NCBI RefSeq assembly: GCF_900106695.1
Contig: NZ_FNMZ01000002.1
Span: forward strand, 310,001 to 374,000
From: Albimonas donghaensis
GTDB taxonomy: Bacteria; Pseudomonadota; Alphaproteobacteria; Rhodobacterales; Rhodobacteraceae
Reading direction: 5' to 3'
Length of the DNA: 64,000 nucleotides
In this document: one piece after another, positions 1 to 64,000 of the stretch
Numbering within the stretch: the stretch's first letter is position 1
How the letters are laid out: every line of letters starts with the position of its first letter
Program-made: the position numbers and the translations under genes
Notes under the pieces: model-generated
Told to the model about the DNA's origin: nothing
Databases searched by the model: none
The model's input: the letters and a program-made list of their open reading frames with translations, nothing else

Positions 1-879
1 GCCGCCGAAGACCAGCCCGCCCTTGTCGGACTGGCTGACGTAGAAATGCCCGGCGCCGAACGTGATCACGTTGGGGATCAGCGGCTTCAGCCCCTCGGAG
101 ACGAAGGCCTGCAGGACATGGGTCTCGATCGGCAGGCGGATCCCCGCCATCTCCGCGCTGCGCGAGGAATGCCCGGCGGTGGCGAGCGCGAGGCGGTCGC
201 AGAGGATGTCTCCGCGGGTGGTCTCGACCCCCGTCACCCGGTCGCCGTCGCGGCGGATGGCGGTGACTTCGCAATGAGGGATGATGTCGACGCCCAGCGC
301 CGAGGCCGCCCGCGCGTAGCCCCAGGCCACCGCGTCATGGCGCACGGTGCCGCCGCGAGGCTGGACCAGCGCGCCGCGGACCGGGAAGCGGGCGTTGTCG
401 AAATCGAGGAAGGGCAGCCGGGCGCGCACTTGCGCCACGTCCCACATCTCGGCGTCGACCCCGTGCATCCGCATGGCGTTGCCCCGCCTGCGGAACGCGT
501 CGCGCTGCCCGTCGGTGTGCCAGAGGTTCGCCACCCCGCGCTGCGAGACCATGGCGTTGAAATTCAGGTCCCGCTCCAGCCGCTCCCACAGTCGCAGGGA
601 GAGTTCGTAGAACGGATTGTTCCCCTCCAGCAGGTAGTTGGAGCGGATGATGGTGGTGTTCCGCCCGACATTGCCGGAGCCGATATAGCCCTTCTCCAGC
701 ACCGCGACATTGGTGATCCCGTAGGTCGCCGCGAGGGTCCAGGCGGTGGCGAGCCCGTGCCCGCCGCCGCCCACGATCACCACGTCATAGGCGGGTTTCG
801 GCGCGGGGGAGCGCCAGGCCGGGACCCGGGGCGCGAGGCCGAGCGCATCGGCGACGAGGGACAGCGCGGAATAGCGCAT
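1..879 (-). CDS. Sarcosine oxidase beta-subunit family flavoenzyme (SoxB/MgdA), C-terminus off window
   Basis: FAD-dependent subunit of a heterotetrameric sarcosine oxidase or of the related N-methylglutamate dehydrogenase; both oxidise an N-methyl amino acid and release a C1 unit. Read on the minus strand, the ATG at 879 gives a protein starting MRYSALSLVADALG. A dinucleotide-binding motif (DVVIVGGGGHGLATAW) lies near residue 32, followed by the family block EKGYIGSGNVGRNTTIIRSN. Further on come RGGTVRHDAVAWGYA and SEGLKPLIPNVITFGAGHFY, all typical of SoxB. About 293 of the usual 410-420 residues are present; the rest lies left of position 1. It is divergent from an AraC regulator and close to mgsABC-gmaS. 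It could therefore be MgdA of the methylamine pathway or SoxB of sarcosine breakdown; the missing neighbours (soxDAG/mgdBCD) would decide. Confidence 0.9.
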   Translation of the reverse strand, partial: MRYSALSLVADALGLAPRVPAWRSPAPKPAYDVVIVGGGGHGLATAWTLAATYGITNVAVLEKGYIGSGNVGRNTTIIRSNYLLEGNNPFYELSLRLWERLERDLNFNAMVSQRGVANLWHTDGQRDAFRRRGNAMRMHGVDAEMWDVAQVRARLPFLDFDNARFPVRGALVQPRGGTVRHDAVAWGYARAASALGVDIIPHCEVTAIRRDGDRVTGVETTRGDILCDRLALATAGHSSRSAEMAGIRLPIETHVLQAFVSEGLKPLIPNVITFGAGHFYVSQSDKGGLVFGG

Positions 880-987
880 GGGGCGGGCTCCGGGCGGGCG
901 GGATCCGACTTGGGACGCCGGGCCAGTCTGGCGGGAGCGCGCGGCGGAGGCTTGCCTGAATGGGGCGAGTTCCGTCATGTGAAGGTC

Positions 988-2013
988 ATGGAGCCCCTCT
1001 CCCCCGCCCCCGGCGTCCAGACCATCGGCTTCGTGCTGATCCCCGGTTTCGCGCTGATGTCCTACGCCGCGGCCTGCGAACCGCTGCGCGCCGCCAACAT
1101 CGCCGCGGGGCGCGAGATCTACCGCGCCGCAGCCTTCGGGCCGGGGGTGTCGGGGCCGGGGACCATCGCCGCGTCCAACGGCGCGCTGATCCCCGCCGCC
1201 CCCCTGCCCGCCCGCGGCGCGGGGCTGTCCGCGCTGCTGGTCTGCGCCGGGGGCTCGCCCGCCGACTGGGGGTTCCCGACCGTCCACGCCTGCCTGCGCG
1301 CGCAGGCGCGCGACGGCGTGCGGCTGGGCGGCATCTCCGGCGGGGCCTGGCTGCTGGCCGCCGCGGGCCTGCTGCGCGACCGGGCCTTCACCCTGCACTG
1401 GGAGCACGCCGCGGCGCTGGTCGAGGCCTTCCCCGACCTCTCCCCCACGCAAGCCCGCTACGTGATCGACCGGGACCGCATCACCTGCGGCGGCGGGGTG
1501 GCGCCGCTGGACCTGATGCACGCCCTGATCGGGGAACGGATGGGACCGGCCTTCGCGCGCCGGGTGTCGGACTGGTTCCTGCATGCGGAGGTCTCCGCCC
1601 CCGCCGCGCCGCAACGCGGGGGCCTCGCGGAACGGTGGGGGGTGAACCATCCGGGTCTGCTCGCCGCGCTGGAAAAGCTGGAGGCGACGCCGGACGGCCC
1701 CGTCCCCCGCGCGGCGCTGGCCCGGCTGGCGGGGGTCGGACCGCGGCAGCTGGACCGGCTGTTCCGCGACCATCTCGGGGCCACGCCGGGGGAGACGCAT
1801 CGCCGCCTGCGGCTCGCCCATGCCCGCCGCCTGCTGGCGCAGAGCCCGCTGTCCATCGCCGAGATCGCCCAGGCCGCCGGCTTCGCCTCGGCCAGCCATT
1901 TCGCCCGCGCGCACCGGGCCGAATACGGGTCCGCCCCGCGTGACGCCCGCGCAGCAGCCCTTGCGTCAGGGGAAATATCCGGTAGCGAGGGGAAAACGAC
2001 TTCCGGAGGATGA
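988..2013 (+). CDS. GlxA-type AraC-family regulator with DJ-1/PfpI sensor domain
   Basis: Predicted transcription factor. Residues about 10-185 form a DJ-1/PfpI (class I amidotransferase-like) domain, and the C-terminal part (about 225-330) contains the two AraC helix-turn-helix motifs (ARLAGVGPRQLDRLFRDHLG and IAEIAQAAGFASASHFAR). Where active amidotransferases have a nucleophilic Cys, this protein has Gly-Ile-Ser-Gly-Gly, so the sensor domain is probably non-catalytic, as in the GbdR/CdhR/ArgR-like regulators of betaine, carnitine and arginine metabolism. The ATG at 988 is chosen because the DJ-1 domain begins a few residues later; a GTG at 979 is possible. It is divergent from the SoxB-like gene, which it likely controls, and its stop lies 7 bp before the next regulator. 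Effector unknown. Confidence 0.85.
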   Translation: MEPLSPAPGVQTIGFVLIPGFALMSYAAACEPLRAANIAAGREIYRAAAFGPGVSGPGTIAASNGALIPAAPLPARGAGLSALLVCAGGSPADWGFPTVHACLRAQARDGVRLGGISGGAWLLAAAGLLRDRAFTLHWEHAAALVEAFPDLSPTQARYVIDRDRITCGGGVAPLDLMHALIGERMGPAFARRVSDWFLHAEVSAPAAPQRGGLAERWGVNHPGLLAALEKLEATPDGPVPRAALARLAGVGPRQLDRLFRDHLGATPGETHRRLRLAHARRLLAQSPLSIAEIAQAAGFASASHFARAHRAEYGSAPRDARAAALASGEISGSEGKTTSGG

Positions 2014-2020
2014 TCCCGCC

Positions 2021-2677
2021 ATGGCCCGCCCCCCCTCCCGCAAACCGCCCGGCCTGACCCAGGACCCCCACGCCCCGCGGGAGCCGCGGGAGAACCGGCT
2101 GGAAACCGCCATCGGCCATGAGGTCCGGACGCTGCGCAAGAAGCTCGGCGTGGCGATGTCGGACCTGGCGGCGGCGACGGGGATTTCTCCGGGCATGTTG
2201 TCGAAGATCGAGAACGGCAACATCTCGCCCTCGCTGTCCACGCTGCAGGCGCTGGCCCGCGGGCTGGGGGCGCCGCTCACCGCCCTGTTCCGCCGCTATG
2301 ACGAGCCCCGCGGCGCCATGCATGTGAAGGCCGGCGAGGGCGTGGACGTGGAACGCCGGGGCACGCGCGCGGGCCATCAGTACACGCTGCTGGGCCATGC
2401 GGACGGGGCCGCGGCGGGGGTGGTGGTGGAGCCCTACCTGATCACGCTGACCACGGATTCGGACGTGTTCCCCGCCTTCCAGCACGAGGGGATGGAGTTC
2501 ATCCACATGCTGGAGGGGGAGCTGGGCTATCGCCACGGCGACACGCTCTACGACATGGCGCCGGGCGACAGCCTGTATTTCGAGGCCGACGCCCCGCATG
2601 GGCCGGAGGTGCTGGTGCGCCTGCCGGCGCGATACCTGTCGATCATCTGCTACCCGCAGCCGACCGCGGCGCGCTGA
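2021..2677 (+). CDS. XRE-family regulator with C-terminal cupin domain
   Basis: DNA-binding regulator of 218 residues. An XRE helix-turn-helix spans about residues 32-88 (VAMSDLAAATGISPGMLSKI is the recognition region), and a cupin beta-barrel follows at about 155-210 (FQHEGMEFIHMLEGELGY, then PGDSLYFEADAPHG). Such HTH-cupin proteins usually control amine or amino-acid catabolism next door. A GGAGGA ribosome-binding site overlaps the end of the upstream araC gene, so the two are probably co-transcribed. The gene sits directly before mgsABC-gmaS, with a perfect palindrome in between (2729-2743) that is the obvious candidate operator. Confidence 0.9.
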   Translation: MARPPSRKPPGLTQDPHAPREPRENRLETAIGHEVRTLRKKLGVAMSDLAAATGISPGMLSKIENGNISPSLSTLQALARGLGAPLTALFRRYDEPRGAMHVKAGEGVDVERRGTRAGHQYTLLGHADGAAAGVVVEPYLITLTTDSDVFPAFQHEGMEFIHMLEGELGYRHGDTLYDMAPGDSLYFEADAPHGPEVLVRLPARYLSIICYPQPTAAR

Positions 2678-2728
2678 GGCCCACCTTCCTCGCGCGGATC
2701 GGCGCCCCCCCTGCGACCGCGCATCGCG

Positions 2729-2743
2729 TTTCCTGACAGGAAA
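2729..2743. promoter_or_regulatory. Perfect palindrome upstream of mgsA, candidate XRE-cupin operator
   Basis: TTTCCTG-A-CAGGAAA is a perfect 7+1+7 inverted repeat 75 bp before the mgsA start. It is followed at once by a looser dyad, AAAC-TG-GTTT (2742-2751). The patch is visibly richer in A/T than its surroundings. Operators of HTH-cupin repressors are typically short palindromes of this kind close to their own gene; assignment to the neighbouring regulator is inference. Confidence 0.6.
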
Positions 2744-2817
2744 ACTGGTTTCTTCTCGATTGCGCCCGCCGGGCGCCGCCGCTACCGTCCCCGCATTCGC
2801 ATCTGGAGGATCGCGGC

Positions 2818-3702
2818 ATGTGCGGAATCGTCGGACTGTTCCTGAAGGACCGGGCGCTGGAGCCGCGCCTCGGCGCGCTCCTGTCCGACATGCTGGTCAC
2901 CATGACCGACCGCGGCCCGGACAGCGCCGGCATCGCCGTCTACGGCGCCCCCCGGCCCGGCCGCGCCCGGATCACCGTGCAATCCTCCGCCCCCGACACC
3001 GACTTTCCCGCGCTGGCGGAGGCGCTGGCCCGCTTCGACGCCGAGGTCGCCGCCAAAAGCACCCATGCGGTGATCTCGCTCGACGCGCCCCGCCTGGCGG
3101 AGGTCCGCGCGGCGGCCGAGGCGGTGGGCGCCATCCGCGTCATGAGCGCGGGAGAGGCGGTGGAGATCTTCAAGGAGGTCGGCCTGCCCGCGCAGGTCGT
3201 CGACCGTTTCGGGATCCGCGCCATGGCGGGCTCGCATGGCGTGGGCCATACCCGCATGGCCACCGAAAGCGCGGTGACGACGCTGGGCGCGCACCCGTTC
3301 TCCACCGGGCCGGACCAGTGCCTGGTGCATAACGGGTCGCTGTCCAACCACAACAACCTGCGCCGCGAGATGCTGCGCGAGGGCGTGCGGTTCGAAACCG
3401 AGAACGATTCCGAGGTCGCCGCGGCCTACCTGACCGCCCGCATGGCCGCGGGCCGCAGCCTGGGCGAGGCGCTGGACGACGCGCTGACCGGGCTCGACGG
3501 GTTCTATACTTTCGTGGTCGGCGCCAAGTCCGGCTTCGGCGTGCTGCGCGACCCGATCGCCTGCAAACCCGCGGTGCTGGCCGAGACCGATCAATGGGTC
3601 GCCTTCGGTTCCGAATACCGCGCGCTGGCCGGGCTGCCGGGGATCGAGACCGCGCGGGTCTGGGAGCCCGAGCCCGCCACCGTCTATTTCTGGGAGCGTT
3701 GA
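2818..3702 (+). CDS. mgsA: N-methylglutamate synthase subunit A (class II glutamine amidotransferase-like)
   Basis: First subunit of N-methylglutamate synthase, which uses gamma-glutamylmethylamide and 2-oxoglutarate to make N-methylglutamate and glutamate. The protein (294 aa) begins MCGIVGLF, so after removal of Met the N-terminal Cys is the Ntn-type nucleophile. Typical class II glutamine amidotransferase motifs follow: DRGPDSAG near residue 32, GHTRMATES near 143, and LVHNGSLSNHNNL near 172. It resembles GlxB and the amidotransferase domain of glutamate synthase, but here it is a free subunit. The start has a GGAGGA site. The stop lies 1 bp before mgsB and the order mgsA-mgsB-mgsC-gmaS matches known methylotrophy clusters, which is why I prefer this name to a generic amidotransferase. 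Confidence 0.88.
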   Translation: MCGIVGLFLKDRALEPRLGALLSDMLVTMTDRGPDSAGIAVYGAPRPGRARITVQSSAPDTDFPALAEALARFDAEVAAKSTHAVISLDAPRLAEVRAAAEAVGAIRVMSAGEAVEIFKEVGLPAQVVDRFGIRAMAGSHGVGHTRMATESAVTTLGAHPFSTGPDQCLVHNGSLSNHNNLRREMLREGVRFETENDSEVAAAYLTARMAAGRSLGEALDDALTGLDGFYTFVVGAKSGFGVLRDPIACKPAVLAETDQWVAFGSEYRALAGLPGIETARVWEPEPATVYFWER

Positions 3703-3703
3703 G

Positions 3704-4381
3704 ATGCCGGTCTTCGACCTCGCCGAACAGCCCTTGCGGGCGCTGAACGCCGCGCTGCACGCCTCCGGCGGCGATAACGGGCGGTTCGAGGTGCTGAACC
3801 CCCGCGGCGCGCACTCGGTCGCCGTGGGCGTGGAGCACCCCTGCGAGATCGAGGTCATGGGCCCGGTCGGCTACTATTGCGGCGGCATGAACGAGGCCGG
3901 GGAGATCACCGTGCGCGGCTCGGCCGGACCGGGGCTGGCCGAGAACATGATGGGCGGCCGGGTGGTGGTGGAGGGCGACGCCTCCCAATACGCGGGCGCC
4001 ACGGGGCATGGCGGGCTGCTGGTGATCCGCGGGTCGGCCGCCTCGCGCTGCGGGATTTCGCTGAAGGGGCTCGACATCGTGGTCGGCGGCTCCATCGGGC
4101 ACATGTCGGCCTTCATGGCGCAGTCGGGGCGCATGGTGGTGCTGGGCGATGCCGGCGAGGCGCTGGGGGATTCGATCTACGAGGCCCGGATCTACGTGCG
4201 CGGCACGGTCAAGAGCCTCGGGACCGACTGCATCGAAAAGCCGATGCGCGACGAACACCGGGCCGAGGTCGCGGACCTGCTGGAAGCCGCGGGGATCGCG
4301 GCCGATCCCGCCGATTTCCGCCGCTACGGCTCCGCGCGGAAACTCTACCATTTCGACGTCGATCACGCCGACGCCTACTGA
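3704..4381 (+). CDS. mgsB: N-methylglutamate synthase subunit B (GXGXG-repeat, GltB C-terminal-like)
   Basis: 225-residue protein related to the GXGXG right-handed beta-helix domain at the C-terminus of glutamate synthase (GlxC family). Repeated Gly-rich turns are visible from about residue 60 to 175 (for example GYYCGGMNEAGEITVRGSAG and GGRVVVEGDASQYAGATGHG). In the complex it should connect the amidotransferase (MgsA) and FMN synthase (MgsC) subunits and take part in forming the tunnel for the released amine. It starts 2 bp after the mgsA stop and ends 11 bp before mgsC, so the three are one translational unit. Confidence 0.88.
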   Translation: MPVFDLAEQPLRALNAALHASGGDNGRFEVLNPRGAHSVAVGVEHPCEIEVMGPVGYYCGGMNEAGEITVRGSAGPGLAENMMGGRVVVEGDASQYAGATGHGGLLVIRGSAASRCGISLKGLDIVVGGSIGHMSAFMAQSGRMVVLGDAGEALGDSIYEARIYVRGTVKSLGTDCIEKPMRDEHRAEVADLLEAAGIAADPADFRRYGSARKLYHFDVDHADAY

Positions 4382-4392
4382 AAGCCGCTGAC

Positions 4393-5718
4393 ATGGACCG
4401 GACCCCCCGCACCCATCCCCGCAAGTCGGCGAGCTTCGACGACTACACCCTGTCGGAGATCCGCCGCGCCGCGGCGACCGGCATCTACGACATCCGCGGC
4501 GGCGGCGCCAAACGCGCGGTCCCGCATTTCGACGACCTGCTGTTTCTCGGCGCGTCCGTTTCCCGATACCCGCTGGAGGGCTACCGGGAGCGCTGCGCGA
4601 CCGACGTGGTGCTGGGCGACCGCTTCGCCTCGAAGCCCATCCACCTGAAGATCCCGATCACCATCGCCGGCATGTCCTTCGGAAGCCTGTCGGGTCAGGC
4701 GAAGGAGGCGCTGGGCCGCGGCGCCTCGGCCGCCGGCACCTCCACCACCACCGGCGACGGCGGCATGACGGAGGAGGAGCGCGGGCATTCGGACCTGCTG
4801 GTCTACCAGTATCTGCCGTCGCGCTACGGGATGAACCCGCGCGACCTGCGCCGCGCCGACGCCATCGAGATCGTCATCGGCCAGGGCGCCAAGCCGGGCG
4901 GCGGCGGCATGCTGCTGGGCCAGAAGATCAGCCCGCGGGTGGCCGGGATGCGCGACCTGCCCGAGGGGATCGACCAGCGCTCGGCCTGCCGTCACCCGGA
5001 CTGGACCGGGCCGGACGACCTGGAGATCAAGATCGGCGAGCTGCGCGAGATCACCGACTGGCGCACGCCGATCTATGTGAAGGTCGGCGGCTCGCGTCCC
5101 TATTACGACGTGGCGCTGGCGGTGAAATCCGGCGCGGACGTGGTGGTGCTGGACGGGATGCAGGGCGGCACCGCCGCGACGCAGGAAGTCTTCATCGAAC
5201 ATGTGGGCCTGCCGACGCTGGCCTGCATCCGGCCCGCGGTGCAGGCGCTTCAGGACCTTGGGATGCATCGCAAGGTGCAGCTCGTGGTCTCGGGCGGGAT
5301 CCGCAACGGGGCGGATGTGGCCAAGGCCCTGGCGCTGGGGGCGGACGCGGTGTCGATCGGCACCGCGGCGCTGGTGGCGCTGGGCGACAACGACCCGCGC
5401 TGGGCCGACGACTACGCGGACCTCGGCACGGTGCCGGGCGCCTATGACGACTGGCACGAAGGGCGCGATCCCGCCGGCATCACCACCCAGGACCCCGCGC
5501 TCGCCGCCCGGCTGGACCCGGCCGCGGCGGGGCGCAGGCTGGCGAATTACCTCAAGGTCATGACGCTGGAGGCGCAGACCATCGCGCGGGCCTGCGGCAA
5601 GTCCCGGCTCTCCAACCTGGAGCCGGAGGACCTCTGCGCCCTGACCCTGGAGGCCGCGGCCATGGCCCGCGTGCCGCTGGCCGGCACCGACTGGATCCCC
5701 GGGAGGGGAGGTTTCTGA
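4393..5718 (+). CDS. mgsC: N-methylglutamate synthase subunit C (FMN-binding glutamate synthase-like)
   Basis: 441-residue catalytic subunit corresponding to the FMN and Fe-S synthase domain of glutamate synthase. Visible landmarks are ITIAGMSFGSLSGQAKEALG near residue 93, GQGAKPGGGGMLLGQKISP near 165, YVKVGGSRPYYDVALAVKSG, VVLDGMQGGTAATQ, and VVSGGIRNGADVAKALALGA in the FMN phosphate-binding region. Here ammonia is replaced by methylamine released from gamma-glutamylmethylamide. At 441 residues it is far shorter than GltB (about 1500) because the amidotransferase and GXGXG parts are separate genes. The ATG at 4393 is used because conserved sequence starts about 25 residues later. gmaS follows after 48 bp. 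Confidence 0.88.
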   Translation: MDRTPRTHPRKSASFDDYTLSEIRRAAATGIYDIRGGGAKRAVPHFDDLLFLGASVSRYPLEGYRERCATDVVLGDRFASKPIHLKIPITIAGMSFGSLSGQAKEALGRGASAAGTSTTTGDGGMTEEERGHSDLLVYQYLPSRYGMNPRDLRRADAIEIVIGQGAKPGGGGMLLGQKISPRVAGMRDLPEGIDQRSACRHPDWTGPDDLEIKIGELREITDWRTPIYVKVGGSRPYYDVALAVKSGADVVVLDGMQGGTAATQEVFIEHVGLPTLACIRPAVQALQDLGMHRKVQLVVSGGIRNGADVAKALALGADAVSIGTAALVALGDNDPRWADDYADLGTVPGAYDDWHEGRDPAGITTQDPALAARLDPAAAGRRLANYLKVMTLEAQTIARACGKSRLSNLEPEDLCALTLEAAAMARVPLAGTDWIPGRGGF

Positions 5719-5766
5719 TGGGCCGCGCGCCCGCCCGCTGAACAAGAGACGAGAGGGGACACGACC

Positions 5767-7074
5767 ATGACGCAGGACCTCGCCGCCTGGGCGAAGGCGA
5801 ACGCCATCCGCTATTTCCTGATCGGCTACACCGACCTGTTCGGCGGGCAGCGCGCGAAGATGGTCCCCGCGCAGGCAATCGCGGACATGCAGGCCGACGG
5901 GGCCGGCTTCGCGGGCTTCGCCTCCTGGCTGGACCTGACGCCGGCGCATCCCGACCTCTTCGCCTTTCCCGACGCCGACGCGGCGACGCCGTTGCCGTGG
6001 AAGCCCGGCGTCGCCTGGGTTCCCGCCGACGTCCACATGGACGACGCCCCCCTTTCGCAGGTCCCCCGGCAGGCGCTGAAGGCGCAGGTGGCGGCGGCGG
6101 CCGAGCTGGGGCTGCGGGTCAAGACCGGGGTGGAGCCGGAGTTCTTCCTGGTCTCCGCCGACGGGTCCGAGATTTCGGACGGGCGGGACGACGCCGAAAA
6201 GCCCTGCTACGACCAGCAGGCCCTGATGCGCCGCTTCGACGTGATCTCCGAGATCTGCGACGGGATGCTGGACCTGGGCTGGGGGCCCTACCAGAACGAC
6301 CACGAGGACGCGAACGGCCAGTTCGAGATGAACTGGGCGTATGACGATGCGCTGGCGACGGCGGACAAGCACTCTTTCTTCAAGTTCATGGCCAAGTCGG
6401 TGGCCGAAAAGCACGGGCTGCGCGCCACCTTCATGCCCAAGCCCTTCAAGGGGCTGACCGGAAACGGCTGCCATGTGCATGTGTCGCTGTGGAACCCCGC
6501 CGGCACCGCCAACGCCTTCGCCGACGACGCCGATCCGATGGGGCTGTCGGCGCAGGGGCGGTGGTTCCTGGGCGGGATCATGCGCCACGCGACCGCGCTG
6601 GCCGCGATCGCCAACCCGGTGGTCAATTCCTACAAGCGGATCAACGCGCCGGTCACGGCTTCGGGCGCCACCTGGGCGCCGAACACCGTCACCTGGACCG
6701 GCAACAACCGCACCCACATGGTGCGCGTCCCCGGCCCGGGACGGTTCGAGCTGCGGCTCGCCGACGGCGCCGCCAACCCCTACCTGCTGCAGGCCGCGGT
6801 GATCGCCGCCGGGCTCGACGGGCTGCGGACCGAGGCCGATCCGGGCGAGCCGCTGCATATCGACATGTATCGCGACGGCCACACGGTCGAGGGCGCCCCG
6901 CGCCTGCCGCTCAACCTGCTCGACGCGCTGCGGGCATTCGAGGCCGACACCGTGCTGACCGAGGCGCTGGGCTCGGAGATCTCGGCCGCCTTCGTGAAGC
7001 TCAAGCGGGCCGAGTGGGCGAGCTATGCCGCGAGTTTCTCCCCGTGGGAGCGGGACACGACGCTCGACATCTGA
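5767..7074 (+). CDS. gmaS: Gamma-glutamylmethylamide synthetase (glutamine synthetase family, type III-like)
   Basis: ATP-dependent ligase joining methylamine to the gamma-carboxyl of glutamate, the first step of the indirect methylamine pathway. The 435-residue protein belongs to the glutamine synthetase fold, with the metal-binding motif KTGVEPEFFLV near residue 119, GHVHVSLW-type catalytic region (NGCHVHVSLWN) near 235, and the ATP/phosphate segment NRTHMVRVPGPGRFELRLAD near 313. The N-terminus (YFLIGYTDLFGGQRAKMVP, FASWLDLTPAHPDL) is characteristic of GmaS and not of GlnA. A GAGAGGGGA ribosome-binding site precedes the ATG. Location directly after mgsABC is the classical arrangement. A role as an ordinary glutamine synthetase is less likely but cannot be excluded from sequence alone. 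Confidence 0.9.
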   Translation: MTQDLAAWAKANAIRYFLIGYTDLFGGQRAKMVPAQAIADMQADGAGFAGFASWLDLTPAHPDLFAFPDADAATPLPWKPGVAWVPADVHMDDAPLSQVPRQALKAQVAAAAELGLRVKTGVEPEFFLVSADGSEISDGRDDAEKPCYDQQALMRRFDVISEICDGMLDLGWGPYQNDHEDANGQFEMNWAYDDALATADKHSFFKFMAKSVAEKHGLRATFMPKPFKGLTGNGCHVHVSLWNPAGTANAFADDADPMGLSAQGRWFLGGIMRHATALAAIANPVVNSYKRINAPVTASGATWAPNTVTWTGNNRTHMVRVPGPGRFELRLADGAANPYLLQAAVIAAGLDGLRTEADPGEPLHIDMYRDGHTVEGAPRLPLNLLDALRAFEADTVLTEALGSEISAAFVKLKRAEWASYAASFSPWERDTTLDI

Positions 7075-7091
7075 GGGCGCGCGGCCCTAGC

Positions 7092-7114
7092 CTCCCCTCA
7101 GCGAACGAGGGGAG
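7092..7114 (+). promoter_or_regulatory. Hairpin that hides the Shine-Dalgarno of the downstream aminotransferase
   Basis: CTCCCCTC (7092-7099), a 7-nt loop and GAGGGGAG (7107-7114) form a perfect 8-bp stem. The right arm is the ribosome-binding site of the ATG at 7119. In the gmaS-aminotransferase transcript the site would be sequestered, which suggests reduced or conditional translation. There is no T-run, so it is not an obvious terminator. Confidence 0.5.
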
Positions 7115-7118
7115 CGAG

Positions 7119-8381
7119 ATGACTGCGAACAGCAAGGACGGAGACCTGCGCGAGCGCGCGCGGCGGGTGATCCCCAACGGGATGTATGGGCATGAGAGCA
7201 CCGCCCGCCTGCCCGAGGGCTATCCCCAGTTCTTCGCCAGCGGCGAGGGCGCGCGGATCCGGGACGTGGACGGCGCCGAATACATCGACTGGATGTGCGC
7301 CTATGGGCCCAACCTGTTGGGCTACGGCCAGCCCGACGTGCTGGCCGCGGTCGAGGCGCAGCAACGGCGCGGCGACACGCTGACCGGGCCGGGCCCGGTG
7401 ATGGTCGAGCTGGCCGAGGCGATGGTGGACATGGTCTCCCACGCCGACTGGGCGATGTTCTGCAAGAACGGCGGCGACGCGACCTCCATGGCCATGGTCA
7501 CGGCCCGGGCGCATCGCGGGCGGCGGAAAATCCTGGTGGGGACGGGCGCCTATCACGGGGCCTCGCCTTGGAACACGCCGGTCAAGGTCGGGGTGACGGA
7601 GGAGGACCGGGCGCATCTGATCCAGTTCGAGGAAGGCGATCTCGACAGCCTCGCCGACGCCGCGCGACGGGCGGGGGACGACTTCGCGGGGCTGTTCGTG
7701 ACCCCCTACCGGATGCGCACCTTCATGGACCAGACCGAGCCCGACGCGGAATTCGCCCGCGGCGCGCGGCGCATCTGCGACGAGGCGGGCGCGCTGCTGA
7801 TCGTGGACGATGTGCGGTCCGGCCTGCGGGTGGCCCGGGATTGCAGTTGGGAGACGGTGGGCGTGCGCCCGGACCTGTCCTGCTGGGGCAAGGTGATCGG
7901 CAACGGGCAGCCGATCTCGGCCCTGCTGGGCGCCGACATCGCGCGGGAGGCGGCGGGGAAGATCTTCGTCACCGGCTCGTTCTGGTTCTCCGCCGCCCCG
8001 ATGGCCGGCGCGCTGGAGACCCTGCGCATCGTGCGCGAGACCGACTGCCTGGAGCGCCTGACCGCGATCGGCGAGGCGCTGCGGGCCGGGCTCGCCGCCC
8101 AGTCCGAGGCCTTCGGCTTCGGCCTGCGCCAGACCGGCCCGGCCGCCCTGCCCATGGTGCTGTTCGAGGACGACCCGGATTTCCGGCTCGGCTACGCCTG
8201 GTGCGCGGCGGCGTTGCGGGCGGGGGCCTATCTCAGCCCCTACCACAACATGTTCTCCAACGCCGCGATGACGGAGGCCGACGTGACCCGCACGCTGGAA
8301 GCCACCGGCGCCGCCTTCGAGGAGCTTCGCCGGACGCGGGAAAGCCTGCTGCCCCCGCCGCAGCTCGCGCCCCGCGCCTAG
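7119..8381 (+). CDS. Class III aminotransferase, glutamate-1-semialdehyde aminomutase-like
   Basis: PLP-dependent enzyme of 420 residues in the HemL-like branch of class III aminotransferases. Family marks are the N-terminal RRVIPNGMYGHESTARLPEG, the cofactor Asp in IVDDVRSGLRVA near residue 231, and WGKVIGNGQPISALLG, where Lys258 should bind PLP. Its sequence is well removed from the strict HemL pattern (DDV in place of DEV, NGQP in place of GGMP), and the gene is in a catabolic cluster, so a role in heme synthesis is unlikely. It follows gmaS by 44 bp, behind an SD-masking hairpin. Substrate unknown: an omega-amino acid or an amino alcohol-derived semialdehyde are reasonable guesses. Confidence 0.85.
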   Translation: MTANSKDGDLRERARRVIPNGMYGHESTARLPEGYPQFFASGEGARIRDVDGAEYIDWMCAYGPNLLGYGQPDVLAAVEAQQRRGDTLTGPGPVMVELAEAMVDMVSHADWAMFCKNGGDATSMAMVTARAHRGRRKILVGTGAYHGASPWNTPVKVGVTEEDRAHLIQFEEGDLDSLADAARRAGDDFAGLFVTPYRMRTFMDQTEPDAEFARGARRICDEAGALLIVDDVRSGLRVARDCSWETVGVRPDLSCWGKVIGNGQPISALLGADIAREAAGKIFVTGSFWFSAAPMAGALETLRIVRETDCLERLTAIGEALRAGLAAQSEAFGFGLRQTGPAALPMVLFEDDPDFRLGYAWCAAALRAGAYLSPYHNMFSNAAMTEADVTRTLEATGAAFEELRRTRESLLPPPQLAPRA

Positions 8382-8466
8382 CGGCGCGCGCTTGCAGGGG
8401 GGCGGGCCTAACGGCGCGCGCTTGCCGGGGGCGGGCCTGGCGGGGGCGGGCCTACCGGGGGCGGGC
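8381..8466. repeat. Degenerate GC-rich tandem repeat between convergent genes
   Basis: Two near-identical units of about 29 bp (GCGGCGCGCGCTTGCAGGGG… at 8381-8409 and the same with a single interior change at 8410-8438) are followed by two shorter copies of GGGGGCGGGCCT. The array fills the gap between the aminotransferase and the lyase and runs into the last codons of the lyase (…SSARPR), which suggests its C-terminus has been remodelled by slippage. Confidence 0.6.
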
Positions 8467-9318
8467 GGAGGAGGCGTAGCGCTCCGACGCCTCGTAATAG
8501 TCGTCGAAGCCGATCTTCCGGCGCAGGGTGGCGAAATCCATCAGCCCGTCGCGCGGGGCGTCGTCGCGCAACTGGCCCAACGCCGCGTCCATCGCCTGCA
8601 TGGCCGCGGCCATGAGGGTCAGCGGATAGGCGGCGATGGCATAGCCGATGTCGCGAAGCTCGGCATGGGACAGCTCCGGGGTCTCGCCGCCCTCGACGAT
8701 ATTCGCCATCTTGGGACCGGGGAGCGCCTCGCAGACCTCGCGCATTTCGGCGGCGGTGCGGGGCGCCTCGACGAAGAGAATGTCGGCGCCCAGCCGGGCG
8801 AATTCCTCGGCCCGCCCGATGGCCTCGGCCAGCCCGAGTTCGTGGCGGGCGTCGGTGCGGGCGAGGATCAGGATATCGTCGTCCCCCCGCGCATCCACCG
8901 CCGCGCGGATGCGATCGAAGGCCTCGTCCCGTCCCACCACCGCCTTGCCCGGCGTGTGGCCGCAGCGCTTGGGGGCCACCTGGTCCTCGATCATCACCGC
9001 CCCGCAGCCGGCCCGCGCGAAGCCCCGCACGGTCCGACGCACGTTCATGGCGTTGCCATAGCCGGTGTCCCCGTCCCCGATCACCGGGATCGAGACCGCG
9101 TCGCAGATGTTGCGCGCCTGGTCCGCGACTTCGCCGTAGCTCATCAACCCCAGATCGGGCGCCCCGATCCGCGACGCCGAGGCCGCGAAGCCGGACATGA
9201 AGGTCAGCCCGAAGCCCCCCTGCTCGATCATCTTCGCCGACAGCGCGTCGAAACAGCAGGGCATCACGTTCAGGCGGTCGCCGGCCAGGAGGGCGCGCAG
9301 GCGGTCGGGGGCGGTCAT
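8452..9318 (-). CDS. Isocitrate lyase/PEP mutase superfamily lyase
   Basis: 288-residue member of the isocitrate lyase/phosphoenolpyruvate mutase superfamily. The catalytic loop PKRCGHTPGK carries Cys119, as in 2-methylisocitrate lyase and dimethylmalate lyase, so a C-C lyase (retro-aldol/Claisen) is more probable than a phosphonomutase. GDGDTGYGNAMNV (metal-binding Asp), IEDQVAPKRCGH, ARTDAR and IVEGGETP are the expected active-site blocks. The ATG at 9318 matches the family N-terminus (LRALLAGDRLNVMPCCFDALSA). It lies 8 bp after dctM and is the last gene of the TRAP operon, so it probably cleaves the imported substrate or a derivative. The exact substrate cannot be read from sequence. Confidence 0.85.
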   Translation of the reverse strand: MTAPDRLRALLAGDRLNVMPCCFDALSAKMIEQGGFGLTFMSGFAASASRIGAPDLGLMSYGEVADQARNICDAVSIPVIGDGDTGYGNAMNVRRTVRGFARAGCGAVMIEDQVAPKRCGHTPGKAVVGRDEAFDRIRAAVDARGDDDILILARTDARHELGLAEAIGRAEEFARLGADILFVEAPRTAAEMREVCEALPGPKMANIVEGGETPELSHAELRDIGYAIAAYPLTLMAAAMQAMDAALGQLRDDAPRDGLMDFATLRRKIGFDDYYEASERYASSARPR

Positions 9319-9326
9319 AAGCGGGC

Positions 9327-10601
9327 TCACAGTTTGAACGGCAGGTAGAGGGCGAGATCGGGCCAGACATAGAGGATCGCCACGATCAGCAGCATCAGTC
9401 CGAGGAAGGGCAGCACCCCGCGCGACACCTCGGACAAGGTGGTTCGTCCCACCGCCTGGATGACGTAGAGGTTCAGCCCCACCGGCGGCGTGATCAGGGC
9501 GCATTCCACCATCACCACCATGAAGATGCCGAACCAGATCGGATCGAACCCCATGGCCATGGCGGCGGGCAGCAGCACCGGGGTCATGATCAGCACCATC
9601 GAGGTCGCCTCGAACACCAGCCCCATCAGCAGCAGCACCAGCGAGATCACCACGATATAGGCCAGCGGCGTGTGGATGTTCTCCCCGATGAAGACCGAGA
9701 TGTCCTGCGGCACGCGGTAGAGCGTGATGGCCTTCCCGAAGATATGGGCGCCGCCGATGATCAGCAGGATGGCGGTGGTGGTGACCATGGATTCGAAGGT
9801 GGCCTCGCGCAGGCCCTTCCAGGTCAGGGTGCGCAGCACGAAGGCGGTGATGACCAGGGCGGCGGCGAAGCCGATGGCCGCGGCCTCGGTCGGGGTGAAG
9901 GCGCCGGAATAGATGCCGCCGATGATCAGCGCCGAAAGCGCGACGCTGGGCGCCGCCCGCAGCGAGGACCGGCGACGCTCGGCCCAGGAGGCCGCGGGCT
10001 CGCGCACCTGTCCGCCGAGGAAACGGGCGTGGATCATCGCGTAGACCACGAACAGCACCACCAGCGCGATCCCCGGCCCGATGCCGGCGAGGAACAGCGA
10101 GATCACGGATTCCTCGGTGATGAAGCCGTAGACGATCATGGGGATCGACGGCGGGATCAGGATGCCCAGCGTCCCCCCCGCGGCCAGCAGTCCGAAGACG
10201 AAGCGGCGGTCATACCCGCGCGAGATCATCTCGGGGATCGCCACCGTGCCGATGGTCGCCGCCGTGGCGACCGAGGATCCGGAGATGGCGGCGAAGATCC
10301 CGCAGGACAGGATCGTGGCCACCGCCAGCCCGCCGGGCCAGTGCCCGACCCAGGCGTGGACCGCGGCGAACAGGTCCGCCCCCACGCCGCCCTTGAGCAG
10401 CACGTTGGACATCAGCAGGAACAAGGGCACGGCCAGCAGGATGAACCCGTCGAGCGTGGACAGCATCGCCTGCGGCGACATCAGCGGCGAGAACCCGCCG
10501 GCCACCAGCAGCCCCAGCCCCAGCGCGCCCAGCGCGAAAGCCACGGGAACCCGCATCAACAGCAGGGTGAACAGGCCGGCGAGGATCAGGACGACGGTCA
10601 C
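9327..10601 (-). CDS. dctM: TRAP transporter large permease, DctM family
   Basis: 424-residue integral membrane protein with about 12 hydrophobic segments, the ion-motive permease of a tripartite ATP-independent periplasmic transporter. Typical DctM sequence includes VPVAFALGALGLGLL at the start, GSSVATAATIGTVAIPEM, GTLGILIPPSIPMIVYG and the C-terminal ITPPVGLNLYVIQA. The start is a GTG at 10601 that overlaps the dctQ stop (GTGA), so the two membrane subunits are translationally coupled. The reading frame is open far upstream through dctQ, but homology begins only here. It works with DctQ and the periplasmic DctP encoded upstream. Confidence 0.92.
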   Translation of the reverse strand: MTVVLILAGLFTLLLMRVPVAFALGALGLGLLVAGGFSPLMSPQAMLSTLDGFILLAVPLFLLMSNVLLKGGVGADLFAAVHAWVGHWPGGLAVATILSCGIFAAISGSSVATAATIGTVAIPEMISRGYDRRFVFGLLAAGGTLGILIPPSIPMIVYGFITEESVISLFLAGIGPGIALVVLFVVYAMIHARFLGGQVREPAASWAERRRSSLRAAPSVALSALIIGGIYSGAFTPTEAAAIGFAAALVITAFVLRTLTWKGLREATFESMVTTTAILLIIGGAHIFGKAITLYRVPQDISVFIGENIHTPLAYIVVISLVLLLMGLVFEATSMVLIMTPVLLPAAMAMGFDPIWFGIFMVVMVECALITPPVGLNLYVIQAVGRTTLSEVSRGVLPFLGLMLLIVAILYVWPDLALYLPFKL

Positions 10602-11113
10602 GTGTGCTCTCCCATGCCGCGGGGCGCGGACCAGTCGGTGCGGAAGGCTTTCGCCATTTCGGCCAGCGCCTGAAGGCTGAGCATGGCGCAGCCCAGGGGC
10701 ACCGGCGCCTCGACGATCCACATCGGCACGTCGAGCATGGTGCCCGAGGTGCGCCCGCGAATGGCGCTGTCCAGGAAGATCTCCCACCCGTACCAGGCGG
10801 TGACCCCGGCGAAGACGGCGACGACGGCCATCGCCGCGGCCTCGGTCCAGGCGCGGACCGCGGGGGGCAGCCGGTCGGCCACCGCGTCCACCGCGATATG
10901 CCGGCGCGCGGCCAGCAGCCAGGCCATGGAGAGCAGCGACCCCCAGATCAGGCAGAGCTGGCTGAGCTCCGCCGCCCAGATGGTCGGCTTGACGAACAGA
11001 TAGCGGGCGCCGACCTCCCAGGTCAGCATGAAGCCGGCGGCGACGAACAGCAGCGCCCCGAGCCAGGCCAGCGCCAGGCGCAGCCGCGCGGCCAGCGCGA
11101 AAATCATGGTCAT
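10598..11113 (-). CDS. dctQ: TRAP transporter small permease, DctQ family
   Basis: 171-residue protein with four predicted membrane segments (about residues 10-32, 47-64, 86-106 and 130-150). It contains the DctQ block FMLTWEVGARYLF…WAAELSQLCLIWGSLLSMAW. It partners DctM in the membrane domain of the TRAP transporter. A second start (MIFALAARL) lies two codons downstream. It is separated from dctP by 157 bp containing two strong hairpins, which may lower expression of the membrane subunits relative to the binding protein. Confidence 0.9.
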   Translation of the reverse strand: MTMIFALAARLRLALAWLGALLFVAAGFMLTWEVGARYLFVKPTIWAAELSQLCLIWGSLLSMAWLLAARRHIAVDAVADRLPPAVRAWTEAAAMAVVAVFAGVTAWYGWEIFLDSAIRGRTSGTMLDVPMWIVEAPVPLGCAMLSLQALAEMAKAFRTDWSAPRGMGEHT

Positions 11114-11134
11114 GCGAGGCCTCCCCCCCGAAAA

Positions 11135-11165
11135 GCCCGGCGCCGCGAGGGGCGCGGCGCCGGGC
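11135..11165 (-). terminator. 13-bp stem hairpin between dctP and dctQ (attenuator-like)
   Basis: A perfect 13-bp stem (11135-11147 paired with 11153-11165, loop of 5) is followed on the minus strand by CTTTTC. It resembles a leaky Rho-independent terminator or an mRNA-protecting hairpin that would favour dctP over dctQM, the usual stoichiometry of TRAP systems. Confidence 0.6.
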
Positions 11166-11219
11166 GATGACGATGTTCGGATGACGATGGTCGACCATCG
11201 GCGTTGGCGTTGGCGTCGA

Positions 11220-11247
11220 CCGCCGGGGCCCTCCCAAGCCCCGGCGG
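11220..11247 (-). terminator. 10-bp stem hairpin just after dctP stop
   Basis: CCGCCGGGGC (11220-11229) pairs with GCCCCGGCGG (11238-11247) around an 8-nt loop, 23 bp beyond the dctP stop. There is no T-run. With the next hairpin it makes a tandem structured spacer in the operon. Confidence 0.5.
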
Positions 11248-11270
11248 CCGGCGGCGTCCCGGCGTCCCGA

Positions 11271-12263
11271 TCAGAGGCCGGAAGCCGCGTCCATCAGCTT
11301 CGCGCCGAGATCCCCGGCCTTGGCCGTGAAGGCGTCGTAGACCGGCTGCGAAGCCTCGCGCCAGGCGGCGAGCTCGGCCTCGCTGGGGCGGTAGACGGTC
11401 ATGCCGTTGGCCTCGGCCGCCTCGTAGGCCTCGGCCTCGATGCCCGCCATGGCGTCGCGGACATGGGCGTCGGCCTTGTCGGCGGCGGCGGTCAGGATGG
11501 CGCGCTGCTCATCGGTCAGGCCCTCCCACCACTCGGTGTTGACCACCACGATGAACTCGATGTCGGCATGGTTGGTCACGGTGATGGTGTCCATCACCTC
11601 CCACAGGCTGCGCGACTTGACGCCGGAGACGCCGGTCATGCCGATATCCACCGTGCCGCGCTGATAGGCGAGATACTGCTCCGAGCCCGAGATCATCGTC
11701 GGCGCGCCGCCGGTGGCCTGCACGAAGTCGCCCAGCGTCTTGCCGAACACGCGGGATTTCTTGCCCACCATGTCCTCGGGCGACTTGATCGGCCCGCCAT
11801 TGGACAGCAGCACCGCGCCGCCATAGGCCTGCCACCACAGCACCGTGGCGCCGGTGTCCTCGATGGCCTCGTCGATCGGGCCGCGGATCGGGCCGCCCTT
11901 GGCGGTGGCCTTCTTCACCTTGTCCTCGGTGTCGAACAGGAACGGCTGGTAGAAGATGTCCACCGCCGGGATATCGCCCACATAGCGCGTCAGCGAGGCG
12001 ACGCCGGCCTCGATGGCGCCGGAGCCGACGGCCGCGGGGACTTCCTTGTCCTTGTAGAGCTGGGCGCTGTCGTAGATCTCGATCTCGATCGACCCGTCGG
12101 AGGTCTTCTCGACCTCCTCCTTGAACAGCGCCAGGTTCTGGCCGAGATGGCTTTTCAGCGGCAGCTGCAACGAGATGCGCATGGTCAGGTCCGCAGCCCA
12201 TGCGGGGGCGGACCCCATGGACAGGACAAGCGCGACGCCCAGCCCGGCGAATGCGGTTTTCAT
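11271..12263 (-). CDS. dctP: TRAP transporter periplasmic substrate-binding protein, DctP family
   Basis: 330-residue secreted solute receptor. A signal peptide covers residues 1-23 with cleavage after AWA. DctP/YiaO family features are the N-terminal FKEEVEKTSDGSIEIEIYDS, YVGDIPAVDIFYQPFLFD, the substrate-clamping Arg region GKKSRVFGKTLGDFVQATG and the WWEGLTDEQRAILTAAADKA helix. The start is the ATG at 12263, preceded by GGGAGGA at 8 bp; longer forms upstream would mask the signal peptide. It is the first gene of the operon dctP-dctQ-dctM-lyase. Substrate unknown, probably a carboxylate, because family members bind acids through a conserved Arg. Confidence 0.92.
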   Translation of the reverse strand: MKTAFAGLGVALVLSMGSAPAWAADLTMRISLQLPLKSHLGQNLALFKEEVEKTSDGSIEIEIYDSAQLYKDKEVPAAVGSGAIEAGVASLTRYVGDIPAVDIFYQPFLFDTEDKVKKATAKGGPIRGPIDEAIEDTGATVLWWQAYGGAVLLSNGGPIKSPEDMVGKKSRVFGKTLGDFVQATGGAPTMISGSEQYLAYQRGTVDIGMTGVSGVKSRSLWEVMDTITVTNHADIEFIVVVNTEWWEGLTDEQRAILTAAADKADAHVRDAMAGIEAEAYEAAEANGMTVYRPSEAELAAWREASQPVYDAFTAKAGDLGAKLMDAASGL

Positions 12264-12504
12264 GGATCGATCCTCCCTGATCGCGGCGGTTTTCCGCCCT
12301 TTTGCGCGGCCCACCATAGGCGCCGACCGGGCGGGGTCAACGTCGCGCGCGACATTTTCGCCGCAGGGTCTTGAAACAGGGCGGGCGCGCGGCCGCGCGG
12401 CCCTGCGGCAACAAGGTTAAGCGCTGGTTCACGAAGCGACTCAACTCGACGGGCGGGCGTCGCTAGGGTGCGGGGGTTGAGTAGCGTTTCGCGGACCTGA
12501 GTTC

Positions 12505-12792
12505 ATGTTCGACACCAAGACCGAAATCATCATCGTCGCCGTTCTGGTCGGCGCCTGGCTGATCGCCTGGGCGTGGAAGATCTGGGGGCCGGCCTCCCGG
12601 ACCGGACCCGCCCCGCGCGGGGCGCTGCGCCGCGACGACCTCGCCGTGCCGGCCGTGGCGGAGACCGTCTCCGACGTTCCGCTGCGCGTGGGCAGCCGCA
12701 AGCCCCGTCAGGCGCCGCCGGCGCTGACCGCGGCGGGCCAGGCGCGGCCGGTGTTCCGGATGATGCGCGGCACGGGCCGGGACCGGGGCTGA
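12505..12792 (+). CDS. Small single-span membrane protein, unknown function
   Basis: 95 residues: a short acidic N-terminus, one hydrophobic segment at about residues 7-27 (TEIIIVAVLVGAWLIAWAWK), then a basic, proline-rich and probably disordered tail. No family recognised. There is no clear ribosome-binding site in front of the ATG. The TM followed by Trp-Lys and the G/C-ended codons support a real gene. It is followed by a DUF1761 gene on the same strand after 172 bp. Confidence 0.55.
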   Translation: MFDTKTEIIIVAVLVGAWLIAWAWKIWGPASRTGPAPRGALRRDDLAVPAVAETVSDVPLRVGSRKPRQAPPALTAAGQARPVFRMMRGTGRDRG

Positions 12793-12964
12793 ACGCCCCG
12801 CCTCAGCCCCCTGCGTCCGCAGCCGCCCCCCCCCCGCCATCCTTGGCGCCATCCTCGGCGCCATCCTCACCCGCCGCTTCCGCTTTGCCCTTGGGCTCGG
12901 CCAAGGCATGATGGCGCGCGCCTCCGCCGTCCCGGCGGGGGGATGACGGACGAAGGGGAACGAC

Positions 12965-13360
12965 ATGGGCGTGATCGCGGTGATCCTGGCGGCGACGGCG
13001 GGGTTCGGGTTCGGCGCGCTCTGGTACGGTCTGTTGGTCGGCGGGATCTGGCGGCGAGAGGTCGGCCTGCCCGAAGCCGCCATCGCCGCCCATATGAAAG
13101 CCCCCGCCCCCTATGTCGTGGCCTTCGCCGCCGCCCTGCTGACCGCGGGCTTCCTGCGCCATGTCTTCGTCATGGCCGGACTGGCGGGCGCGGGCGCCGG
13201 GCTGACGGCGGGCCTCGGCGCGGGCCTGTTCATGGCCGCCCCCTGGCTGGCCTGCAGCTACGCCTTCGCGGCCCGCAACCCGAAGCTCGCCCTGATCGAC
13301 GGCGCGCACGTGGTCGGGGCCTGCGCCTGCATCGGCCTGACGCTCGGCCTGTTGGGCTGA
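12965..13360 (+). CDS. DUF1761 family membrane protein
   Basis: 131 residues with four hydrophobic segments, matching the DUF1761 fold: a first helix ending in FGFGALWYGLLVGGIWRRE, a central helix (PYVVAFAAALLTAGFL) and a last one ending in LTLGLLG. A GAAGGGGA ribosome-binding site lies 6 bp before the ATG. Function of the family is unknown. A bidirectional terminator follows it and separates it from the convergent fadJ. Confidence 0.8.
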   Translation: MGVIAVILAATAGFGFGALWYGLLVGGIWRREVGLPEAAIAAHMKAPAPYVVAFAAALLTAGFLRHVFVMAGLAGAGAGLTAGLGAGLFMAAPWLACSYAFAARNPKLALIDGAHVVGACACIGLTLGLLG

Positions 13361-13465
13361 GACGGCGCCCCCCGGCGCGCCCGGTTCCGCGCGGCGCGGG
13401 CGGGCGGGCGCCGCCGGCGCGACCTGGACGCGCCGCTCCCTGCCCCGCACGGAAAAGGCCGCGCG

Positions 13466-13500
13466 AAAAAGGGCGAGGCCCCGCGGCCCCGCCCCTTTTT
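13466..13500. terminator. Bidirectional Rho-independent terminator
   Basis: A run of five A, a GC-rich near-perfect dyad (AAAAAGGGCGAGGCC / GGCCCCGCCCCTTTTT) and a run of five T lie between the convergent DUF1761 gene and fadJ. Both strands read as stem plus U-tract, so it can serve both genes. Confidence 0.8.
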
Positions 13501-13524
13501 CCGGATGCCAAGCCGAGCCGCGGC

Positions 13525-15633
13525 TCAGCCCTTGTTGAGATCCGCGAAGCTCCTGCCCTCTTCGACCAGCTTCACCAGCAGCGGCGCCGGCTCCCAGAAC
13601 TTCGGGTCGTCCTTGGCGAACTCCCGGATGTCGTTGAGGATCACGTCCAGCCCCACCGCGTCCGCATGGTGCATCGGCCCGCCCCGCCAGCGCGGATAGC
13701 CGTAGCCGAACAGCGACGTCATATCGACGTCCACCGGCCGCAGCGCGATGCCCTCGCCCACCACCTTCGCCGCCTCGTTGGTCATCGCGGCGATGTAGCG
13801 GCGCAGGATGTCCTCGCGCGAGAACGGCTTGGCGTTGATGCCGAGCTTGCGCCGCTCGGCCTCGATCATCGCCGGGATCTCGGGATTGGGCGGGCCCGAC
13901 CGCGCGCCGCCGGCATAGTCGTAGAAGCCCTTCTCGGTCTTCTGGCCCAGCCAGCCGTTCTCGTACATCCGGTCGAGGAAGCCCTCGGAATAGCGCGTCT
14001 CCGGATCGCGGGTCGCATCCTTGCCGCGCCGGTTGAAATAGCCGATGTCGAGCCCCGCGAGGTCGCCCATCTGGAACGGCCCCATCGGGTAGCCGAAGGA
14101 CCGCACCGCCGCGTCGACCTCGTAGGGGTCGGCGCCGTCCTCGACCATCATGTTGGCGGCCTTCATGTAGGCGCCCAGGATGCGGTTGCCGATGAAGCCG
14201 TCGCAGACCCCGGCGCGCACCGCGACCTTCTTCATCATCTTCGCAAGCTGGAAGCCCGTCGCCACCACGTCGGGCGCGGTCTTGTCGCCGACCACGACTT
14301 CGAGCAGGCGCATGATATGGGCGGGCGAGAAGAAGTGCAGCCCGATCACGTCCTGCGGCCGCTTCGTGCAAGCCGCGATCTCGTCCACGTCGAGATAGGA
14401 GGTGTTGGAGGCCAGCACCGCGCCCTCGCGCACGATGGCGTCGATCTTGCCGAAGACCTCCTTCTTCACTTCCATCTTCTCGAAGACGGCCTCGATCACC
14501 AGGTCCACATCCGCCAGCGCGTCATAGCTGGCCGAGGTCGAGAACTTCGCCTCCAGCATCCCGTCCAGCGCGGCCTGGGTCATGCGTCCCTTGGCGACCG
14601 AGGACGCGTAGTTGCGGCGCAGGTTCTTCTCGCCCCGCGCCACGGCCTCCGCGTTCATCTCGACCATCACCACCGACAGCCCGGCGTTCAGCGCCGCCGC
14701 GGCGATGCCCGCGCCCATGGTGCCGCCGCCGATGATCCCCACCGTCTCCAGCTTGCGGGGGGCGACCTTGGCCTCGGGGATCTTGTTGACCGCCCGCTCG
14801 CCGAAGAAGGCATGGACCAGCGCCGGGCGCTGCGGGTCGGAATGGGTCTTGGCGGAGACGGCGCGCTCCGCCTCCAGCCCCTCGGCGATGGGGAGCATGC
14901 AGGCCGACACCGCCTCGACGCAATAAAGCGGCGAGTTCTGGCCCTTGGCGGTCTTCTTCACCTTCTCGGTCCACTCGGCGAAAAGCTCGGGCGTGGCGTC
15001 GGGGACGGGCCGCTCGCCGGTGCGGCGGGGGCCGGCGCCCTCCGCCAGCAGTTCGCGGCAATAGGCGAGCCCGGCGGCGAGCGGATCGCCCGAGTCGTCG
15101 AGGCGGTCGATGGCGCCCAGCTCATGCGCCTCCACCGCGGACATGTGACGGCCGGTGGTGATCGCCTCCAGCGCGTTGGCCGCGCCCATCACGCGGGGCG
15201 CGCGCTGGGTGCCGCCGGCGCCGGGGATGATGCCGAGATGGACTTCCGGAAGCCCCACCTTCGATTTCTTCTGGGCGATCCGGTAATGGCTCGCCAGCCC
15301 CATCTCGAACCCGCCGCCGAGGCTGGTGCCGTGCATCGAGGCCACCACCGGCTTGGTCGCCGCCTCATAGCGGTCGCAGACCTGAGGCAGCAGCGGGTCG
15401 GCGCGCACGCCCCCGAATTCCGAGATGTCGGCCCCCGCGAAGAAGGTGCGGCCGTCGCAATGCACCAGGGCGATCTTCGCGGTCGCGTCGGCGTCGAACT
15501 TCTCGATGGCGTTCCACAGGCCCAGGCGGTTCTGGTAGCCCAGCGCGTTCACCGGCGGATTGTCGGCGCGGATGATCGCGACGCCATCCTCGGTGACTTC
15601 ATAGGTCACCACATCGCTCATTTGCTCGGCCAT
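13525..15633 (-). CDS. fadJ: Bifunctional enoyl-CoA hydratase / 3-hydroxyacyl-CoA dehydrogenase
   Basis: 702-residue beta-oxidation enzyme hydrating enoyl-CoA and oxidising the 3-hydroxyacyl-CoA with NAD. The N-terminal crotonase domain (about 1-190) has the oxyanion segments TFFAGADISEFGG and MHGTSLGGGFEMGLA, and both catalytic Glu (in FEMG and in GLPEVHLGIIPGAGGTQ). The dehydrogenase starts with GIIGGGTMGAGIAAAALNAG (NAD site near residue 305) and has the catalytic HFFSPAHIMRLLEVV with its His. C-terminal repeats include VCDGFIGNRIL and FGYGYPRWRGGPM. The ATG at 15633 has GGGAGGAGA in front; a second ATG four codons on is weaker. It stands alone here, without a thiolase partner. Confidence 0.94.
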   Translation of the reverse strand: MAEQMSDVVTYEVTEDGVAIIRADNPPVNALGYQNRLGLWNAIEKFDADATAKIALVHCDGRTFFAGADISEFGGVRADPLLPQVCDRYEAATKPVVASMHGTSLGGGFEMGLASHYRIAQKKSKVGLPEVHLGIIPGAGGTQRAPRVMGAANALEAITTGRHMSAVEAHELGAIDRLDDSGDPLAAGLAYCRELLAEGAGPRRTGERPVPDATPELFAEWTEKVKKTAKGQNSPLYCVEAVSACMLPIAEGLEAERAVSAKTHSDPQRPALVHAFFGERAVNKIPEAKVAPRKLETVGIIGGGTMGAGIAAAALNAGLSVVMVEMNAEAVARGEKNLRRNYASSVAKGRMTQAALDGMLEAKFSTSASYDALADVDLVIEAVFEKMEVKKEVFGKIDAIVREGAVLASNTSYLDVDEIAACTKRPQDVIGLHFFSPAHIMRLLEVVVGDKTAPDVVATGFQLAKMMKKVAVRAGVCDGFIGNRILGAYMKAANMMVEDGADPYEVDAAVRSFGYPMGPFQMGDLAGLDIGYFNRRGKDATRDPETRYSEGFLDRMYENGWLGQKTEKGFYDYAGGARSGPPNPEIPAMIEAERRKLGINAKPFSREDILRRYIAAMTNEAAKVVGEGIALRPVDVDMTSLFGYGYPRWRGGPMHHADAVGLDVILNDIREFAKDDPKFWEPAPLLVKLVEEGRSFADLNKG

Positions 15634-15779
15634 TCCGGGTCTCCTCCCCATATGCGGCGCGCCCCCGCCGCGGGCGCGTTCAGCGCGCCTCGCCCGCGGG
15701 GGCCGTTCTGTCGGCCGGCACATTGGCCCCGCCCCGCGGCGGGATCAAGGGCGGCGGCTGACGTATGTCCGGCGGAGGC

Positions 15780-16352
15780 TCAGCGGTTGACCAGCCGCCA
15801 GAAGCGATGCGCCCCGATGCGCTGCCCCCCGTCGGCGGATCGGGTCCAGAACGGCAGGATCCGGGTGGTGTGGAACATGTTGGCGCCGTTGGTGGGGTCC
15901 TCGCTCTCGCCGGCCAGCGCCTCGCGGGCGATGCCGACCATGCGCGCGGCCTGGTGAGGGTTGGTCATCTCGTCCGAGCGGCCGTCGCAATACCAGCTGA
16001 ACTGGCAGGGCCGGGTCTGCCCGCCCTCGCGCACCACGCCGCAGACCGTGTCGGGGAACTGCGGATGCGCCACGCGGTTGAGCACCACATGCGCCACCGC
16101 CTCCACCTCCCGATCCCGCTGGGAGCGGGCTTCGAAATAGAGCGCGCGCGCGAGGCACATCATCTCGTCCGGATCGGGGTCGTGATCGACCGCGCCCGCC
16201 CCGCGCGCGACGCCCTGGGGCGGTTTGACCTCCTGCATCGACAGGCCGACATCGCCGTCGCTCTGCGAAACCCGGATGGTCCGCGGACCCTGTTCGCAGG
16301 CCGAGACCAGCGCCGCCGCCGCGATAAACGCGATCGTCGCGATGAGCTTCAT
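15780..16352 (-). CDS. SleB-type cell-wall hydrolase lipoprotein
   Basis: 190-residue predicted lipoprotein: the signal sequence ends in LVSAC with lipidated Cys19. The Hydrolase_2 (SleB) domain covers about residues 62-190, with the catalytic Glu in ALYFEARSQRDREVEAVAHV, then VLNRVAHPQFPDTVCGVV and CQFSWYCDG. SleB-like enzymes cleave the glycan strand of peptidoglycan. The start at 16352 is supported by the lipoprotein signal and a GGAAGG site. Upstream, about 100-150 bp away, is a perfect decamer repeat array. A longer frame reading through the array exists but would lose the signal peptide. Confidence 0.88.
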   Translation of the reverse strand: MKLIATIAFIAAAALVSACEQGPRTIRVSQSDGDVGLSMQEVKPPQGVARGAGAVDHDPDPDEMMCLARALYFEARSQRDREVEAVAHVVLNRVAHPQFPDTVCGVVREGGQTRPCQFSWYCDGRSDEMTNPHQAARMVGIAREALAGESEDPTNGANMFHTTRILPFWTRSADGGQRIGAHRFWRLVNR

Positions 16353-16450
16353 TCGCCACCTTCCGCCAAGGCCCCCGCCTCGCCGTCGATTTGGCGCCGC
16401 GAACGGCGACTCGCAAGCGCGCTCCGGGGTCGCGGGGCGGGGGGCGGGGA

Positions 16451-16506
16451 GAGGAGGGGAGAGGAGGGGAGAGGAGGGGAGAGGAGGGGAGAGGAGGGGA
16501 GAGGAG
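16451..16506. repeat. 10-bp tandem repeat, five perfect units plus a partial
   Basis: GAGGAGGGGA is repeated five times without a mismatch (16451-16500), followed by GAGGAG; the preceding decamer is a degenerate copy. The array is a homopurine block on the plus strand and lies 99-154 bp upstream of the cell-wall hydrolase start, in its likely promoter region. Unit length is not a multiple of three. Confidence 0.9.
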
Positions 16507-16659
16507 CGGGGCGTGAAAGGCCACGGCCTGCGCGTCTTCAGGGAACATGAAAACGCGACCCGCGCAGGTCGCGCGCGGATCGCGTCGTTCTCCGGCCGCC
16601 GTCGCCCCCCCATCGGAGCTTCGGCGCCGGCGTGTCGCCCGGCCGTCACCGTCCCACGA

Positions 16660-16684
16660 ACCGGCGCACCCCCGGGGCGCCGGT
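16660..16684 (-). terminator. Weak hairpin after the DUF7282 gene
   Basis: ACCGGCGC (16660-16667) pairs with GCGCCGGT (16677-16684) around a 9-nt loop, 30 bp past the stop at 16714 on the minus strand. No T-run follows, so termination would be inefficient or Rho-assisted. Confidence 0.4.
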
Positions 16685-16713
16685 CCTTCCCGCCCAGGGC
16701 CGGGGCGCGGCGA

Positions 16714-17136
16714 TCAGAGCGCCGAGACGATTTCCATCACCAGCTTGCCGTCGGGCTTGATCGGGCCGTCCTCCTTGGCGCCGAGCGTGTACTCGAACAC
16801 CCCGGTCTTCATGCCGCCGTCTTCGGAATGGATCATCAGCATGAACTTGTCGCCCGGCGACGCCGGCTCGGTCAGCAGGGCGGCGACGTCGGTGTTCTCG
16901 CCGGCGCGCAGGGGGGCGTAGCCGACCACCGGGCCGGGCTTCATGTCGTCGCCGGTGCGATGCACGACCATCCAGCCATTGGCGCCGGCGACGATCATCT
17001 CGGCCGAGATCACGCCGTTGGACATGTCCTGATCCATGGCCTTGACCATCGGCATGCCGTCGGCATGGGCGGCGCCGGCGAAGAGGCCGGCGGCGGCGGC
17101 GAGGGCGAAGGCGAAACCGGTCTGGGTTCTGGGCAT
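16714..17136 (-). CDS. Secreted DUF7282-like protein
   Basis: 140 residues with a clear Sec signal peptide (cleavage after AHA, residue 25). The mature part is a small beta-rich domain: VKAMDQDMSNGVISAEMIVA, then WMVVHRTGDDMKPGPVVGYAPLRAGENTDV and KFMLMIHSEDGGMKTGVFEY, the pattern of DUF7282 proteins found in marine bacteria and haloarchaea. Function unknown; likely periplasmic. An AGGAGAG site precedes the ATG. It lies downstream of ahcY, separated by ahcY's terminator. Confidence 0.8.
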   Translation of the reverse strand: MPRTQTGFAFALAAAAGLFAGAAHADGMPMVKAMDQDMSNGVISAEMIVAGANGWMVVHRTGDDMKPGPVVGYAPLRAGENTDVAALLTEPASPGDKFMLMIHSEDGGMKTGVFEYTLGAKEDGPIKPDGKLVMEIVSAL

Positions 17137-17300
17137 CGTGGCTCTCCTGTTCCGTGTCGCGGGCCTGGGGTCGGCCGGCGTTCGAAACCAGATACGGGCC
17201 GGGTTCGGGAAAGTTTCACCGATCACGCGCAGGTCATCGCCGCGTGATCGACGCGCGCCGCCGCGCGCCCGTTCCGGCGACGCGGCGCCGGAAACGAAAA

Positions 17301-17326
17301 CGGCCCCGGCGCATCCGCCGGGGCCG
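17301..17326 (-). terminator. Rho-independent terminator of ahcY
   Basis: An 11-bp perfect stem (CGGCCCCGGCG / CGCCGGGGCCG) with a 4-nt loop is followed on the minus strand by TTTTCGTTTC, 25 bp after the ahcY stop. A strong canonical terminator. Confidence 0.9.
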
Positions 17327-17350
17327 AGGATCACGCCGCGCAGGCGGGGA

Positions 17351-18742
17351 TCAGTAGCGGTAGTGCTCGGGCTTGAACGGGCCGGCCGGGGTCACGCCGA
17401 TATACTCGGCCTGCTCCGTCGACAGCTCGGTCAGCTTCACCCCCAGCTTGGCGAGATGCAGCATGGCCACCTTCTCATCCAGATGCTTGGGCAGCACGTA
17501 GACCTCGTTCGAATACTGGTCGCCGCGGGTCCACAGCTCGATCTGCGCCAGCACCTGGTTGGTGAAGGACGCGGACATCACGAAGGACGGATGCCCGGTG
17601 GCGTTGCCGAGGTTCAGCAGGCGGCCTTCCGACAGCAGGATCATCCGGGCGCCCGAGGGCATCTCGATCAGGTCCACCTGCGGCTTGATGTTGGTCCATT
17701 TCAGGTTCTTCAGGTTGGCCACCTGAATCTCGTTGTCGAAATGGCCGATGTTGCCGACGATGGCCATGTCCTTCATCTCGCGCATGTGCTCGATGCGGAT
17801 CACGTCCTTGTTGCCGGTGGTGGTGATGAAGATGTCCGCGGTCTTGACCACGTCCTCCAGCGTCGCCACGGCGAAGCCGTCCATCGCCGCCTGCAGCGCG
17901 CAGATCGGGTCGATCTCGGTCACGATCACCCGGGCGCCGGCGCCGCGCAGCGAGGCGGCCGAGCCCTTGCCCACGTCGCCATAGCCGCAGACGACGGCGA
18001 CCTTGCCGGCCATCATGGTGTCGGTGGCGCGGCGGATGCCGTCGACCAGCGATTCCTTGCAGCCATACTTGTTGTCGAACTTCGACTTGGTCACCGAGTC
18101 GTTCACGTTGATCGCCGGGAACGGCAGGTGGCCCTTCTTCATCATCGAATACAGGCGGTGGACGCCGGTGGTGGTTTCCTCCGACACGCCCTGGATCATG
18201 GCGCGCTGCTTGACGAACCAGCCGGGGGTCTTCGCCATGCGCTTCCTGATCTGGGCGAAGAGGTATTCCTCCTCCTCCGAGGTCGGGGTCTCGATCAGCG
18301 CGGTCTCGCCCTCTTCGACGCGGGCGCCCATGAGGATGTAGAGCGTGGCGTCGCCGCCGTCATCGAGGATCAGGTTGCAGCCGCCCTCGGGGAAATCGAA
18401 GATCCTGTCGGCGTAGTCCCAGTATTCCTCCAGCGTCTCGCCCTTCACGGCGAAGACCGGGATGCCGGCGGCGGCGATGGCCGCGGCGGCGTGGTCCTGG
18501 GTGGAGAAGATGTTGCACGAGGCCCAGCGGACATCCGCGCCCAGGGCGGCGAGCGTCTCGATCAGCACCGCGGTCTGGATCGTCATGTGGAGCGAACCGG
18601 CGATCCGCGCGCCCTTGAGCGGCTGAGAGGGCCCGAACTCTTCGCGCAGCGCCATCAGGCCCGGCATCTCGGTCTCGGCGATGTCGAGCTCGATGCGGCC
18701 GAACTCGGCCAGGCTGATGTCCTTGACGATGTAATCGGTCAT
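17351..18742 (-). CDS. ahcY: S-adenosylhomocysteine hydrolase (adenosylhomocysteinase)
   Basis: 463-residue cytosolic enzyme that splits S-adenosylhomocysteine to adenosine and homocysteine, regenerating the methyl cycle. Visible motifs: the N-terminal [32 protein letters not shown] (substrate binding), the NAD-binding [29 protein letters not shown], and the C-terminal [16 protein letters not shown] ending in EHYRY, which closes the active site. Length and ends match the family exactly. A GGAGAC site precedes the ATG. I looked for a SAH riboswitch in the 110-bp leader and did not recognise one. Monocistronic, with its own terminator. Confidence 0.97.
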
Positions 18743-19019
18743 GCGGAGGTCTCCTTGGGGGGGCCGCTGGGGGCGTCGAAGAACGGGTTAGCAGGTGCAG
18801 CGTAACGGAGCAACGCGACCGGACGCGACAGGTGGGAGCGTTTGCGCTGAATTGGACGCAGACGGATAGGCGAGGCCGCGCCGGCAGGCCCGCGCCCGCG
18901 GCGCGCGCGGCGGCCGCTTCCCGCCGCGTCCCCCTCGACGCCGGGGCGCGGGGCGGCTAACCCTCCGGCCGAAACCGCCCTGCCGAAACGCCCCGCCCGC
19001 CAAGCCTGAAGGAACCCCC

Positions 19020-19619
19020 ATGTCCGGCACGCCCCCCCGCGCCTGGCAGCGCATGCTGTCCGGGCGCAGGCTCGACCTGCTCGATCCCTCCCCCATGGAT
19101 GTGGAGATCGAGGACATCGCCCATGGCCTCGCCTTCGTCGCCCGCTGGAACGGGCAGACCAGGGGGGAATGGCCGTTTTCGGTGGCCGAGCATTCGCTGC
19201 ATGTGGAGGAGATCTTCGGGCGCGTCTCGCCCGATCCCTGCCCCGCCAAGTGGCGGCTGGCGGCGCTGCTGCACGACGCGCCGGAATACGTGATCGGCGA
19301 CATGATCTCGCCGTTCAAGACCGCGCTGGGGCTGGACTACCGGGAATTCGAGGACCGGCTGGAGCGCGCCGTGCATGTGCGTTTCGGCCTGCCCGCGGCC
19401 ACGCCCAAATCGGTGAAGGCCCGCATCAAGCGCGCCGACCGGGCCTGCGCCTGGTTCGAGGCGACGCAGCTCGCAGGGTTCTCGGAGGCGGAGGCGGACA
19501 GGTTCTTCGGCCGCCCGAAATTCGAGGGCGCGGCGGAATGGCGGATCGCCCCCCGATCTCCGGCCGAGGCGAGGGCCGCGTTCCTGGAGCGGTTCGAGGC
19601 GTTGCTCGCGCAGCTCTGA
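19020..19619 (+). CDS. HD-domain phosphohydrolase (YfbR-like)
   Basis: 199-residue protein of the HD superfamily. Metal ligands are visible as His in FSVAEHSLHVEEIF, His-Asp in AALLHDAPEYVIGDM and a later Asp in KRADRACAWFEATQ. The layout resembles the YfbR family of 5'-deoxynucleotidases, so a nucleotidase role is likely but not proven. An AAGGA site lies 8 bp ahead of the ATG. It is convergent with the SRPBCC gene. Confidence 0.8.
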   Translation: MSGTPPRAWQRMLSGRRLDLLDPSPMDVEIEDIAHGLAFVARWNGQTRGEWPFSVAEHSLHVEEIFGRVSPDPCPAKWRLAALLHDAPEYVIGDMISPFKTALGLDYREFEDRLERAVHVRFGLPAATPKSVKARIKRADRACAWFEATQLAGFSEAEADRFFGRPKFEGAAEWRIAPRSPAEARAAFLERFEALLAQL

Positions 19620-19678
19620 TCCCGGGCGGGCGCAGGGCGGGTTCGCCCCCGCCCCGCCCGCGCCGCCGCGCCCCCCGG

Positions 19679-20101
19679 TCAGGCGGCGAAGCGTTTGTCG
19701 AGCGCCCGCAGACCGCCCTCGAAAATGCCCGCGACCATGGCGTCCGCCTCCGGGTTCTCGCTGTCGAAGCTGGCCGACCACCAGACCCGGCAGCCGCTCT
19801 CATGCGGGAACACGGTGAGGGTGGCGAGGTAGTTCTCCACCGGCAGGGCGCCTTCCTCGATGGTGTAGCGGTGAAGGTGGGGGCCTTCCTCGACCAGCCG
19901 TTCGAGGAACAGCGCGCCGGAGGTCGCCTTGACGTGACGGTGGACGTCGCCGCCGATTTCGACGCGCTCGCAGCTTTCGACGCCGGGAACCCAGGACTTC
20001 AGATCGCAGAAGTCGCCGATCACCGCCCAGACGGTCTCCACCGGGACCGAGAGGTCCAGCCAGCGCTCGACGCGGTCGGTTTTCTTGTGGTGCTCGGTCA
20101 T
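19679..20101 (-). CDS. SRPBCC (START-like) family protein
   Basis: 140 residues with the helix-grip fold signature of polyketide cyclase/PR1-like proteins: VERWLDLSVPVETVWAVIGD at the start, then DFCDLKSWVPGVESCE, a beta-strand series and a long C-terminal helix (FEGGLRALDKRF). Such proteins bind hydrophobic ligands in a cavity; the ligand here is unknown. A GGAG site lies 8 bp upstream of the ATG at 20101. It stands downstream of, and apart from, ftsH. Confidence 0.8.
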   Translation of the reverse strand: MTEHHKKTDRVERWLDLSVPVETVWAVIGDFCDLKSWVPGVESCERVEIGGDVHRHVKATSGALFLERLVEEGPHLHRYTIEEGALPVENYLATLTVFPHESGCRVWWSASFDSENPEADAMVAGIFEGGLRALDKRFAA

Positions 20102-20332
20102 GACGGTCTCCGGATGCTGCGGCCCCCGGCGGGAGGTCGGGGGCCGCAGCATAGGCTTGCGGGCGAGGGCGGCAAGGGGAGGAAGGCGCCGCGTCGGCGA
20201 TGCGCCGGCGGCGACCGGACGCCCGCGGCGCGCGGCGGCGGGGACGCTTGCGGAACCGTCTCGGGGCGCCGGGCGGGGGGATCGGGGCGGGGGAGCGCGC
20301 GGCGCGGGCGCGGCGGGCGCGGCCCGAACGAA

Positions 20333-20358
20333 AACGGCGGCCCCGGAGGGCCGCCGTT
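20333..20358 (-). terminator. Rho-independent terminator of ftsH
   Basis: An 11-bp perfect stem (AACGGCGGCCC / GGGCCGCCGTT) with a 4-nt loop ends in TTTTCGTTC on the minus strand, 31 bp after the ftsH stop. Confidence 0.88.
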
Positions 20359-20388
20359 CGCATGTCGTGTCGGGACCGGCCCCGGGCC

Positions 20389-22308
<1,920 letters not shown>

Positions 22309-22343
22309 TCTGAACTCCGATTCGATTGGCCGGTCGCTCTGGT

Positions 22344-22371
22344 CACATAGGTATCACACGCGGGGTATCAA
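22344..22371 (-). promoter_or_regulatory. Predicted ftsH promoter
   Basis: On the minus strand, TTGATA (22371-22366), a 16-bp spacer and TATGTG (22349-22344) fit a sigma-70-type promoter, placing the start about 30 nt ahead of the ftsH ATG. The box pair is embedded in a direct repeat of the heptamer TGATACC (22364-22370 and 22350-22356). Whether it is heat-responsive cannot be told from sequence. Confidence 0.5.
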
Positions 22372-22406
22372 CGCGCGGACCCGGATCATTTCATTCGATG
22401 GAAGGA

Positions 22407-23759
22407 CTATCGCGAAATCCGGGCGGGAAGAAGGTCATGGACGGTCGCAGCGCCGAGCCCGGCGAGAGGGGCCGCGATCAGGGCGCCGTCGCGGCGCAGG
22501 CAGGGGGCGGCGGCGCGGGCCGCGCGGGGGGCGGCGGCCCAGGTCTCGGGCGGGGTCCAGGCGGTTTCCGGATCGCGGGCGAGGCGGGTCAGCGCGATCA
22601 GTCCCGGCTCTCCCAACGCGCCGATCACGATGTCGCCAGACCCAACTTCCGGTTGCATTTCAGGCGGTTCCACCTGCCAGCGCGCATCCCAGGGGCCGGG
22701 CGCCGCGACCGCGGGCGGGGCGGCGGCGGGCTCCCGGTGCAGGCGGATGGCGGGGCGGGGGCCGTCCTCGGCCGAGACCAGGCAGCCGCCCAGGGCGCGG
22801 GCGGGGGCGGGTCCGGGGGCGCGCAGCCCGGCCTCCAGCGCCGCCAGCGCCGCGGCGCGCGGAGGATGCTCGGCGCCTCCGGTCAGGCGGATCAGCCGCC
22901 CCAGAAGCCGCCGGGTCAGGGCGGGAGGCGCGGCGCGCAGCCGCGCCCGGTCGAGAATCAGCTCCCCCGCCCCGCCGATGCGCAGGGCGGCGGCGGCGAG
23001 CGCCGCGACCTCGCCCCCGATATGATCCGCATCGGCCGCGAGCCGCGCGGCGGTGGCGGCCAGGCCTTGCGCCTCGATCCCCAGCGGCGCCAGCAGCCCC
23101 AGCGCCCGCCGCGCCCGAACCCGGTCGCGCGTCGGGTCGTCGTTGGAGGGGTCGTCGAACCACCCCTGCCCCGCGTCGCGCAGCACGGCGCGCAGGTCTT
23201 CGCGCCCCACGCCCAAGGCCGGGCGCAGCCAGCGGGCGCCGGCGCGAACGGCGTCCTCGCGCATCGCCGCCAGCCCGTCGAGCCCGGAGCCGCGGGCCAG
23301 CCGCATCAGCAGCGTCTCGGCCTGGTCGTCGCGCGTATGGCCCAGCGCCACGGCCCCCAGCCCCCGGTCCCGCGCCCAGCCGGCGATCAGCGCGGCGCGG
23401 GCGTCGCGGGCGGCGGCGGCGAGGTTGCGGCCGGGCGCGGGCTCGGCCCAGGCCAGCGTCGCGTGGGGCAGCCCCAGCCGGGCGCAGAGCCGGGCGACGG
23501 CGCGGGCCTCCTCCGCCGCTTCGGCGCGCAGGCGGTGATCGACGGTGGCGACCTCCAGCCGGCGGGCGGGATCGGCGGCGGCCCAGCCGCGGGCGACCAG
23601 CAGCAACGCCAGGCTGTCGCCGCCGCCGGACACCGCGACGCCGAGGCGCGGCGGGGCCAGCGCCTCCAGCCGGTCGCGCAGGGCGGCGCGGGTTTCGGCG
23701 GCGCGGGCCGCGTCGTCGGGGCCGGCCCGCGGGGCGGGCGGAAAATCAGGGACGGTCAT
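22407..23759 (-). CDS. tilS: tRNA(Ile)-lysidine synthetase
   Basis: 450-residue N-type ATP pyrophosphatase that attaches lysine to C34 of the minor tRNA-Ile(CAU), changing its decoding from AUG to AUA. The PP-loop is VAVSGGGDSLALLLVA (near residues 42-57); downstream are the family marks ATVDHRLRAEA and LGHTRDDQAETLLMRLARGSGLDGLAAM. The C-terminal half is Ala/Arg-rich and less conserved. It lies between cpoB and ftsH, its usual position in Rhodobacterales. The cpoB stop is 63 bp upstream, so they are probably co-transcribed. Confidence 0.94.
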   Translation of the reverse strand: MTVPDFPPAPRAGPDDAARAAETRAALRDRLEALAPPRLGVAVSGGGDSLALLLVARGWAAADPARRLEVATVDHRLRAEAAEEARAVARLCARLGLPHATLAWAEPAPGRNLAAAARDARAALIAGWARDRGLGAVALGHTRDDQAETLLMRLARGSGLDGLAAMREDAVRAGARWLRPALGVGREDLRAVLRDAGQGWFDDPSNDDPTRDRVRARRALGLLAPLGIEAQGLAATAARLAADADHIGGEVAALAAAALRIGGAGELILDRARLRAAPPALTRRLLGRLIRLTGGAEHPPRAAALAALEAGLRAPGPAPARALGGCLVSAEDGPRPAIRLHREPAAAPPAVAAPGPWDARWQVEPPEMQPEVGSGDIVIGALGEPGLIALTRLARDPETAWTPPETWAAAPRAARAAAPCLRRDGALIAAPLAGLGAATVHDLLPARISR

Positions 23760-23822
23760 GGAAAGGCCGCGAAAGCGGCGGCGCGCGCCGCTCCGACCGG
23801 AGGTCCGGCCGGAGCGGACGGC

Positions 23823-24560
23823 TCAGCGGCAGCCGATGCGCTGACGCTCGGCATCGGCGGCGCCCACGAGCTCGCTCGCGTCGGGAAAGCGCTTGGCCAC
23901 CTCGGCGAGGGTCAGGCAGGCCTCCTGCCCCTTGTTCAGCGCGGCGAGGGCCGAGCCGAGCCGCAGCAGCGACTCCGGCGCGTCCGGCCCCTGCGGCCAG
24001 GTCTGCACATAACCGAGATAGATCTGCGCGGCGGACCGGGTCTCGCCCAGTTCCGACAGCGACCGGCCCAGGATGAAGCGCGCCCGCGGGGTCAGCGGCC
24101 CGGACGGGTTCTGCTCCAGGAACTCGCCGACCAGCTTGCGCGCGGTGGTCGGGTCGTCATTGGCCAGCGCGGTCTCGGCCTGCTCCAGGGTGAGCTTTTC
24201 GGACACCGCGACCGGCGGAGCGCCGGCGGACAGCGCCGCGGCGATGCCGCCCAGCGCCACCGGATCGCCGACCATCCCGGCGTCGCCGCCTTCCTGCATG
24301 GTCAGGCGGTAGTCGAGGTCGTTGATCCGCTGCCCGCCATCGCGGGCGATGCGGTCGATCTTGGCCTCCAGCTCCTGCACCCGGCCGGTGAGGCGCCGCA
24401 CCTCCTCGCCCAGCGCCTGGATCTGGGCGGCCTGGGCGCCGCCGCTCTGGGCCGCGGCGGGTCCGGGGACCAGCATCGTGGCCAGAGCGGGCGCGAGCGC
24501 CGCCCCCGCCCCGGCCGCAAACAGCGGCAGGGACAGGAACAGCGCCCGAAGGCCCGGCAT
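23823..24560 (-). CDS. cpoB: Cell division coordinator CpoB (YbgF)
   Basis: 245-residue periplasmic protein that links the Tol-Pal system with septal peptidoglycan synthesis. A signal peptide (about residues 1-38, ending PAAAQ) is followed by a trimerising coiled coil (AAQIQALGEEVRRLTGRVQELEAKIDRI split over 46-73) and C-terminal TPR repeats (about 125-245, e.g. RARFILGRSLSELGETRSAA and LLRLGSALAALNKGQEACLT). The ATG at 24560 is chosen as the first that begins a plausible signal peptide; an upstream start is possible. Follows pal by 158 bp. Confidence 0.88.
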   Translation of the reverse strand: MPGLRALFLSLPLFAAGAGAALAPALATMLVPGPAAAQSGGAQAAQIQALGEEVRRLTGRVQELEAKIDRIARDGGQRINDLDYRLTMQEGGDAGMVGDPVALGGIAAALSAGAPPVAVSEKLTLEQAETALANDDPTTARKLVGEFLEQNPSGPLTPRARFILGRSLSELGETRSAAQIYLGYVQTWPQGPDAPESLLRLGSALAALNKGQEACLTLAEVAKRFPDASELVGAADAERQRIGCR

Positions 24561-24718
24561 GGCGCGGACGGGACGCGCCCCGCCCGCCGCGACGGCGTGA
24601 CAGACGCGGACGGGAAGGGCCTGCGCGCCCCGACCCCCGTCCCGCGGATTCTCCGCGCTCGCCGTCCCGAGGCCCCCCGCCCCGGTCAGGCGACGCTCCT
24701 TGCGCCGCGCGTCCATGA

Positions 24719-25201
24719 TCAGCTCGTCGGGCCGTCGGTCATCACGGTCACGCCGCGACGGTTCAGGCTCCAGCAGCTCTCGGCCGAGCACAGGGCTTCC
24801 GGACGCTCCTTGCCGAAGGTGACGGAGGACAGACGCCCGGCGGGCACGCCCTCGGCCACCAGGAAGTTGCGCACCGCGGAGGCGCGGCGGGCGCCCAGGG
24901 CGAGGTTGTACTCACGGGTGCCGCGCTCGTCCGCGTGGCCCTCGATCACCGCGGTGCGGGTCGGGTTGTCGAGCAGCCAGGCGGCCTGGCGGCGCAGGGT
25001 GGACTGGGCCTCGACGTCCAGCGTCGAGCGGTCGGTGCCGAAGAACACCCGGTCGCCGACTTCGGCGTTGAAATAGGCCACCGAGCTCGGGTCGAGCGAC
25101 TGCGGGGCGGGGGCGACGGAGGTGGTCTCCGGCGTGTTGGTGGAGCAGGCGGCGAGGCCGAGGGCCATAAGGCCGAAGGCGAGGGGGCGGATCAGGTTCA
25201 T
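24719..25201 (-). CDS. pal: Peptidoglycan-associated lipoprotein Pal
   Basis: 160-residue outer-membrane lipoprotein. The lipobox is LGLAAC with lipidated Cys19. The OmpA-like domain (about 55-155) contains the peptidoglycan-binding motif EGHADERGTREYNLALGARR with its Asp and Arg ligands. It anchors the outer membrane to peptidoglycan and is the partner of TolB during constriction. The gap to tolB is 276 bp, long for an operon, so an additional promoter is possible. Confidence 0.96.
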   Translation of the reverse strand: MNLIRPLAFGLMALGLAACSTNTPETTSVAPAPQSLDPSSVAYFNAEVGDRVFFGTDRSTLDVEAQSTLRRQAAWLLDNPTRTAVIEGHADERGTREYNLALGARRASAVRNFLVAEGVPAGRLSSVTFGKERPEALCSAESCWSLNRRGVTVMTDGPTS

Positions 25202-25477
25202 GGTCTCAATCCTGTGCTGCGCTGCGGACATCCGCGGCGCGATGTGGTGTTTCGGGCGCGCAGAGCCCGGATGCAATCCCCGCGGCGGGATGCCGCGAGT
25301 CATTCCCGCGGCCGGAGCCGGGAGCGGGAGCGGTCGCCGGCGGTCCTGGGAGCCGCCGGGATTCACATGCGGCCAGGGCCGCCGAGGTCAAGCGCGACGC
25401 GGGCCGCTTTTCCGACGCCGGGCGGCGGGGCCGTCCGTCACGGGGCTTGCGCCCCGCGGGCCGGCCCCGCCCCCGGA

Positions 25478-26848
25478 TCAGGGGAGCAGCGCGGACCAGG
25501 ACGGGTCGGAGGCCGCCCCGGGCATCGCCGCCCGGCGCAGGTTGCGTCCCGTCGCGTCCACCCGCCAGACCTGCGGCGCGCTGGCGGCGCCCGGCCCTTC
25601 GCGGAAGAACATCAGGACCCGGCCGTTGGGCGCCCAGGTCGGGGCCTCGTCCAGCCAGGAGGCGGTCAGCAGCCGCTCCTGGCTGCCATCGGTGCGCATC
25701 ACGCCGATATGGAACCGGCCGCCCAGCATCTTGGTGAAGGCTATCAGGTCTCCGCGCGGAGACCAGACCGGGGTGCCGTAGCGTCCGTCGCCGAAGCTGA
25801 TCCGGGTCGCGGTCCCGCCGCCCGCCGGCATGACGTAGAGCTGCTGCGCCCCGCCCGCGTCGCTTTCGAACACGATCTGGGTTCCGTCGGGCGAATAGGA
25901 CGGCGCGGTCTCGATCGCCGGACCGGAGGTCAGCCGACGCAGGGAGCGGCTGGCCAGCGTCATCTCGAAGATGTCGGTGTTGCCCCCGTCCGACAGCGAC
26001 ATCAGCACCCGCCCGCCATCGGGCGAGAAGCGCGGCGCGAAGGACATGAAGGGGAAGGAGCCGAGCACCTCGGACCGCTGGGCGCGCAGGTCGTGGATCA
26101 CCACCTTCGGCACGCCCGTGGCCCAGGAGATGTAGACCAGCGATTCGCCCGTGGGGGAGAATCGCGGGGTCAGCGCCAGCGACCGCCCATCGGTGATGTA
26201 GCGGACATTGGCGCCGTCCTGATCCATGATCGCGATGCGCTTTTCGCGGGCGTTCTTCGGGCCGCTCTCGGCCACGAAGGCGACGCGGCTGTCGAAATAT
26301 CCCGGCTCGCCGGTCAGGGCGAGGTGGATCTGGTCGGCGATCTTGTGGGCGATGCGGCGCGCATCGCCGGGCGCCGCGCGCAGGGCGATGCCCTGGCCCA
26401 GCGGCTGGCCGCCGAACACGTCCCAGAGCTGGAAGCGCGCGGACAGCCGCCCGTCGTCGCCATAGCCCAGCTCGCCCACGCCCAGCGCCTCGGCGTTGAT
26501 CACCCGCCAGTTCTCGAAGGCCGGCCGCGCGTCGACCGAGCCGCCGGGGGCGAGATAGGCGTTGGGGTCGATGACCCGGAACAGGCCCGAGCCGGTGAGA
26601 TCCGCGGCGATCACCGCGCGGACTTCCTGCGCGATCCCCTCGGCGCCGGCGCCGGGGGCGAATTCGGGCAGCGCGATCGGCATCGGCTCGATCACGCCTT
26701 CGGTGATCTCGATGCGCAGCGGCTCCTGGGCGGCGGCCGGCGCGGGGAGAATCCCCCAGGCGGCCGCGCCGAAGGCGGCGAAGATCAGGGCCGCGGCGCC
26801 GGCGGCTGCGCGCAGCCGGGCGCCGGAATGGCGGCGGGCGGTGGTCAC
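25478..26848 (-). CDS. tolB: Tol-Pal system periplasmic protein TolB
   Basis: 456-residue periplasmic protein: signal peptide (to about residue 41), a small alpha/beta N-terminal domain (about 45-175), then a six-bladed beta-propeller built from repeats such as [47 protein letters not shown] and [15 protein letters not shown]. The start is a GTG at 26848 whose bases overlap the tolA stop (ATGTGA), so translation is coupled. It binds Pal and the C-terminal domain of TolA. Confidence 0.96.
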
Positions 26849-28140
26849 ATCGATACCCCTCGTCCGGGATTGAACACGACCTCGATCACCTTCCACCGCT
26901 CATAGGATTCGGCGGGCAGGTCGAAGCCCTTGGAACCCGCTCTCTGCGCCGCGATGCGGGCGGCGTCCATGGCCACCTTCCAACGCGGGTCCGATGGCGA
27001 GCGGGGAGACACGAAGCTCGGCTGGCCGACCATCTTGCCGGACCGGTCGAGGGTCATGCGCAGGGTCACCACCAGCTCCTCGTAGTTGGGGAGCGTGATG
27101 ACGCGGTTCTGGCGCCAGTATTGCTGGATCCCGAGCTTCACGCCCTCCACCTGGCCCGACGTCAGCGCCGGGCCCAGCGCCGCCTGCGTGGTCTGGCGCG
27201 GCGCGGCCGTCCCGCCGCCGCCGGACTGCGCCGCGGGCTTGGGCGCGGGCTTTTCGGCGGGCCTGGTCTCGGGTTTCTTCTCGGGCTCCGCCGCGGCGAC
27301 CTCGGTCGGCGGCTGCTCCGCCGGCGCGGACCGGGAGGGCGGAACCGGACGGCCGGCGGGCGGCGCGCTGGCCACGGGGGCGCGCGTGTCCTGGTCCGAC
27401 TGCTCGTCGGCCTCGGTCACGATCTGGGCCGCGGCCTCCTTCGGCGCGGCGGCCTGGGTCTCGGGCCGCGGCGGGGTCGGGGTGGTGTCGAGCGTCGGCC
27501 GGCTCTCGGGCGTGGCCTTGTCGGCCTCGGCGATCACCGGGGACTTGGGCGCGGGCGTCGGCGCCACCCGGTCCGAGGGCCGGGGCGCGGCGGCGTCCGG
27601 CGTCACCGGCGCATCGCGCTGGGGCGCGTCCGGGCGGTCGGGCCCCGCGGGCAGCGGCAGCGACATGGAGGCGACGCCCGACGGCGTCTCCACCGGCGCG
27701 GTCGGCGCGGGGGCGTTGTTCCGCGGCCGCGAGGCGGGCGGCGTCGGGCGTTCCGGCGCGGCGTCGGGGCGGGCGGGAGCCTCGGCCCGATCCGGCGCGG
27801 GGGCGGCGTCGCCAGGGGCGCGGGCGGGCGGCGCGTCGGCGTTCAGCCCCTCGGGCGCGGGGGCGTCGGTCCCCTCCCGCGGGGCGACCAGCGGCGCGGT
27901 CTCGCCCCGCGGGCCTTCCGGCGCGGTGGAGACCATGGCGTCGAACTGCGCGCCGGAGATGATGTCCACATCGGCGATGCGCACCGCCTGCGCCTCATCC
28001 GCCTGGAACAGCGGCCCGCCGAAGATCACCAGCGCCACCAGCGCCCCGTGGACGCCTGCGGACACCCACAGGCCGCGCCCGGTCTCGGCGCGTTCGTCCT
28101 CCGGCCGGGGCGGCCGGCGCAAGGGGCGGGCGGTGGTCAT
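26845..28140 (-). CDS. tolA: Tol-Pal system protein TolA
   Basis: 431-residue inner-membrane protein reaching across the periplasm. One membrane helix at about residues 25-43 ([20 protein letters not shown]), then a long region (about 60-325) made almost only of Pro, Ala, Glu, Arg and Asp. In enterobacteria this linker is an Ala/Lys helix; here it is Pro-rich and likely extended, as is common in Rhodobacterales. The C-terminal domain (about 330-431) is TonB/TolA-like ([20 protein letters not shown]). Its ATG overlaps the tolR stop by one base and its stop overlaps tolB. Confidence 0.93.
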
Positions 28141-28592
28141 CAGTTGGCCTGCGGGCTCGGGTCGGTGACAAGGGAGATGGAGCGGAAGCCGCCGGCGGAC
28201 AATGCCGCCATGACCTCCACGATGCGTCCATAGGCGAGCCCCTGGTCGGCGCGCAGGAACACCTGGTCCCCCCGCCGCTCCGAGGCGATGGCGGCGAGGC
28301 GCGCGGCGATCTCGCCGGGCGGGACCTCCACGTCCATCACATAGGCCTTGCCGTCGCCGGAGAGCTGCACGGTCAGCGGCTCCTCCTGCTGATGAGGCAG
28401 CGGGTCGGCGACCGCCTGGGGCAGTTCCAGCGGCACGCCGGTGGTCAGCAGCGGCGCGGCGACCATGAAGATGATCAGCAGCACCAGCATCACGTCCACG
28501 AAGGGCGTGACGTTGATCTCCGACATCGGACGATGCCGCGCCCGCCGGCCACGGCCGCCCCCGCCGCCGCGAGGCTGGATCGAGGCGCCCAT
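28140..28592 (-). CDS. tolR: Tol-Pal system protein TolR (ExbD family)
   Basis: 150 residues, one membrane helix near residues 31-50 carrying the proton-conducting Asp (INVTPFVDVMLVLLIIFMVA) and a periplasmic ExbD-like domain ending in VMAALSAGGFRSISLVTD. With TolQ it forms the proton-driven motor that energises TolA. A Gly/Arg-rich N-terminus of about 20 residues faces the cytoplasm. It begins 3 bp after tolQ. Confidence 0.96.
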   Translation of the reverse strand: MGASIQPRGGGGGRGRRARHRPMSEINVTPFVDVMLVLLIIFMVAAPLLTTGVPLELPQAVADPLPHQQEEPLTVQLSGDGKAYVMDVEVPPGEIAARLAAIASERRGDQVFLRADQGLAYGRIVEVMAALSAGGFRSISLVTDPSPQAN

Positions 28593-28595
28593 GGC

Positions 28596-29312
28596 TCAGC
28601 CCTCCCGTCGTTGCATCTGGCGGTCGAGGATGGCGCCGAACTCGTCGGCGAAACTGTCCATCCGCCCGACCAGCCGGTCCGCCTGGCTCGACAGGTGATT
28701 GTAGAGCACCACCGCCGGGATCGCCGCCAGCAGGCCCAGCGCGGTCGCCAGCAGCGCCTCGGCGATGCCGGGCGCCACGACGGCGAGGTTGGTGTTCTGC
28801 GACATGGCGATGTTCTCGAAGGCGTTCTTGATGCCCCAGACCGTGCCGAACAGCCCGATGAAGGGCGCCACCGAGCCGGTCGTGGCCAGCGCGCCCAGCC
28901 GGGATTCGAGCGACTCGGCCTCCCGCTGGATGGCCACCGACATCACCCGCCCGATGCGCTGGTCGGCGCCGGCGATCAGCTTGCCTCCGGGGGCGTGGGA
29001 CTTGCGCCACTCCCCCATGCCGGCGACGAATATCCGCTCCAGCGCCGAGCGCGGCCGGTCGCCCAGCCGCTCATGCAGCTCATCGAGCGGCTGGCCCGAC
29101 CAGAAGGCGTTCTCGAACATCGCCGCGTCCCGGCGCGCCTTGCCGTAGCGCATGAATTTCGAGATCGCCACCGCCCATGACCAGATCGACGCCGCGATCA
29201 GCAGCACCATGACGATCTGCACGGTCAACGTCGCGCGCAGGAACAGCGCGGTCAGTGAAAAATCCATGTCGTGCGCCGCCGCGAGGGCGCTTGTCGCCTG
29301 CTCTGGGTCCAT
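28596..29312 (-). CDS. tolQ: Tol-Pal system protein TolQ (ExbB/MotA family)
   Basis: 238-residue polytopic protein with three membrane helices (about residues 20-42, 140-160 and 175-196). The conserved block GSVAPFIGLFGTVWGIKNAF and AEALLATALGLLAAIPAVVLYN carries the Thr and Gly residues lining the proton path with TolR. The ATG at 29312 has GAGG in front and yields the normal length. First gene of tolQRAB; 272 bp separate it from ybgC, with a leader dyad at 29381-29400. Confidence 0.96.
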   Translation of the reverse strand: MDPEQATSALAAAHDMDFSLTALFLRATLTVQIVMVLLIAASIWSWAVAISKFMRYGKARRDAAMFENAFWSGQPLDELHERLGDRPRSALERIFVAGMGEWRKSHAPGGKLIAGADQRIGRVMSVAIQREAESLESRLGALATTGSVAPFIGLFGTVWGIKNAFENIAMSQNTNLAVVAPGIAEALLATALGLLAAIPAVVLYNHLSSQADRLVGRMDSFADEFGAILDRQMQRREG

Positions 29313-29380
29313 GCCTCGTCCCCTGCTCCGCCTCCGGCCGGCCCGTCTTTTTGGCGGGGCCGGTCCGGTGCGCATCCCGT

Positions 29381-29400
29381 GGGTCCCTCCAATGGGACCC
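29381..29400. promoter_or_regulatory. Inverted repeat in the tolQ leader
   Basis: GGGTCCC-N6-GGGACCC is a perfect 7-bp dyad 69-88 bp before the tolQ ATG. Just upstream on the minus strand, TAGGAT (near 29414-29419) could be a -10 box, placing the dyad inside the first transcribed bases. It could be a protein site or an mRNA hairpin. Confidence 0.4.
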
Positions 29401-29584
29401 CGCTCCGGAAACGCATCCTACAGCAAGGCTTGCGGGTGAAACAGAAGGGCGGCGGCAATGTGACCATTCGGCGCCCGCGCGCGGCTTGCTCAAGACGCCG
29501 CAGGGGGGGCGGCGGGCGGGGGCCGCGGAACGCTGCGGCGCCCCCCGACCTCGCGCCCCCCTGCCCTTCGGCCCGGAGCGCCGT

Positions 29585-29995
29585 TCAGCCGCGCTCGGGG
29601 GCGAGCGCGGCGCGCAGGTCGGCGGGCAGCCGGGCCGGGCGGCCCTCGACGGTCATGCAGGCGATCCGGGCCGTGGCGCGGTTGAGCGTCTCGCCGTCGC
29701 GCAGCACCTCCTGCGTCATCTCCAGCGAGGCGCCGCGCAGGGCGCCGATCCCGGTCCGGATCTCCAGCAGGTCGTCGAAGCGGGCGGGGACGAGATAGTC
29801 GAGCGCGAAGCTCCGCACCACGAAGACCAGCCCCGCGGCCTTCATCGCCACCTGGTCGATGCCGAGATCGCGCAACGCCTCGGACCGTCCGCGTTCGTAG
29901 AAACGCAGGTAGTTGGCGTAGTAGACGACGCCGGCGAGGTCGGTGTCCTCGTAATAGACGCGGACGGAGATCGTGTGGGGCGGGCGAGAGGTCAT
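29585..29995 (-). CDS. ybgC: Tol-Pal associated acyl-CoA thioesterase YbgC
   Basis: 136-residue hot-dog-fold thioesterase. The active-site block YYEDTDLAGVVYYANYLRFYERGRSE contains the catalytic Asp (DTDLAGVVY) of the 4-hydroxybenzoyl-CoA thioesterase/YbgC family. YbgC hydrolyses short-chain or hydroxyacyl thioesters and is nearly always the first gene of tol-pal operons. The ATG at 29995 overlaps the stop of the upstream repeat-protein gene by 4 bp, so the two are translationally coupled. Confidence 0.95.
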   Translation of the reverse strand: MTSRPPHTISVRVYYEDTDLAGVVYYANYLRFYERGRSEALRDLGIDQVAMKAAGLVFVVRSFALDYLVPARFDDLLEIRTGIGALRGASLEMTQEVLRDGETLNRATARIACMTVEGRPARLPADLRAALAPERG

Positions 29996-31698
29996 GGCGT
30001 TCCGTCCGATTTCACAAGGCCCGAGAATCCCGCGACCGCGAGCAGCGACAGCCCCCAGCCCAGCGCGATATGGACCCAGAGATACCACCGCGCGGCGCGG
30101 GCGAAAGGCCATTCGGCGCTTTCGTCGGGGATCCAGTAGTCCTGCATCTCCAGGTCCACGATGGGCAGGAGCGTGTCGAGCGAATAGACGAAGGCGTTGA
30201 ACTCCGGGTATTTGGCGCCCTCCGGCTGGGCGAGGAAGCAGGCGAGCCGGGTCTGACCGGACGCGCGTCGCCCCTTCAGCGTCTCGCCCGTGCCGGCATC
30301 ATGCACCGGAGCGCCCAGCGCGGCGCCGCAGGCCACCCATTCGTCGGCGCGCAGGGTGTAGCCGGTGTTGGGCTTGAGCGCGCCGTTCCGCTCGGCCGCG
30401 TAGAACATCGCGAAGCCGATCAGGGCCAGCCCCGCCAGCCAGACGAAGGCCAGCATCGGCGCGCGTCCGTAGCGCACCGTGACGGCGAAGGCCGCGTCCC
30501 GCAGCCAGAACAGCGCCCGAGGCGCGGCCCCCATCTTCGCCCGCCGCGCGACGCGTTGCAGCTTCTCCTTGCGGATCAGCACCGTTCGTGCGTCGGCGAC
30601 ATGCCCCATCTCGCGGAACACTTTCGCGAGCTGCTCATAGGGTTGCGGCCAGAAGTCCTGCCCAAACCGCGCCTCGTCCTGCAGCGCCAGCCAGTCGAGC
30701 CGGCTGCGCGCATCTACAGGGCTTGAGATAAAGGCGTCGTAGCAGCAGCGGTCTAGCATGAGCTCACCGACCGAGGGCCAAGAGGCCGCCTCGACATCAA
30801 TGTAACCAAATCTCGAGTTCGTCATGTCGAGGGTGCCGCACACGCGAGTTTCGCCACGGAGGATGAGCCCACCCGTGACCCAGGCATCCCGAACCATCAG
30901 TGCGACCCCATACTCCTTGCGAAAAGACGACCCCACGCAAATGAGGTCATGCTTTAGCCTGGCATGGAGCAAACGAGCTGCGCCACGCACCTCTGTTCGT
31001 GTCAGAAGCACGTCGCCCTCTACTTCAATGGCGTCCGCATTGAGCGCAGCTCCATATTCTTGCTCAAAATAAGCGGAGTCACAGTCGAAGTTTCCGCCCA
31101 GCCGCGCGCCGGGGAACCGCGCCTCGCCCTGCACCACCGCCCCGCGCAGGAACACGGAGCCCCGCGTCTCGAGCCCGTCGGCGGTCAACGCGAAGCCCCC
31201 CTCCCGCTCGAACCGCGCGCCGACGCAGTCCAGGTTCCCGCCCAGCCGCGCACCGGGGAACCGCGCCTCGCCCTGCACCACCGCCCCGCGCAGGAACACG
31301 TCGCCCCGCGTCTCGAGCCGGTCGGCGTCGATGCCCGGAAGATGCGAGCCAATGAGGCTGAGGTTGGCGAGGCGGGCCGAAAGCAGCAGCGGCGGCGCGT
31401 CGAAGCGGCAGTCGAGAAGGCCGAGGTCGAGGTCGATCTGCGGGCCGCGCAGGTCGAGCAGGCCGGCGATCCAGGCGCCCTGGATGTGCAGGCCACTTGG
31501 CGGCGGGGCGGCGCCTTCGCAGCCGCCGCGGGCGAGGACGGCGACGAATTCGGCGCGGATCTTTCGGGTATCGTCACCCTCGGTCGGCAGATCCCCGCCG
31601 ATCACCACATCCTCGTCCTCGGCCATGCGGGCGAGGACCCGGGCCTCGGCCGGAAGGAGATTTCCGAAACGGGTGCGGAGGGCGGCGGGGATGATCAT
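29992..31698 (-). CDS. Beta-helix/pentapeptide-like repeat membrane protein inserted between ruvB and ybgC
   Basis: 568-residue protein of unknown function. Residues 1-65 are helical (FGNLLPAEARVLARMAEDED). From about 70 to 300 a repeat region of five units (about 48 residues each) is built on the pattern L-x-G-x-V-x-L-R-G…A-R-F-x-G-A-R-L-G-G-x-x-D-C, most likely a right-handed beta-helix; units two and three are almost identical. A conserved helical block follows (PQPYEQLAKVFREMGHVADA, near 355), then membrane segments at about 415-436 and 539-562 enclosing a loop of about 100 residues with Cys and FVYSLDTLLPIVDLEMQDYW. Related proteins are annotated pentapeptide-repeat or, wrongly, membrane-associated oxidoreductase. 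The 3' end overlaps ybgC by 4 bp; ruvB lies 100 bp upstream. GC falls to about 58 % at 30721-31080. The ATG at 31698 is preferred over an upstream ATG at 31734. A role in the envelope, coupled to Tol-Pal, is inference from position. Confidence 0.8.
   Translation of the reverse strand: MIIPAALRTRFGNLLPAEARVLARMAEDEDVVIGGDLPTEGDDTRKIRAEFVAVLARGGCEGAAPPPSGLHIQGAWIAGLLDLRGPQIDLDLGLLDCRFDAPPLLLSARLANLSLIGSHLPGIDADRLETRGDVFLRGAVVQGEARFPGARLGGNLDCVGARFEREGGFALTADGLETRGSVFLRGAVVQGEARFPGARLGGNFDCDSAYFEQEYGAALNADAIEVEGDVLLTRTEVRGAARLLHARLKHDLICVGSSFRKEYGVALMVRDAWVTGGLILRGETRVCGTLDMTNSRFGYIDVEAASWPSVGELMLDRCCYDAFISSPVDARSRLDWLALQDEARFGQDFWPQPYEQLAKVFREMGHVADARTVLIRKEKLQRVARRAKMGAAPRALFWLRDAAFAVTVRYGRAPMLAFVWLAGLALIGFAMFYAAERNGALKPNTGYTLRADEWVACGAALGAPVHDAGTGETLKGRRASGQTRLACFLAQPEGAKYPEFNAFVYSLDTLLPIVDLEMQDYWIPDESAEWPFARAARWYLWVHIALGWGLSLLAVAGFSGLVKSDGTP
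31091..31324. repeat. Intragenic direct repeat, 144-bp period
   Basis: About 88 bp at 31093-31180 recur at 31237-31324 with roughly four mismatches. The period of 144 bp is exactly 48 codons, so one beta-helix unit was duplicated in frame, apparently recently, because synonymous positions are nearly unchanged. Confidence 0.9.
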
Positions 31699-31798
31699 GG
31701 GATGAACGATCCTCCGCCCCGGTCGCCGCGTCAATCCGGGACGCTCAGGCCGAGCCCGCCGCCCGCGCCGGGCCCCGCCCCGCCCCTCGGCCGGCCCG

Positions 31799-32872
31799 TC
31801 AACCGTCGAAAAGACCGCCCGGACGCGGCTCCGGCGTCGGCGGGCGGGGCGGCTCCAGCCCCAGGTGGCGCCAGGCGCGGGCGGCCAGCATGCGGCCGCG
31901 GGGGGTGCGCTGGATCAGGCCGGATTGCAGGAGGAACGGCTCGATCACCTCCTCCAGCGCGTCGCGGGCCTCGGACAGGGCGGCGGCGATGGTCTCGATG
32001 CCGACCGGGCCGCCATTGTAGTGGTCCGACAGCAGACGCAGGTATCGCCGGTCCCCCGCATCCAGCCCGAGGTCGTCCACCCCCAGCCTTGTCAGCGCCC
32101 GGTCGGCGATGGCGCGGGTCACGGTTCCGTCCCCCTCCACCACCGCGAAATCCACCACCCGGCGCAGCAGCCGCCCGGCGATGCGCGGCGTGCCGCGGGC
32201 GCGGCGCGCGATCTCCTCGGCCCCGTCGGGGGCGGCGGGGGCGCCCATCAGGCGCGCGCCGCGGGTCACGATCTTCACCAGGTCGGGAATGTCGTAGAAT
32301 TCCAGCCGCACCGGGATCCCGAACCGGTCCCGCAAAGGCGTGGTCAGCAGCCCCAGCCGCGTCGTCGCCCCGACCAGCGTGAAGGGCGGCAGGTCGATGC
32401 GCACGGTGCGCGCCGCCGGCCCCTCGCCGATCACCAGGTCCAGCGCGAAATCCTCCAGCGCGGGATACAGGATCTCCTCCACCGCCGGGTTCATGCGGTG
32501 GATCTCGTCGATGAACAGCACGTCGCGCGCGTCCAGGTTGGTCAGGATCGCCGCCAGGTCCCCGGCCTTGGCCAGCACCGGGCCCGAGGTCATGCGGAAG
32601 TTCACCCCCAGCTCCCGCGCCACGATCTGCGCCAGCGTGGTCTTGCCCAGCCCGGGAGGGCCGTGGAACAGCGTGTGGTCCATGGCCTCGCCCCGCATCC
32701 GCGCGCTTTCGATGAAGACGCGGAGGTTGGCGCGGGCCTCGGGCTGCCCCACGAAATCGTCGAGCGTCTGGGGGCGCAGCGCGCGGTCGGCCTCGTCGCC
32801 CGGGCGGGCGTCGCGGTCCACCAGACGGTCCGGATCGGGCAGGCGGTCCGGGTCGGGAGCGGGAACGGGCAT
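31799..32872 (-). CDS. ruvB: Holliday junction branch migration ATPase RuvB
   Basis: 357-residue hexameric AAA+ motor that drives branch migration with RuvA. Walker A is [16 protein letters not shown] (near residue 70), Walker [11 protein letters not shown], sensor [18 protein letters not shown] with the Arg finger region, and the winged-helix C-terminus is [17 protein letters not shown]. The N-terminus carries a repeated Pro-Asp-Arg-Leu stretch ([16 protein letters not shown]). It starts 10 bp after ruvA. Confidence 0.97.
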
Positions 32873-32882
32873 GGCGCGGGCC

Positions 32883-33617
32883 TCAGCGGACGGGCGAAAG
32901 CGCGCGCAGGGCGGCGCGTATCAGGGCGGCGGGCTCGGGCGGGCCGGGCTCGGCGTCGGCGGCCTCCATCACCGCGGCGGCGGCCTGGCCCTCGGGATAG
33001 CCGAGATTGACCAGCGCCGACAGGGCGTCGGCCTGGGCGGCGGCGGAAGCGGCGGCCTCGACCTGCGCGGCGGAGGGCGCGGCGGGTTTGCGGCCCTTCT
33101 TCGGGGCGGCGGCCGGGGCGTGAGCGGAGGCCGGCGCGGCGGGCGCCGCCTCCGGATCATCGACCAGCGCCTCGGCCAGCGCCGGACGCGCGCCCCGCGC
33201 CCCCATCGCCATCACCGTCGGCGCCTTGGACCGCAGCTCCAGCACCACGCGCTCCGCCAGCTTCGGCCCCACGCCGGGCGCCCGGCGCAGCGCGCCCGCG
33301 TCGCCCAGCCCGATGGCCCGGCCGACCCCGTCCGTCCCCAGCAGCCCGAGCATGGCCAGCGCGTGCTTCGGCCCCACCCCCTGCACGGAGACCAGCAGCC
33401 GGTGCCATTCCTTCTCCACCAGCGTCGGGAAACCGTAGAGCTGCATGAGATCCTCGCGCACCACCATCTCGGTGTAGAGCGCGGCGAACTCCCCCGGCCC
33501 CGGCAGCGCGGCCAGCGTCCGGGTCGAGGCGTGGACGACATAGCCGACCCCCGCCGCCTCGATCAGCACGTGATCCTCGGCGATATAGTCGATGCGGCCC
33601 GAGATCTTGCCGATCAT
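32883..33617 (-). CDS. ruvA: Holliday junction DNA helicase subunit RuvA
   Basis: 244 residues: domain I ([20 protein letters not shown]), helix-hairpin-helix domain II ([15 protein letters not shown] and [16 protein letters not shown]), and domain III at the C-terminus ([19 protein letters not shown]). An Ala/Pro-rich linker of about 60 residues between domains II and III makes it longer than the usual 200-215. Its ATG overlaps the ruvC stop by 4 bp. Confidence 0.96.
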
Positions 33618-34138
33618 CGCGCGGCCCTCCCGGTCCCGGAGGCCGCGGCCAGCGCCGCCTCCAGCCGTCCGCCGGCGCGGGAATGGAAGGCGTGGCACAG
33701 CGCGATGGCCAGCGCGTCGGTGGCGTCGGGGCCGGCGAGCGTGGCGGTGGGGAGCTGAAGGCGCACCATGTGCTCCACCTGCGGCTTGGCGGCGTGGCCG
33801 ACCCCGACCACCGCCTTCTTCACCGCGTTGGGCGCGTATTCGGCCACCGGCAGCCCGGCGCGCGCCGGCACCAGCAGCGCCACCGCCCGCGCCTGCCCCA
33901 GCTTCAGCGTCCCGGCCGCGTCCTTGTTGACGAAGGTATGCTCGACCGAAGCCGCCTCCGGCGCCATCCGCGCCACCACGTCCGTGAGCTGGTCGAACAG
34001 GCTCAGCAGCCGGGTCGCCAGATCCTCGCCCCGCGATTCGCAGACCCCGTTCGCGACATGGGAGATTCGCCCCGAGACGCTCTCGATCACCCCCCAGCCG
34101 GTCCGTCTGAGCCCCGGGTCGATCCCGATGATCCGCAT
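33614..34138 (-). CDS. ruvC: Crossover junction endodeoxyribonuclease RuvC
   Basis: 174-residue Holliday junction resolvase with an RNase H fold. Catalytic acidic residues are in [18 protein letters not shown] (Asp7), in [11 protein letters not shown] (Glu), and in [16 protein letters not shown] (the C-terminal Asp pair). The ATG at 34138 gives the standard N-terminus. First gene of ruvCAB and of the whole leftward block down to ftsH; its promoter must lie within 34139-34310. Confidence 0.97.
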
Positions 34139-34310
34139 GCGTCCGCCTCTTTCGCGTGGAATTTTCGGAGAACTAGCACGAAAGGCGAACATCTGGCCAG
34201 CGAAAGGGGTCGGATCGGTGACGGTTTCGAGACGGTCCGAGGCTGAAACCGACACGGGAACGTCGGAAACCGACCTCGCGCAACCAACTGTAAACGAACA
34301 GCTTTCTCCT

Positions 34311-34337
34311 ATGCGCAGTGCGCATGGGTCCCATGCG
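34311..34337. promoter_or_regulatory. Two overlapping perfect palindromes between ruvC and the DUF1127 gene
   Basis: ATGCGCA-G-TGCGCAT (34311-34325) and CGCATGGG-T-CCCATGCG (34321-34337) share the half-site GCGCAT/CGCAT, giving three alternating copies of one recognition unit. They lie 174 bp before ruvC and 143 bp before the DUF1127 gene, in an A/T-richer divergent promoter region. This looks like a cooperative operator; the protein is unknown. Confidence 0.6.
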
Positions 34338-34479
34338 AAAACGGGGATTGCCTAAAGATGCGGCGCCCCCTAGATGCGGCTGGCGCGGGACGGAGGCGAG
34401 CGATGAAGCCTCCGCCCCGCGTCGGCTTTTCGCCTGACATGCCGTCCGTTTCCGCCGTCCCTGCCTTGAGGTCCCGACC

Positions 34480-34698
34480 ATGGCCAACATGACCGTCAAC
34501 ACCCCCGCCCTGCCCCGCGGCGCCGTGCTCATCCACTCGATCATCTGCGCGTTCGAGTCGGTGGTCGCCGCCGCCCAGACCTGGAACGCCCGCCGTAGCA
34601 CCGCGTCGGAGCTGGCCAAGCTGTCGCGCACCCAGCTGTCGGACATCGGCCTCGAAGGCATCACCTCGGACGATCTGTCGGCGCGCCTGCGCCGCTGA
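34480..34698 (+). CDS. DUF1127 (YjiS-like) small protein
   Basis: 72 residues. The C-terminal half is the DUF1127 motif (ARRSTASELAKLSRTQLSDI followed by GLEGITSDDLSARLRR), a short Arg-rich helical unit. In alphaproteobacteria small DUF1127 proteins have been tied to RNA turnover, phosphate and stress responses. The N-terminal half is hydrophobic (VLIHSIICAFESVVAAAQTW) and may be amphipathic. GAGG lies 10 bp ahead of the ATG, and a strong terminator follows, so the gene is monocistronic, under the dyads at 34311-34337. Confidence 0.88.
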   Translation: MANMTVNTPALPRGAVLIHSIICAFESVVAAAQTWNARRSTASELAKLSRTQLSDIGLEGITSDDLSARLRR

Positions 34699-34728
34699 CG
34701 ACACGACCGACCTCAAGGGGTCAGGCGG

Positions 34729-34760
34729 CGCCGCCTCCGCGATGCGGAGGCGGCGTTTTT
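34729..34760 (+). terminator. Rho-independent terminator of the DUF1127 gene
   Basis: CGCCGCCTCCGC / GCGGAGGCGGCG, a perfect 12-bp dyad with a 3-nt centre, is followed directly by TTTTT, 30 bp beyond the stop. Confidence 0.92.
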
Positions 34761-34917
34761 CGTTTCCGGGGGGAAGGTCGCGGGGGAGGGTCGCCGGGTA
34801 GGGTCGCGGGGGAGCCGTTCCGGGGCGGCGCCCGCCGATGCGCGGCCCCGCGACCGGCGCGCGCCCGTCCCGACGACGTTGCGGCCCCGCTCAGACCTTG
34901 AGCAGGCGCAGACCCGC

Positions 34918-35787
34918 TCAGCCCTTGAGCAGCAAAAGGGTGGTCCAGCCTTCCAGCCGGATACGATCGACCCGCTGGAAGCCGTGCCCCGCGAACATGA
35001 CCTCGACGCCGCGGGCCTGGTCGTGCAGCAGGCCCGACAGCACCGCATAGCCGCCGGGCGCCGTGACCTCGGAGATCTGCGGGGCCAGGCGCTTGAGCGG
35101 GTTGGCGAGGATGTTGGCGAAGACCAGCCCGTAGGGGCCGGCGTTCCGGATCACCGGGGCGCGCAACCCGTCGGCGCGGGCGATGCGCATCCAGGGGGAG
35201 AGGCCGTTGGCGATGGCGTTGGCCCGCGCGGTGCGGACCGCCACCGGATCGATGTCGGTGGCCACGACGACCGACCGCCAGGCGGCGGCGGCGGCCATGC
35301 CCAGCACCCCGGTGCCGCAGCCCACATCCAGCGTGCGGCGGCTGACCAGCCCCTCCTTCAGCAGCCGCTCCAGCGCCAGCAGGCAGCCGCGGGTGGTGCC
35401 GTGATGGCCGGTGCCGAAGGCCATGGCGGCCTCGATCTCCAGCCCGACCTTGTTGATCGGGATGTCGGCGGCGTCATGGCCGCCATGCACCACGAAACGG
35501 CCGGCCTCGACGGGGGAAAGCTCGCGGCGCACCTGGGCGACCCAGTCGGTCTCATCGAGCTTCGAGACCGCGAAGGGCCGGGCGCCATGGGCGGCGGCCA
35601 GCAGGGCGAGCGCGACCTCGTCGGGTTTCTCTTCGTAATAGGCGCCGACCTCCCAGAGGCCGGAGCCGTCCTCGACCTCCAGCACCGCGAGCGCGGTGGG
35701 CTCGAGGTCCAGCGCCTCGACATCCTCGCCCAGCGCGTAGGCGGCGGCTTCGCCGGGAAGGGTGGTGAGGGCGGTCCAGGTGGTCAT
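34918..35787 (-). CDS. prmA: Ribosomal protein L11 methyltransferase
   Basis: 289-residue SAM-dependent enzyme that trimethylates ribosomal protein L11. The N-terminal substrate-recognition domain spans about 1-120; the Rossmann methyltransferase part has MAFGTGHHGTTRGCLLALE, motif I TLDVGCGTGVLGMAAAAAW and the catalytic-loop equivalent VFANILANPLKRLAP. Length is near the family norm. The ATG at 35787 agrees with conserved WTALTTLPGEAAA at the N-terminus. Confidence 0.93.
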   Translation of the reverse strand: MTTWTALTTLPGEAAAYALGEDVEALDLEPTALAVLEVEDGSGLWEVGAYYEEKPDEVALALLAAAHGARPFAVSKLDETDWVAQVRRELSPVEAGRFVVHGGHDAADIPINKVGLEIEAAMAFGTGHHGTTRGCLLALERLLKEGLVSRRTLDVGCGTGVLGMAAAAAWRSVVVATDIDPVAVRTARANAIANGLSPWMRIARADGLRAPVIRNAGPYGLVFANILANPLKRLAPQISEVTAPGGYAVLSGLLHDQARGVEVMFAGHGFQRVDRIRLEGWTTLLLLKG

Positions 35788-36182
35788 CGCGGCGTCTCCG
35801 TTGGGGCGGGGCCGGGATGCGGCGCCGGGGCGGTCGCGTCAAGCCGGGGTTGGGCGCGGAGACGCAGGGAGGCGCCGCGCAGAGCGCGCGCGGGCGGCGA
35901 CGAGGCGCCCGCGGCGCGCGGAACCGGGGGCGCGGGGGGCGCCGTCGCCCGGCTCTCCCGGACGGGCCCTTGCAGATCAGCCCTCCGAGTCGAGCCCTCC
36001 GAGTCGGGGCCTCCGGGACGGGTCCCTGGGGGCCGGGCCCTGCGCCGGGGGCCACACGAGGACCGTACGGGGCGCGGTCCGGGCGCGGCAACCCCGCGCC
36101 GAAGGCGCCCGCCCGAAGGCCAGTCATGGCCGGAGAAGACGGCTCGCCCCGCAGGGGCTCCGCCGAAGTCCCGCCCGCGCCC
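35788..36182. other. Intergenic region prmA-msrA with two repeat elements
   Basis: 395 bp without a supported gene. It holds one copy of the 31-bp GC-rich repeat (35906-35936), a short tandem pair of AGCCCTCCGAGTCG near 35988-36015, and one copy of the 56-bp double-hairpin element (36112-36167), 15 bp from the msrA stop. Confidence 0.7.
36112..36167. repeat. 56-bp double-hairpin element, copy 1
   Basis: Layout: CCCGAAGGCC, 6-nt loop (AGTCAT), GGCCGGAGA, 8 variable bases, CGCCCCGCAGGGGC, then TCCGCCGAA. Two stems can form, one on AGGCC/GGCC(G) and one on GCCCC-GCA-GGGGC. The same order with the same spacing occurs at 39786-39841. Confidence 0.75.
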
Positions 36183-36830
36183 TCAGGCGCCGACGCCGAT
36201 CGGGCAGGTCACGCCGGTTCCGTCCACGCCGCAATAGCCGCCCGGATTCTTGGACAGGTATTGCTGGTGATAATCCTCGGCGAAGAAGAACGGGCCGGTG
36301 GGCTGGATCTCGGTCGTGATCCTGCCGTAGCCCGCCGCCTTCAGCCGCTGCTGGTAGGCGTCGCGCGAGGTCTCGGCCGCGATCTTCTGGCTGTCGCCGG
36401 AATAATAGATGCCCGAGCGGTACTGGCTGCCCACGTCATTGCCCTGGCGCATGCCCTGGGTCGGGTCGTGCCCCTCCCAGAAGGTCTGCAGGAGGCGGTC
36501 GTAGGAGATGACCGAGGGGTCGAAGGCCACCAGCACCGCCTCGGTGTGCCCGGTGCGGCCGGTGCAGATCTCGCGGTAGGTGGGGTTGGGGGTCAGCCCG
36601 GCGACATAGCCGACGGCGGTCACCCATACGCCATCGAGGGTCCAGAAGCGGCGCTCCACCCCCCAGAAACAGCCCATGGCGAAAACCGCGGTCTCGATCC
36701 CCTCGGGGAACGGACCCTGGAGCGGGCGTCCGGATACGTGGTGCAGTTCGGCGGTGGGGATCGGGTCGGGACGACCCGGCAGCGCGGTGGCGGCGGTCGG
36801 CAGGTCGTCGGCTTTGCGCATGAAAAACAT
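36183..36830 (-). CDS. msrA: Peptide methionine (S)-S-oxide reductase MsrA
   Basis: 215-residue enzyme that repairs the S-epimer of methionine sulfoxide. The catalytic motif GCFWG has Cys54; Glu and Tyr partners are in VERRFW and QYRSGIYY. Resolving cysteines are near the C-terminus in [19 protein letters not shown]. The N-terminal extension of about 45 residues is usual for the E. coli-type long form. GGAGGAGA precedes the ATG at 36830. Confidence 0.95.
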
Positions 36831-37228
36831 TCGGCGTCTCCTCCGGCGTGAGGCCCCAATGTAAGGGCTCGGGACGGTCCCGCCTAGCCCCACCCGCGAC
36901 AATTCGGCGCGAGGCGCGGCGGCGCGCGCCATCTCGCTGTCCTCGCGCCCCCCCCGCCGAGGGAGCGCCGCGTCCTCCGCCGCGCCCGTGGAGAACTTCC
37001 GCCCGCGGCGCGTCCAGCCCCTGGCGCCCGTGGCCAGGTCCCCAACCGGCGCCGCTCCCCCCGGTTCCGCCGGCGCCGCCCCCTCCGCGCGCCGCGGGCG
37101 TCCCGGTCCAACCCGCGGGCGGGTCGACGCGGCGCCCCGCAGGCGACCTGCGCCGGCCCGTCCCGCCGCGCGGAACATATAAAGAACGCCCCTTTCCCCG
37201 GCGCCCCGTCCGCGCTACCCTGCCGCCC
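36831..37228. other. Divergent intergenic region msrA-uvrD
   Basis: 398 bp with no supported gene despite open frames. It contains two copies of the CGCCCGCGGCGCG core repeat (37000-37012 plus orientation; 37085-37100 minus orientation). A TATAAA box (37178-37183), about 45 bp before the helicase start, is a possible -10 element; no -35 box is evident. Confidence 0.5.
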
Positions 37229-39622
37229 ATGACCTCCGCCTCAGATTTCGACGCCTTCGACGCGTTAGAGGACGCCGCCGAGATGTCCCTCTCGGCCCGC
37301 GCCATGGCCGCGCGGCCGACGCCCTATCTCGACGGGCTCAATCCGCCCCAGCGCGAGGCGGTGGAGACGCTGGACGGCCCGGTCCTGATGCTCGCCGGCG
37401 CGGGCACCGGCAAGACCCGCGCGCTCACCGCCCGCATCGCCCATATTCTCAACCAGGGCCGCGCCCGCCCGTGGGAGATCCTCGCCGTCACCTTCACCAA
37501 CAAGGCGGCGCGCGAGATGAAGCACCGGGTCGCGGACCTGATCGGCCAGCCGGCCGAGGGGATGCCCTGGCTCGGCACCTTCCACGCGCTCTGCGCCAAG
37601 ATGCTGCGCCGGCACGCGGAACTGGTCCACCTGAAGTCCAGCTTCTCGATCCTCGACACCGACGACCAGCTGCGCCTGATCAAGCAGATCCTCCAGGCCG
37701 AACAGATCGACGACAAGCGCTGGCCCCCGCGGATGATGGCGAGCCTCATCGACCGCTGGAAGAATCGCGGCTGGCGGCCCGAGCAGCTCCCCTCCGACGA
37801 GGCCCACGCCTTCAATCGGCGCGGGGGCGAGATCTACGCCATGTACCAGGCCCGCCTGCGCAGCCTGAACGCGGTGGATTTCGGCGACCTGCTGCTGCAC
37901 ATGATCACCATCTTCCAGACCCATCCGGACGTGCTGGAGCAATGGCGCCACCGCTTCCGCTACGTGCTGGTGGACGAGTATCAGGACACCAACGTCGCCC
38001 AGTATCTGTGGCTCCGCCTGCTGGCGGCGGGGTCGCGCAACATCTGCTGCGTGGGCGACGACGACCAGTCGATCTACGGCTGGCGCGGGGCGGAGGTCGG
38101 CAACATCCTCCGCTTCGAGAAGGACTTCCCCGGCGCCCGCGTCATCCGGCTGGAGCAGAACTACCGCTCCACCCCCCATATCCTCGCCGCCGCCACCTCG
38201 GTCATTCACGCCAACGAGGAACGCCTCGGCAAGAGCCTGTGGACCGAGGCGCACGAGGGCGAGAAGGTCCGCCTCATCGGCCATTGGGACGGGGAGGAGG
38301 AGGCCCGCTGGATCGGCGAGGAGATCGAATCCTTCCAGCGCGGAACCCGGGGCATCGCGCCCCTGGGGCTCGACTCCATGGCGATCCTGGTGCGCGCCGG
38401 CTTCCAGATGCGGGTGTTCGAGGACCGCTTCCTGACCATCGGCCTGCCCTACCGGGTCATCGGCGGCCCGCGCTTCTACGAACGGCGCGAGATCCGGGAC
38501 GCCATGGCCTATTTCCGGCTGGCGGTCTCGCCCGATGACGGGCTGGCCTTCGAGCGCGTCGTCAACAATCCCAAGCGCGGGATCGGCGACAAGGCGCAGC
38601 AGACCATCAACCTCACGGCGCGCGAAGGCGGGCTGACCCTGGTCGAGGGCGCCCGCGCGCTGGTCGCCTCCGGCGGGCTGACCGCCCGGCCGCGCAAGGC
38701 GCTGGGCCAGCTGATCGACGGCATCGACCGCTGGCACGCCGCCTGCGCGTCGGGCGCCGACCATATCGCGCTGGCCGAAACCATCCTGGATGAAAGCGGC
38801 TACACCGACATGTGGAAGGCCGACACCTCGCCCGAGGCGCCCGGCCGGCTGGAGAACCTGAAGGAACTGGTGAAGGCGCTGGACGGGTTCGAGAACCTGC
38901 AGGGCTTTCTCGAACATGTCAGCCTGGTGATGGACAACGAAAGCGATGACGGGACCGAGAAAGTCTCGATCATGACGCTGCACGCCGCCAAGGGGCTGGA
39001 GTTTCCGGCCGTGTTCCTGCCGGGATGGGAGGACGGTCTGTTCCCCTCGCAGCGGAGCATGGACGAGAGCGGGCTGAAGGGGCTGGAGGAGGAACGCCGC
39101 CTCGCCTATGTCGGCCTGACCCGCGCGCGCGAACATCTGGTGGTGAGCTTCGCCGCCAACCGCGCCATCTACGGCCGGTGGCAGAGCGCCCTGCCCTCCC
39201 GCTTCATCGACGAGCTTCCCGCCGACCATGTCGAGGTGCTGACCCCGCCGGGCCTGCACGGCCACCCGGCGGCGCGGGCGGCGGCGCAGGGCGCGGTGGG
39301 GAACATCCCCGGCGTCATGCGCGGCTCGGAGCTGGAGGAGCGGGCGACGCGCACCGACGCCTACAACTCGCCCGGCTGGCGCCGGATGCAGTCGCGGGCC
39401 GGAAAACGCCCGATGAGCCAGCCGCGGGACTCCGCGCATCTGGTGATCGACGCCGAGGCGATCCCGACTTTCGAGGTCGGCGTGCGGGTCTTCCACCAGA
39501 AATTCGGCTACGGCGCGGTGGAGGCGGTGGAGGGCGACAAGCTGACCGTCGCCTTCGAGAAGGCCGGAACCAAGCGCATCGTTGCGAAGTTCGTCACCGC
39601 CGCCGACGACGCGCCCTTCTGA
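37229..39622 (+). CDS. uvrD: UvrD/PcrA-family ATP-dependent 3'-5' DNA helicase
   Basis: 797-residue superfamily 1A helicase acting in nucleotide excision and mismatch repair and in clearing RNA polymerase. Motifs in order: Q-motif LNPPQREAVETLDGPVLMLA, I GAGTGKT, Ia VTFTNKAAREM, II LVDEYQDTN, III GDDDQSIYGWRGA, IV RLEQNYRST, V VSIMTLHAAKGLEFPAVFLP and VI EERRLAYVGLTRARE. The C-terminal Tudor-like domain (VFHQKFGYGAVEAVEGDKL) is the part that contacts RNA polymerase in PcrA/UvrD. The start at 37229 has no clear ribosome-binding site and a leader of perhaps 35 nt. Confidence 0.95.
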   Translation: MTSASDFDAFDALEDAAEMSLSARAMAARPTPYLDGLNPPQREAVETLDGPVLMLAGAGTGKTRALTARIAHILNQGRARPWEILAVTFTNKAAREMKHRVADLIGQPAEGMPWLGTFHALCAKMLRRHAELVHLKSSFSILDTDDQLRLIKQILQAEQIDDKRWPPRMMASLIDRWKNRGWRPEQLPSDEAHAFNRRGGEIYAMYQARLRSLNAVDFGDLLLHMITIFQTHPDVLEQWRHRFRYVLVDEYQDTNVAQYLWLRLLAAGSRNICCVGDDDQSIYGWRGAEVGNILRFEKDFPGARVIRLEQNYRSTPHILAAATSVIHANEERLGKSLWTEAHEGEKVRLIGHWDGEEEARWIGEEIESFQRGTRGIAPLGLDSMAILVRAGFQMRVFEDRFLTIGLPYRVIGGPRFYERREIRDAMAYFRLAVSPDDGLAFERVVNNPKRGIGDKAQQTINLTAREGGLTLVEGARALVASGGLTARPRKALGQLIDGIDRWHAACASGADHIALAETILDESGYTDMWKADTSPEAPGRLENLKELVKALDGFENLQGFLEHVSLVMDNESDDGTEKVSIMTLHAAKGLEFPAVFLPGWEDGLFPSQRSMDESGLKGLEEERRLAYVGLTRAREHLVVSFAANRAIYGRWQSALPSRFIDELPADHVEVLTPPGLHGHPAARAAAQGAVGNIPGVMRGSELEERATRTDAYNSPGWRRMQSRAGKRPMSQPRDSAHLVIDAEAIPTFEVGVRVFHQKFGYGAVEAVEGDKLTVAFEKAGTKRIVAKFVTAADDAPF

Positions 39623-39910
39623 ACCCGCCCGCGCGGCCCCGCGGTTCCAACGCCGCGCGCCGACCCGCGCGCCGGCGGCCCCCTCGCGCCCGCGCGGCCC
39701 AGAGCCGGAAGCGCACGCGGCGCCGTCTCCAGCCGGCCGGCCGCGCCGCGAACATGCAGGCGTCCCCGCCGCCGGACGCGGCAGACCCGAAGGCCGCTTG
39801 CGGCCGGAGACATGGGAACGCCCCGCAGGGGCGCCGCCGAATTCCGCTCCGCCGCAATCAGGTCGCGCCGGCGCCGTGACCTCGCCCCCGGACGTGCTAC
39901 CTTCCCGCGC
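39623..39910. other. Intergenic region uvrD-cls with 56-bp element
   Basis: 288 bp with very high GC and no gene. The 56-bp double-hairpin element (copy 2, 39786-39841) ends 69 bp before the cls start. No terminator with a T-run is visible after uvrD. Confidence 0.6.
39786..39841. repeat. 56-bp double-hairpin element, copy 2
   Basis: Same architecture as 36112-36167: CCCGAAGGCC, loop GCTTGC, GGCCGGAGA, 8 variable bases, CGCCCCGCAGGGGC, GCCGCCGAA. Stem sequences are identical to copy 1; the differences are in the loop, the 8-base spacer and one 3' base. Confidence 0.75.
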
Positions 39911-41152
39911 ATGACCCTGATCGACGCCTCGCCCGCCGCGCCGCCCCGACCGCGCCATCCGATCCCGCCGCGTCCCGATCCCGGAGCGCGACGCCTGGCG
40001 CTCGCGCTCGAAAGCGCGCTGGGCACGCCGTTCTCGCCGGGCAACCGGGTCGACGTGCTGCGCAACGGGGACCAGATCTTCCCCGCCATGCTCGACGCCA
40101 TCGCCGCCGCCCGGCGGCGCATCGAGTTCCTCACCTTCGTCTACTGGCAGGGCGAGATCGCCGAGCGCTTCGCCGAAGCCCTCGCCGCCCGCGCCCGCGA
40201 CGGGGTGGAGACGCTGGTGGTGCTGGACGGGTTCGGCGCGCGGCCGATGAGCTCGAACCTGGTGACCCTGATGCAGGACGCCGGCGTGCAGGTGCGCTGG
40301 TTCCGCCCCCTGCCGCGCCTCAAGCTCTGGCAATCCGACAACCGCACCCACCGCAAGGCGCTGATCATCGACGGGCGCGTGGGCTTCACCGGCGGCGTCG
40401 GGATCGCGGCGGAATGGGAGGGGAACGCCGACGGGCCGGACCATTGGCGCGACACCCATTTCCGCATCCGGGGCCCGGCGGTGGCCGGCCTTCGGGCCGC
40501 GTTCTACGAAGACTGGATGGAATCGGGCGGCGATCTCGGCCCCTTGTTCACCGTGGCCCCGACCCCAACGCGCGTCCGCCCCGGCGTGGACGAAACCGGC
40601 GGGACGCTGGCTCAGGTGGCGCCGGCGGGGGCCTCGGTCGGGCTGAACTCCATCGCCCGGCTGCACAACGCGCTGATCCGGCTGGCGCGCCGGCGGCTGC
40701 GCATCTGCACGCCCTATTTCTCCCCCGACCAGACCATGGCCGACCTGCTGGAGGCCGCGGCCAGGCGCGGCGTCGAGGTGCAGGTGATGATGCCCGGCCC
40801 GATCATCGACAAGCGCCTGTCCGAGCTTGCCGGCGCCGAGCACTGGGAACGGCTGATGGCCGCCGGCGTCACGCTGATGCAGTATCAGCCGACGATGCTG
40901 CACGCCAAGCTGATCACCATCGACGGGCGGCTGGCCTCGATCGGGTCGGCCAATTTCAACCAGCGCTCGCGGCTCAAGGATCACGAAGTGGCGGTGAACC
41001 TGCTGGACGCGGAGATGTGCGCCCTGCTCGACGGCCATTTCGAGCAGGACCTCGAACTCTGCGAGCCGGTCTGCCCGCGGCGCTGGGGCAGGCGGTCGAT
41101 GCTGCGCCGGGCGCTGGAAGCCGCGGCGTCGCCGCTGCGCTCCCAGGCCTGA
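39911..41152 (+). CDS. cls: Cardiolipin synthase-like phospholipase D family enzyme
   Basis: 413-residue member of the PLD superfamily with two HKD motifs: THRKALIIDGRVGFTGG near residue 150 and MLHAKLITIDGRLASIGSAN near 325. This fits cardiolipin synthase (ClsB/ClsC type), which transfers phosphatidyl groups between phosphatidylglycerol molecules. No strong N-terminal membrane helices are present, unlike ClsA; the ClsB-like class is therefore more likely. The ATG at 39911 is used; the frame is open upstream but without homology. Confidence 0.85.
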   Translation: MTLIDASPAAPPRPRHPIPPRPDPGARRLALALESALGTPFSPGNRVDVLRNGDQIFPAMLDAIAAARRRIEFLTFVYWQGEIAERFAEALAARARDGVETLVVLDGFGARPMSSNLVTLMQDAGVQVRWFRPLPRLKLWQSDNRTHRKALIIDGRVGFTGGVGIAAEWEGNADGPDHWRDTHFRIRGPAVAGLRAAFYEDWMESGGDLGPLFTVAPTPTRVRPGVDETGGTLAQVAPAGASVGLNSIARLHNALIRLARRRLRICTPYFSPDQTMADLLEAAARRGVEVQVMMPGPIIDKRLSELAGAEHWERLMAAGVTLMQYQPTMLHAKLITIDGRLASIGSANFNQRSRLKDHEVAVNLLDAEMCALLDGHFEQDLELCEPVCPRRWGRRSMLRRALEAAASPLRSQA

Positions 41153-41216
41153 CGGGTCCGGCCCGCCCCGCCCCGCCTGTTCGGCCCCGCTGTTCGGCCC
41201 CGCCTGTTCGACCCGC

Positions 41217-42221
41217 CTATTCCGCGGCGGCGGGCATCGTCATGTCGCGCATCGCCTGGGCGGCGATCTCGAAGCTGCGCACCCGCTCCGCATGGCCGTG
41301 GATCTGGCCGGCGAGGATGACCTCGTCGGGCCGGTAGCGGGCCACCAGCGTCTCGATCCCCTCGGTCACCTGCTGGAGCGTGCCGCAGGCGGTGACGGCC
41401 TGGGTCGCCGCCACCATGGCGAGCGCGGCGGGGTCGAGATGATCCTCGATCCGGTCCACCGGCGCCGGCAGCTTGCCCGGCCGGCCCGAGCGCAGCCGCG
41501 CCATGCCGAGCTGCGACGAGGTGCGGATGCGCTTCGCCTCGGCCTCCGTCTCCGCGCCGAAGACATTGATCGCCAGCATGAAATGCGGGGCGTCGAGCTG
41601 GCCGGGCTGGAAATGCGCGCGGTAGACCTCCGCCGCCTGTTCGGCCAGCTGCGGCGCGAAATGCGAGGCGAAGGCGTAGGGCAGCCCCAGATGCGCGGCC
41701 AGCTGCGCGCCGTAGAGCGACGAGCCCAGCATCCAGATCGGCACCTTCGTGCCCTGCCCCGGAAAGGCGCGGACATGGGCGCCCGGATCGGGCTCGCCCA
41801 GATAGCGCATCAATTCCACCACGTCCTGGGGGAAGGTGTCGACCTGATCCATGCCGCGACGGAGCGCCCGGGCGGTGGCCATGTCGGTCCCCGGCGCCCG
41901 GCCGAGCCCCAGGTCGATGCGGTCGCCGTAGAGCGTCGCCAGCGTCCCGAACTGCTCGGCGATGATCAGGGGCGAGTGGTTGGGCAGCATCACCCCGCCC
42001 GAGCCGACCCGGATGGTCCTGGTCCCCCCCGCCACATGCCCCAGCAGGATCGCGGTGGCGGCGGAGGCGATGCCGGGCATGTTGTGATGCTCGGCCATCC
42101 AGTAGCGGGTGAAGCCCAGACGCTCGGCCTGGCGGGCGAGGTCGAGCGTGTTGCGGAAACTGTCGGCGGCCTCGAAGCCCTCGGGCACGGGGGCGAGGTC
42201 GAGCAGCGAATAGGGGATCAT
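41217..42221 (-). CDS. LLM-class flavin-dependent oxidoreductase (luciferase-like)
   Basis: 334-residue TIM-barrel protein of the bacterial luciferase-like monooxygenase family. Typical blocks: [57 protein letters not shown] (here [12 protein letters not shown]), [14 protein letters not shown] and [20 protein letters not shown]. It resembles the YhbW/MsnO8-like group, which bind FMNH2; substrate unknown. Short CGCCTGTTCGGCCC repeats border its 3' end (41174-41220). Confidence 0.88.
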
Positions 42222-42410
42222 GCGGTCCCTCCCCGGAATGGTTCGTTGGCCTTAACATAGGGGCGCGGGCGCGCGGAGGCGAGGGGGCGCGCGCGGCGTC
42301 GACCGGAGGGAGCCGCGCGTCACCCCGCCCGCTTGCGGAAAAGAGGCGCCCGCGCGGCGCTGCGGCAGGGGCGCTTGCGGCGAGGGACGCGTGACGAAGA
42401 GGGCGCGCGC

Positions 42411-42617
42411 TCAGCCCACCGGAAAGCCGGTGGGCGGGCCGTCGAGGGAGCGGAAGGTCCTAGTCCGCCCAAAGGCCTCCAGCCCCTCGGCCCCCCCGGC
42501 GTCGGCCCGGTCCGGCAGCGCCGAGCGCTTCCCTGCATGGTCGACGTCCGACGCGCCGTAGCCGCGGGAGGTCAGCGCCCTGTCCACGTCCAGCCGCGCG
42601 ATCTTGCGGGCGAACAT
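42411..42617 (-). CDS. Possible small protein downstream of trpA
   Basis: 68-residue frame (starting MFARKIARLDVDRALTSRGY) located 27 bp after the trpA terminator hairpin. Third codon positions are almost all G or C, as in real genes of this genome, and GCGGGGA is a possible ribosome-binding site. No family recognised and the flanking 485 bp (42222-42706) hold no other candidate. Its last codons overlap a 9-bp hairpin (42414-42435). Chance opening by base bias is a real alternative. Confidence 0.35.
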   Translation of the reverse strand: MFARKIARLDVDRALTSRGYGASDVDHAGKRSALPDRADAGGAEGLEAFGRTRTFRSLDGPPTGFPVG

Positions 42618-42643
42618 CCAGTCCCCGCCGCCGGAACGCGAAA

Positions 42644-42672
42644 CGCCCGTCCCGGGGCCGCCGGGACGGGCG
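42644..42672 (-). terminator. Hairpin terminator after trpA
   Basis: CGCCCGTCCCGG / CCGGGACGGGCG, a perfect 12-bp stem with a 5-nt loop, followed on the minus strand by TTTCG, 35 bp after the trpA stop. Confidence 0.75.
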
Positions 42673-42706
42673 CATGACGCGCGGTCGCCGCGGCGCCGCC
42701 CGGGCT

Positions 42707-43504
42707 TCAGCCCTTGGCGTTGTGGGCGGCGTCGGCGAGGGACTTGACGAAGGCCAGCACCTCGGCCGGGGACTGGCCGGCGCCGATCCGCTCCACGATG
42801 GCGGAGCCGACCACCACGCCGTCGGCGACCTTGGCGATCTCCGAGGCGCGCTCCGGCGTCTTGATGCCGAAGCCGACGCAGACCGGCAGGCCGCCCTGGG
42901 ACTTGATCCGCGCGACCTCGGGGGCCACGGCGGCGGCCGTGGCCTCGGCGGCGCCGGTGATGCCGGTGATCGAGACGTAGTAGACGAAGCCCGACGTGTT
43001 CGAGAGCACCTTGGGCAGGCGCCTGTCATCGGTGGTGGGCGTCGCCAGGCGAATGAAGTTCAGCCCGGCCGCCTTGGCGGGAAGGCAGAGCTCGTCGTCT
43101 TCCTCGGGCGGCAGGTCAACCACGATCAGACCGTCGACGCCGGCGGATTTCGCCTCCGCCAGGAAGGTCTCCACGCCCATGGAATAGATCGGGTTGTAGT
43201 AGCCCATGATGACCACTGGGGTCTCATCATCGGTCTCGCGCAGGGCGCGGACCAGATCGAGCGTGCCCTGCAGGGTCATCCCGGCCTCGAGCGCCCGCTG
43301 ACCGGCGAGCTGCACGGCGGGGCCGTCGGCCATCGGGTCGGTGAAGGGCAGGCCGAACTCGATCAGGTCGGCGCCCGCGGCGGGCAGGCCGCGGATGATC
43401 TCCAGCGAGGTCTCGCGGTCCGGATCCCCGGCCATCACGTAGGGCACGAAGGCGGCGCGCCCCTCGGCGGCGAGCTTCGCGAAGCGACGGTCGATGCGGG
43501 TCAT
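42707..43504 (-). CDS. trpA: Tryptophan synthase alpha chain
   Basis: 265 residues; cleaves indole-3-glycerol phosphate and passes indole through the tunnel to TrpB. Catalytic Glu is in [19 protein letters not shown] and Asp in [14 protein letters not shown]; the phosphate loop is [17 protein letters not shown] with [12 protein letters not shown]. TrpB-contact segment [20 protein letters not shown] is intact. Normally trpA follows trpB directly; here a DUF2158-like gene stands between them. Confidence 0.97.
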
Positions 43505-43683
43505 GCGGGCCCTCTTGCCTCAGCCTCGCCGCCGCGCCCCTGGTTCGCGGGCGGGCGGCCGGTCGTCGGATCGGGCGAGGGCCGGAGGGCCCGCGCCGGG
43601 GTCGAACCCACCCCCGCGCGCGCTGACCGGGTCAGGCGGCGGCGGGGCGGGCGTGCGGGCCGGGACGCGCCCGGCCGCGCGGA

Positions 43684-44109
43684 TCAATCGTCGTCGCGGA
43701 AGAACTTCTTCTCACGCGGGCGACCGTCCCAGCCGGTCTTGCCGCCGCGCGGGCCGCCGCGGTCGTCGCGCCCGGGCTTGCCGCCGAAGCCGCCGCCGTC
43801 GCGATCGTCCCGGTCGCCGCCGCGGTCATTGCGGTCGTTGTTGCCGCGATAGCCGCCGGGGCCGCCCCGGTCGTTGCGGTCGCCGCCGCGATGACCGCCG
43901 CCGAAGCCGCCCGGACGGCCGCCGCTGCGGTTGTCGTCGCTGCCGCGGAATTCCCACTTGTTCAGCAGCTTCTCGTCGAACGTATCGCGGCCGATACGCC
44001 CTTCATGGCACCACACGACGCTGACCTTGTCGGCATCGATGCTCTCGACGGCCATCCGCATGGAGCCGGAGATGAGGACGACCATGTCGCCCGTATTGAA
44101 CTTCGCCAC
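43684..44109 (-). CDS. DUF2158-like protein with long Gly/Arg/Asp-rich (RGG-like) tail
   Basis: 141 residues in two parts. The first 55 (MAKFNTGDMVVLISGSMRMA, then VESIDADKVSVVWCHEGRIG) resemble the small SH3-like YodC/DUF2158 domain. The remaining 85 residues are almost only Gly, Arg, Asp and Asn, with many GGxRxD, RGG and NDRGG motifs, closing in REKKFFRDDD. Such tails are typical of disordered RNA-binding or condensate-forming segments. It lies between trpB (93 bp upstream) and trpA (179 bp downstream), on the same strand. No function can be assigned; RNA binding is inference from composition. Confidence 0.8.
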   Translation of the reverse strand: MAKFNTGDMVVLISGSMRMAVESIDADKVSVVWCHEGRIGRDTFDEKLLNKWEFRGSDDNRSGGRPGGFGGGHRGGDRNDRGGPGGYRGNNDRNDRGGDRDDRDGGGFGGKPGRDDRGGPRGGKTGWDGRPREKKFFRDDD

Positions 44110-44202
44110 GTAACGTAACCTTCGATGCGCCCCGTCAGGGTCCTGCCCCGGGGCTTGGCTCTTCGTCCTCCCCGCGGACCCTTTCCGCGGGGCGGGACAG
44201 AA

Positions 44203-45423
44203 TCAGATCGACGTCCCCAGCGCCTCGGCGACGGTGAAGATGTCCTTGTCGCCGCGCCCGCACATGTTCATCACCAGAAGCGAATCCTTCGGCAGGGTCG
44301 GAGCGAGCTTGGTCACATGCGCCAAGGCGTGCGCAGGTTCAAGCGCGGGGATGATGCCCTCGGTGCGACAGGATAGCTGGAAGGCGTCCAGCGCCTCCGC
44401 ATCCGTGACCGAGACGTATTCGACCCGCTTGATGTCGTGCAGCCAGGAATGCTCCGGCCCGATGCCCGGATAGTCGAGCCCGGCGGAGATCGAGTGCCCC
44501 TCCAGAATCTGGCCGTCATCGTCCTGCAGCAGATAGGTGCGGTTGCCATGCAGCACGCCCGGACGCCCGCCGGTCAGCGAGGCCGCATGCTCCATCCGCT
44601 CATCGACCCCGTGGCCGCCGGCCTCGACGCCCACGATGCGCACGTCCTTGTCGTCGAGGAACGGGTGGAACAGGCCCATGGCGTTGGAGCCGCCGCCGAT
44701 GCAGGCCACCAGCACGTCGGGCAGACGGCCCTCGGCCTCCTGCATCTGGGCCCTGGTCTCCTTGCCGATGATCGACTGGAAATCGCGGACCATGGCCGGA
44801 TAGGGATGCGGGCCGGCGACGGTGCCGATGCAGTAGAAGGTGTCGTCGATATTGGTCACCCAGTCGCGCATCGCCTCGTTCATCGCGTCCTTGAGGGTCG
44901 CGCGGCCGGAGGTGGCGGGGATGACCTCGGCGCCCAGCAGGCGCATGCGGAACACGTTGGGCTTCTGGCGCTCCACATCCGTCGCGCCCATGTAGACCAC
45001 GCATTTCAGGCCGAACTTGGCGCAGACCGTCGCGGTCGCCACGCCATGCTGGCCGGCGCCGGTTTCGGCGATGATGCGGGTCTTGCCCATGCGCCGCGCC
45101 AGCAGGATCTGGCCGAGCACGTTGTTGATCTTGTGCGCGCCGGTGTGGTTCAGCTCGTCGCGCTTGAGGTAGACCTTGGCGCCGCCGAGCTCTTCCGTCA
45201 GCCGCGGCGCGAAGTAGAGCGGGCTGGGCCGGCCCACATAGTGGGTCCACAGGTCGTCCATCTCCGCCCAGAAGGTCGGATCGGTCTTGGCCTTCTCGTA
45301 TTCCGCCTCCAGGTCGAGGATCAGCGGCATCAGCGTCTCGGAGACGAAACGTCCTCCGTAGATGCCGAAGCGGCCGCGCTCGTCGGGTCCGGTGCGGAAG
45401 CTGTTGGCGCCGTCTGCAGTCAT
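44203..45423 (-). CDS. trpB: Tryptophan synthase beta chain
   Basis: 406-residue PLP enzyme condensing indole with serine. PLP Lys is in [19 protein letters not shown] (the HK pair), the catalytic [20 protein letters not shown] block and the phosphate-binding GGGSNAMG are present, with [20 protein letters not shown] in the N-terminal domain. The ATG at 45423 with GGGGAGA ahead is preferred over 45468. Length is standard. Confidence 0.97.
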
Positions 45424-45510
45424 CTCGGCGATCTCCCCGTGGCTCACGCCGCGAGGTTTAGACCCCATGGCGCGCCGCGTCGAGAGGTTCCGCAGGCGGC
45501 GCGGGGCCTT

Positions 45511-45990
45511 TCAGAGCTTCATCTTGAACCCGGCATGGGACCGCGCGAAGCCCTGCGCCAGCCAGAAGCGATGCGCGTCGGGGCGGGCGAGGTCGGAGGT
45601 GAGCTGCACGAGCCGCGCGCCCTCGGCCTTCGCGAGCGCGATGGCGTGGGCGACCATCTTCGCTCCGACCCCGTGCGAGCGGTGGGAGAGCGCGACGCGG
45701 ACATTCTCCATCTCCGCCCGGATGGCGCCCTTGTGGGACAGGCCGGGCATCAGGATCAGCTGCAGGCAGCCGACCACCGCGCCATGCCCGGCCTCGGCCA
45801 CGATCAGGCGGTTGCCGGACTGGGCCTGGATGGCGCGGAACGCCTCCAGATAGGCGGGATCGTCATTGGCCCCCTCGCGCGCCGCCCCGATCGGGTCGTC
45901 GGCCAGCATGGCGGCGAGCTGGGGCACGTCCTCCTCCCGCGCATCGCGGAAGGTGAGGGCGTCGAGCGAGGGATGCGCGGGGTCGGTCAC
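45511..45990 (-). CDS. GNAT family N-acetyltransferase
   Basis: 159 residues. Acetyl-CoA site: MENVRVALSHRSHGVGAKMV (the R-x-x-G-x-G/A pattern is RSHGVG), preceded by VVGCLQLILMPGLSHKG and followed by ARLVQLTSDLARPDAHRFWL. A GTG start at 45990 behind GGAG places the gene 22 bp after the upstream serine-hydrolase gene; ATG starts at 46077 or 46047 would overlap it. Substrate unknown. Confidence 0.83.
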   Translation of the reverse strand: MTDPAHPSLDALTFRDAREEDVPQLAAMLADDPIGAAREGANDDPAYLEAFRAIQAQSGNRLIVAEAGHGAVVGCLQLILMPGLSHKGAIRAEMENVRVALSHRSHGVGAKMVAHAIALAKAEGARLVQLTSDLARPDAHRFWLAQGFARSHAGFKMKL

Positions 45991-46012
45991 GAAGGGCTCC
46001 GGATCGGGGAGG

Positions 46013-47203
46013 TCAGGCGGCGGCGACGACGGTCCGGGCGGGGACATGGGCGTAGACCGCGCGCTCGAACGCCTCATAGGCGGCGACGGCCCCGGCGTCG
46101 AGGAAGGGGAGCTGCTGCATCATCAGCACGCCCGCCAGCCCCGCGGTCGGGTCGATCCAGTAATGGGTGTTCATCACCCCCGCCCAGCCGATGGAGCCCG
46201 CATTGCGCATCCCCGGAATCGCCTGCTCGTTGCGCATGAAGGCGAGCGTCCAGGTCTTCTCGACGCCGGGGAAGAACTCGATGCCCCCGCCATATTCCGG
46301 CCTGGCGGAGGCGGCGGGCTCCACCCGCAGGTCGCCGATGGCGTTCTCGCGCAGGCCGAGGATGGAGTCCGGGCCCAGGATGCGGGCGCCGTCCAGCTCT
46401 CCGCCCCGCAGAATCATCCGCAGGAAACGCGCGTAGTCCCCGCCCGAGCCGTTCAGCGCGTGGCCCATGCCGAAGAAATCCGGCGTGGGCGGCAGGTCCG
46501 CGTCGAGAATCCGCCAGCCCTCCGGCCCCGCGGCATGGACGGCCACCTTGCGGGCGGTCATGTCGGGGGAGAAGGTCACGTCGGTGGACCCCATGCCCAG
46601 CGGCCCGAGGATCTCGCGCTTGAGGAACCCCTCGATCCGCTCCCCGGCGATCTCCTCGACCACGAGGCCGAGCCAGTCGGTCGAGACCCCGTATTCCCAG
46701 CGCGCGCCGGGATCGAAATGCAGCGGGAAGGCGGGCAGCGAGGCGCGGCGGCCATGGGACATGCGCGGCGCGCCGGTGACGTCGATCAGGCGGGACTGGT
46801 CGGCGTTCCAGATGTCGTAGACCAGGCCGGAGGTGTGGGTCATCAGGTGGCGCACGGTGACCGGACGGGCCGGTGCGCGGTAGCGGGGCGCGTCGCCGTC
46901 CCAACCGTCGAACACCTGCAGCCGGGCGAATTCCGGCAGGATGTCCGCGACCGCGTCGTCGAGCGAGAGCAGGCCCTCGTCCACCAGCCGCAGCGCCGCG
47001 ACCGAGCCGATGGCCTTGGTCATGGAGAACAGGCGGAAGACGCTGTCGGTCGTCATCCGCGCCGCTCCCCCGGCGGCGCGCAGGCCGTGGGCGGATTCGT
47101 GCAGCACGCCGTCGGCGTCGACCACGACGGCGACGCAGCCGACGGTGGCGCCCGCGGCGACCTGGGCGTCAAGCGCCCGCGATATCCCGGCGATCTCCGG
47201 CAT
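46013..47203 (-). CDS. Serine hydrolase, class C beta-lactamase/esterase fold
   Basis: 396 residues. The S-x-x-K motif is SMTK (Ser60, Lys63) in VFRLFSMTKAIGSVAALRLV; the Y-x-N/S element is YGVS in RWEYGVSTDWLGL; the C-terminal strand motif corresponds to GWAGVMNTHYW. There is no signal peptide, so it is cytoplasmic and more likely an EstB-type esterase or transacylase than a beta-lactamase. GGGGAGGTG precedes the ATG. Probably co-transcribed with the GNAT gene. Confidence 0.88.
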   Translation of the reverse strand: MPEIAGISRALDAQVAAGATVGCVAVVVDADGVLHESAHGLRAAGGAARMTTDSVFRLFSMTKAIGSVAALRLVDEGLLSLDDAVADILPEFARLQVFDGWDGDAPRYRAPARPVTVRHLMTHTSGLVYDIWNADQSRLIDVTGAPRMSHGRRASLPAFPLHFDPGARWEYGVSTDWLGLVVEEIAGERIEGFLKREILGPLGMGSTDVTFSPDMTARKVAVHAAGPEGWRILDADLPPTPDFFGMGHALNGSGGDYARFLRMILRGGELDGARILGPDSILGLRENAIGDLRVEPAASARPEYGGGIEFFPGVEKTWTLAFMRNEQAIPGMRNAGSIGWAGVMNTHYWIDPTAGLAGVLMMQQLPFLDAGAVAAYEAFERAVYAHVPARTVVAAA

Positions 47204-47312
47204 CGCTCACCTCCCCATATGTGCGTCTTGCGACGTCTTGCCGAAGGATAGACCAGAGCCGGCCCCGCGCCCATAGCCAAGCGCAACCGTCGCGACCCGG
47301 AGACGGCGCCCC

Positions 47313-47482
47313 CCCGCGCCCCCGGTCCCGCGCGCCGCGGGCGCGAGGGCGCGGCCTGGCGCCCCCTCGACGCGGCGCCTCGGTCCCGACGGGACGCGCG
47401 GGCGGCGGGCGAGGGAGCGCCGCGACGACCCGGACGCAGGCCGCGGCCGGACGCCCGCGGCGCGCGGGACCGGGGGCGCGGG
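47313..47482. repeat. Perfect 31-bp inverted repeat pair in the trpF-hydrolase gap
   Basis: The arms 47313-47343 and 47452-47482 are exact reverse complements, separated by 108 bp. Each arm begins (in one orientation) with CGCCCGCGGCGCGCG and ends GGGGGCGCGGG. The same 31-mer occurs with one mismatch at 35906-35936. The 322-bp gap (47204-47525) holds no gene. Read as RNA, the arms would make a very stable long hairpin. Confidence 0.9.
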
Positions 47483-47525
47483 CGGAAAGGTCCGCGGTCC
47501 CACGGCATCACGAAACAGGAAGGTC

Positions 47526-48179
47526 TCAGGCCGGAACGGCGGCTCCGGCTGCGGCGCAGAAGGCCGCGATACGGTCCAGGTTCTTGACGCCCGGCGCGCT
47601 TTCCACCCCGCTGGAGACGTCGACCTGCGTCGCCCCGGTCAGCCGCGCGGCCTCGGTCACGTTGGCCGGGGTCAGCCCGCCCGCCAGCATCCAGGGCAGG
47701 CCCCAGCGCCGCCCCTGCAGCAGCCGCCAGTCGAAGGCGATGCCGTTGCCGCCCGGCAGCGCCGCGCCGGTCTTCGGGGGCTTCGCATCCACCAGCAGCT
47801 GATCCGCCGCCCGCGCATGTTCGGCGAGCGCGGGCAGGTCGCTCTCGTCCGCCACGCCCACCGCCTTCATCACCGGCAGCCCGTAGCGCGCGCGCACCTC
47901 CGCCACCCGCTCCGGGCTCTCGGCGCCATGCAGTTGCAGCATGTCCAGCGGCGCCGCCTCCAGCACCGCGTCCAGCGCCGCGTCCGAGGCGTTCACGCAG
48001 AGCAGCACCTTGCAGATCCCCGGCGGCGTCAGCGGCGCCAGCGCCGCGATGCCGGCGTCATCCAGGTGGCGCGGGGATCTGGGGAAGGAGACGAAGCCGA
48101 CATAAGCCGCCCCCGCCGACGCGGCGGCGGCGAGCGCCTCCGGCGTGCGGAGGCCGCAGATCTTCACGCGAAGGCTCAT
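47526..48179 (-). CDS. trpF: Phosphoribosylanthranilate isomerase
   Basis: 217-residue TIM-barrel enzyme of tryptophan synthesis. Catalytic Cys is in the N-terminal [12 protein letters not shown]; other marks are [51 protein letters not shown] (catalytic Asp) and [38 protein letters not shown] at the phosphate site. Encoded just after lapA and ihfB, the order usual in Rhodobacterales. Confidence 0.96.
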
Positions 48180-48224
48180 GTCGGCGCTCTCCGAAGGTCC
48201 GGGGAGCCACGCCCCCCGCCCCGA

Positions 48225-48575
48225 TCAGCCCTTGGTCAGGCCGAGAATGTCGTCGTCCTCTTCGCCGGCCTTGGCGGTGAGGCGCTTGTTCTCGCGGTCC
48301 AGCCGCTCGGCCTCGCGCTTGAAGCGGCGCTCGGCCTTGCGGTGGTCGGTCTCGCGCAGCATTTCGAGCACCAGCCCGATGACCACTCCGAGGAACACCG
48401 ACAGGAACACCGCCAGATAGACCGGCAGCGTCACCGAGGTCGGCAGCCCTTCGGCCCCCGGCACGGTCACGCCCTCCGGCAACGCGCTGAGCGTCACCGG
48501 ACCGCGATTCGCGATGGCCAGCAGGATGGCCGCGACGGCGACCACGATCAGAAACAGGTACTTGAGGTAGCGCAC
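48225..48575 (-). CDS. lapA: LapA family (DUF1049) membrane protein
   Basis: 116 residues with two membrane helices (about 4-22 and 52-72) and a cytoplasmic coiled-coil tail rich in Glu, Arg and Lys (LRETDHRKAERRFKREAERL, near 74-93). This is the lipopolysaccharide-assembly protein A/DUF1049 layout. In E. coli LapA works with LapB and FtsH to control LpxC; no lapB is visible in this window. Lies between ihfB (54 bp) and trpF (45 bp). Confidence 0.85.
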   Translation of the reverse strand: MRYLKYLFLIVVAVAAILLAIANRGPVTLSALPEGVTVPGAEGLPTSVTLPVYLAVFLSVFLGVVIGLVLEMLRETDHRKAERRFKREAERLDRENKRLTAKAGEEDDDILGLTKG

Positions 48576-48629
48576 CGCGCTCTCCTGGCTGCGGACGGGT
48601 CCGTGGGCCGGACACGTCCGGCGCGGGCC

Positions 48630-48935
48630 TCAATCCTCGTCTTCGTCATCCGCATCGTCGCCGTTCAGGCGCAGGCGAAGTTCCTTGCCGGTCTTGAAGA
48701 AGGGCACATGCTTCTCCGGAACCGGCACGGATTCGCCCGTGCGGGGGTTCCGTCCCATTCTCGCATCCCGCTTCTTGACCGAAAACGCGCCGAAGCCGCG
48801 CAGCTCCACCCGATCCCCGCTCGCCAGAGCGCCCGCGATTTCGTCGAAGACCGTGGATACGATCCGCTCGACATCGCGGTGGTAAAGATGCGGATTTTCC
48901 TCGGTCAGGCGCTGGATCAGCTCCGACTTGATCAT
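48630..48935 (-). CDS. ihfB: Integration host factor subunit beta
   Basis: 101-residue DNA-bending protein; heterodimer with IhfA. Complete HU/IHF fold: [40 protein letters not shown], and [20 protein letters not shown] with the intercalating Pro. The tail ends in an acidic DDADDEDED stretch. Position next to rpsA and cmk is conserved across proteobacteria, with sppA inserted here. Confidence 0.96.
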
Positions 48936-49054
48936 CCTCGTCCCCTCTGCCCGGCGATGGACCTCGCCTCCTCGTCCCTCGCCGCGCGATTCACTATTTC
49001 CGCTGCGATGCGAAAAGTCACATGCTTTCCGCGCTCAGCCGACAGCCTCATCGT

Positions 49055-49930
49055 TCATCTGAGTATTGAGAGGAGACGGACGCCCCCCGTCAACCGGCCA
49101 ATGCCCATCTCACCCAGAACCGTGGCGCCTGCGACCTTCATATCCAGAAAATCCCTCAGCATGCTCACTTTTTCCGAGGGTTTTTCCACTTTCCGGGTCG
49201 GAAGGCCCGCATCGACTCCCTCGGAGGCGAGCCAGGCCCGCGCCGTCTCCAGCCCGCCGACCTCGTCGATCAGCCCCCGCTCCAGCGCCTGCCGGCCCGA
49301 GAACACGCGCCCGTCGGTGACGGCGACCAGCGCCTCCCCCTCCAGCCCGCGGCGGTCGCCGACCAGGCCGCGGAACCACTCATGCGCCTCGCCGATCATC
49401 CGGTCCTCCCATTCCGCGACCTGCGCGGGGGTGGCGGAGAAAGGCGAGGGCCGGGCCTTGTAGACGTCGGAGCGCCGCTCCGACACCTGCACGCCCACCA
49501 GGTCCATCAGGCCGCGGATGTCGACCTCCTGCTTGATGACCCCGATCGAGCCGGTGATGGTGTTGCCATGCGCCACGATCCGGTCGGCGGCGATGGCGGC
49601 GAGATAGCCGCCCGAGGCCGCGACCTCGCCCATCACCGCGATCACCGGCTTGACCTCGGCCACCTTGCGGATGGCCTCGTAAAGCGCCTCGGCCCCGGTG
49701 ACGGTGCCGCCGGGGCTGTCGATGCGCAGCAGCAGGGCGGCGGCGTCCGGGTCGGAGGCCAGGTCGCGGATCAGCGCGTCCCGGTCGTCGTCCAGCACGA
49801 TGATCCCGGTCAGGTCGTGACGGGCCACATAGGGCCCCGCAGGTTCGCCGTCGCCCGAGAAGAGCGCATAGGCGAAGAGCCCGAGGGCGAGAACGGCGAC
49901 GACCCGCCAGAAGGTTATGAAGCGCAGCAT
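49055..49930 (-). CDS. sppA: Signal peptide peptidase SppA, short form
   Basis: 291-residue inner-membrane protease (S49) that degrades cleaved signal peptides. One N-terminal membrane anchor (about residues 6-24) is followed by the catalytic domain with Ser106 in EVAASGGYLAA and Lys158 in DVYKARPSPF. Their 52-residue spacing matches the Ser-Lys dyad of the short Bacillus-type SppA. IDSPGGTVTGAEALYEAI and TITGSIGVIKQ are further family marks. The gene is about half the length of the E. coli enzyme, as normal for this form. Confidence 0.93.
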   Translation of the reverse strand: MLRFITFWRVVAVLALGLFAYALFSGDGEPAGPYVARHDLTGIIVLDDDRDALIRDLASDPDAAALLLRIDSPGGTVTGAEALYEAIRKVAEVKPVIAVMGEVAASGGYLAAIAADRIVAHGNTITGSIGVIKQEVDIRGLMDLVGVQVSERRSDVYKARPSPFSATPAQVAEWEDRMIGEAHEWFRGLVGDRRGLEGEALVAVTDGRVFSGRQALERGLIDEVGGLETARAWLASEGVDAGLPTRKVEKPSEKVSMLRDFLDMKVAGATVLGEMGIGRLTGGVRLLSILR

Positions 49931-50435
49931 GAAAGGGTCATCTCATGCGAAGGCCCGGGCGTCCAGCGATGACGCTGGGAGCCCGCGCATTTCGCCGCCC
50001 CCCAAGCCCCCCCGCGCGCGCCGGAGAGGGCATTCGGCGCGTCGGGCGCGAAATCGTATCGCAGGCTGTCGGGGTCCGCGGAGCCATGGTGGTTGCCCCC
50101 GTGCCCTCGACGCCCCGGATCGTCGCCGCCCCCGCCGAAATCGCCGTCGCGAAAGGACCGAGGCCGGGATGTTCCCAACCGCGTCCCGGAGCGTTCGACC
50201 GGACGCGCCCGCCCCCCATGTCGCGGACCGGATCCGATCACCCGACTGCGCTCCGCACATGGCGAATTGCCGTGGCATAACCCGCCGCGCGACCAGCGGG
50301 CGGAGACGAAAGCGGAGGCGGGGAAACCGGCCTGGATCGGCCGCGAACAGGGCCGCGCGCACGAAAAAGGCGCCCCGAAAGGCGCCTTTCCCCTGTTCCG
50401 AAGTCCGGAGGCCCGAGGGCCCCCGGGCGCGAGGA
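49931..50435. other. Intergenic region sppA-rpsA
   Basis: 505 bp. Apart from the rpsA terminator at 50366-50389 I see nothing that supports a gene. Open frames on both strands lack ribosome-binding sites and recognisable sequence. The sppA promoter probably lies in 49931-50100. Confidence 0.5.
50366..50389 (-). terminator. Rho-independent terminator of rpsA
   Basis: AAAGGCGCC / GGCGCCTTT with a 6-nt loop, followed on the minus strand by TTTTTCGTG, 47 bp past the rpsA stop. Confidence 0.88.
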
Positions 50436-52112
50436 TCACTCCTCGCGGGTCTTGAGCGCGGCGCCCAGGATGTCGCCCAGCGAGGCGCCCGAGTCGGAGG
50501 ACCCGAACTGCTCGACGGCTTCACGCTCCTCGGCGATCTCGCGGGCCTTGATCGACATGCCCAGACGACGGGCGTTCTTGTCGATGTTGGTCACGCGGGC
50601 GTCGACCTTGTCGCCGACATTGAACCGCTCGGGGCGCTGGTCGCCACGGTCGCGGGCCAGGTCCGAGCGACGGATGAAGGCCTTCATGCCCTCATGCTCG
50701 ACCTCGATGCCGCCGTCTTCGATCTTGGTGACCTCGACGGTCACGATCTCACCGCGCTTGATGCCGCCGGCGGTCGTGGTGAACGAGTCCTCGGAGAGCT
50801 GCTTGACGCCCAGCGAGATCCGCTCCTTGTCGATGTCCACGTCGAGCACCACGGCCTTGACCATGTCGCCCTTGGTGTACTCGGCCAGGGCCTGCTCGCC
50901 CGGACGGTCCCACTCCAGGTCCGACAGGTGGACCATGCCGTCGATATCGCCGTCCAGACCGATGAACAGGCCGAACTCGGTGATGTTCTTCACCTCGCCC
51001 TCGACCTCGGTGTTGGCCGGGTAGTTCTCGGCGAACAGCTCCCACGGGTTGCGCAGGCACTGCTTGAGGCCGAGCGACACGCGGCGCTTCACCGGATCGA
51101 CGTCCAGCACCATCACTTCGACTTCCTGAGAGGTCGAAACGATCTTGCCCGGATGCACGTTCTTCTTGGTCCAGGACATCTCGGAGACGTGGACCAGACC
51201 CTCGACGCCCGGCTCCAGCTCCACGAAGGCGCCGTAGTCGGTGATGTTGGTGACGCGGCCCATCAGCTTCATGCCGGCCGGGTACTTGGCGTCGACGCCT
51301 TCCCACGGATCGGACTGCAGCTGCTTCATGCCGAGGGAGATGCGGTGCGTCTCCTTGTTGATCTTGACCACCTGGACCTTGAGGGTCTCGCCGATGTTCA
51401 CGATCTCGGACGGGTGGTTCACGCGACGCCAGGCCATGTCGGTGACATGCAGCAGGCCGTCGACGCCGCCCAGGTCCACGAAGGCGCCGTAATCGGTGAT
51501 GTTCTTCACCACGCCGTCGACCACATCGCCCTCGGTCAGACGCGCGACCACCTCGGCCCGCTGCTCGGCGCGGCTCTCTTCGAGCACGGCGCGGCGCGAA
51601 ACCACGATGTTGCCGCGGCGGCGGTCCATCTTGAGGATCTGGAACGGCTGCGGGACGCCCATCAGCGGGGTGATGTCGCGCACCGGGCGCACATCGACCT
51701 GGGAGCCGGGCAGGAAGGCCACGGCGCCGCCGAGATCGACGGTGAAGCCGCCCTTGACGCGGCCGAAGATCTGGCCTTCGACGCGGCTGTCCTTGTCGGC
51801 GGCGGACTCGAGACGGTCCCAGGCCTCTTCGCGGCGGGCCTTGTCGCGCGACAGGACGGCTTCGCCCTTGGCGTTCTCGACGCGGTCCAGGTAGACCTCG
51901 ACCTCATCGCCGACAGCGATCTCGGCTTCGCCGGGACGCTGGAATTCCTTGAGCTCGATCCGGCCTTCCATCTTGAAGCCGATGTCGACCAGAGCCTGGC
52001 CGTTGTCGATCGCGAGCACCTTGCCCCGAACGACGGCGCCCTCTTCGGGCATGTGGAGCTCGAAGCTTTCCTGAAGCAGGGCTTCGAAATCTTCCATGGT
52101 GGCTTGTGCCAT
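50436..52112 (-). CDS. rpsA: 30S ribosomal protein S1
   Basis: 558-residue mRNA-binding ribosomal protein with six S1 (OB-fold) repeats. The well-conserved ones carry G-x-V-x-x-I-T/K-D/E-Y/F-G-A/L-F-V/I, for example VVDGVVKNITDYGAFVDLGG, LMGRVTNITDYGAFVELEPG and VEGEVKNITEFGLFIGLDGD; the two N-terminal ones are degenerate and bind the ribosome. The ATG at 52112 follows GGAGAAG. Order aroA-cmk-rpsA is the widespread arrangement. A strong terminator follows. Confidence 0.97.
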   Translation of the reverse strand: MAQATMEDFEALLQESFELHMPEEGAVVRGKVLAIDNGQALVDIGFKMEGRIELKEFQRPGEAEIAVGDEVEVYLDRVENAKGEAVLSRDKARREEAWDRLESAADKDSRVEGQIFGRVKGGFTVDLGGAVAFLPGSQVDVRPVRDITPLMGVPQPFQILKMDRRRGNIVVSRRAVLEESRAEQRAEVVARLTEGDVVDGVVKNITDYGAFVDLGGVDGLLHVTDMAWRRVNHPSEIVNIGETLKVQVVKINKETHRISLGMKQLQSDPWEGVDAKYPAGMKLMGRVTNITDYGAFVELEPGVEGLVHVSEMSWTKKNVHPGKIVSTSQEVEVMVLDVDPVKRRVSLGLKQCLRNPWELFAENYPANTEVEGEVKNITEFGLFIGLDGDIDGMVHLSDLEWDRPGEQALAEYTKGDMVKAVVLDVDIDKERISLGVKQLSEDSFTTTAGGIKRGEIVTVEVTKIEDGGIEVEHEGMKAFIRRSDLARDRGDQRPERFNVGDKVDARVTNIDKNARRLGMSIKAREIAEEREAVEQFGSSDSGASLGDILGAALKTREE

Positions 52113-52228
52113 ATTCAGTATCTTCTCCGTTACACGATTATTCGGGCCAGCCGGTTGGTTCCGGCGGTCTTGGTCGGTGACGATGCGGCGGGGACGCAGA
52201 CGCCGGGGACGAGCCTCGGCCGGAAGCA

Positions 52229-52277
52229 CGCGAAGGCCCGGGGGTGGAGTCCCGAGCCTGCTCGATCAGCCTTCGCG
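52229..52277. other. Dyad spanning the cmk stop codon
   Basis: CGCGAAGGC (52229-52237) and GCCTTCGCG (52269-52277) form a 9-bp inverted repeat around the cmk stop (52266-52268), with further pairing inside. It could protect or process the cmk-rpsA mRNA. On the minus strand no T-run follows. Confidence 0.4.
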
Positions 52278-52898
52278 TTTTCTTGTTATCAGCGCCGCCG
52301 CTTCGGCGATGGCCGCGTCTATAGTCAATTCCGTGGTATCGAGCAAGAGCGCGTCCGGCGCGCGCAGCATGGGCGCGTCGGCCCGGCCGGCGTCGCGGGC
52401 GTCGCGACGGGCGAGATCGCCGGCCACGTCCTCCAGCGTCAGGGCGGGGTCCTTCGCCGAAAGCTCCGCGAAACGGCGGGCGGCGCGGGCCGCGTCGGAG
52501 GCGGTGACGAACAGCTTCACGTCCGCATCCGGGCAGATCACCGTGCCGATGTCCCGCCCGTCCAGCACCGCGCCGGAGGGCCGGGCCGCGAATTCCCGCT
52601 GGAACTTCAGCAACGCGGCGCGGACCTCGGGAATCGCCGCGACGACCGAGGCGGCCTCGCCGGCGGGGCCGGTGCGCAGGCCCTCGGCCTCCAGGTCCTC
52701 GGCGCGCAGGGTCTCGGCGACCTCCACGGCGTGGTCGCGGTTCACGGCGCCGGCGCCTTCGCGCAGGGCGCGCAGGCCGGTGGCGCGGTAGAGCAGCCCG
52801 GTGTCGAGATGGGCGAAGCCGAAGCGGGCCGAAAGGGCGCGCGCGATGGTGCCCTTGCCGGCGGCGGCGGGTCCGTCGAGGGCGACGACGAAGCTCAT
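52266..52898 (-). CDS. cmk: Cytidylate kinase
   Basis: 210-residue nucleoside monophosphate kinase phosphorylating CMP and dCMP. P-loop [20 protein letters not shown] near residue 8; CMP-binding [34 protein letters not shown] is the family signature. GGGAGGA precedes the ATG. It lies 43 bp after aroA and 153 bp before rpsA. Confidence 0.96.
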
Positions 52899-52941
52899 GC
52901 GGCGGTCCTCCCTGGGGGGCATGGGGCGGGGCGGGCCGCGC

Positions 52942-55525
<2,584 letters not shown>

Positions 55526-55632
55526 GGCTGCGCTCGCCTGATGCTGGACGTGGCGTCAGCCTAGCACGATCCCGCGGCCGCGGCGGAATCCCGCGCGCGG
55601 TTCGGCTGAAAGCCGCCCGGCGGCCCCGCGCC

Positions 55633-55815
55633 TCAGGGCGCGGCGCGAAGCGCGGGCGCGCGGCCGGACAGCCCGCTGCGGACCAGGCCGGAGACGAGCC
55701 AGGCCGCGAGGACCGCGCCGGCGCCGCGCACCGCCGCGGAGCGCAGGTCCCGCGCGCGGCGGGCCGCGGCGGCGTAGGGATCGGCGGCGGGACGGGCGAA
55801 GTCGAACTCGGTCAT
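55633..55815 (-). CDS. Small membrane protein divergent from LysR regulator
   Basis: 60 residues: polar N-terminus (MTEFDFARPAADPYAAAARR) and one hydrophobic helix at about 28-47 (VRGAGAVLAAWLVSGLV). GGAG lies 8 bp ahead of the ATG. Small proteins of this type next to GcvA-like LysR genes are common in Rhodobacterales; function unknown. The shared promoter region has the dyad at 55910-55931. Confidence 0.65.
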   Translation of the reverse strand: MTEFDFARPAADPYAAAARRARDLRSAAVRGAGAVLAAWLVSGLVRSGLSGRAPALRAAP

Positions 55816-55909
55816 CGCATCAACTCCATTGATCCGGACGACACAGGGGCGTCATCTCCTGACCCCCAATATCCGCCCTGAACCGCTCGCCCGCAAACGA
55901 GCTTTATGC

Positions 55910-55931
55910 CAGGTTCAGACAAGTTCACCTG
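55910..55931. promoter_or_regulatory. Candidate LysR operator
   Basis: CAGGT-N12-ACCTG is a spaced dyad, also carrying the direct repeat GTTCA (55913 and 55923). It lies between the divergent LysR gene and the small membrane-protein gene. Size and spacing fit a LysR-type binding site. It would lie inside the coding region if the upstream ATG (55906) were used, which supports the later start. Confidence 0.5.
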
Positions 55932-55959
55932 TTCCGAAGCCACACCGGACCCACCTGTC

Positions 55960-56985
55960 ATGCCCGAGTCCGACCGCTTGCCGCCGCTGGGCGGACTGCG
56001 CGCCTTCGAGGCCGCCGCCCGCCACATGTCCTTCGCCAGGGCGGCCGATGAACTGCACCTCACCCCCGCCGCCCTGTCCTGGCGGATCCGCAAGCTGGAG
56101 GAGCATTTCGGCCAGCCCCTGTTCCGCCGCCTGAACCGCGCGATCAAGCTGACCGAGGCCGGCCGCGCCCTCCGCCCGGGGACCGAGGCCGGGTTCGCCG
56201 CCTTCCGCGACGCCCAGCGCGCGGTTCGGCGGCTGTCGGAGGATCGCCCGCTGGTGGTCACCGCCGGCCCCGCGCTGACCGCCAAATGGCTGGCCCCGCG
56301 CCTGTTCCGTTTCGCCGAAACGCATCCCGACATCGAACTGCGCTTCGTCGCCTCGCTGCGGATCATGGATTTCGACCGGGACGGCATCGACGCCGCCGTG
56401 CGGCTGAGCCAGTCGCCGCCGCCCGGCCTGACCGCGCGGGATCTCTGGGTGGACCGGCTGGTCCCGCTCTGCACGCCGGAGCGGGCCCGGACCCTGCGCC
56501 ATCCGCGGGACCTCGCCGAGCACACGCTGCTGCATGACGACTCGCTGGCCCTGCTGGCGGGAAAGCCGGACTGGCCGGCCTGGCTGCGCGCCGCCGGGGT
56601 CGACGGCGGCGCGGGGGCGGTCGCCGGGGACCGCGGGCCGCGGTTCTCCCATGCCGATCACGCGATGGACGCGGCGCTCGACAATGCCGGCGTGGTGCTC
56701 GGGCGCTTCCTGGTCAGCGAGCGCGAATTGACGGCGGGACGGCTGGTCGCGCCCTTCGGGCTGACCCTGCCCCTGCCCGGCGTCTACCGGTTCGTCTGCC
56801 CGGAAGGGGCGGAGCGGGGGGGCGCGCTGGCGCGGTTCCTCGCCTGGCTCGAATCGGAAATGGCGGCGACGCGGACGGCGGTGCAGGCGATGTTTCCGGA
56901 CATCGATTTCGCCGGCCCGGACAAGGAAAGGCGCGCGATCGGTTCGGACCGGAAACCAATTGCGCCGCAAAGCCCGCGAGAATGA
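55960..56985 (+). CDS. LysR-family regulator, GcvA-like
   Basis: 341-residue transcription factor. The winged HTH (about residues 8-66) is DRLPPLGGLRAFEAAARHMS followed by FARAADELHLTPAALSWRIR and KLEEHFGQPLFRRLNRAIKL, close to the GcvA group. The effector-binding domain (about 95-310) includes LVVTAGPALTAKWLAPRLFR and DGIDAAVRLS. The ATG at 55960 matches the GcvA N-terminus; an ATG at 55906 adds 18 residues without homology. The gene's 3' end overlaps a 14-bp inverted repeat. Confidence 0.87.
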   Translation: MPESDRLPPLGGLRAFEAAARHMSFARAADELHLTPAALSWRIRKLEEHFGQPLFRRLNRAIKLTEAGRALRPGTEAGFAAFRDAQRAVRRLSEDRPLVVTAGPALTAKWLAPRLFRFAETHPDIELRFVASLRIMDFDRDGIDAAVRLSQSPPPGLTARDLWVDRLVPLCTPERARTLRHPRDLAEHTLLHDDSLALLAGKPDWPAWLRAAGVDGGAGAVAGDRGPRFSHADHAMDAALDNAGVVLGRFLVSERELTAGRLVAPFGLTLPLPGVYRFVCPEGAERGGALARFLAWLESEMAATRTAVQAMFPDIDFAGPDKERRAIGSDRKPIAPQSPRE

Positions 56986-57012
56986 CCGATGGGCTCAACT
57001 TTGCGGCGCAAT
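56959..57012. repeat. 14-bp perfect inverted repeat around the LysR stop codon
   Basis: ATTGCGCCGCAAAG (56959-56972) and its exact reverse complement (56999-57012) enclose 26 bp that can pair further (CCC with GGG). The stop codon (56983-56985) is in the loop. No T-run follows. The adjoining 56986-57318 region (333 bp) is lower in GC than its surroundings and has no gene. Confidence 0.8.
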
Positions 57013-57318
57013 CGCCTCAATCACGTCGAACGCAGGACCCATTCGCCCCCCATCTTCACCCTCAAGAAGTTGGTTCCAGAGCTGCGACCGGGACGGCTTC
57101 CTCAGATCCGGCGCGTCGGCGTGATTGCCCCCCCTCTGACCGTCGGCGCGTCGGATCACCACCCCCCCTCCTCCCCGCCCGCCTTCGCGCCGTGACCGGA
57201 CGCCCCCTTCGCATGCGCGCGCCCGCGTGACATGAGGGAGCGCCTGCAGCCGTTCCGGACCCCGCCCCATGCCTCACGCCATCGCCATCCGCCCCGCCCG
57301 CCATCCGGGCCCCGGAGC

Positions 57319-58275
57319 ATGAGCGGGGACGCGGCGGCCGCGCGCCGGCTGGCCACGGGGGTCGGTTGCGGGGCGGTGGCGCTCTGGGCGCTGCTGGCGC
57401 TGTTCACCGTGCGCTCGGGCGCCGTGCCGCCGTTTCAGCTGACGGCGATGTGCCTGGCGCTGGGGGCCGGCGTCGGGCTGGTCTGGGCGCGGATCGGCGG
57501 GCGGCCGCTGGGGGCGGCGCTGGTCGGCGCGCTGCGCGGCGGGCCCCGGGCGCTGACGCTGGGGATCGGGGGGATCTTCGGCTACCACTTCTTCTACTTC
57601 ACCGCCCTGCGCGGCGCGCCGGCGGCCGAGGCCGGGCTGATCGCCTATCTCTGGCCGCTGCTGATCGTCCTGTTCTCCGGCCTGCTGCCGGGCGAGCGGC
57701 TGCGCGCCCTGCACGTGATCGGCGCGCTGGTGGCGCTGGCGGGGGCGGCGCTGATCCTCGCGCCCGGGCTGGGGCCGGAGGGCTTCGCGCCCCGCCATGC
57801 CGCGGGCTTCGCGGCGGCGATTCTCTGCGCGTTGATCTGGTCGGGCTATTCGGTCCTGTCCCGGCGCATGGGCGAAGCCCCGACCGAAGCCGTCGCCGTC
57901 TACTGCGCCGCCGGCGCGATCCTGTCCGCGCTCGCGCATCTGGCGCTGGAGCGGACCGTCTGGCCCGCCGGCGCCGGCGAATGGGCGGCGGTGGCCGGGC
58001 TGGGGCTGGGGCCGCTGGGGCTGGCCTTCTATGTCTGGGATTACGGCGTGCGGCGGGGGGACATCCAGCTGCTCGGGGTCGCCGCCTATGCGGCGCCCCT
58101 GCTCTCGACCCTCGCGCTGGCGGCGGCGGGAGAGGCGGAGCTGACCGGCGCGCTGGCGCTGGCCGCGGCGCTGATCGCAGGCGGGGCGGCGCTGGCCGCG
58201 CTGGGGTCGCGCCGGGCGCCGGCGCCCGTTCCCGCCGAAGGATCGCCTCCCGCCAAAGGAAAAGGGGCCGCATAG
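57319..58275 (+). CDS. EamA/DMT family permease
   Basis: 318-residue membrane protein with ten hydrophobic helices in two five-helix EamA halves. Landmarks: GIGGIFGYHFFYFTALRGAP and AEAGLIAYLWPLLIVLFSGL in the first half, LCALIWSGYSVLSRRMGEAP and FYVWDYGVRRGDIQLLGVAA in the second. The second-half segment is close to the YddG subgroup, exporters of aromatic amino acids and other metabolites. The ATG at 57319 starts just before the first helix; earlier starts add a basic, non-conserved lead. A short hairpin (58264-58283) overlaps the stop. Confidence 0.87.
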   Translation: MSGDAAAARRLATGVGCGAVALWALLALFTVRSGAVPPFQLTAMCLALGAGVGLVWARIGGRPLGAALVGALRGGPRALTLGIGGIFGYHFFYFTALRGAPAAEAGLIAYLWPLLIVLFSGLLPGERLRALHVIGALVALAGAALILAPGLGPEGFAPRHAAGFAAAILCALIWSGYSVLSRRMGEAPTEAVAVYCAAGAILSALAHLALERTVWPAGAGEWAAVAGLGLGPLGLAFYVWDYGVRRGDIQLLGVAAYAAPLLSTLALAAAGEAELTGALALAAALIAGGAALAALGSRRAPAPVPAEGSPPAKGKGAA

Positions 58276-58350
58276 GCGGCCCCCCTGTCGCGAACGGCCC
58301 CTTCAGGGCCATCGGGTCCGGCGGCTGTTCCCCGCGGCCCGATCGGGAGA

Positions 58351-58524
58351 TCAGTGGATCGACGGACTGAGCCGCGTGATCTCCTCCTTGATCTTCAACT
58401 TTTCTCGCTTCATGCGCGCCAGCTCGAGATCATCGGCGGCGGGCCGGCGCTGCTCATCCTCGATGAGACGGGCCAGAGACTGATGCTTCTTCCTGAGCTC
58501 GGTGATGTGCCCGGCGAGGTTCAT
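58351..58524 (-). CDS. YdcH family (DUF465) small protein
   Basis: 57 residues, two helices forming a coiled-coil hairpin: MNLAGHITELRKKHQSLARL and ADDLELARMKREKLKIKEEI with a terminal RLSP motif, the DUF465 pattern. AAGGAGG sits 8 bp before the ATG. The gene has a well-formed promoter (58557-58585) overlapped by a dyad, and a CtrA-type site further upstream. The function of YdcH proteins is unknown. Confidence 0.9.
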   Translation of the reverse strand: MNLAGHITELRKKHQSLARLIEDEQRRPAADDLELARMKREKLKIKEEITRLSPSIH

Positions 58525-58552
58525 CGACGTCCTCCTTCCATGATGCGGTGAC

Positions 58553-58585
58553 ACCAATCTAAGCATTGGTCCGGCATCTCGTCAT
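58553..58585 (-). promoter_or_regulatory. DUF465 promoter with dyad over the -10 box
   Basis: On the minus strand, ATGACG (58585-58580), 17 bp, TTAGAT (58562-58557) fit a sigma-70-type promoter about 30 nt before the ATG. The -10 box lies inside the inverted repeat ACCAAT-N6-ATTGGT (58553-58570), so a bound protein would block polymerase. Confidence 0.5.
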
Positions 58586-58674
58586 CCGTTTTTCACGGAA
58601 GCGTGTTGGTAAACGCACAAAAGTTCGCAAACTCAGCTTAACGAATGTTGCCCGAGCGCGCCCCCATTCCGCAA

Positions 58675-58690
58675 TTAACGACCGATTAAC
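58675..58690. promoter_or_regulatory. CtrA-type binding site TTAA-N7-TTAAC
   Basis: TTAACGACCGATTAAC matches the full CtrA consensus exactly (TTAA at 58675-58678, 7 bp, TTAAC at 58686-58690). A half-site TTAAC lies at 58638-58642. The patch 58560-58730 is distinctly A/T-rich for this genome. The nearest start is the DUF465 gene 150 bp away on the minus strand; the remaining DNA to 58926 holds a CGCCCGCGGCGCGC core repeat (58740-58753) and no gene. Confidence 0.6.
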
Positions 58691-58926
58691 GCTACTCAAG
58701 CGTTTGTTTCTTCTGGAATATCGCGCAAGCGCCCAGCGACGCCCGCGGCGCGCCCGCGAACCGCCCTCTCGGGGCGCGGCGCGCGGCGGCGACGGGCTCC
58801 GGCCCACCGGCGTCGAGAAGCCCCGGCGAGCGCGCACGCCGGACGCAACCGTGGCGCGAATCACCTGCCCCGGCCTTCCTCCCCGCCCGGCCCTATCCGC
58901 GGGGGCGGAGAGCGGTGCGCGACGGC

Positions 58927-60114
58927 TCAGCCCCGCGGCAGCGCCTGCTCCACCAACAGGGACCAGTAGGCCACGCCCAGCGGCGCGGCGCGATCGTCGA
59001 AGTCGTATTCGGGATGGTGCAGCGGCGCGCTGTCGCCATTGCCGATGAAGACGAAATTCGCCGGGACCACCTGGCCGAAAAAGGCGAAATCCTCGCCTCC
59101 CAGCACCGGGGTCGCGTTGGGGGTGACGTTCTCCGCCCCCACCAGCTCGGTCATCACCTGGACCGCGAAATCGGTGGCGCCGGGGTCGTTCCAGCACACC
59201 GGGTAGGCGTCGAGACCAAGCTGCGCGTCGACCTCCACCCCCATCGCCTCGCCGATCAGGCGGCACTGGCGCTCCATCTCGCCGATCAGCTGGGCGGCCA
59301 GCGTGTCGTCGAGCACCCGCACCGTGCCCCACAGCTCCGCCGAAGGCGGCAGGACGTTGTAGGCCGAGCCCGCGTGGAAACGGGTGATGGAGATCACCGC
59401 CGGGTTCATCGGGTCGCGTCGCCGCGAGATGATCGACTGGAAGGCGGTGACCAGCTGGCTCCCCGCCACGATCACGTCATCCGCCAGATGCGGCATGGCG
59501 GCGTGGCCGCCCTTGCCGCGCAGGGTGATGACGAAGCGGTCCGCATAGGCCAGCGCCGCGCCCGGCGCGGTGCCGAAGGTTCCCACCGGATCGCCGGGGG
59601 AGTTGTGCATGCCGAAGGCGGCGCGCACCGGCCAGCGCTCCAGCAGCCCGTCGTCGATCATCGCCTTGGCGCCGCCGCCGCCCTCCTCCGCCGGCTGGAA
59701 CACGAAGACCACGGTGCCGGAGAAATTGCGGGTCTCGGCCAGGTGTTTCGCGGCGCCGAGCAGCATGGTCGTGTGCCCGTCATGGCCGCAGGCATGCATC
59801 TTGCCGGGCGCGGTCGAAGCCCAGGCCTTGCCCGTCGCCTCCATGATCGGCAGGGCGTCCATGTCGGCGCGGACCAGGATGCGGCGCCCGGCCCCCTCCG
59901 CGGGGCCGTCGGCGCCATGCAGGATGCCCACCACGCCGGTCCTGCCGACCCCGGTCTCCACCGCGTCGAAGCCGAACCCCTTCAGCTTTTCGGCCACCAC
60001 GCCGGCGGTGCGGACCTCTTCGTAATTCAGCTCGGGATGCATGTGCAGGTCGCGCCGCCATTCGGTCAGCTCGGCTTCCAGCGCCATGATCGAGTTGGGG
60101 ATGGGCTTGTTCAT
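58927..60114 (-). CDS. M20 family amidohydrolase (HipO-like)
   Basis: 395-residue zinc peptidase/amidohydrolase. Motifs: WRRDLHMHPELNYEEVRTA, VRADMDALPIMEATG, the metal ligands in GKMHACGHDGHTTMLLGAAK, the catalytic Glu pair in VFQPAEEGGGGAKAMIDDGL, and PVLGGEDFAFFGQVVPANF near the C-terminus. These are typical of N-acyl-amino-acid amidohydrolases (hippurate hydrolase and relatives). No signal peptide, so cytosolic. It is transcribed alone, with 330 bp (60115-60444) of very GC-rich gene-free DNA upstream. Confidence 0.93.
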   Translation of the reverse strand: MNKPIPNSIMALEAELTEWRRDLHMHPELNYEEVRTAGVVAEKLKGFGFDAVETGVGRTGVVGILHGADGPAEGAGRRILVRADMDALPIMEATGKAWASTAPGKMHACGHDGHTTMLLGAAKHLAETRNFSGTVVFVFQPAEEGGGGAKAMIDDGLLERWPVRAAFGMHNSPGDPVGTFGTAPGAALAYADRFVITLRGKGGHAAMPHLADDVIVAGSQLVTAFQSIISRRRDPMNPAVISITRFHAGSAYNVLPPSAELWGTVRVLDDTLAAQLIGEMERQCRLIGEAMGVEVDAQLGLDAYPVCWNDPGATDFAVQVMTELVGAENVTPNATPVLGGEDFAFFGQVVPANFVFIGNGDSAPLHHPEYDFDDRAAPLGVAYWSLLVEQALPRG

Positions 60115-60444
60115 GCCGGGGCTCCGGTCGCGGGCGGCCGCGGTCGAGGCGCGGCGCGTCTCCAGGGGGTAGGGCCGCGCGGGCGGGAGCGCGGCGCGGC
60201 GGTCCAGGTCGAGAGGTCCGGCGTCGCGCGGCGCGGCGACCGCGCGGGCCGGGAGATCGTCTCTCTCCTTGACATGGCACGGGCCATCGTGCGGCGCCAG
60301 CGGCGCGATCGGCGAAAACCCGCGCGCGGGCGCATCACCGGGTCGGGAGCGTCGCGGTCGCCGCGCGGAGGCGCCCCGGTCCGGTCGCCGGGATCGAAAC
60401 GCCGCGTTTCCGCGCGCGGTCCGCTCCGGCGGCCCGCGGCCGGC
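60115..60444. other. Intergenic region M20-DUF2007
   Basis: 330 bp. Frames are open but no ribosome-binding site or homology is evident. A TTGACA hexamer occurs at 60269-60274 in the plus direction without a matching -10 box or downstream gene. Nothing else seen. Confidence 0.4.
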
Positions 60445-60678
60445 TCATCCCTCCGATCCGGGACGAAGCTCGCCTCCCAGCCCGTTTTCGCGCAGGATCG
60501 CGCGCGCCATGAACGCATCCGACCGCGCGCAGACCAGTCGGCGCGGCAGCACGCCCAGGCTGCCCTCGAGGACGCTCGTATGGACGTCGTATTCGAAGCA
60601 GACTATATCCTCGCCACGCAGCAGGGCCGTGGCGAAGGCGATCACTGTGGGATCGTTGGTGCGGATGAGTTCTTCCAT
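60445..60678 (-). CDS. DUF2007 family protein
   Basis: 77-residue protein with the DUF2007 pattern: start MEELIRTNDPTVIAFATALL, then RGEDIVCFEYDVHTSVLEGS and a C-terminal RRLVCARSDAFMARAILREN. The domain is a small ferredoxin-like fold, seen as a putative signal-transducing module. The second ATG (60678) is preferred as it begins the domain; the ATG at 60690 adds four residues. It is divergent from the polyprenyl synthase gene, an arrangement usual in this order. Confidence 0.87.
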   Translation of the reverse strand: MEELIRTNDPTVIAFATALLRGEDIVCFEYDVHTSVLEGSLGVLPRRLVCARSDAFMARAILRENGLGGELRPGSEG

Positions 60679-60818
60679 GTCTCGACGCATAGCCCGGCCC
60701 CGAGGCGTCCGTCGAGTGCGCCCCGCGGCGCAGCCTGACCCCGAGTTTCGCCGGCGCGCGGCCTCCGTTCGCGCCGGCGCCCGATGACCAAGACCTCCGC
60801 CGAAGGATCCGCCCGCCC

Positions 60819-61850
60819 GTGACCGCGCCCGCCGCCCCCGCCCGCAGCCAAGCCGGCCCCGCCCCGCAGGACGCGTTCTCCCGGTTGCAGGCGCTGGTCG
60901 CCGAGGACATGGGGCGGGTCAATCACCTGATCGCGACCCGCATGGCCTCCGAGCACGCGCCGCGCATCCCCGAGATCACCCGCCACCTGGTCGAGGCCGG
61001 CGGCAAGCGCCTGCGCCCGATCCTGACGCTGGCCGCCGCCCGCCTGTGCGGCTACGAGGGCGAGCATCACGTCCTGCTGGCCGCGACCGTGGAGTTCATC
61101 CACACCGCCACCCTGCTGCATGACGACGTGGTTGACGAAAGCGCCCAGCGGCGCGGGCGCCCCACGGCGAACCTGTTGTGGGACAACAAGTCCTCCGTGC
61201 TGGTCGGGGACTTCCTGTTCTCGCGGTCCTTCCAGTTGATGGTCGAGGCCGACAGCCTGCGGGTTCTGGCGATCCTCGCCGACGCCTCGGCCGTGATCGC
61301 GGAGGGCGAGGTCATGCAGCTCGCCACCGCCAATGACCTCTCCACCGGCGAGGACGCCTATCTGCGCATGATCCACGGCAAGACCGCGGCGCTGTTCGCG
61401 GCGGCCTCGGAGGTCGGCGGCGTGATCGCGGAGGCCGAGGAAAGCCGGATCGAGGCCCTGCGCGCCTACGGCCAGGCGCTGGGCATGGCCTTCCAGATCG
61501 TGGACGACCTGCTGGATTACGGCGGCAGCTCCGCGGCGCTGGGCAAGAATGTCGGCGACGATTTCCGGGAGGGGAAGGTGACGCTGCCGGTGCTGCTGGC
61601 CGCCGCCGCCGCCCCTGACGACGCCGCCCGCGACTTCTGGGTGCGGGTGATCGAGCGGCGGGAGCAGGGCGAGGACGACCTCCCCCACGCGCTTGAGCTG
61701 ATGCGCGCTTCCGGCGCGCTGGCGGAGACCGAGGCACGCGCCCGCGCCTATGCCGAGGAGGCCCGCGCCGCGCTGGCCCCCTTCCCCGCCTCGCCCCTGC
61801 GGGAGGCGCTGGCCGACGTGGTGGATTTCGTGGTGTCCCGCCTGAACTGA
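60819..61850 (+). CDS. ddsA: All-trans polyprenyl diphosphate synthase (ubiquinone side chain)
   Basis: 343-residue prenyltransferase that makes the long isoprenoid tail of ubiquinone (decaprenyl in most Rhodobacterales). Both Asp-rich motifs are present: LLHDDVVDES (first) and IVDDLLDYGG (second), plus GGKRLRPILTLAAARLCG and GKTAALFAAASEVGG. Chain length cannot be read with certainty; decaprenyl is inferred from the taxon. Start is a GTG at 60819. The stop is 6 bp from convergent ispE. Confidence 0.92.
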   Translation: MTAPAAPARSQAGPAPQDAFSRLQALVAEDMGRVNHLIATRMASEHAPRIPEITRHLVEAGGKRLRPILTLAAARLCGYEGEHHVLLAATVEFIHTATLLHDDVVDESAQRRGRPTANLLWDNKSSVLVGDFLFSRSFQLMVEADSLRVLAILADASAVIAEGEVMQLATANDLSTGEDAYLRMIHGKTAALFAAASEVGGVIAEAEESRIEALRAYGQALGMAFQIVDDLLDYGGSSAALGKNVGDDFREGKVTLPVLLAAAAAPDDAARDFWVRVIERREQGEDDLPHALELMRASGALAETEARARAYAEEARAALAPFPASPLREALADVVDFVVSRLN

Positions 61851-61856
61851 GGCGAG

Positions 61857-62798
61857 TCAGCGGATCGGTGCGGGGGCGGGGGTCGGCGCGACCGCCCCGG
61901 CCTCCGCCCACATCCCCGCCTCGCGCAGCGCCTGCGCGGCGGCGAGCGCCGGCTTCTCCCGCGCGAACAGCCCGAAGCAGGTGGCGCCGCTGCCCGACAT
62001 GCGCGCCTGCAGGACGCCCGGCGCGGCAGCGAGCGCGTCCAGCGTCGCGCCGACTTGCGGGGTCACCTCGCGGGCCGGGGCCTCCAGCATGTTCGACGTC
62101 CCCGCCAGGGCTGCGACGAGCGCCGCGGCGTCGGCATATCCCTCCGCGGCCCATGCCGCCGCCCGCCCGTCGCGATGGGCGAGCCGCCCGAACACCGCGC
62201 CGGTGGGCGTGGCGACGCCGGGATTGGCCAGCACCAGCCAGAAGCGCGGCAGCGCCGGGGCGGGGCTCAGGACCTCACCGATCCCCGACATGACCAGCGC
62301 GCGGGGCGCATGGACGCAGACCGGGATGTCGGCGCCGAGCCCCAGCCCGATCTCCGCCAGCACCGATCGCGGATAATCCAGCCCCCACATACGGTTGAGC
62401 AGCCGGAGCGCCGCCGCCGCATCCGCCGACCCGCCGCCGATGCCCGAGGCCACCGGCAGCCGCTTCACCAGCCGCAGCGCCGCGCCCGCGGGCTGGGCGC
62501 CCTCCCGCGCGGCGCGGGCGGCCAGCGCCTCGGCGGCGGCGATCACCAGGTTGTCGGCCCCGGCGGAGAGCCCCGCCCCGAACGGGCCGTCGAGGCTCAG
62601 CGACAGGGCGCGCGCCGGCTCCGCCTCCAGCAGGTCGGCGATGTCGGGGAAGACGACGAGCGAATCCAGCAGGTGCAAGCCGTCCGGCCGCCGCCCGAGC
62701 ACGTGGAGATGCAGGTTGACCTTGGCGCGGGCGGGCTCCGACCACGCGGCCCCGCCCCTCGCCTCCGCCCTGGTCCCGGCGGCGGCCTCAGCCGCCAT
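61857..62798 (-). CDS. ispE: 4-diphosphocytidyl-2-C-methyl-D-erythritol kinase
   Basis: 313-residue GHMP kinase of the MEP isoprenoid pathway. N-terminal ARAKVNLHLHVLGRRPDGLH, the ATP loop LPVASGIGGGSADAAAALRL and the C-terminal MSGSGATCFGLF glycine motif are the three GHMP signatures. Its start overlaps the 3' end of the upstream TPR gene by 11 bp. It is convergent with the polyprenyl synthase, so isoprenoid precursor and polyprenyl genes are adjacent. Confidence 0.95.
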   Translation of the reverse strand: MAAEAAAGTRAEARGGAAWSEPARAKVNLHLHVLGRRPDGLHLLDSLVVFPDIADLLEAEPARALSLSLDGPFGAGLSAGADNLVIAAAEALAARAAREGAQPAGAALRLVKRLPVASGIGGGSADAAAALRLLNRMWGLDYPRSVLAEIGLGLGADIPVCVHAPRALVMSGIGEVLSPAPALPRFWLVLANPGVATPTGAVFGRLAHRDGRAAAWAAEGYADAAALVAALAGTSNMLEAPAREVTPQVGATLDALAAAPGVLQARMSGSGATCFGLFAREKPALAAAQALREAGMWAEAGAVAPTPAPAPIR

Positions 62799-64000
62799 TG
62801 GCGGAGGGCGTCGCCGGATCGGCTTCGGGGGCCGCGGCGCTGGCGCCGGCCGCCGCCTCCTCCTTCAGCACCACGTCCAGGCCGCGGTCCAGCTTGGCGC
62901 GGATCCGCTCCAGGTCCTTCTCGGTCGGCTCGAAGCTGATCGCCCGGCGCCACTGGAAGCGCGCCTCCCGCTTGCGCCCGACCATCCACAGCGCGTCGCC
63001 GAGATGGTCGTTGATGATCGGATCGGTGGGCATCAGCTCCACCGCCCGCTCCAGGTGCGGGGCGGCTTCCTCGTATTTGCCGATGCGGTAGAGCACCCAG
63101 CCCAGAGAGTCGGTGATGTAGCCGTCCTCGGGCTTCTGCTCGACCGCCTTTTCGATCATGGCCTGGGCCTCGTCGAAGTTGCGGGAAAGCTCGACCCAGG
63201 AATAGCCGAGATAGTTCAGCACCATCGGCTGATCGGGCTCAAGCTCCAGCGCCTTCTTGAAGTCGGCTTCGGCCTGTTCCCACTGGCCGGCGCGCTCATG
63301 CGCGATGCCGCGGCGGTAGAAGATCGACCAGTGCTGGCGGACCACCGGGTCGATCAGCGCCATGGCGGAGTCATAGGCCTCGATCGCCTCGGGCCAGCGC
63401 TCGGCCTTGCTGAGCGCCTGGGCGAGCGTGAGCTGCACCTCCAGATCGCCCGGATGCGCGCCGGCCAGCGCGTCGAGCACGATCACCGCGTCATCGTCCC
63501 GGTCCAGCGTCAGCAGCGCGTCGGCGCGGCTGAGTTCGGCCGTCAGGAAGATCGCGGAGCCGCGGGGGACCATCCGGAAATCCTCGATCGCGGCTTCGTG
63601 CTGGCCCTGCGAATCCAGCAGGCGGCCGGCGAGCACCCGCACCTCCTGCAATTCGGGGCGCAGCGACAGCGCGATGCGGGCGTAGAGCAGCGCCACCCCG
63701 GCGCCGCGTTCGGTGCCCAGCGCGGTGGCGATGGAGAACAGCGCCTCCGCCGCGCCTTCGCGGGCGTTGGAGACCAGCAGCGCGGGGGGCTCTCCCCGGT
63801 CGAACCGGGCGAGTTCCTGCGCCGCCTCGACGAAGCCCGGCGCGGCGTTGGCGTAGACCTCGCGGGCCCGGTCGGTTTCGCCCAGCGTCTCCAGCGCCCA
63901 GCCCAGCGCCAGCGCCGGACGCCCGGCCGAGGCGGCGCCGGCCTTGAAGGCGGCCTCCAGCGCCTCGCGCGCGCCGTCGGCGTCGCCCAGCGCGGCGCGG
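62788..64000 (-). CDS. Tetratricopeptide repeat protein, N-terminus off window
   Basis: At least 403 residues of a TPR protein whose frame stays open to the window edge. Clear 34-residue repeats include IFYRRGIAHERAGQWEQAEA (with LELEPDQPMVLNYLGYSWVE) and DSLGWVLYRIGKYEEAAPHL, ending HLGDALWMVGRKREARFQWR. The tail is Ala/Glu/Pro-rich. In other Rhodobacterales a TPR protein, often a predicted outer-membrane or secreted protein, precedes ispE; whether this one has a signal peptide is outside the window. Confidence 0.9.
   Translation of the reverse strand, partial: RAALGDADGAREALEAAFKAGAASAGRPALALGWALETLGETDRAREVYANAAPGFVEAAQELARFDRGEPPALLVSNAREGAAEALFSIATALGTERGAGVALLYARIALSLRPELQEVRVLAGRLLDSQGQHEAAIEDFRMVPRGSAIFLTAELSRADALLTLDRDDDAVIVLDALAGAHPGDLEVQLTLAQALSKAERWPEAIEAYDSAMALIDPVVRQHWSIFYRRGIAHERAGQWEQAEADFKKALELEPDQPMVLNYLGYSWVELSRNFDEAQAMIEKAVEQKPEDGYITDSLGWVLYRIGKYEEAAPHLERAVELMPTDPIINDHLGDALWMVGRKREARFQWRRAISFEPTEKDLERIRAKLDRGLDVVLKEEAAAGASAAAPEADPATPSANGG

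Follow-up and report, generated by a model that had tools for sequence, protein, structure and literature searches.

A dispersed two-hairpin element with covarying stems near gene ends in Albimonas donghaensis and its relatives

The window analysed here, a stretch of 64,000 nt from the genome of Albimonas donghaensis, contains two copies of a short element, one behind msrA and the other between uvrD and a PLD-domain gene. On the strand first read the element has the form hairpin H1, linker, hairpin H2; in transcript sense, which is opposite to that strand, a stop codon or tRNA end comes first, followed by H2, a pyrimidine-rich linker of about 12–16 nt with YCTC near its end, H1 and then UUCGGG or UCGGG. 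The following features are referred to in the text.

36096..36108, minus strand: candidate third hairpin, immediately behind the H1 of copy 1, GCGCC-TTC-GGCGC, seen in the sequence
36112..36164, minus strand: copy 1 (E 1.0e-14), in the canonical arrangement; in msrA sense stop, 18 nt, H2, linker, H1, TTCGGG
36118..36131, minus strand: H1 of copy 1, GGCCA-TGAC-TGGCC in msrA sense, with the A-U variant of a covarying pair; seen in the sequence and in the plus-strand fold
36132..36145, minus strand: linker of copy 1, GAGCCGTCTTCTCC in msrA sense
36146..36158, minus strand: H2 of copy 1, GCCCC-TGC-GGGGC in msrA sense; seen in the sequence and in the fold
36183..36830, minus strand: msrA, peptide methionine sulfoxide reductase (PF01625, E 1.8e-61)
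37229..39622, plus strand: uvrD, UvrD/REP-type helicase gene (PF00580, E 1.8e-92; PF13361)
39786..39838, minus strand (as for copy 1): copy 2 (E 7.3e-19)
39792..39805, minus strand: H1 of copy 2, GGCCG-CAAG-CGGCC
39806..39819, minus strand: linker of copy 2, GTTCCCATGTCTCC, one letter shorter in the tail count across copies, where its first G is assigned to H2
39820..39832, minus strand: H2 of copy 2, GCCCC-TGC-GGGGC
39911..41152, plus strand: PLD-domain gene, cls-like, called cls in the sequence-only reading (PF13091, E 1.5e-38)

The sequence-only reading had proposed that both copies share stem blocks at the same spacing, and this was confirmed by the pattern CCCGAAGGCC-N6-GGCCGGAGA-N8-CGCCCCGCAGGGGC, which is matched exactly on the plus strand by the copies at 36112 and 39786. 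Allowing up to three mismatches, the window contained two matches and 100 shuffles contained none, ruling out a chance origin of the pair. The 6-nt loops had been described as completely different and free, but AGTCAT and GCTTGC differ at five of six positions and their outer letters form a covarying pair, A-T in the first copy and G-C in the second, so that H1 consists of 5 bp with a 4-nt loop. Nearness to gene ends is real for the element across the genome. Of the two window copies, copy 1 lies 18 nt behind the msrA stop on the minus strand; copy 2 is 163 nt downstream of the uvrD stop, the PLD-domain gene starts 72 nt beyond it, and no gene in its own sense ends on the H2 side. The third hairpin behind copy 1 is only tentative, as it is missing from the lowest-energy fold.

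The model search of genome and relatives that had been suggested found 24 further clear copies in the genome and sparse ones in relatives. The resulting 26 own copies match model R1 at E 1.1e-4 or better, and model R2 recovers the same 26; nine copies had first been found by pattern, with no match from reversed-pattern controls. Neither of the outcomes named beforehand as fatal to a structural reading, a lack of further copies or further copies with broken stems, was encountered, given these 24 copies and the pairing of 96.8% of cells in the 26. Two-sided changes were present in 5 of 11 pairs (0 of 500 shuffles), and the outer pair of the H1 loop is G-C in 23 own copies and A-U in three. When relatives' copies were added (61 in total), two-sided changes were seen in 10 of 11 pairs, amounting to 109 cells, and 96.2% of cells pair, compared with 74.2% in shuffles and at most 52.2% when the alignment was slid; of 58 rows scored at the first H1 pair, 57 have G-C or C-G. 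Compensatory changes, for which a check had been proposed, are numerous both within the genome and across genera. Comparison of the copies shows that compensatory change has preserved H1 and H2, within genera as well as between them; the earlier argument from preserved stems and free loops to selection on structure stands as regards the structure, which is kept through two-sided changes, but not as regards the loops. The case for structure is one of comparison and not of energy, because the single-strand folding energy of both window copies is unexceptional for their composition (z −0.58 to 0.47). A GGAG-CUCC closing helix was dropped by eye, as one side varies without pairing.

Relatives of the element occur sparsely in several genera elsewhere in the family. 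Across genera they show the same order and linker, and again the H2 side is close to a stop codon or tRNA 3' end. The element lies −6 to 14 nt from the stop of a same-sense frame in 30 of 46 relatives' copies, and four copies lie 11–12 nt behind tRNA-Ala(CGC), one of which (L203) figures in the 30 as well, on account of a doubtful 79-codon frame. In the own genome no copy is inside a called gene. Of the 26 copies, 11 have a same-sense stop no more than 40 nt from the H2 side (8.7% expected, P 5e-6) and two show the mirrored arrangement (8.8% expected); a same-sense gene ending on the H2 side is absent for 13. The identified upstream genes (msrA, ftsK, a transport permease and a response regulator; acyl-CoA dehydrogenase; biotin carboxylase, pheT, 5-FTHF cyclo-ligase, RNase J, pta and a LysR regulator) are unrelated, as expected if the element is a general 3'-end part. 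Two congeners have the element at the same acyl-CoA dehydrogenase gene (L173, L213, L176), and comparison of carrier genes gave no match between the own and other genomes. The msrA loci of 26 relatives (80 fetched) yielded three matches, all at E 0.35 or worse, and the orthologous msrA-prmA spacer of two congeners, examined as a candidate empty site, aligns poorly, lacks the element and holds a different long hairpin. A search of 84,980 species for close DNA relatives with the pattern CGGCCGGAGAYRWRGGMAYGCCC gave no match, in a collection that may omit the own genome. Absences in relatives weigh little, since the many-genome searches scored no more than 14 or 38 candidates in each genome.

Model R3 was trained on copies from G005, G024, G001 and G002, so matches in those genomes are not independent; outside its training are G411–G417 (same genus as G005), G009, G068, G079, G105, G106, G128 and G130. 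Genus g4 gave 33 matches, of which 28 were taken as loci and counted, and L215 and L216 (G024) were kept although at E 0.03–0.04. Matches to R1 or R2 in relatives were left out by eye when short, in coding frames or missing a part (L040, L043–L048, L051, L174, L175, L177–L184 and, in G162, L052); one of these, L174, lies in a coding frame and scored better in G002 than the accepted L176. R3 matches in coding frames were likewise left out (L190 in G013, L192 in G020, L220 in G101), as was L224 (G085), in which the model match ends within H1; this copy may be real, with a longer H1 readable beyond the match. Scanning other loci with a hairpin descriptor yielded 61 matches.

The 8 nt behind H2 contain at least five T in 18 of 24 copies from g4, 6 of 14 from other genera, 1 of 4 from congeners and 2 of 26 own copies, in a count that parsed 68 of 72 copies, its strict stems skipping L208, L211, L199 and L229. 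On the other strand of the same hairpin this level was reached by one copy each in g4 and the other genera, and behind H1 by no copy of any group. In g4, H2 followed by GCTTTATRTCTC looks like an intrinsic terminator, and a terminator scan in L042 picks out H2+GCTTTATGTC, whereas the GC-rich own genome mostly lacks the T-rich tail; the same scan found no terminator around either window copy. The element is like intrinsic (Rho-independent) terminators, including tandem ones, in that g4 and some others have a GC-rich hairpin running into a T-rich tail directly after stops and tRNAs, but unlike them in its second conserved hairpin, its conserved YCTC linker, its tail of fewer than five T in 24 of 26 own copies and its dispersal as a repeat.

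We favour an RNA element over a protein-bound DNA hairpin, judging from its location, its pyrimidine-rich tail and its terminator-like form in relatives. Against this being settled are the 13 own copies with no same-sense gene end on the H2 side and the absence of a strand signal from G-U pairs: only 19 of 828 pairs depart from Watson-Crick, 11 G-U and 8 A-C. Non-Watson-Crick pairs are less rare in many RNA stems, where they show a strand preference.

To the reading we prefer, that the element is an RNA 3'-end cassette (a terminator or message protector) behaving as a dispersed REP-like repeat, we give about an even chance. H2 and its tail would stop RNA polymerase or, alternatively, H2 together with H1 would block 3' exonucleases, and the transcript end would thereby be set and protected. 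In the very GC-rich host lineage, where the T-rich tail is mostly missing, protection or factor-assisted stopping may be the likelier role. Enterobacterial REP/BIME sequences are palindromic repeats in 3' UTRs, forming mosaics and proposed to block exonucleases; the likeness is one of description, and no RAYT gene was found in the own genome. It would add to what is known of transcript ends a covariation-backed structure in a bacterial family, missing from the RNA catalogue searched.

That the element has also been copied around the genome is suggested by its high copy number in one species of the genus (27 matches, compared with two each in two congeners at the same threshold), by near-identical copies at unrelated sites (L010 and L011), by local clustering (four pairs of neighbours no more than 4 kb apart, where uniform placement predicts 0.5, P 0.001) and by mosaics, the element lying partly within longer ones and eight copies being joined to a second repeat unit. 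These observations, the dispersal of copies outside called genes and the scarcity of wobble pairs in either sense would also suit REP-like non-autonomous mobile DNA with no RNA role, its hairpins kept for a single-strand DNA enzyme and gene ends being merely tolerated sites. We regard this as possible, though clearly less probable than a 3'-end cassette, as orientation and distance to stops and tRNA ends recur in relatives, the T-rich tail is on one strand, two congeners have the element at the same acyl-CoA dehydrogenase gene and the own genome (98% complete) has no match to the Y1/RAYT transposase PF01797 (Y1_Tnp), for which 5 of 14 control genomes were positive. A family that had lost its transposase would give the same absence. 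GTAG does not occur in the aligned own copies either, and we rejected a GTAG-class REP/RAYT system.

The CGTC-class REPs of Alphaproteobacteria, in the description we draw on from Di Nocera et al. (2013, PMC3733652), have a CGTC (TGTC, CCTC) tag directly at a stem of 8–9 bp that almost always starts with complementary A-T, a CCA-like unpaired tail and mostly head-to-head dimers. They share with our element short, dispersed, intergenic alphaproteobacterial hairpins with complementary stem changes and no associated transposase, and CGTC, TGTC or CCTC strings occur in many of our linkers before H1. However, letters (TC, TCC or C) usually separate the tag-like string from H1, the stem has no A-T start, TTCGGG or TCGGG follows H1 in most copies in place of a CCA tail, and the partner is a different hairpin in fixed order, not a head-to-head copy. 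The recurrent place behind stops in relatives is a further difference from the class as described there. That source also reports a preference of REPs for the spaces between unidirectional and convergent genes (PMC3733652), which fits mobile DNA. The element resembles known bacterial repeats and is absent from the RNA family catalogue searched: Rfam gave no family at the curated threshold for the window or for five relatives' loci (L049, L173, L041, L187, L204), and the one family that came up for L010 at a limit of E 5, a Pyrobaculum sRNA, scored 16.9 bits where the threshold is 59. The idea of a known RNA family was dropped on these searches. A part that recurs behind genes in several genera has become a dispersed multicopy repeat within one GC-rich lineage, and this occurrence of the same element in two settings makes testable the old question of palindromes as parasites or as 3'-end parts.

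The YCTC motif on the 3' side of the linker is kept in 57 of 61 rows (22 of 26 own, 35 of 35 from relatives), beyond the needs of a terminator tail, although partly by construction, as the linker was included in the models that found the copies. It is rather doubtful, but conceivable, that this is an RNA element of Rhodobacteraceae type, found family-wide in 3' UTRs and after tRNA genes and self-spreading in one lineage, whose covarying hairpins would present a single-stranded YUUUGUCUC to an RNA or protein partner as a common processing or decay handle for unrelated 3' ends. We find it unlikely that the linker, whose UCUC/CUCC stretch is complementary to GGAG, is a regulatory site bound by a trans-acting RNA or protein controlling the carrier genes, since the identified carriers have no evident common function or match between own and other genomes, and the element is also found behind tRNA-Ala. 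Alphaproteobacterial Cuckoo/CcsR-type small RNAs of Rhodobacter have hairpins and unpaired CUCC-type stretches; the element had no Rfam match at gathering score (window and five relatives' loci), and that family may not be in Rfam. The nearly exclusive Watson-Crick pairing, and stems that by eye are more alike within than between genomes, would be expected of quasi-palindrome correction (template switching) and copying between repeats in the absence of selection on structure, but this is improbable, as it leaves the conserved unpaired linker, the fixed order of two unlike hairpins and their place at stops unexplained.

A plasmid or phage origin was rejected, as distant blastn of copy 2 matched 12 plasmid and 3 phage records only weakly and in part, with no record reaching 80% coverage, and a relative's copy gave no plasmid match. 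The GC skew of 21 stretches was too weak to relate copy orientation to replication. Within contigs, orientation looks biased, with 4 of 4 copies minus on C16, 7 plus and 3 minus on C12, and plus copies only on C13 (3/3), C9 (3/3), C14 (2/2) and C17 (2/2). In one genus, H1 is in most cases followed by another small hairpin with ATATTT.

The window holds two copies of the double hairpin, each made up of a first hairpin (H1), a linker and a second hairpin (H2):
36112, copy 1
39786, copy 2

The identical blocks and spacing claimed for them by the sequence-only reading held, as all named blocks match exactly, and a search for this block pattern with ≤3 mismatches gave 2 matches in the window versus 0 in 100 shuffles. 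The 6-nt loop described as free is not so: its outermost letters pair with each other, as A-T in copy 1 and as G-C in copy 2, which gives H1 a stem of 5 bp and a loop of 4 nt. Neither copy has a folding energy out of the ordinary for its composition, and therefore evidence for structure has to be comparative. When relatives are read on the strand that the sequence-only reading did not use (hereafter transcript sense), a stop codon is followed by H2, then the linker, then H1, and the linker keeps YCTC in 22/26 rows from Albimonas donghaensis and 35/35 from relatives.

A pattern search of the A. donghaensis genome (5.0 Mb, 30 contigs) found 9 copies, and none with the reversed pattern. The covariance model built from these nine, R1, gave 38 matches at E ≤1, 26 of them at E ≤1.1e-4 with the next best at 0.037. 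A second model, R2, built from all 26, recovered the identical set (next match at E 0.25), and a third, R3, built from 32 copies, added one match at E 0.006. None of the 26 lies within a called gene. Further copies, the search for which had been proposed with the original observation, are thus clear in this genome, and divergent ones occur in relatives.

The exact element type looks confined to A. donghaensis: its core pattern was found in 0 of 84,980 species genomes (a collection that may leave out A. donghaensis itself), and R1 at E 1e-4, with 14 candidates scored in each of 394 family genomes, returned only the genome of origin and one weak match. R2 placed copies behind an acyl-CoA dehydrogenase gene in the two congeners (L173, E 0.0015; L176, E 0.016). 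In congener G002 a coding-frame match, L174, outscored the accepted L176; L173 and L176 are weak alone, and their common place behind the same gene makes them credible. R3 added a second copy per congener: L213, which follows a near-identical dehydrogenase gene, and L214. At E 0.003–0.008, R1 also matched three near-identical copies in G005, a member of another genus of the family (g4), and one in genome G024. Around G005, R3 at E 0.05 matched 9/40 genomes, including 6/8 of g4, and at E 0.01 it matched 12/150 family genomes, A. donghaensis and G005 among them. Two of these twelve (G013, G101) were judged false, as they lie in coding frames, and a third (G085) was neither accepted nor discarded.

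The compensatory changes called for as a check on structure were found both within A. donghaensis and across relatives. Among its 26 copies, 96.8% of pair cells are paired, versus 89.7% in shuffles, and two-sided changes occur in 5/11 pairs and 15 cells (1.6 and 2.8 in shuffles), neither count being reached in any of 500 shuffles; sliding the partners lowers pairing to ≤51.0%. Across 61 copies, two-sided changes affect 10/11 pairs (109 cells) and 96.2% of cells are paired, versus 74.2% in shuffles and ≤52.2% when slid, in an alignment that was fitted to the structure, which biases the score upward, and whose A. donghaensis rows are kin through copying. Nevertheless, stems such as GTTGC/GCAAC, GACCC/GGGTC and GCGCC/GGCGC versus GGCCC/GGGCC would be hard to explain by structure-fitting or copying. 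Wobble pairs (11 G-U versus 8 A-C among 828 pairs) are silent on strand.

In 30/46 relatives' copies a long same-sense frame ends −6 to 14 nt from the element, although one of the 30, L203, rests on a doubtful 79-codon frame. At four loci (L185, L193, L201, L203) the element lies 11–12 nt behind a tRNA-Ala(CGC) gene, and in g4 a convergent frame ends 35–41 nt past it in 12/27 copies examined. In A. donghaensis a same-sense stop lies ≤40 nt from the H2 side in 11/26 copies, versus 8.7% expected if copies were placed at random in 250 spacers (P 5e-6); the mirror-image layout occurs at the chance level (2/26 versus 8.8%). Nearness to a gene end, claimed for both window copies, stands in canonical form for copy 1, which follows msrA at a distance of 18 nt. 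Copy 2 is placed non-canonically, like 12 other copies in this genome.

Genes identified ahead of the element (11 of 51 listed carrier frames).
A. donghaensis: msrA, ftsK, transport permease, LuxR-type response regulator
Congeners: acyl-CoA dehydrogenase
g4: biotin carboxylase, pheT, 5-FTHF cyclo-ligase, RNase J, pta, LysR regulator

These identified genes are mutually unrelated, and an all-against-all comparison of carrier frames found similar pairs solely inside g4 and inside the congeners, which favours a general 3'-end part over a regulon.

T was counted over the 8 nt that follow each hairpin in transcript sense (68/72 copies parsed). At least five followed H2 in 18/24 copies of g4, 6/14 of other genera, 1/4 of the congeners and 2/26 of A. 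donghaensis, and followed H1 in no copy of any group. A terminator scan named H2 plus GCTTTATGTC at L042 in g4 and a separate terminator (GGGGGC-TTTTT) behind H1 at L173, and found none near either window copy. Within 45 nt behind the element, a GCCTNCGGC motif occurs in 26/28 copies of g4 versus 1/26 in A. donghaensis, and an ATTT-type run in 26/28 versus 3/26. An extra small tailed hairpin (GCCTGCGGCGCGGATATTT and variants) was seen behind H1 in 26/28 g4 loci (e.g. L049, L042, L204); this hairpin may be an independent motif, widespread at transcript ends.

The structure and orientation of the element, how far it lies from stops and tRNA ends, and a T-rich tail on one side only together point to a candidate cassette for transcript 3' ends, which would terminate or protect the transcript. 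In several genera it resembles a terminator. In the GC-rich A. donghaensis lineage the tail is mostly absent and half of the copies lie elsewhere than in the canonical position, which would be expected of an element that is also spreading as a repeat.

Copy number varies widely among three species of one genus, with 27, 2 and 2 matches at equal threshold, and the element appears to have been copied around the genome. L010 and L011, at unrelated sites, differ at one of 53 positions, and four neighbour pairs lie ≤4 kb apart where uniform placement would give 0.5 (P 0.001). A search of A. donghaensis for a Y1 transposase gene found none. Orientation looks biased within contigs C16, C13, C9 and C12; GC skew was too weak to assign the replication strand.

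A CCCTCTCCCC/GGGGAGAGGG-type hairpin precedes eight copies, in shorter form at L020. Of four such units in 464 kb of A. donghaensis DNA, three adjoin the element by script test and the fourth, at L016, is likewise at a copy. Four of the eight (L019, L022, L023, L032) have in common a stretch of ~250–300 bp with the double hairpin at its end. At L022:1265-1500 this appears as a mosaic repeat of ~235 bp joined to element copies, its far module spanning ~query 11–138. Most of the mosaic minus the double hairpin, used as query, gave 10 matches in A. donghaensis, three of them (C12:469743, C28:104011, C28:124494) far module only and distant from the 26 copies. The far module is also dispersed in congeners G001 and G002, with 12 and 32 matches, all far module and many of query 28–72 alone. 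By eye, it holds a GGTCAAGG...TCGCGAAGCGACC core in common with a long nested hairpin in the congeners' msrA-prmA spacer (L065:1059-1223, L066:1198-1361), where the window has copy 1; the 31-nt and 27-nt arms of that hairpin are 90–100% complementary, and its stems differ between species yet match.

The nearest described kind is the REP elements. CGTC-class REPs of Alphaproteobacteria (PMC3733652) have in common with the element their habitat, stem covariation and lack of a transposase, and their tag string occurs near H1; the element differs from them in how the tag meets the stem, in the A-T that begins the stem, in the tail and in the head-to-head pairing of units. Titles and abstracts on literal motifs of the g4 form, REP/RAYT systems, REPs in Rhodobacteraceae, Rhodobacterales repeats and Rhodobacter terminators and RNases, PMC3733652 and PMC7866481 among them, do not describe it, and as they cover subscription journals thinly, an earlier description is possible.

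Other repeats were seen in the window: overlapping 10-bp tandem units, GGGGAGAGGA, at 16436-16509 (family D5), and three GC-rich stretches, 65–73% like their reference, at 20180-20267, 35866-35953 and 47412-47499 (family D3).
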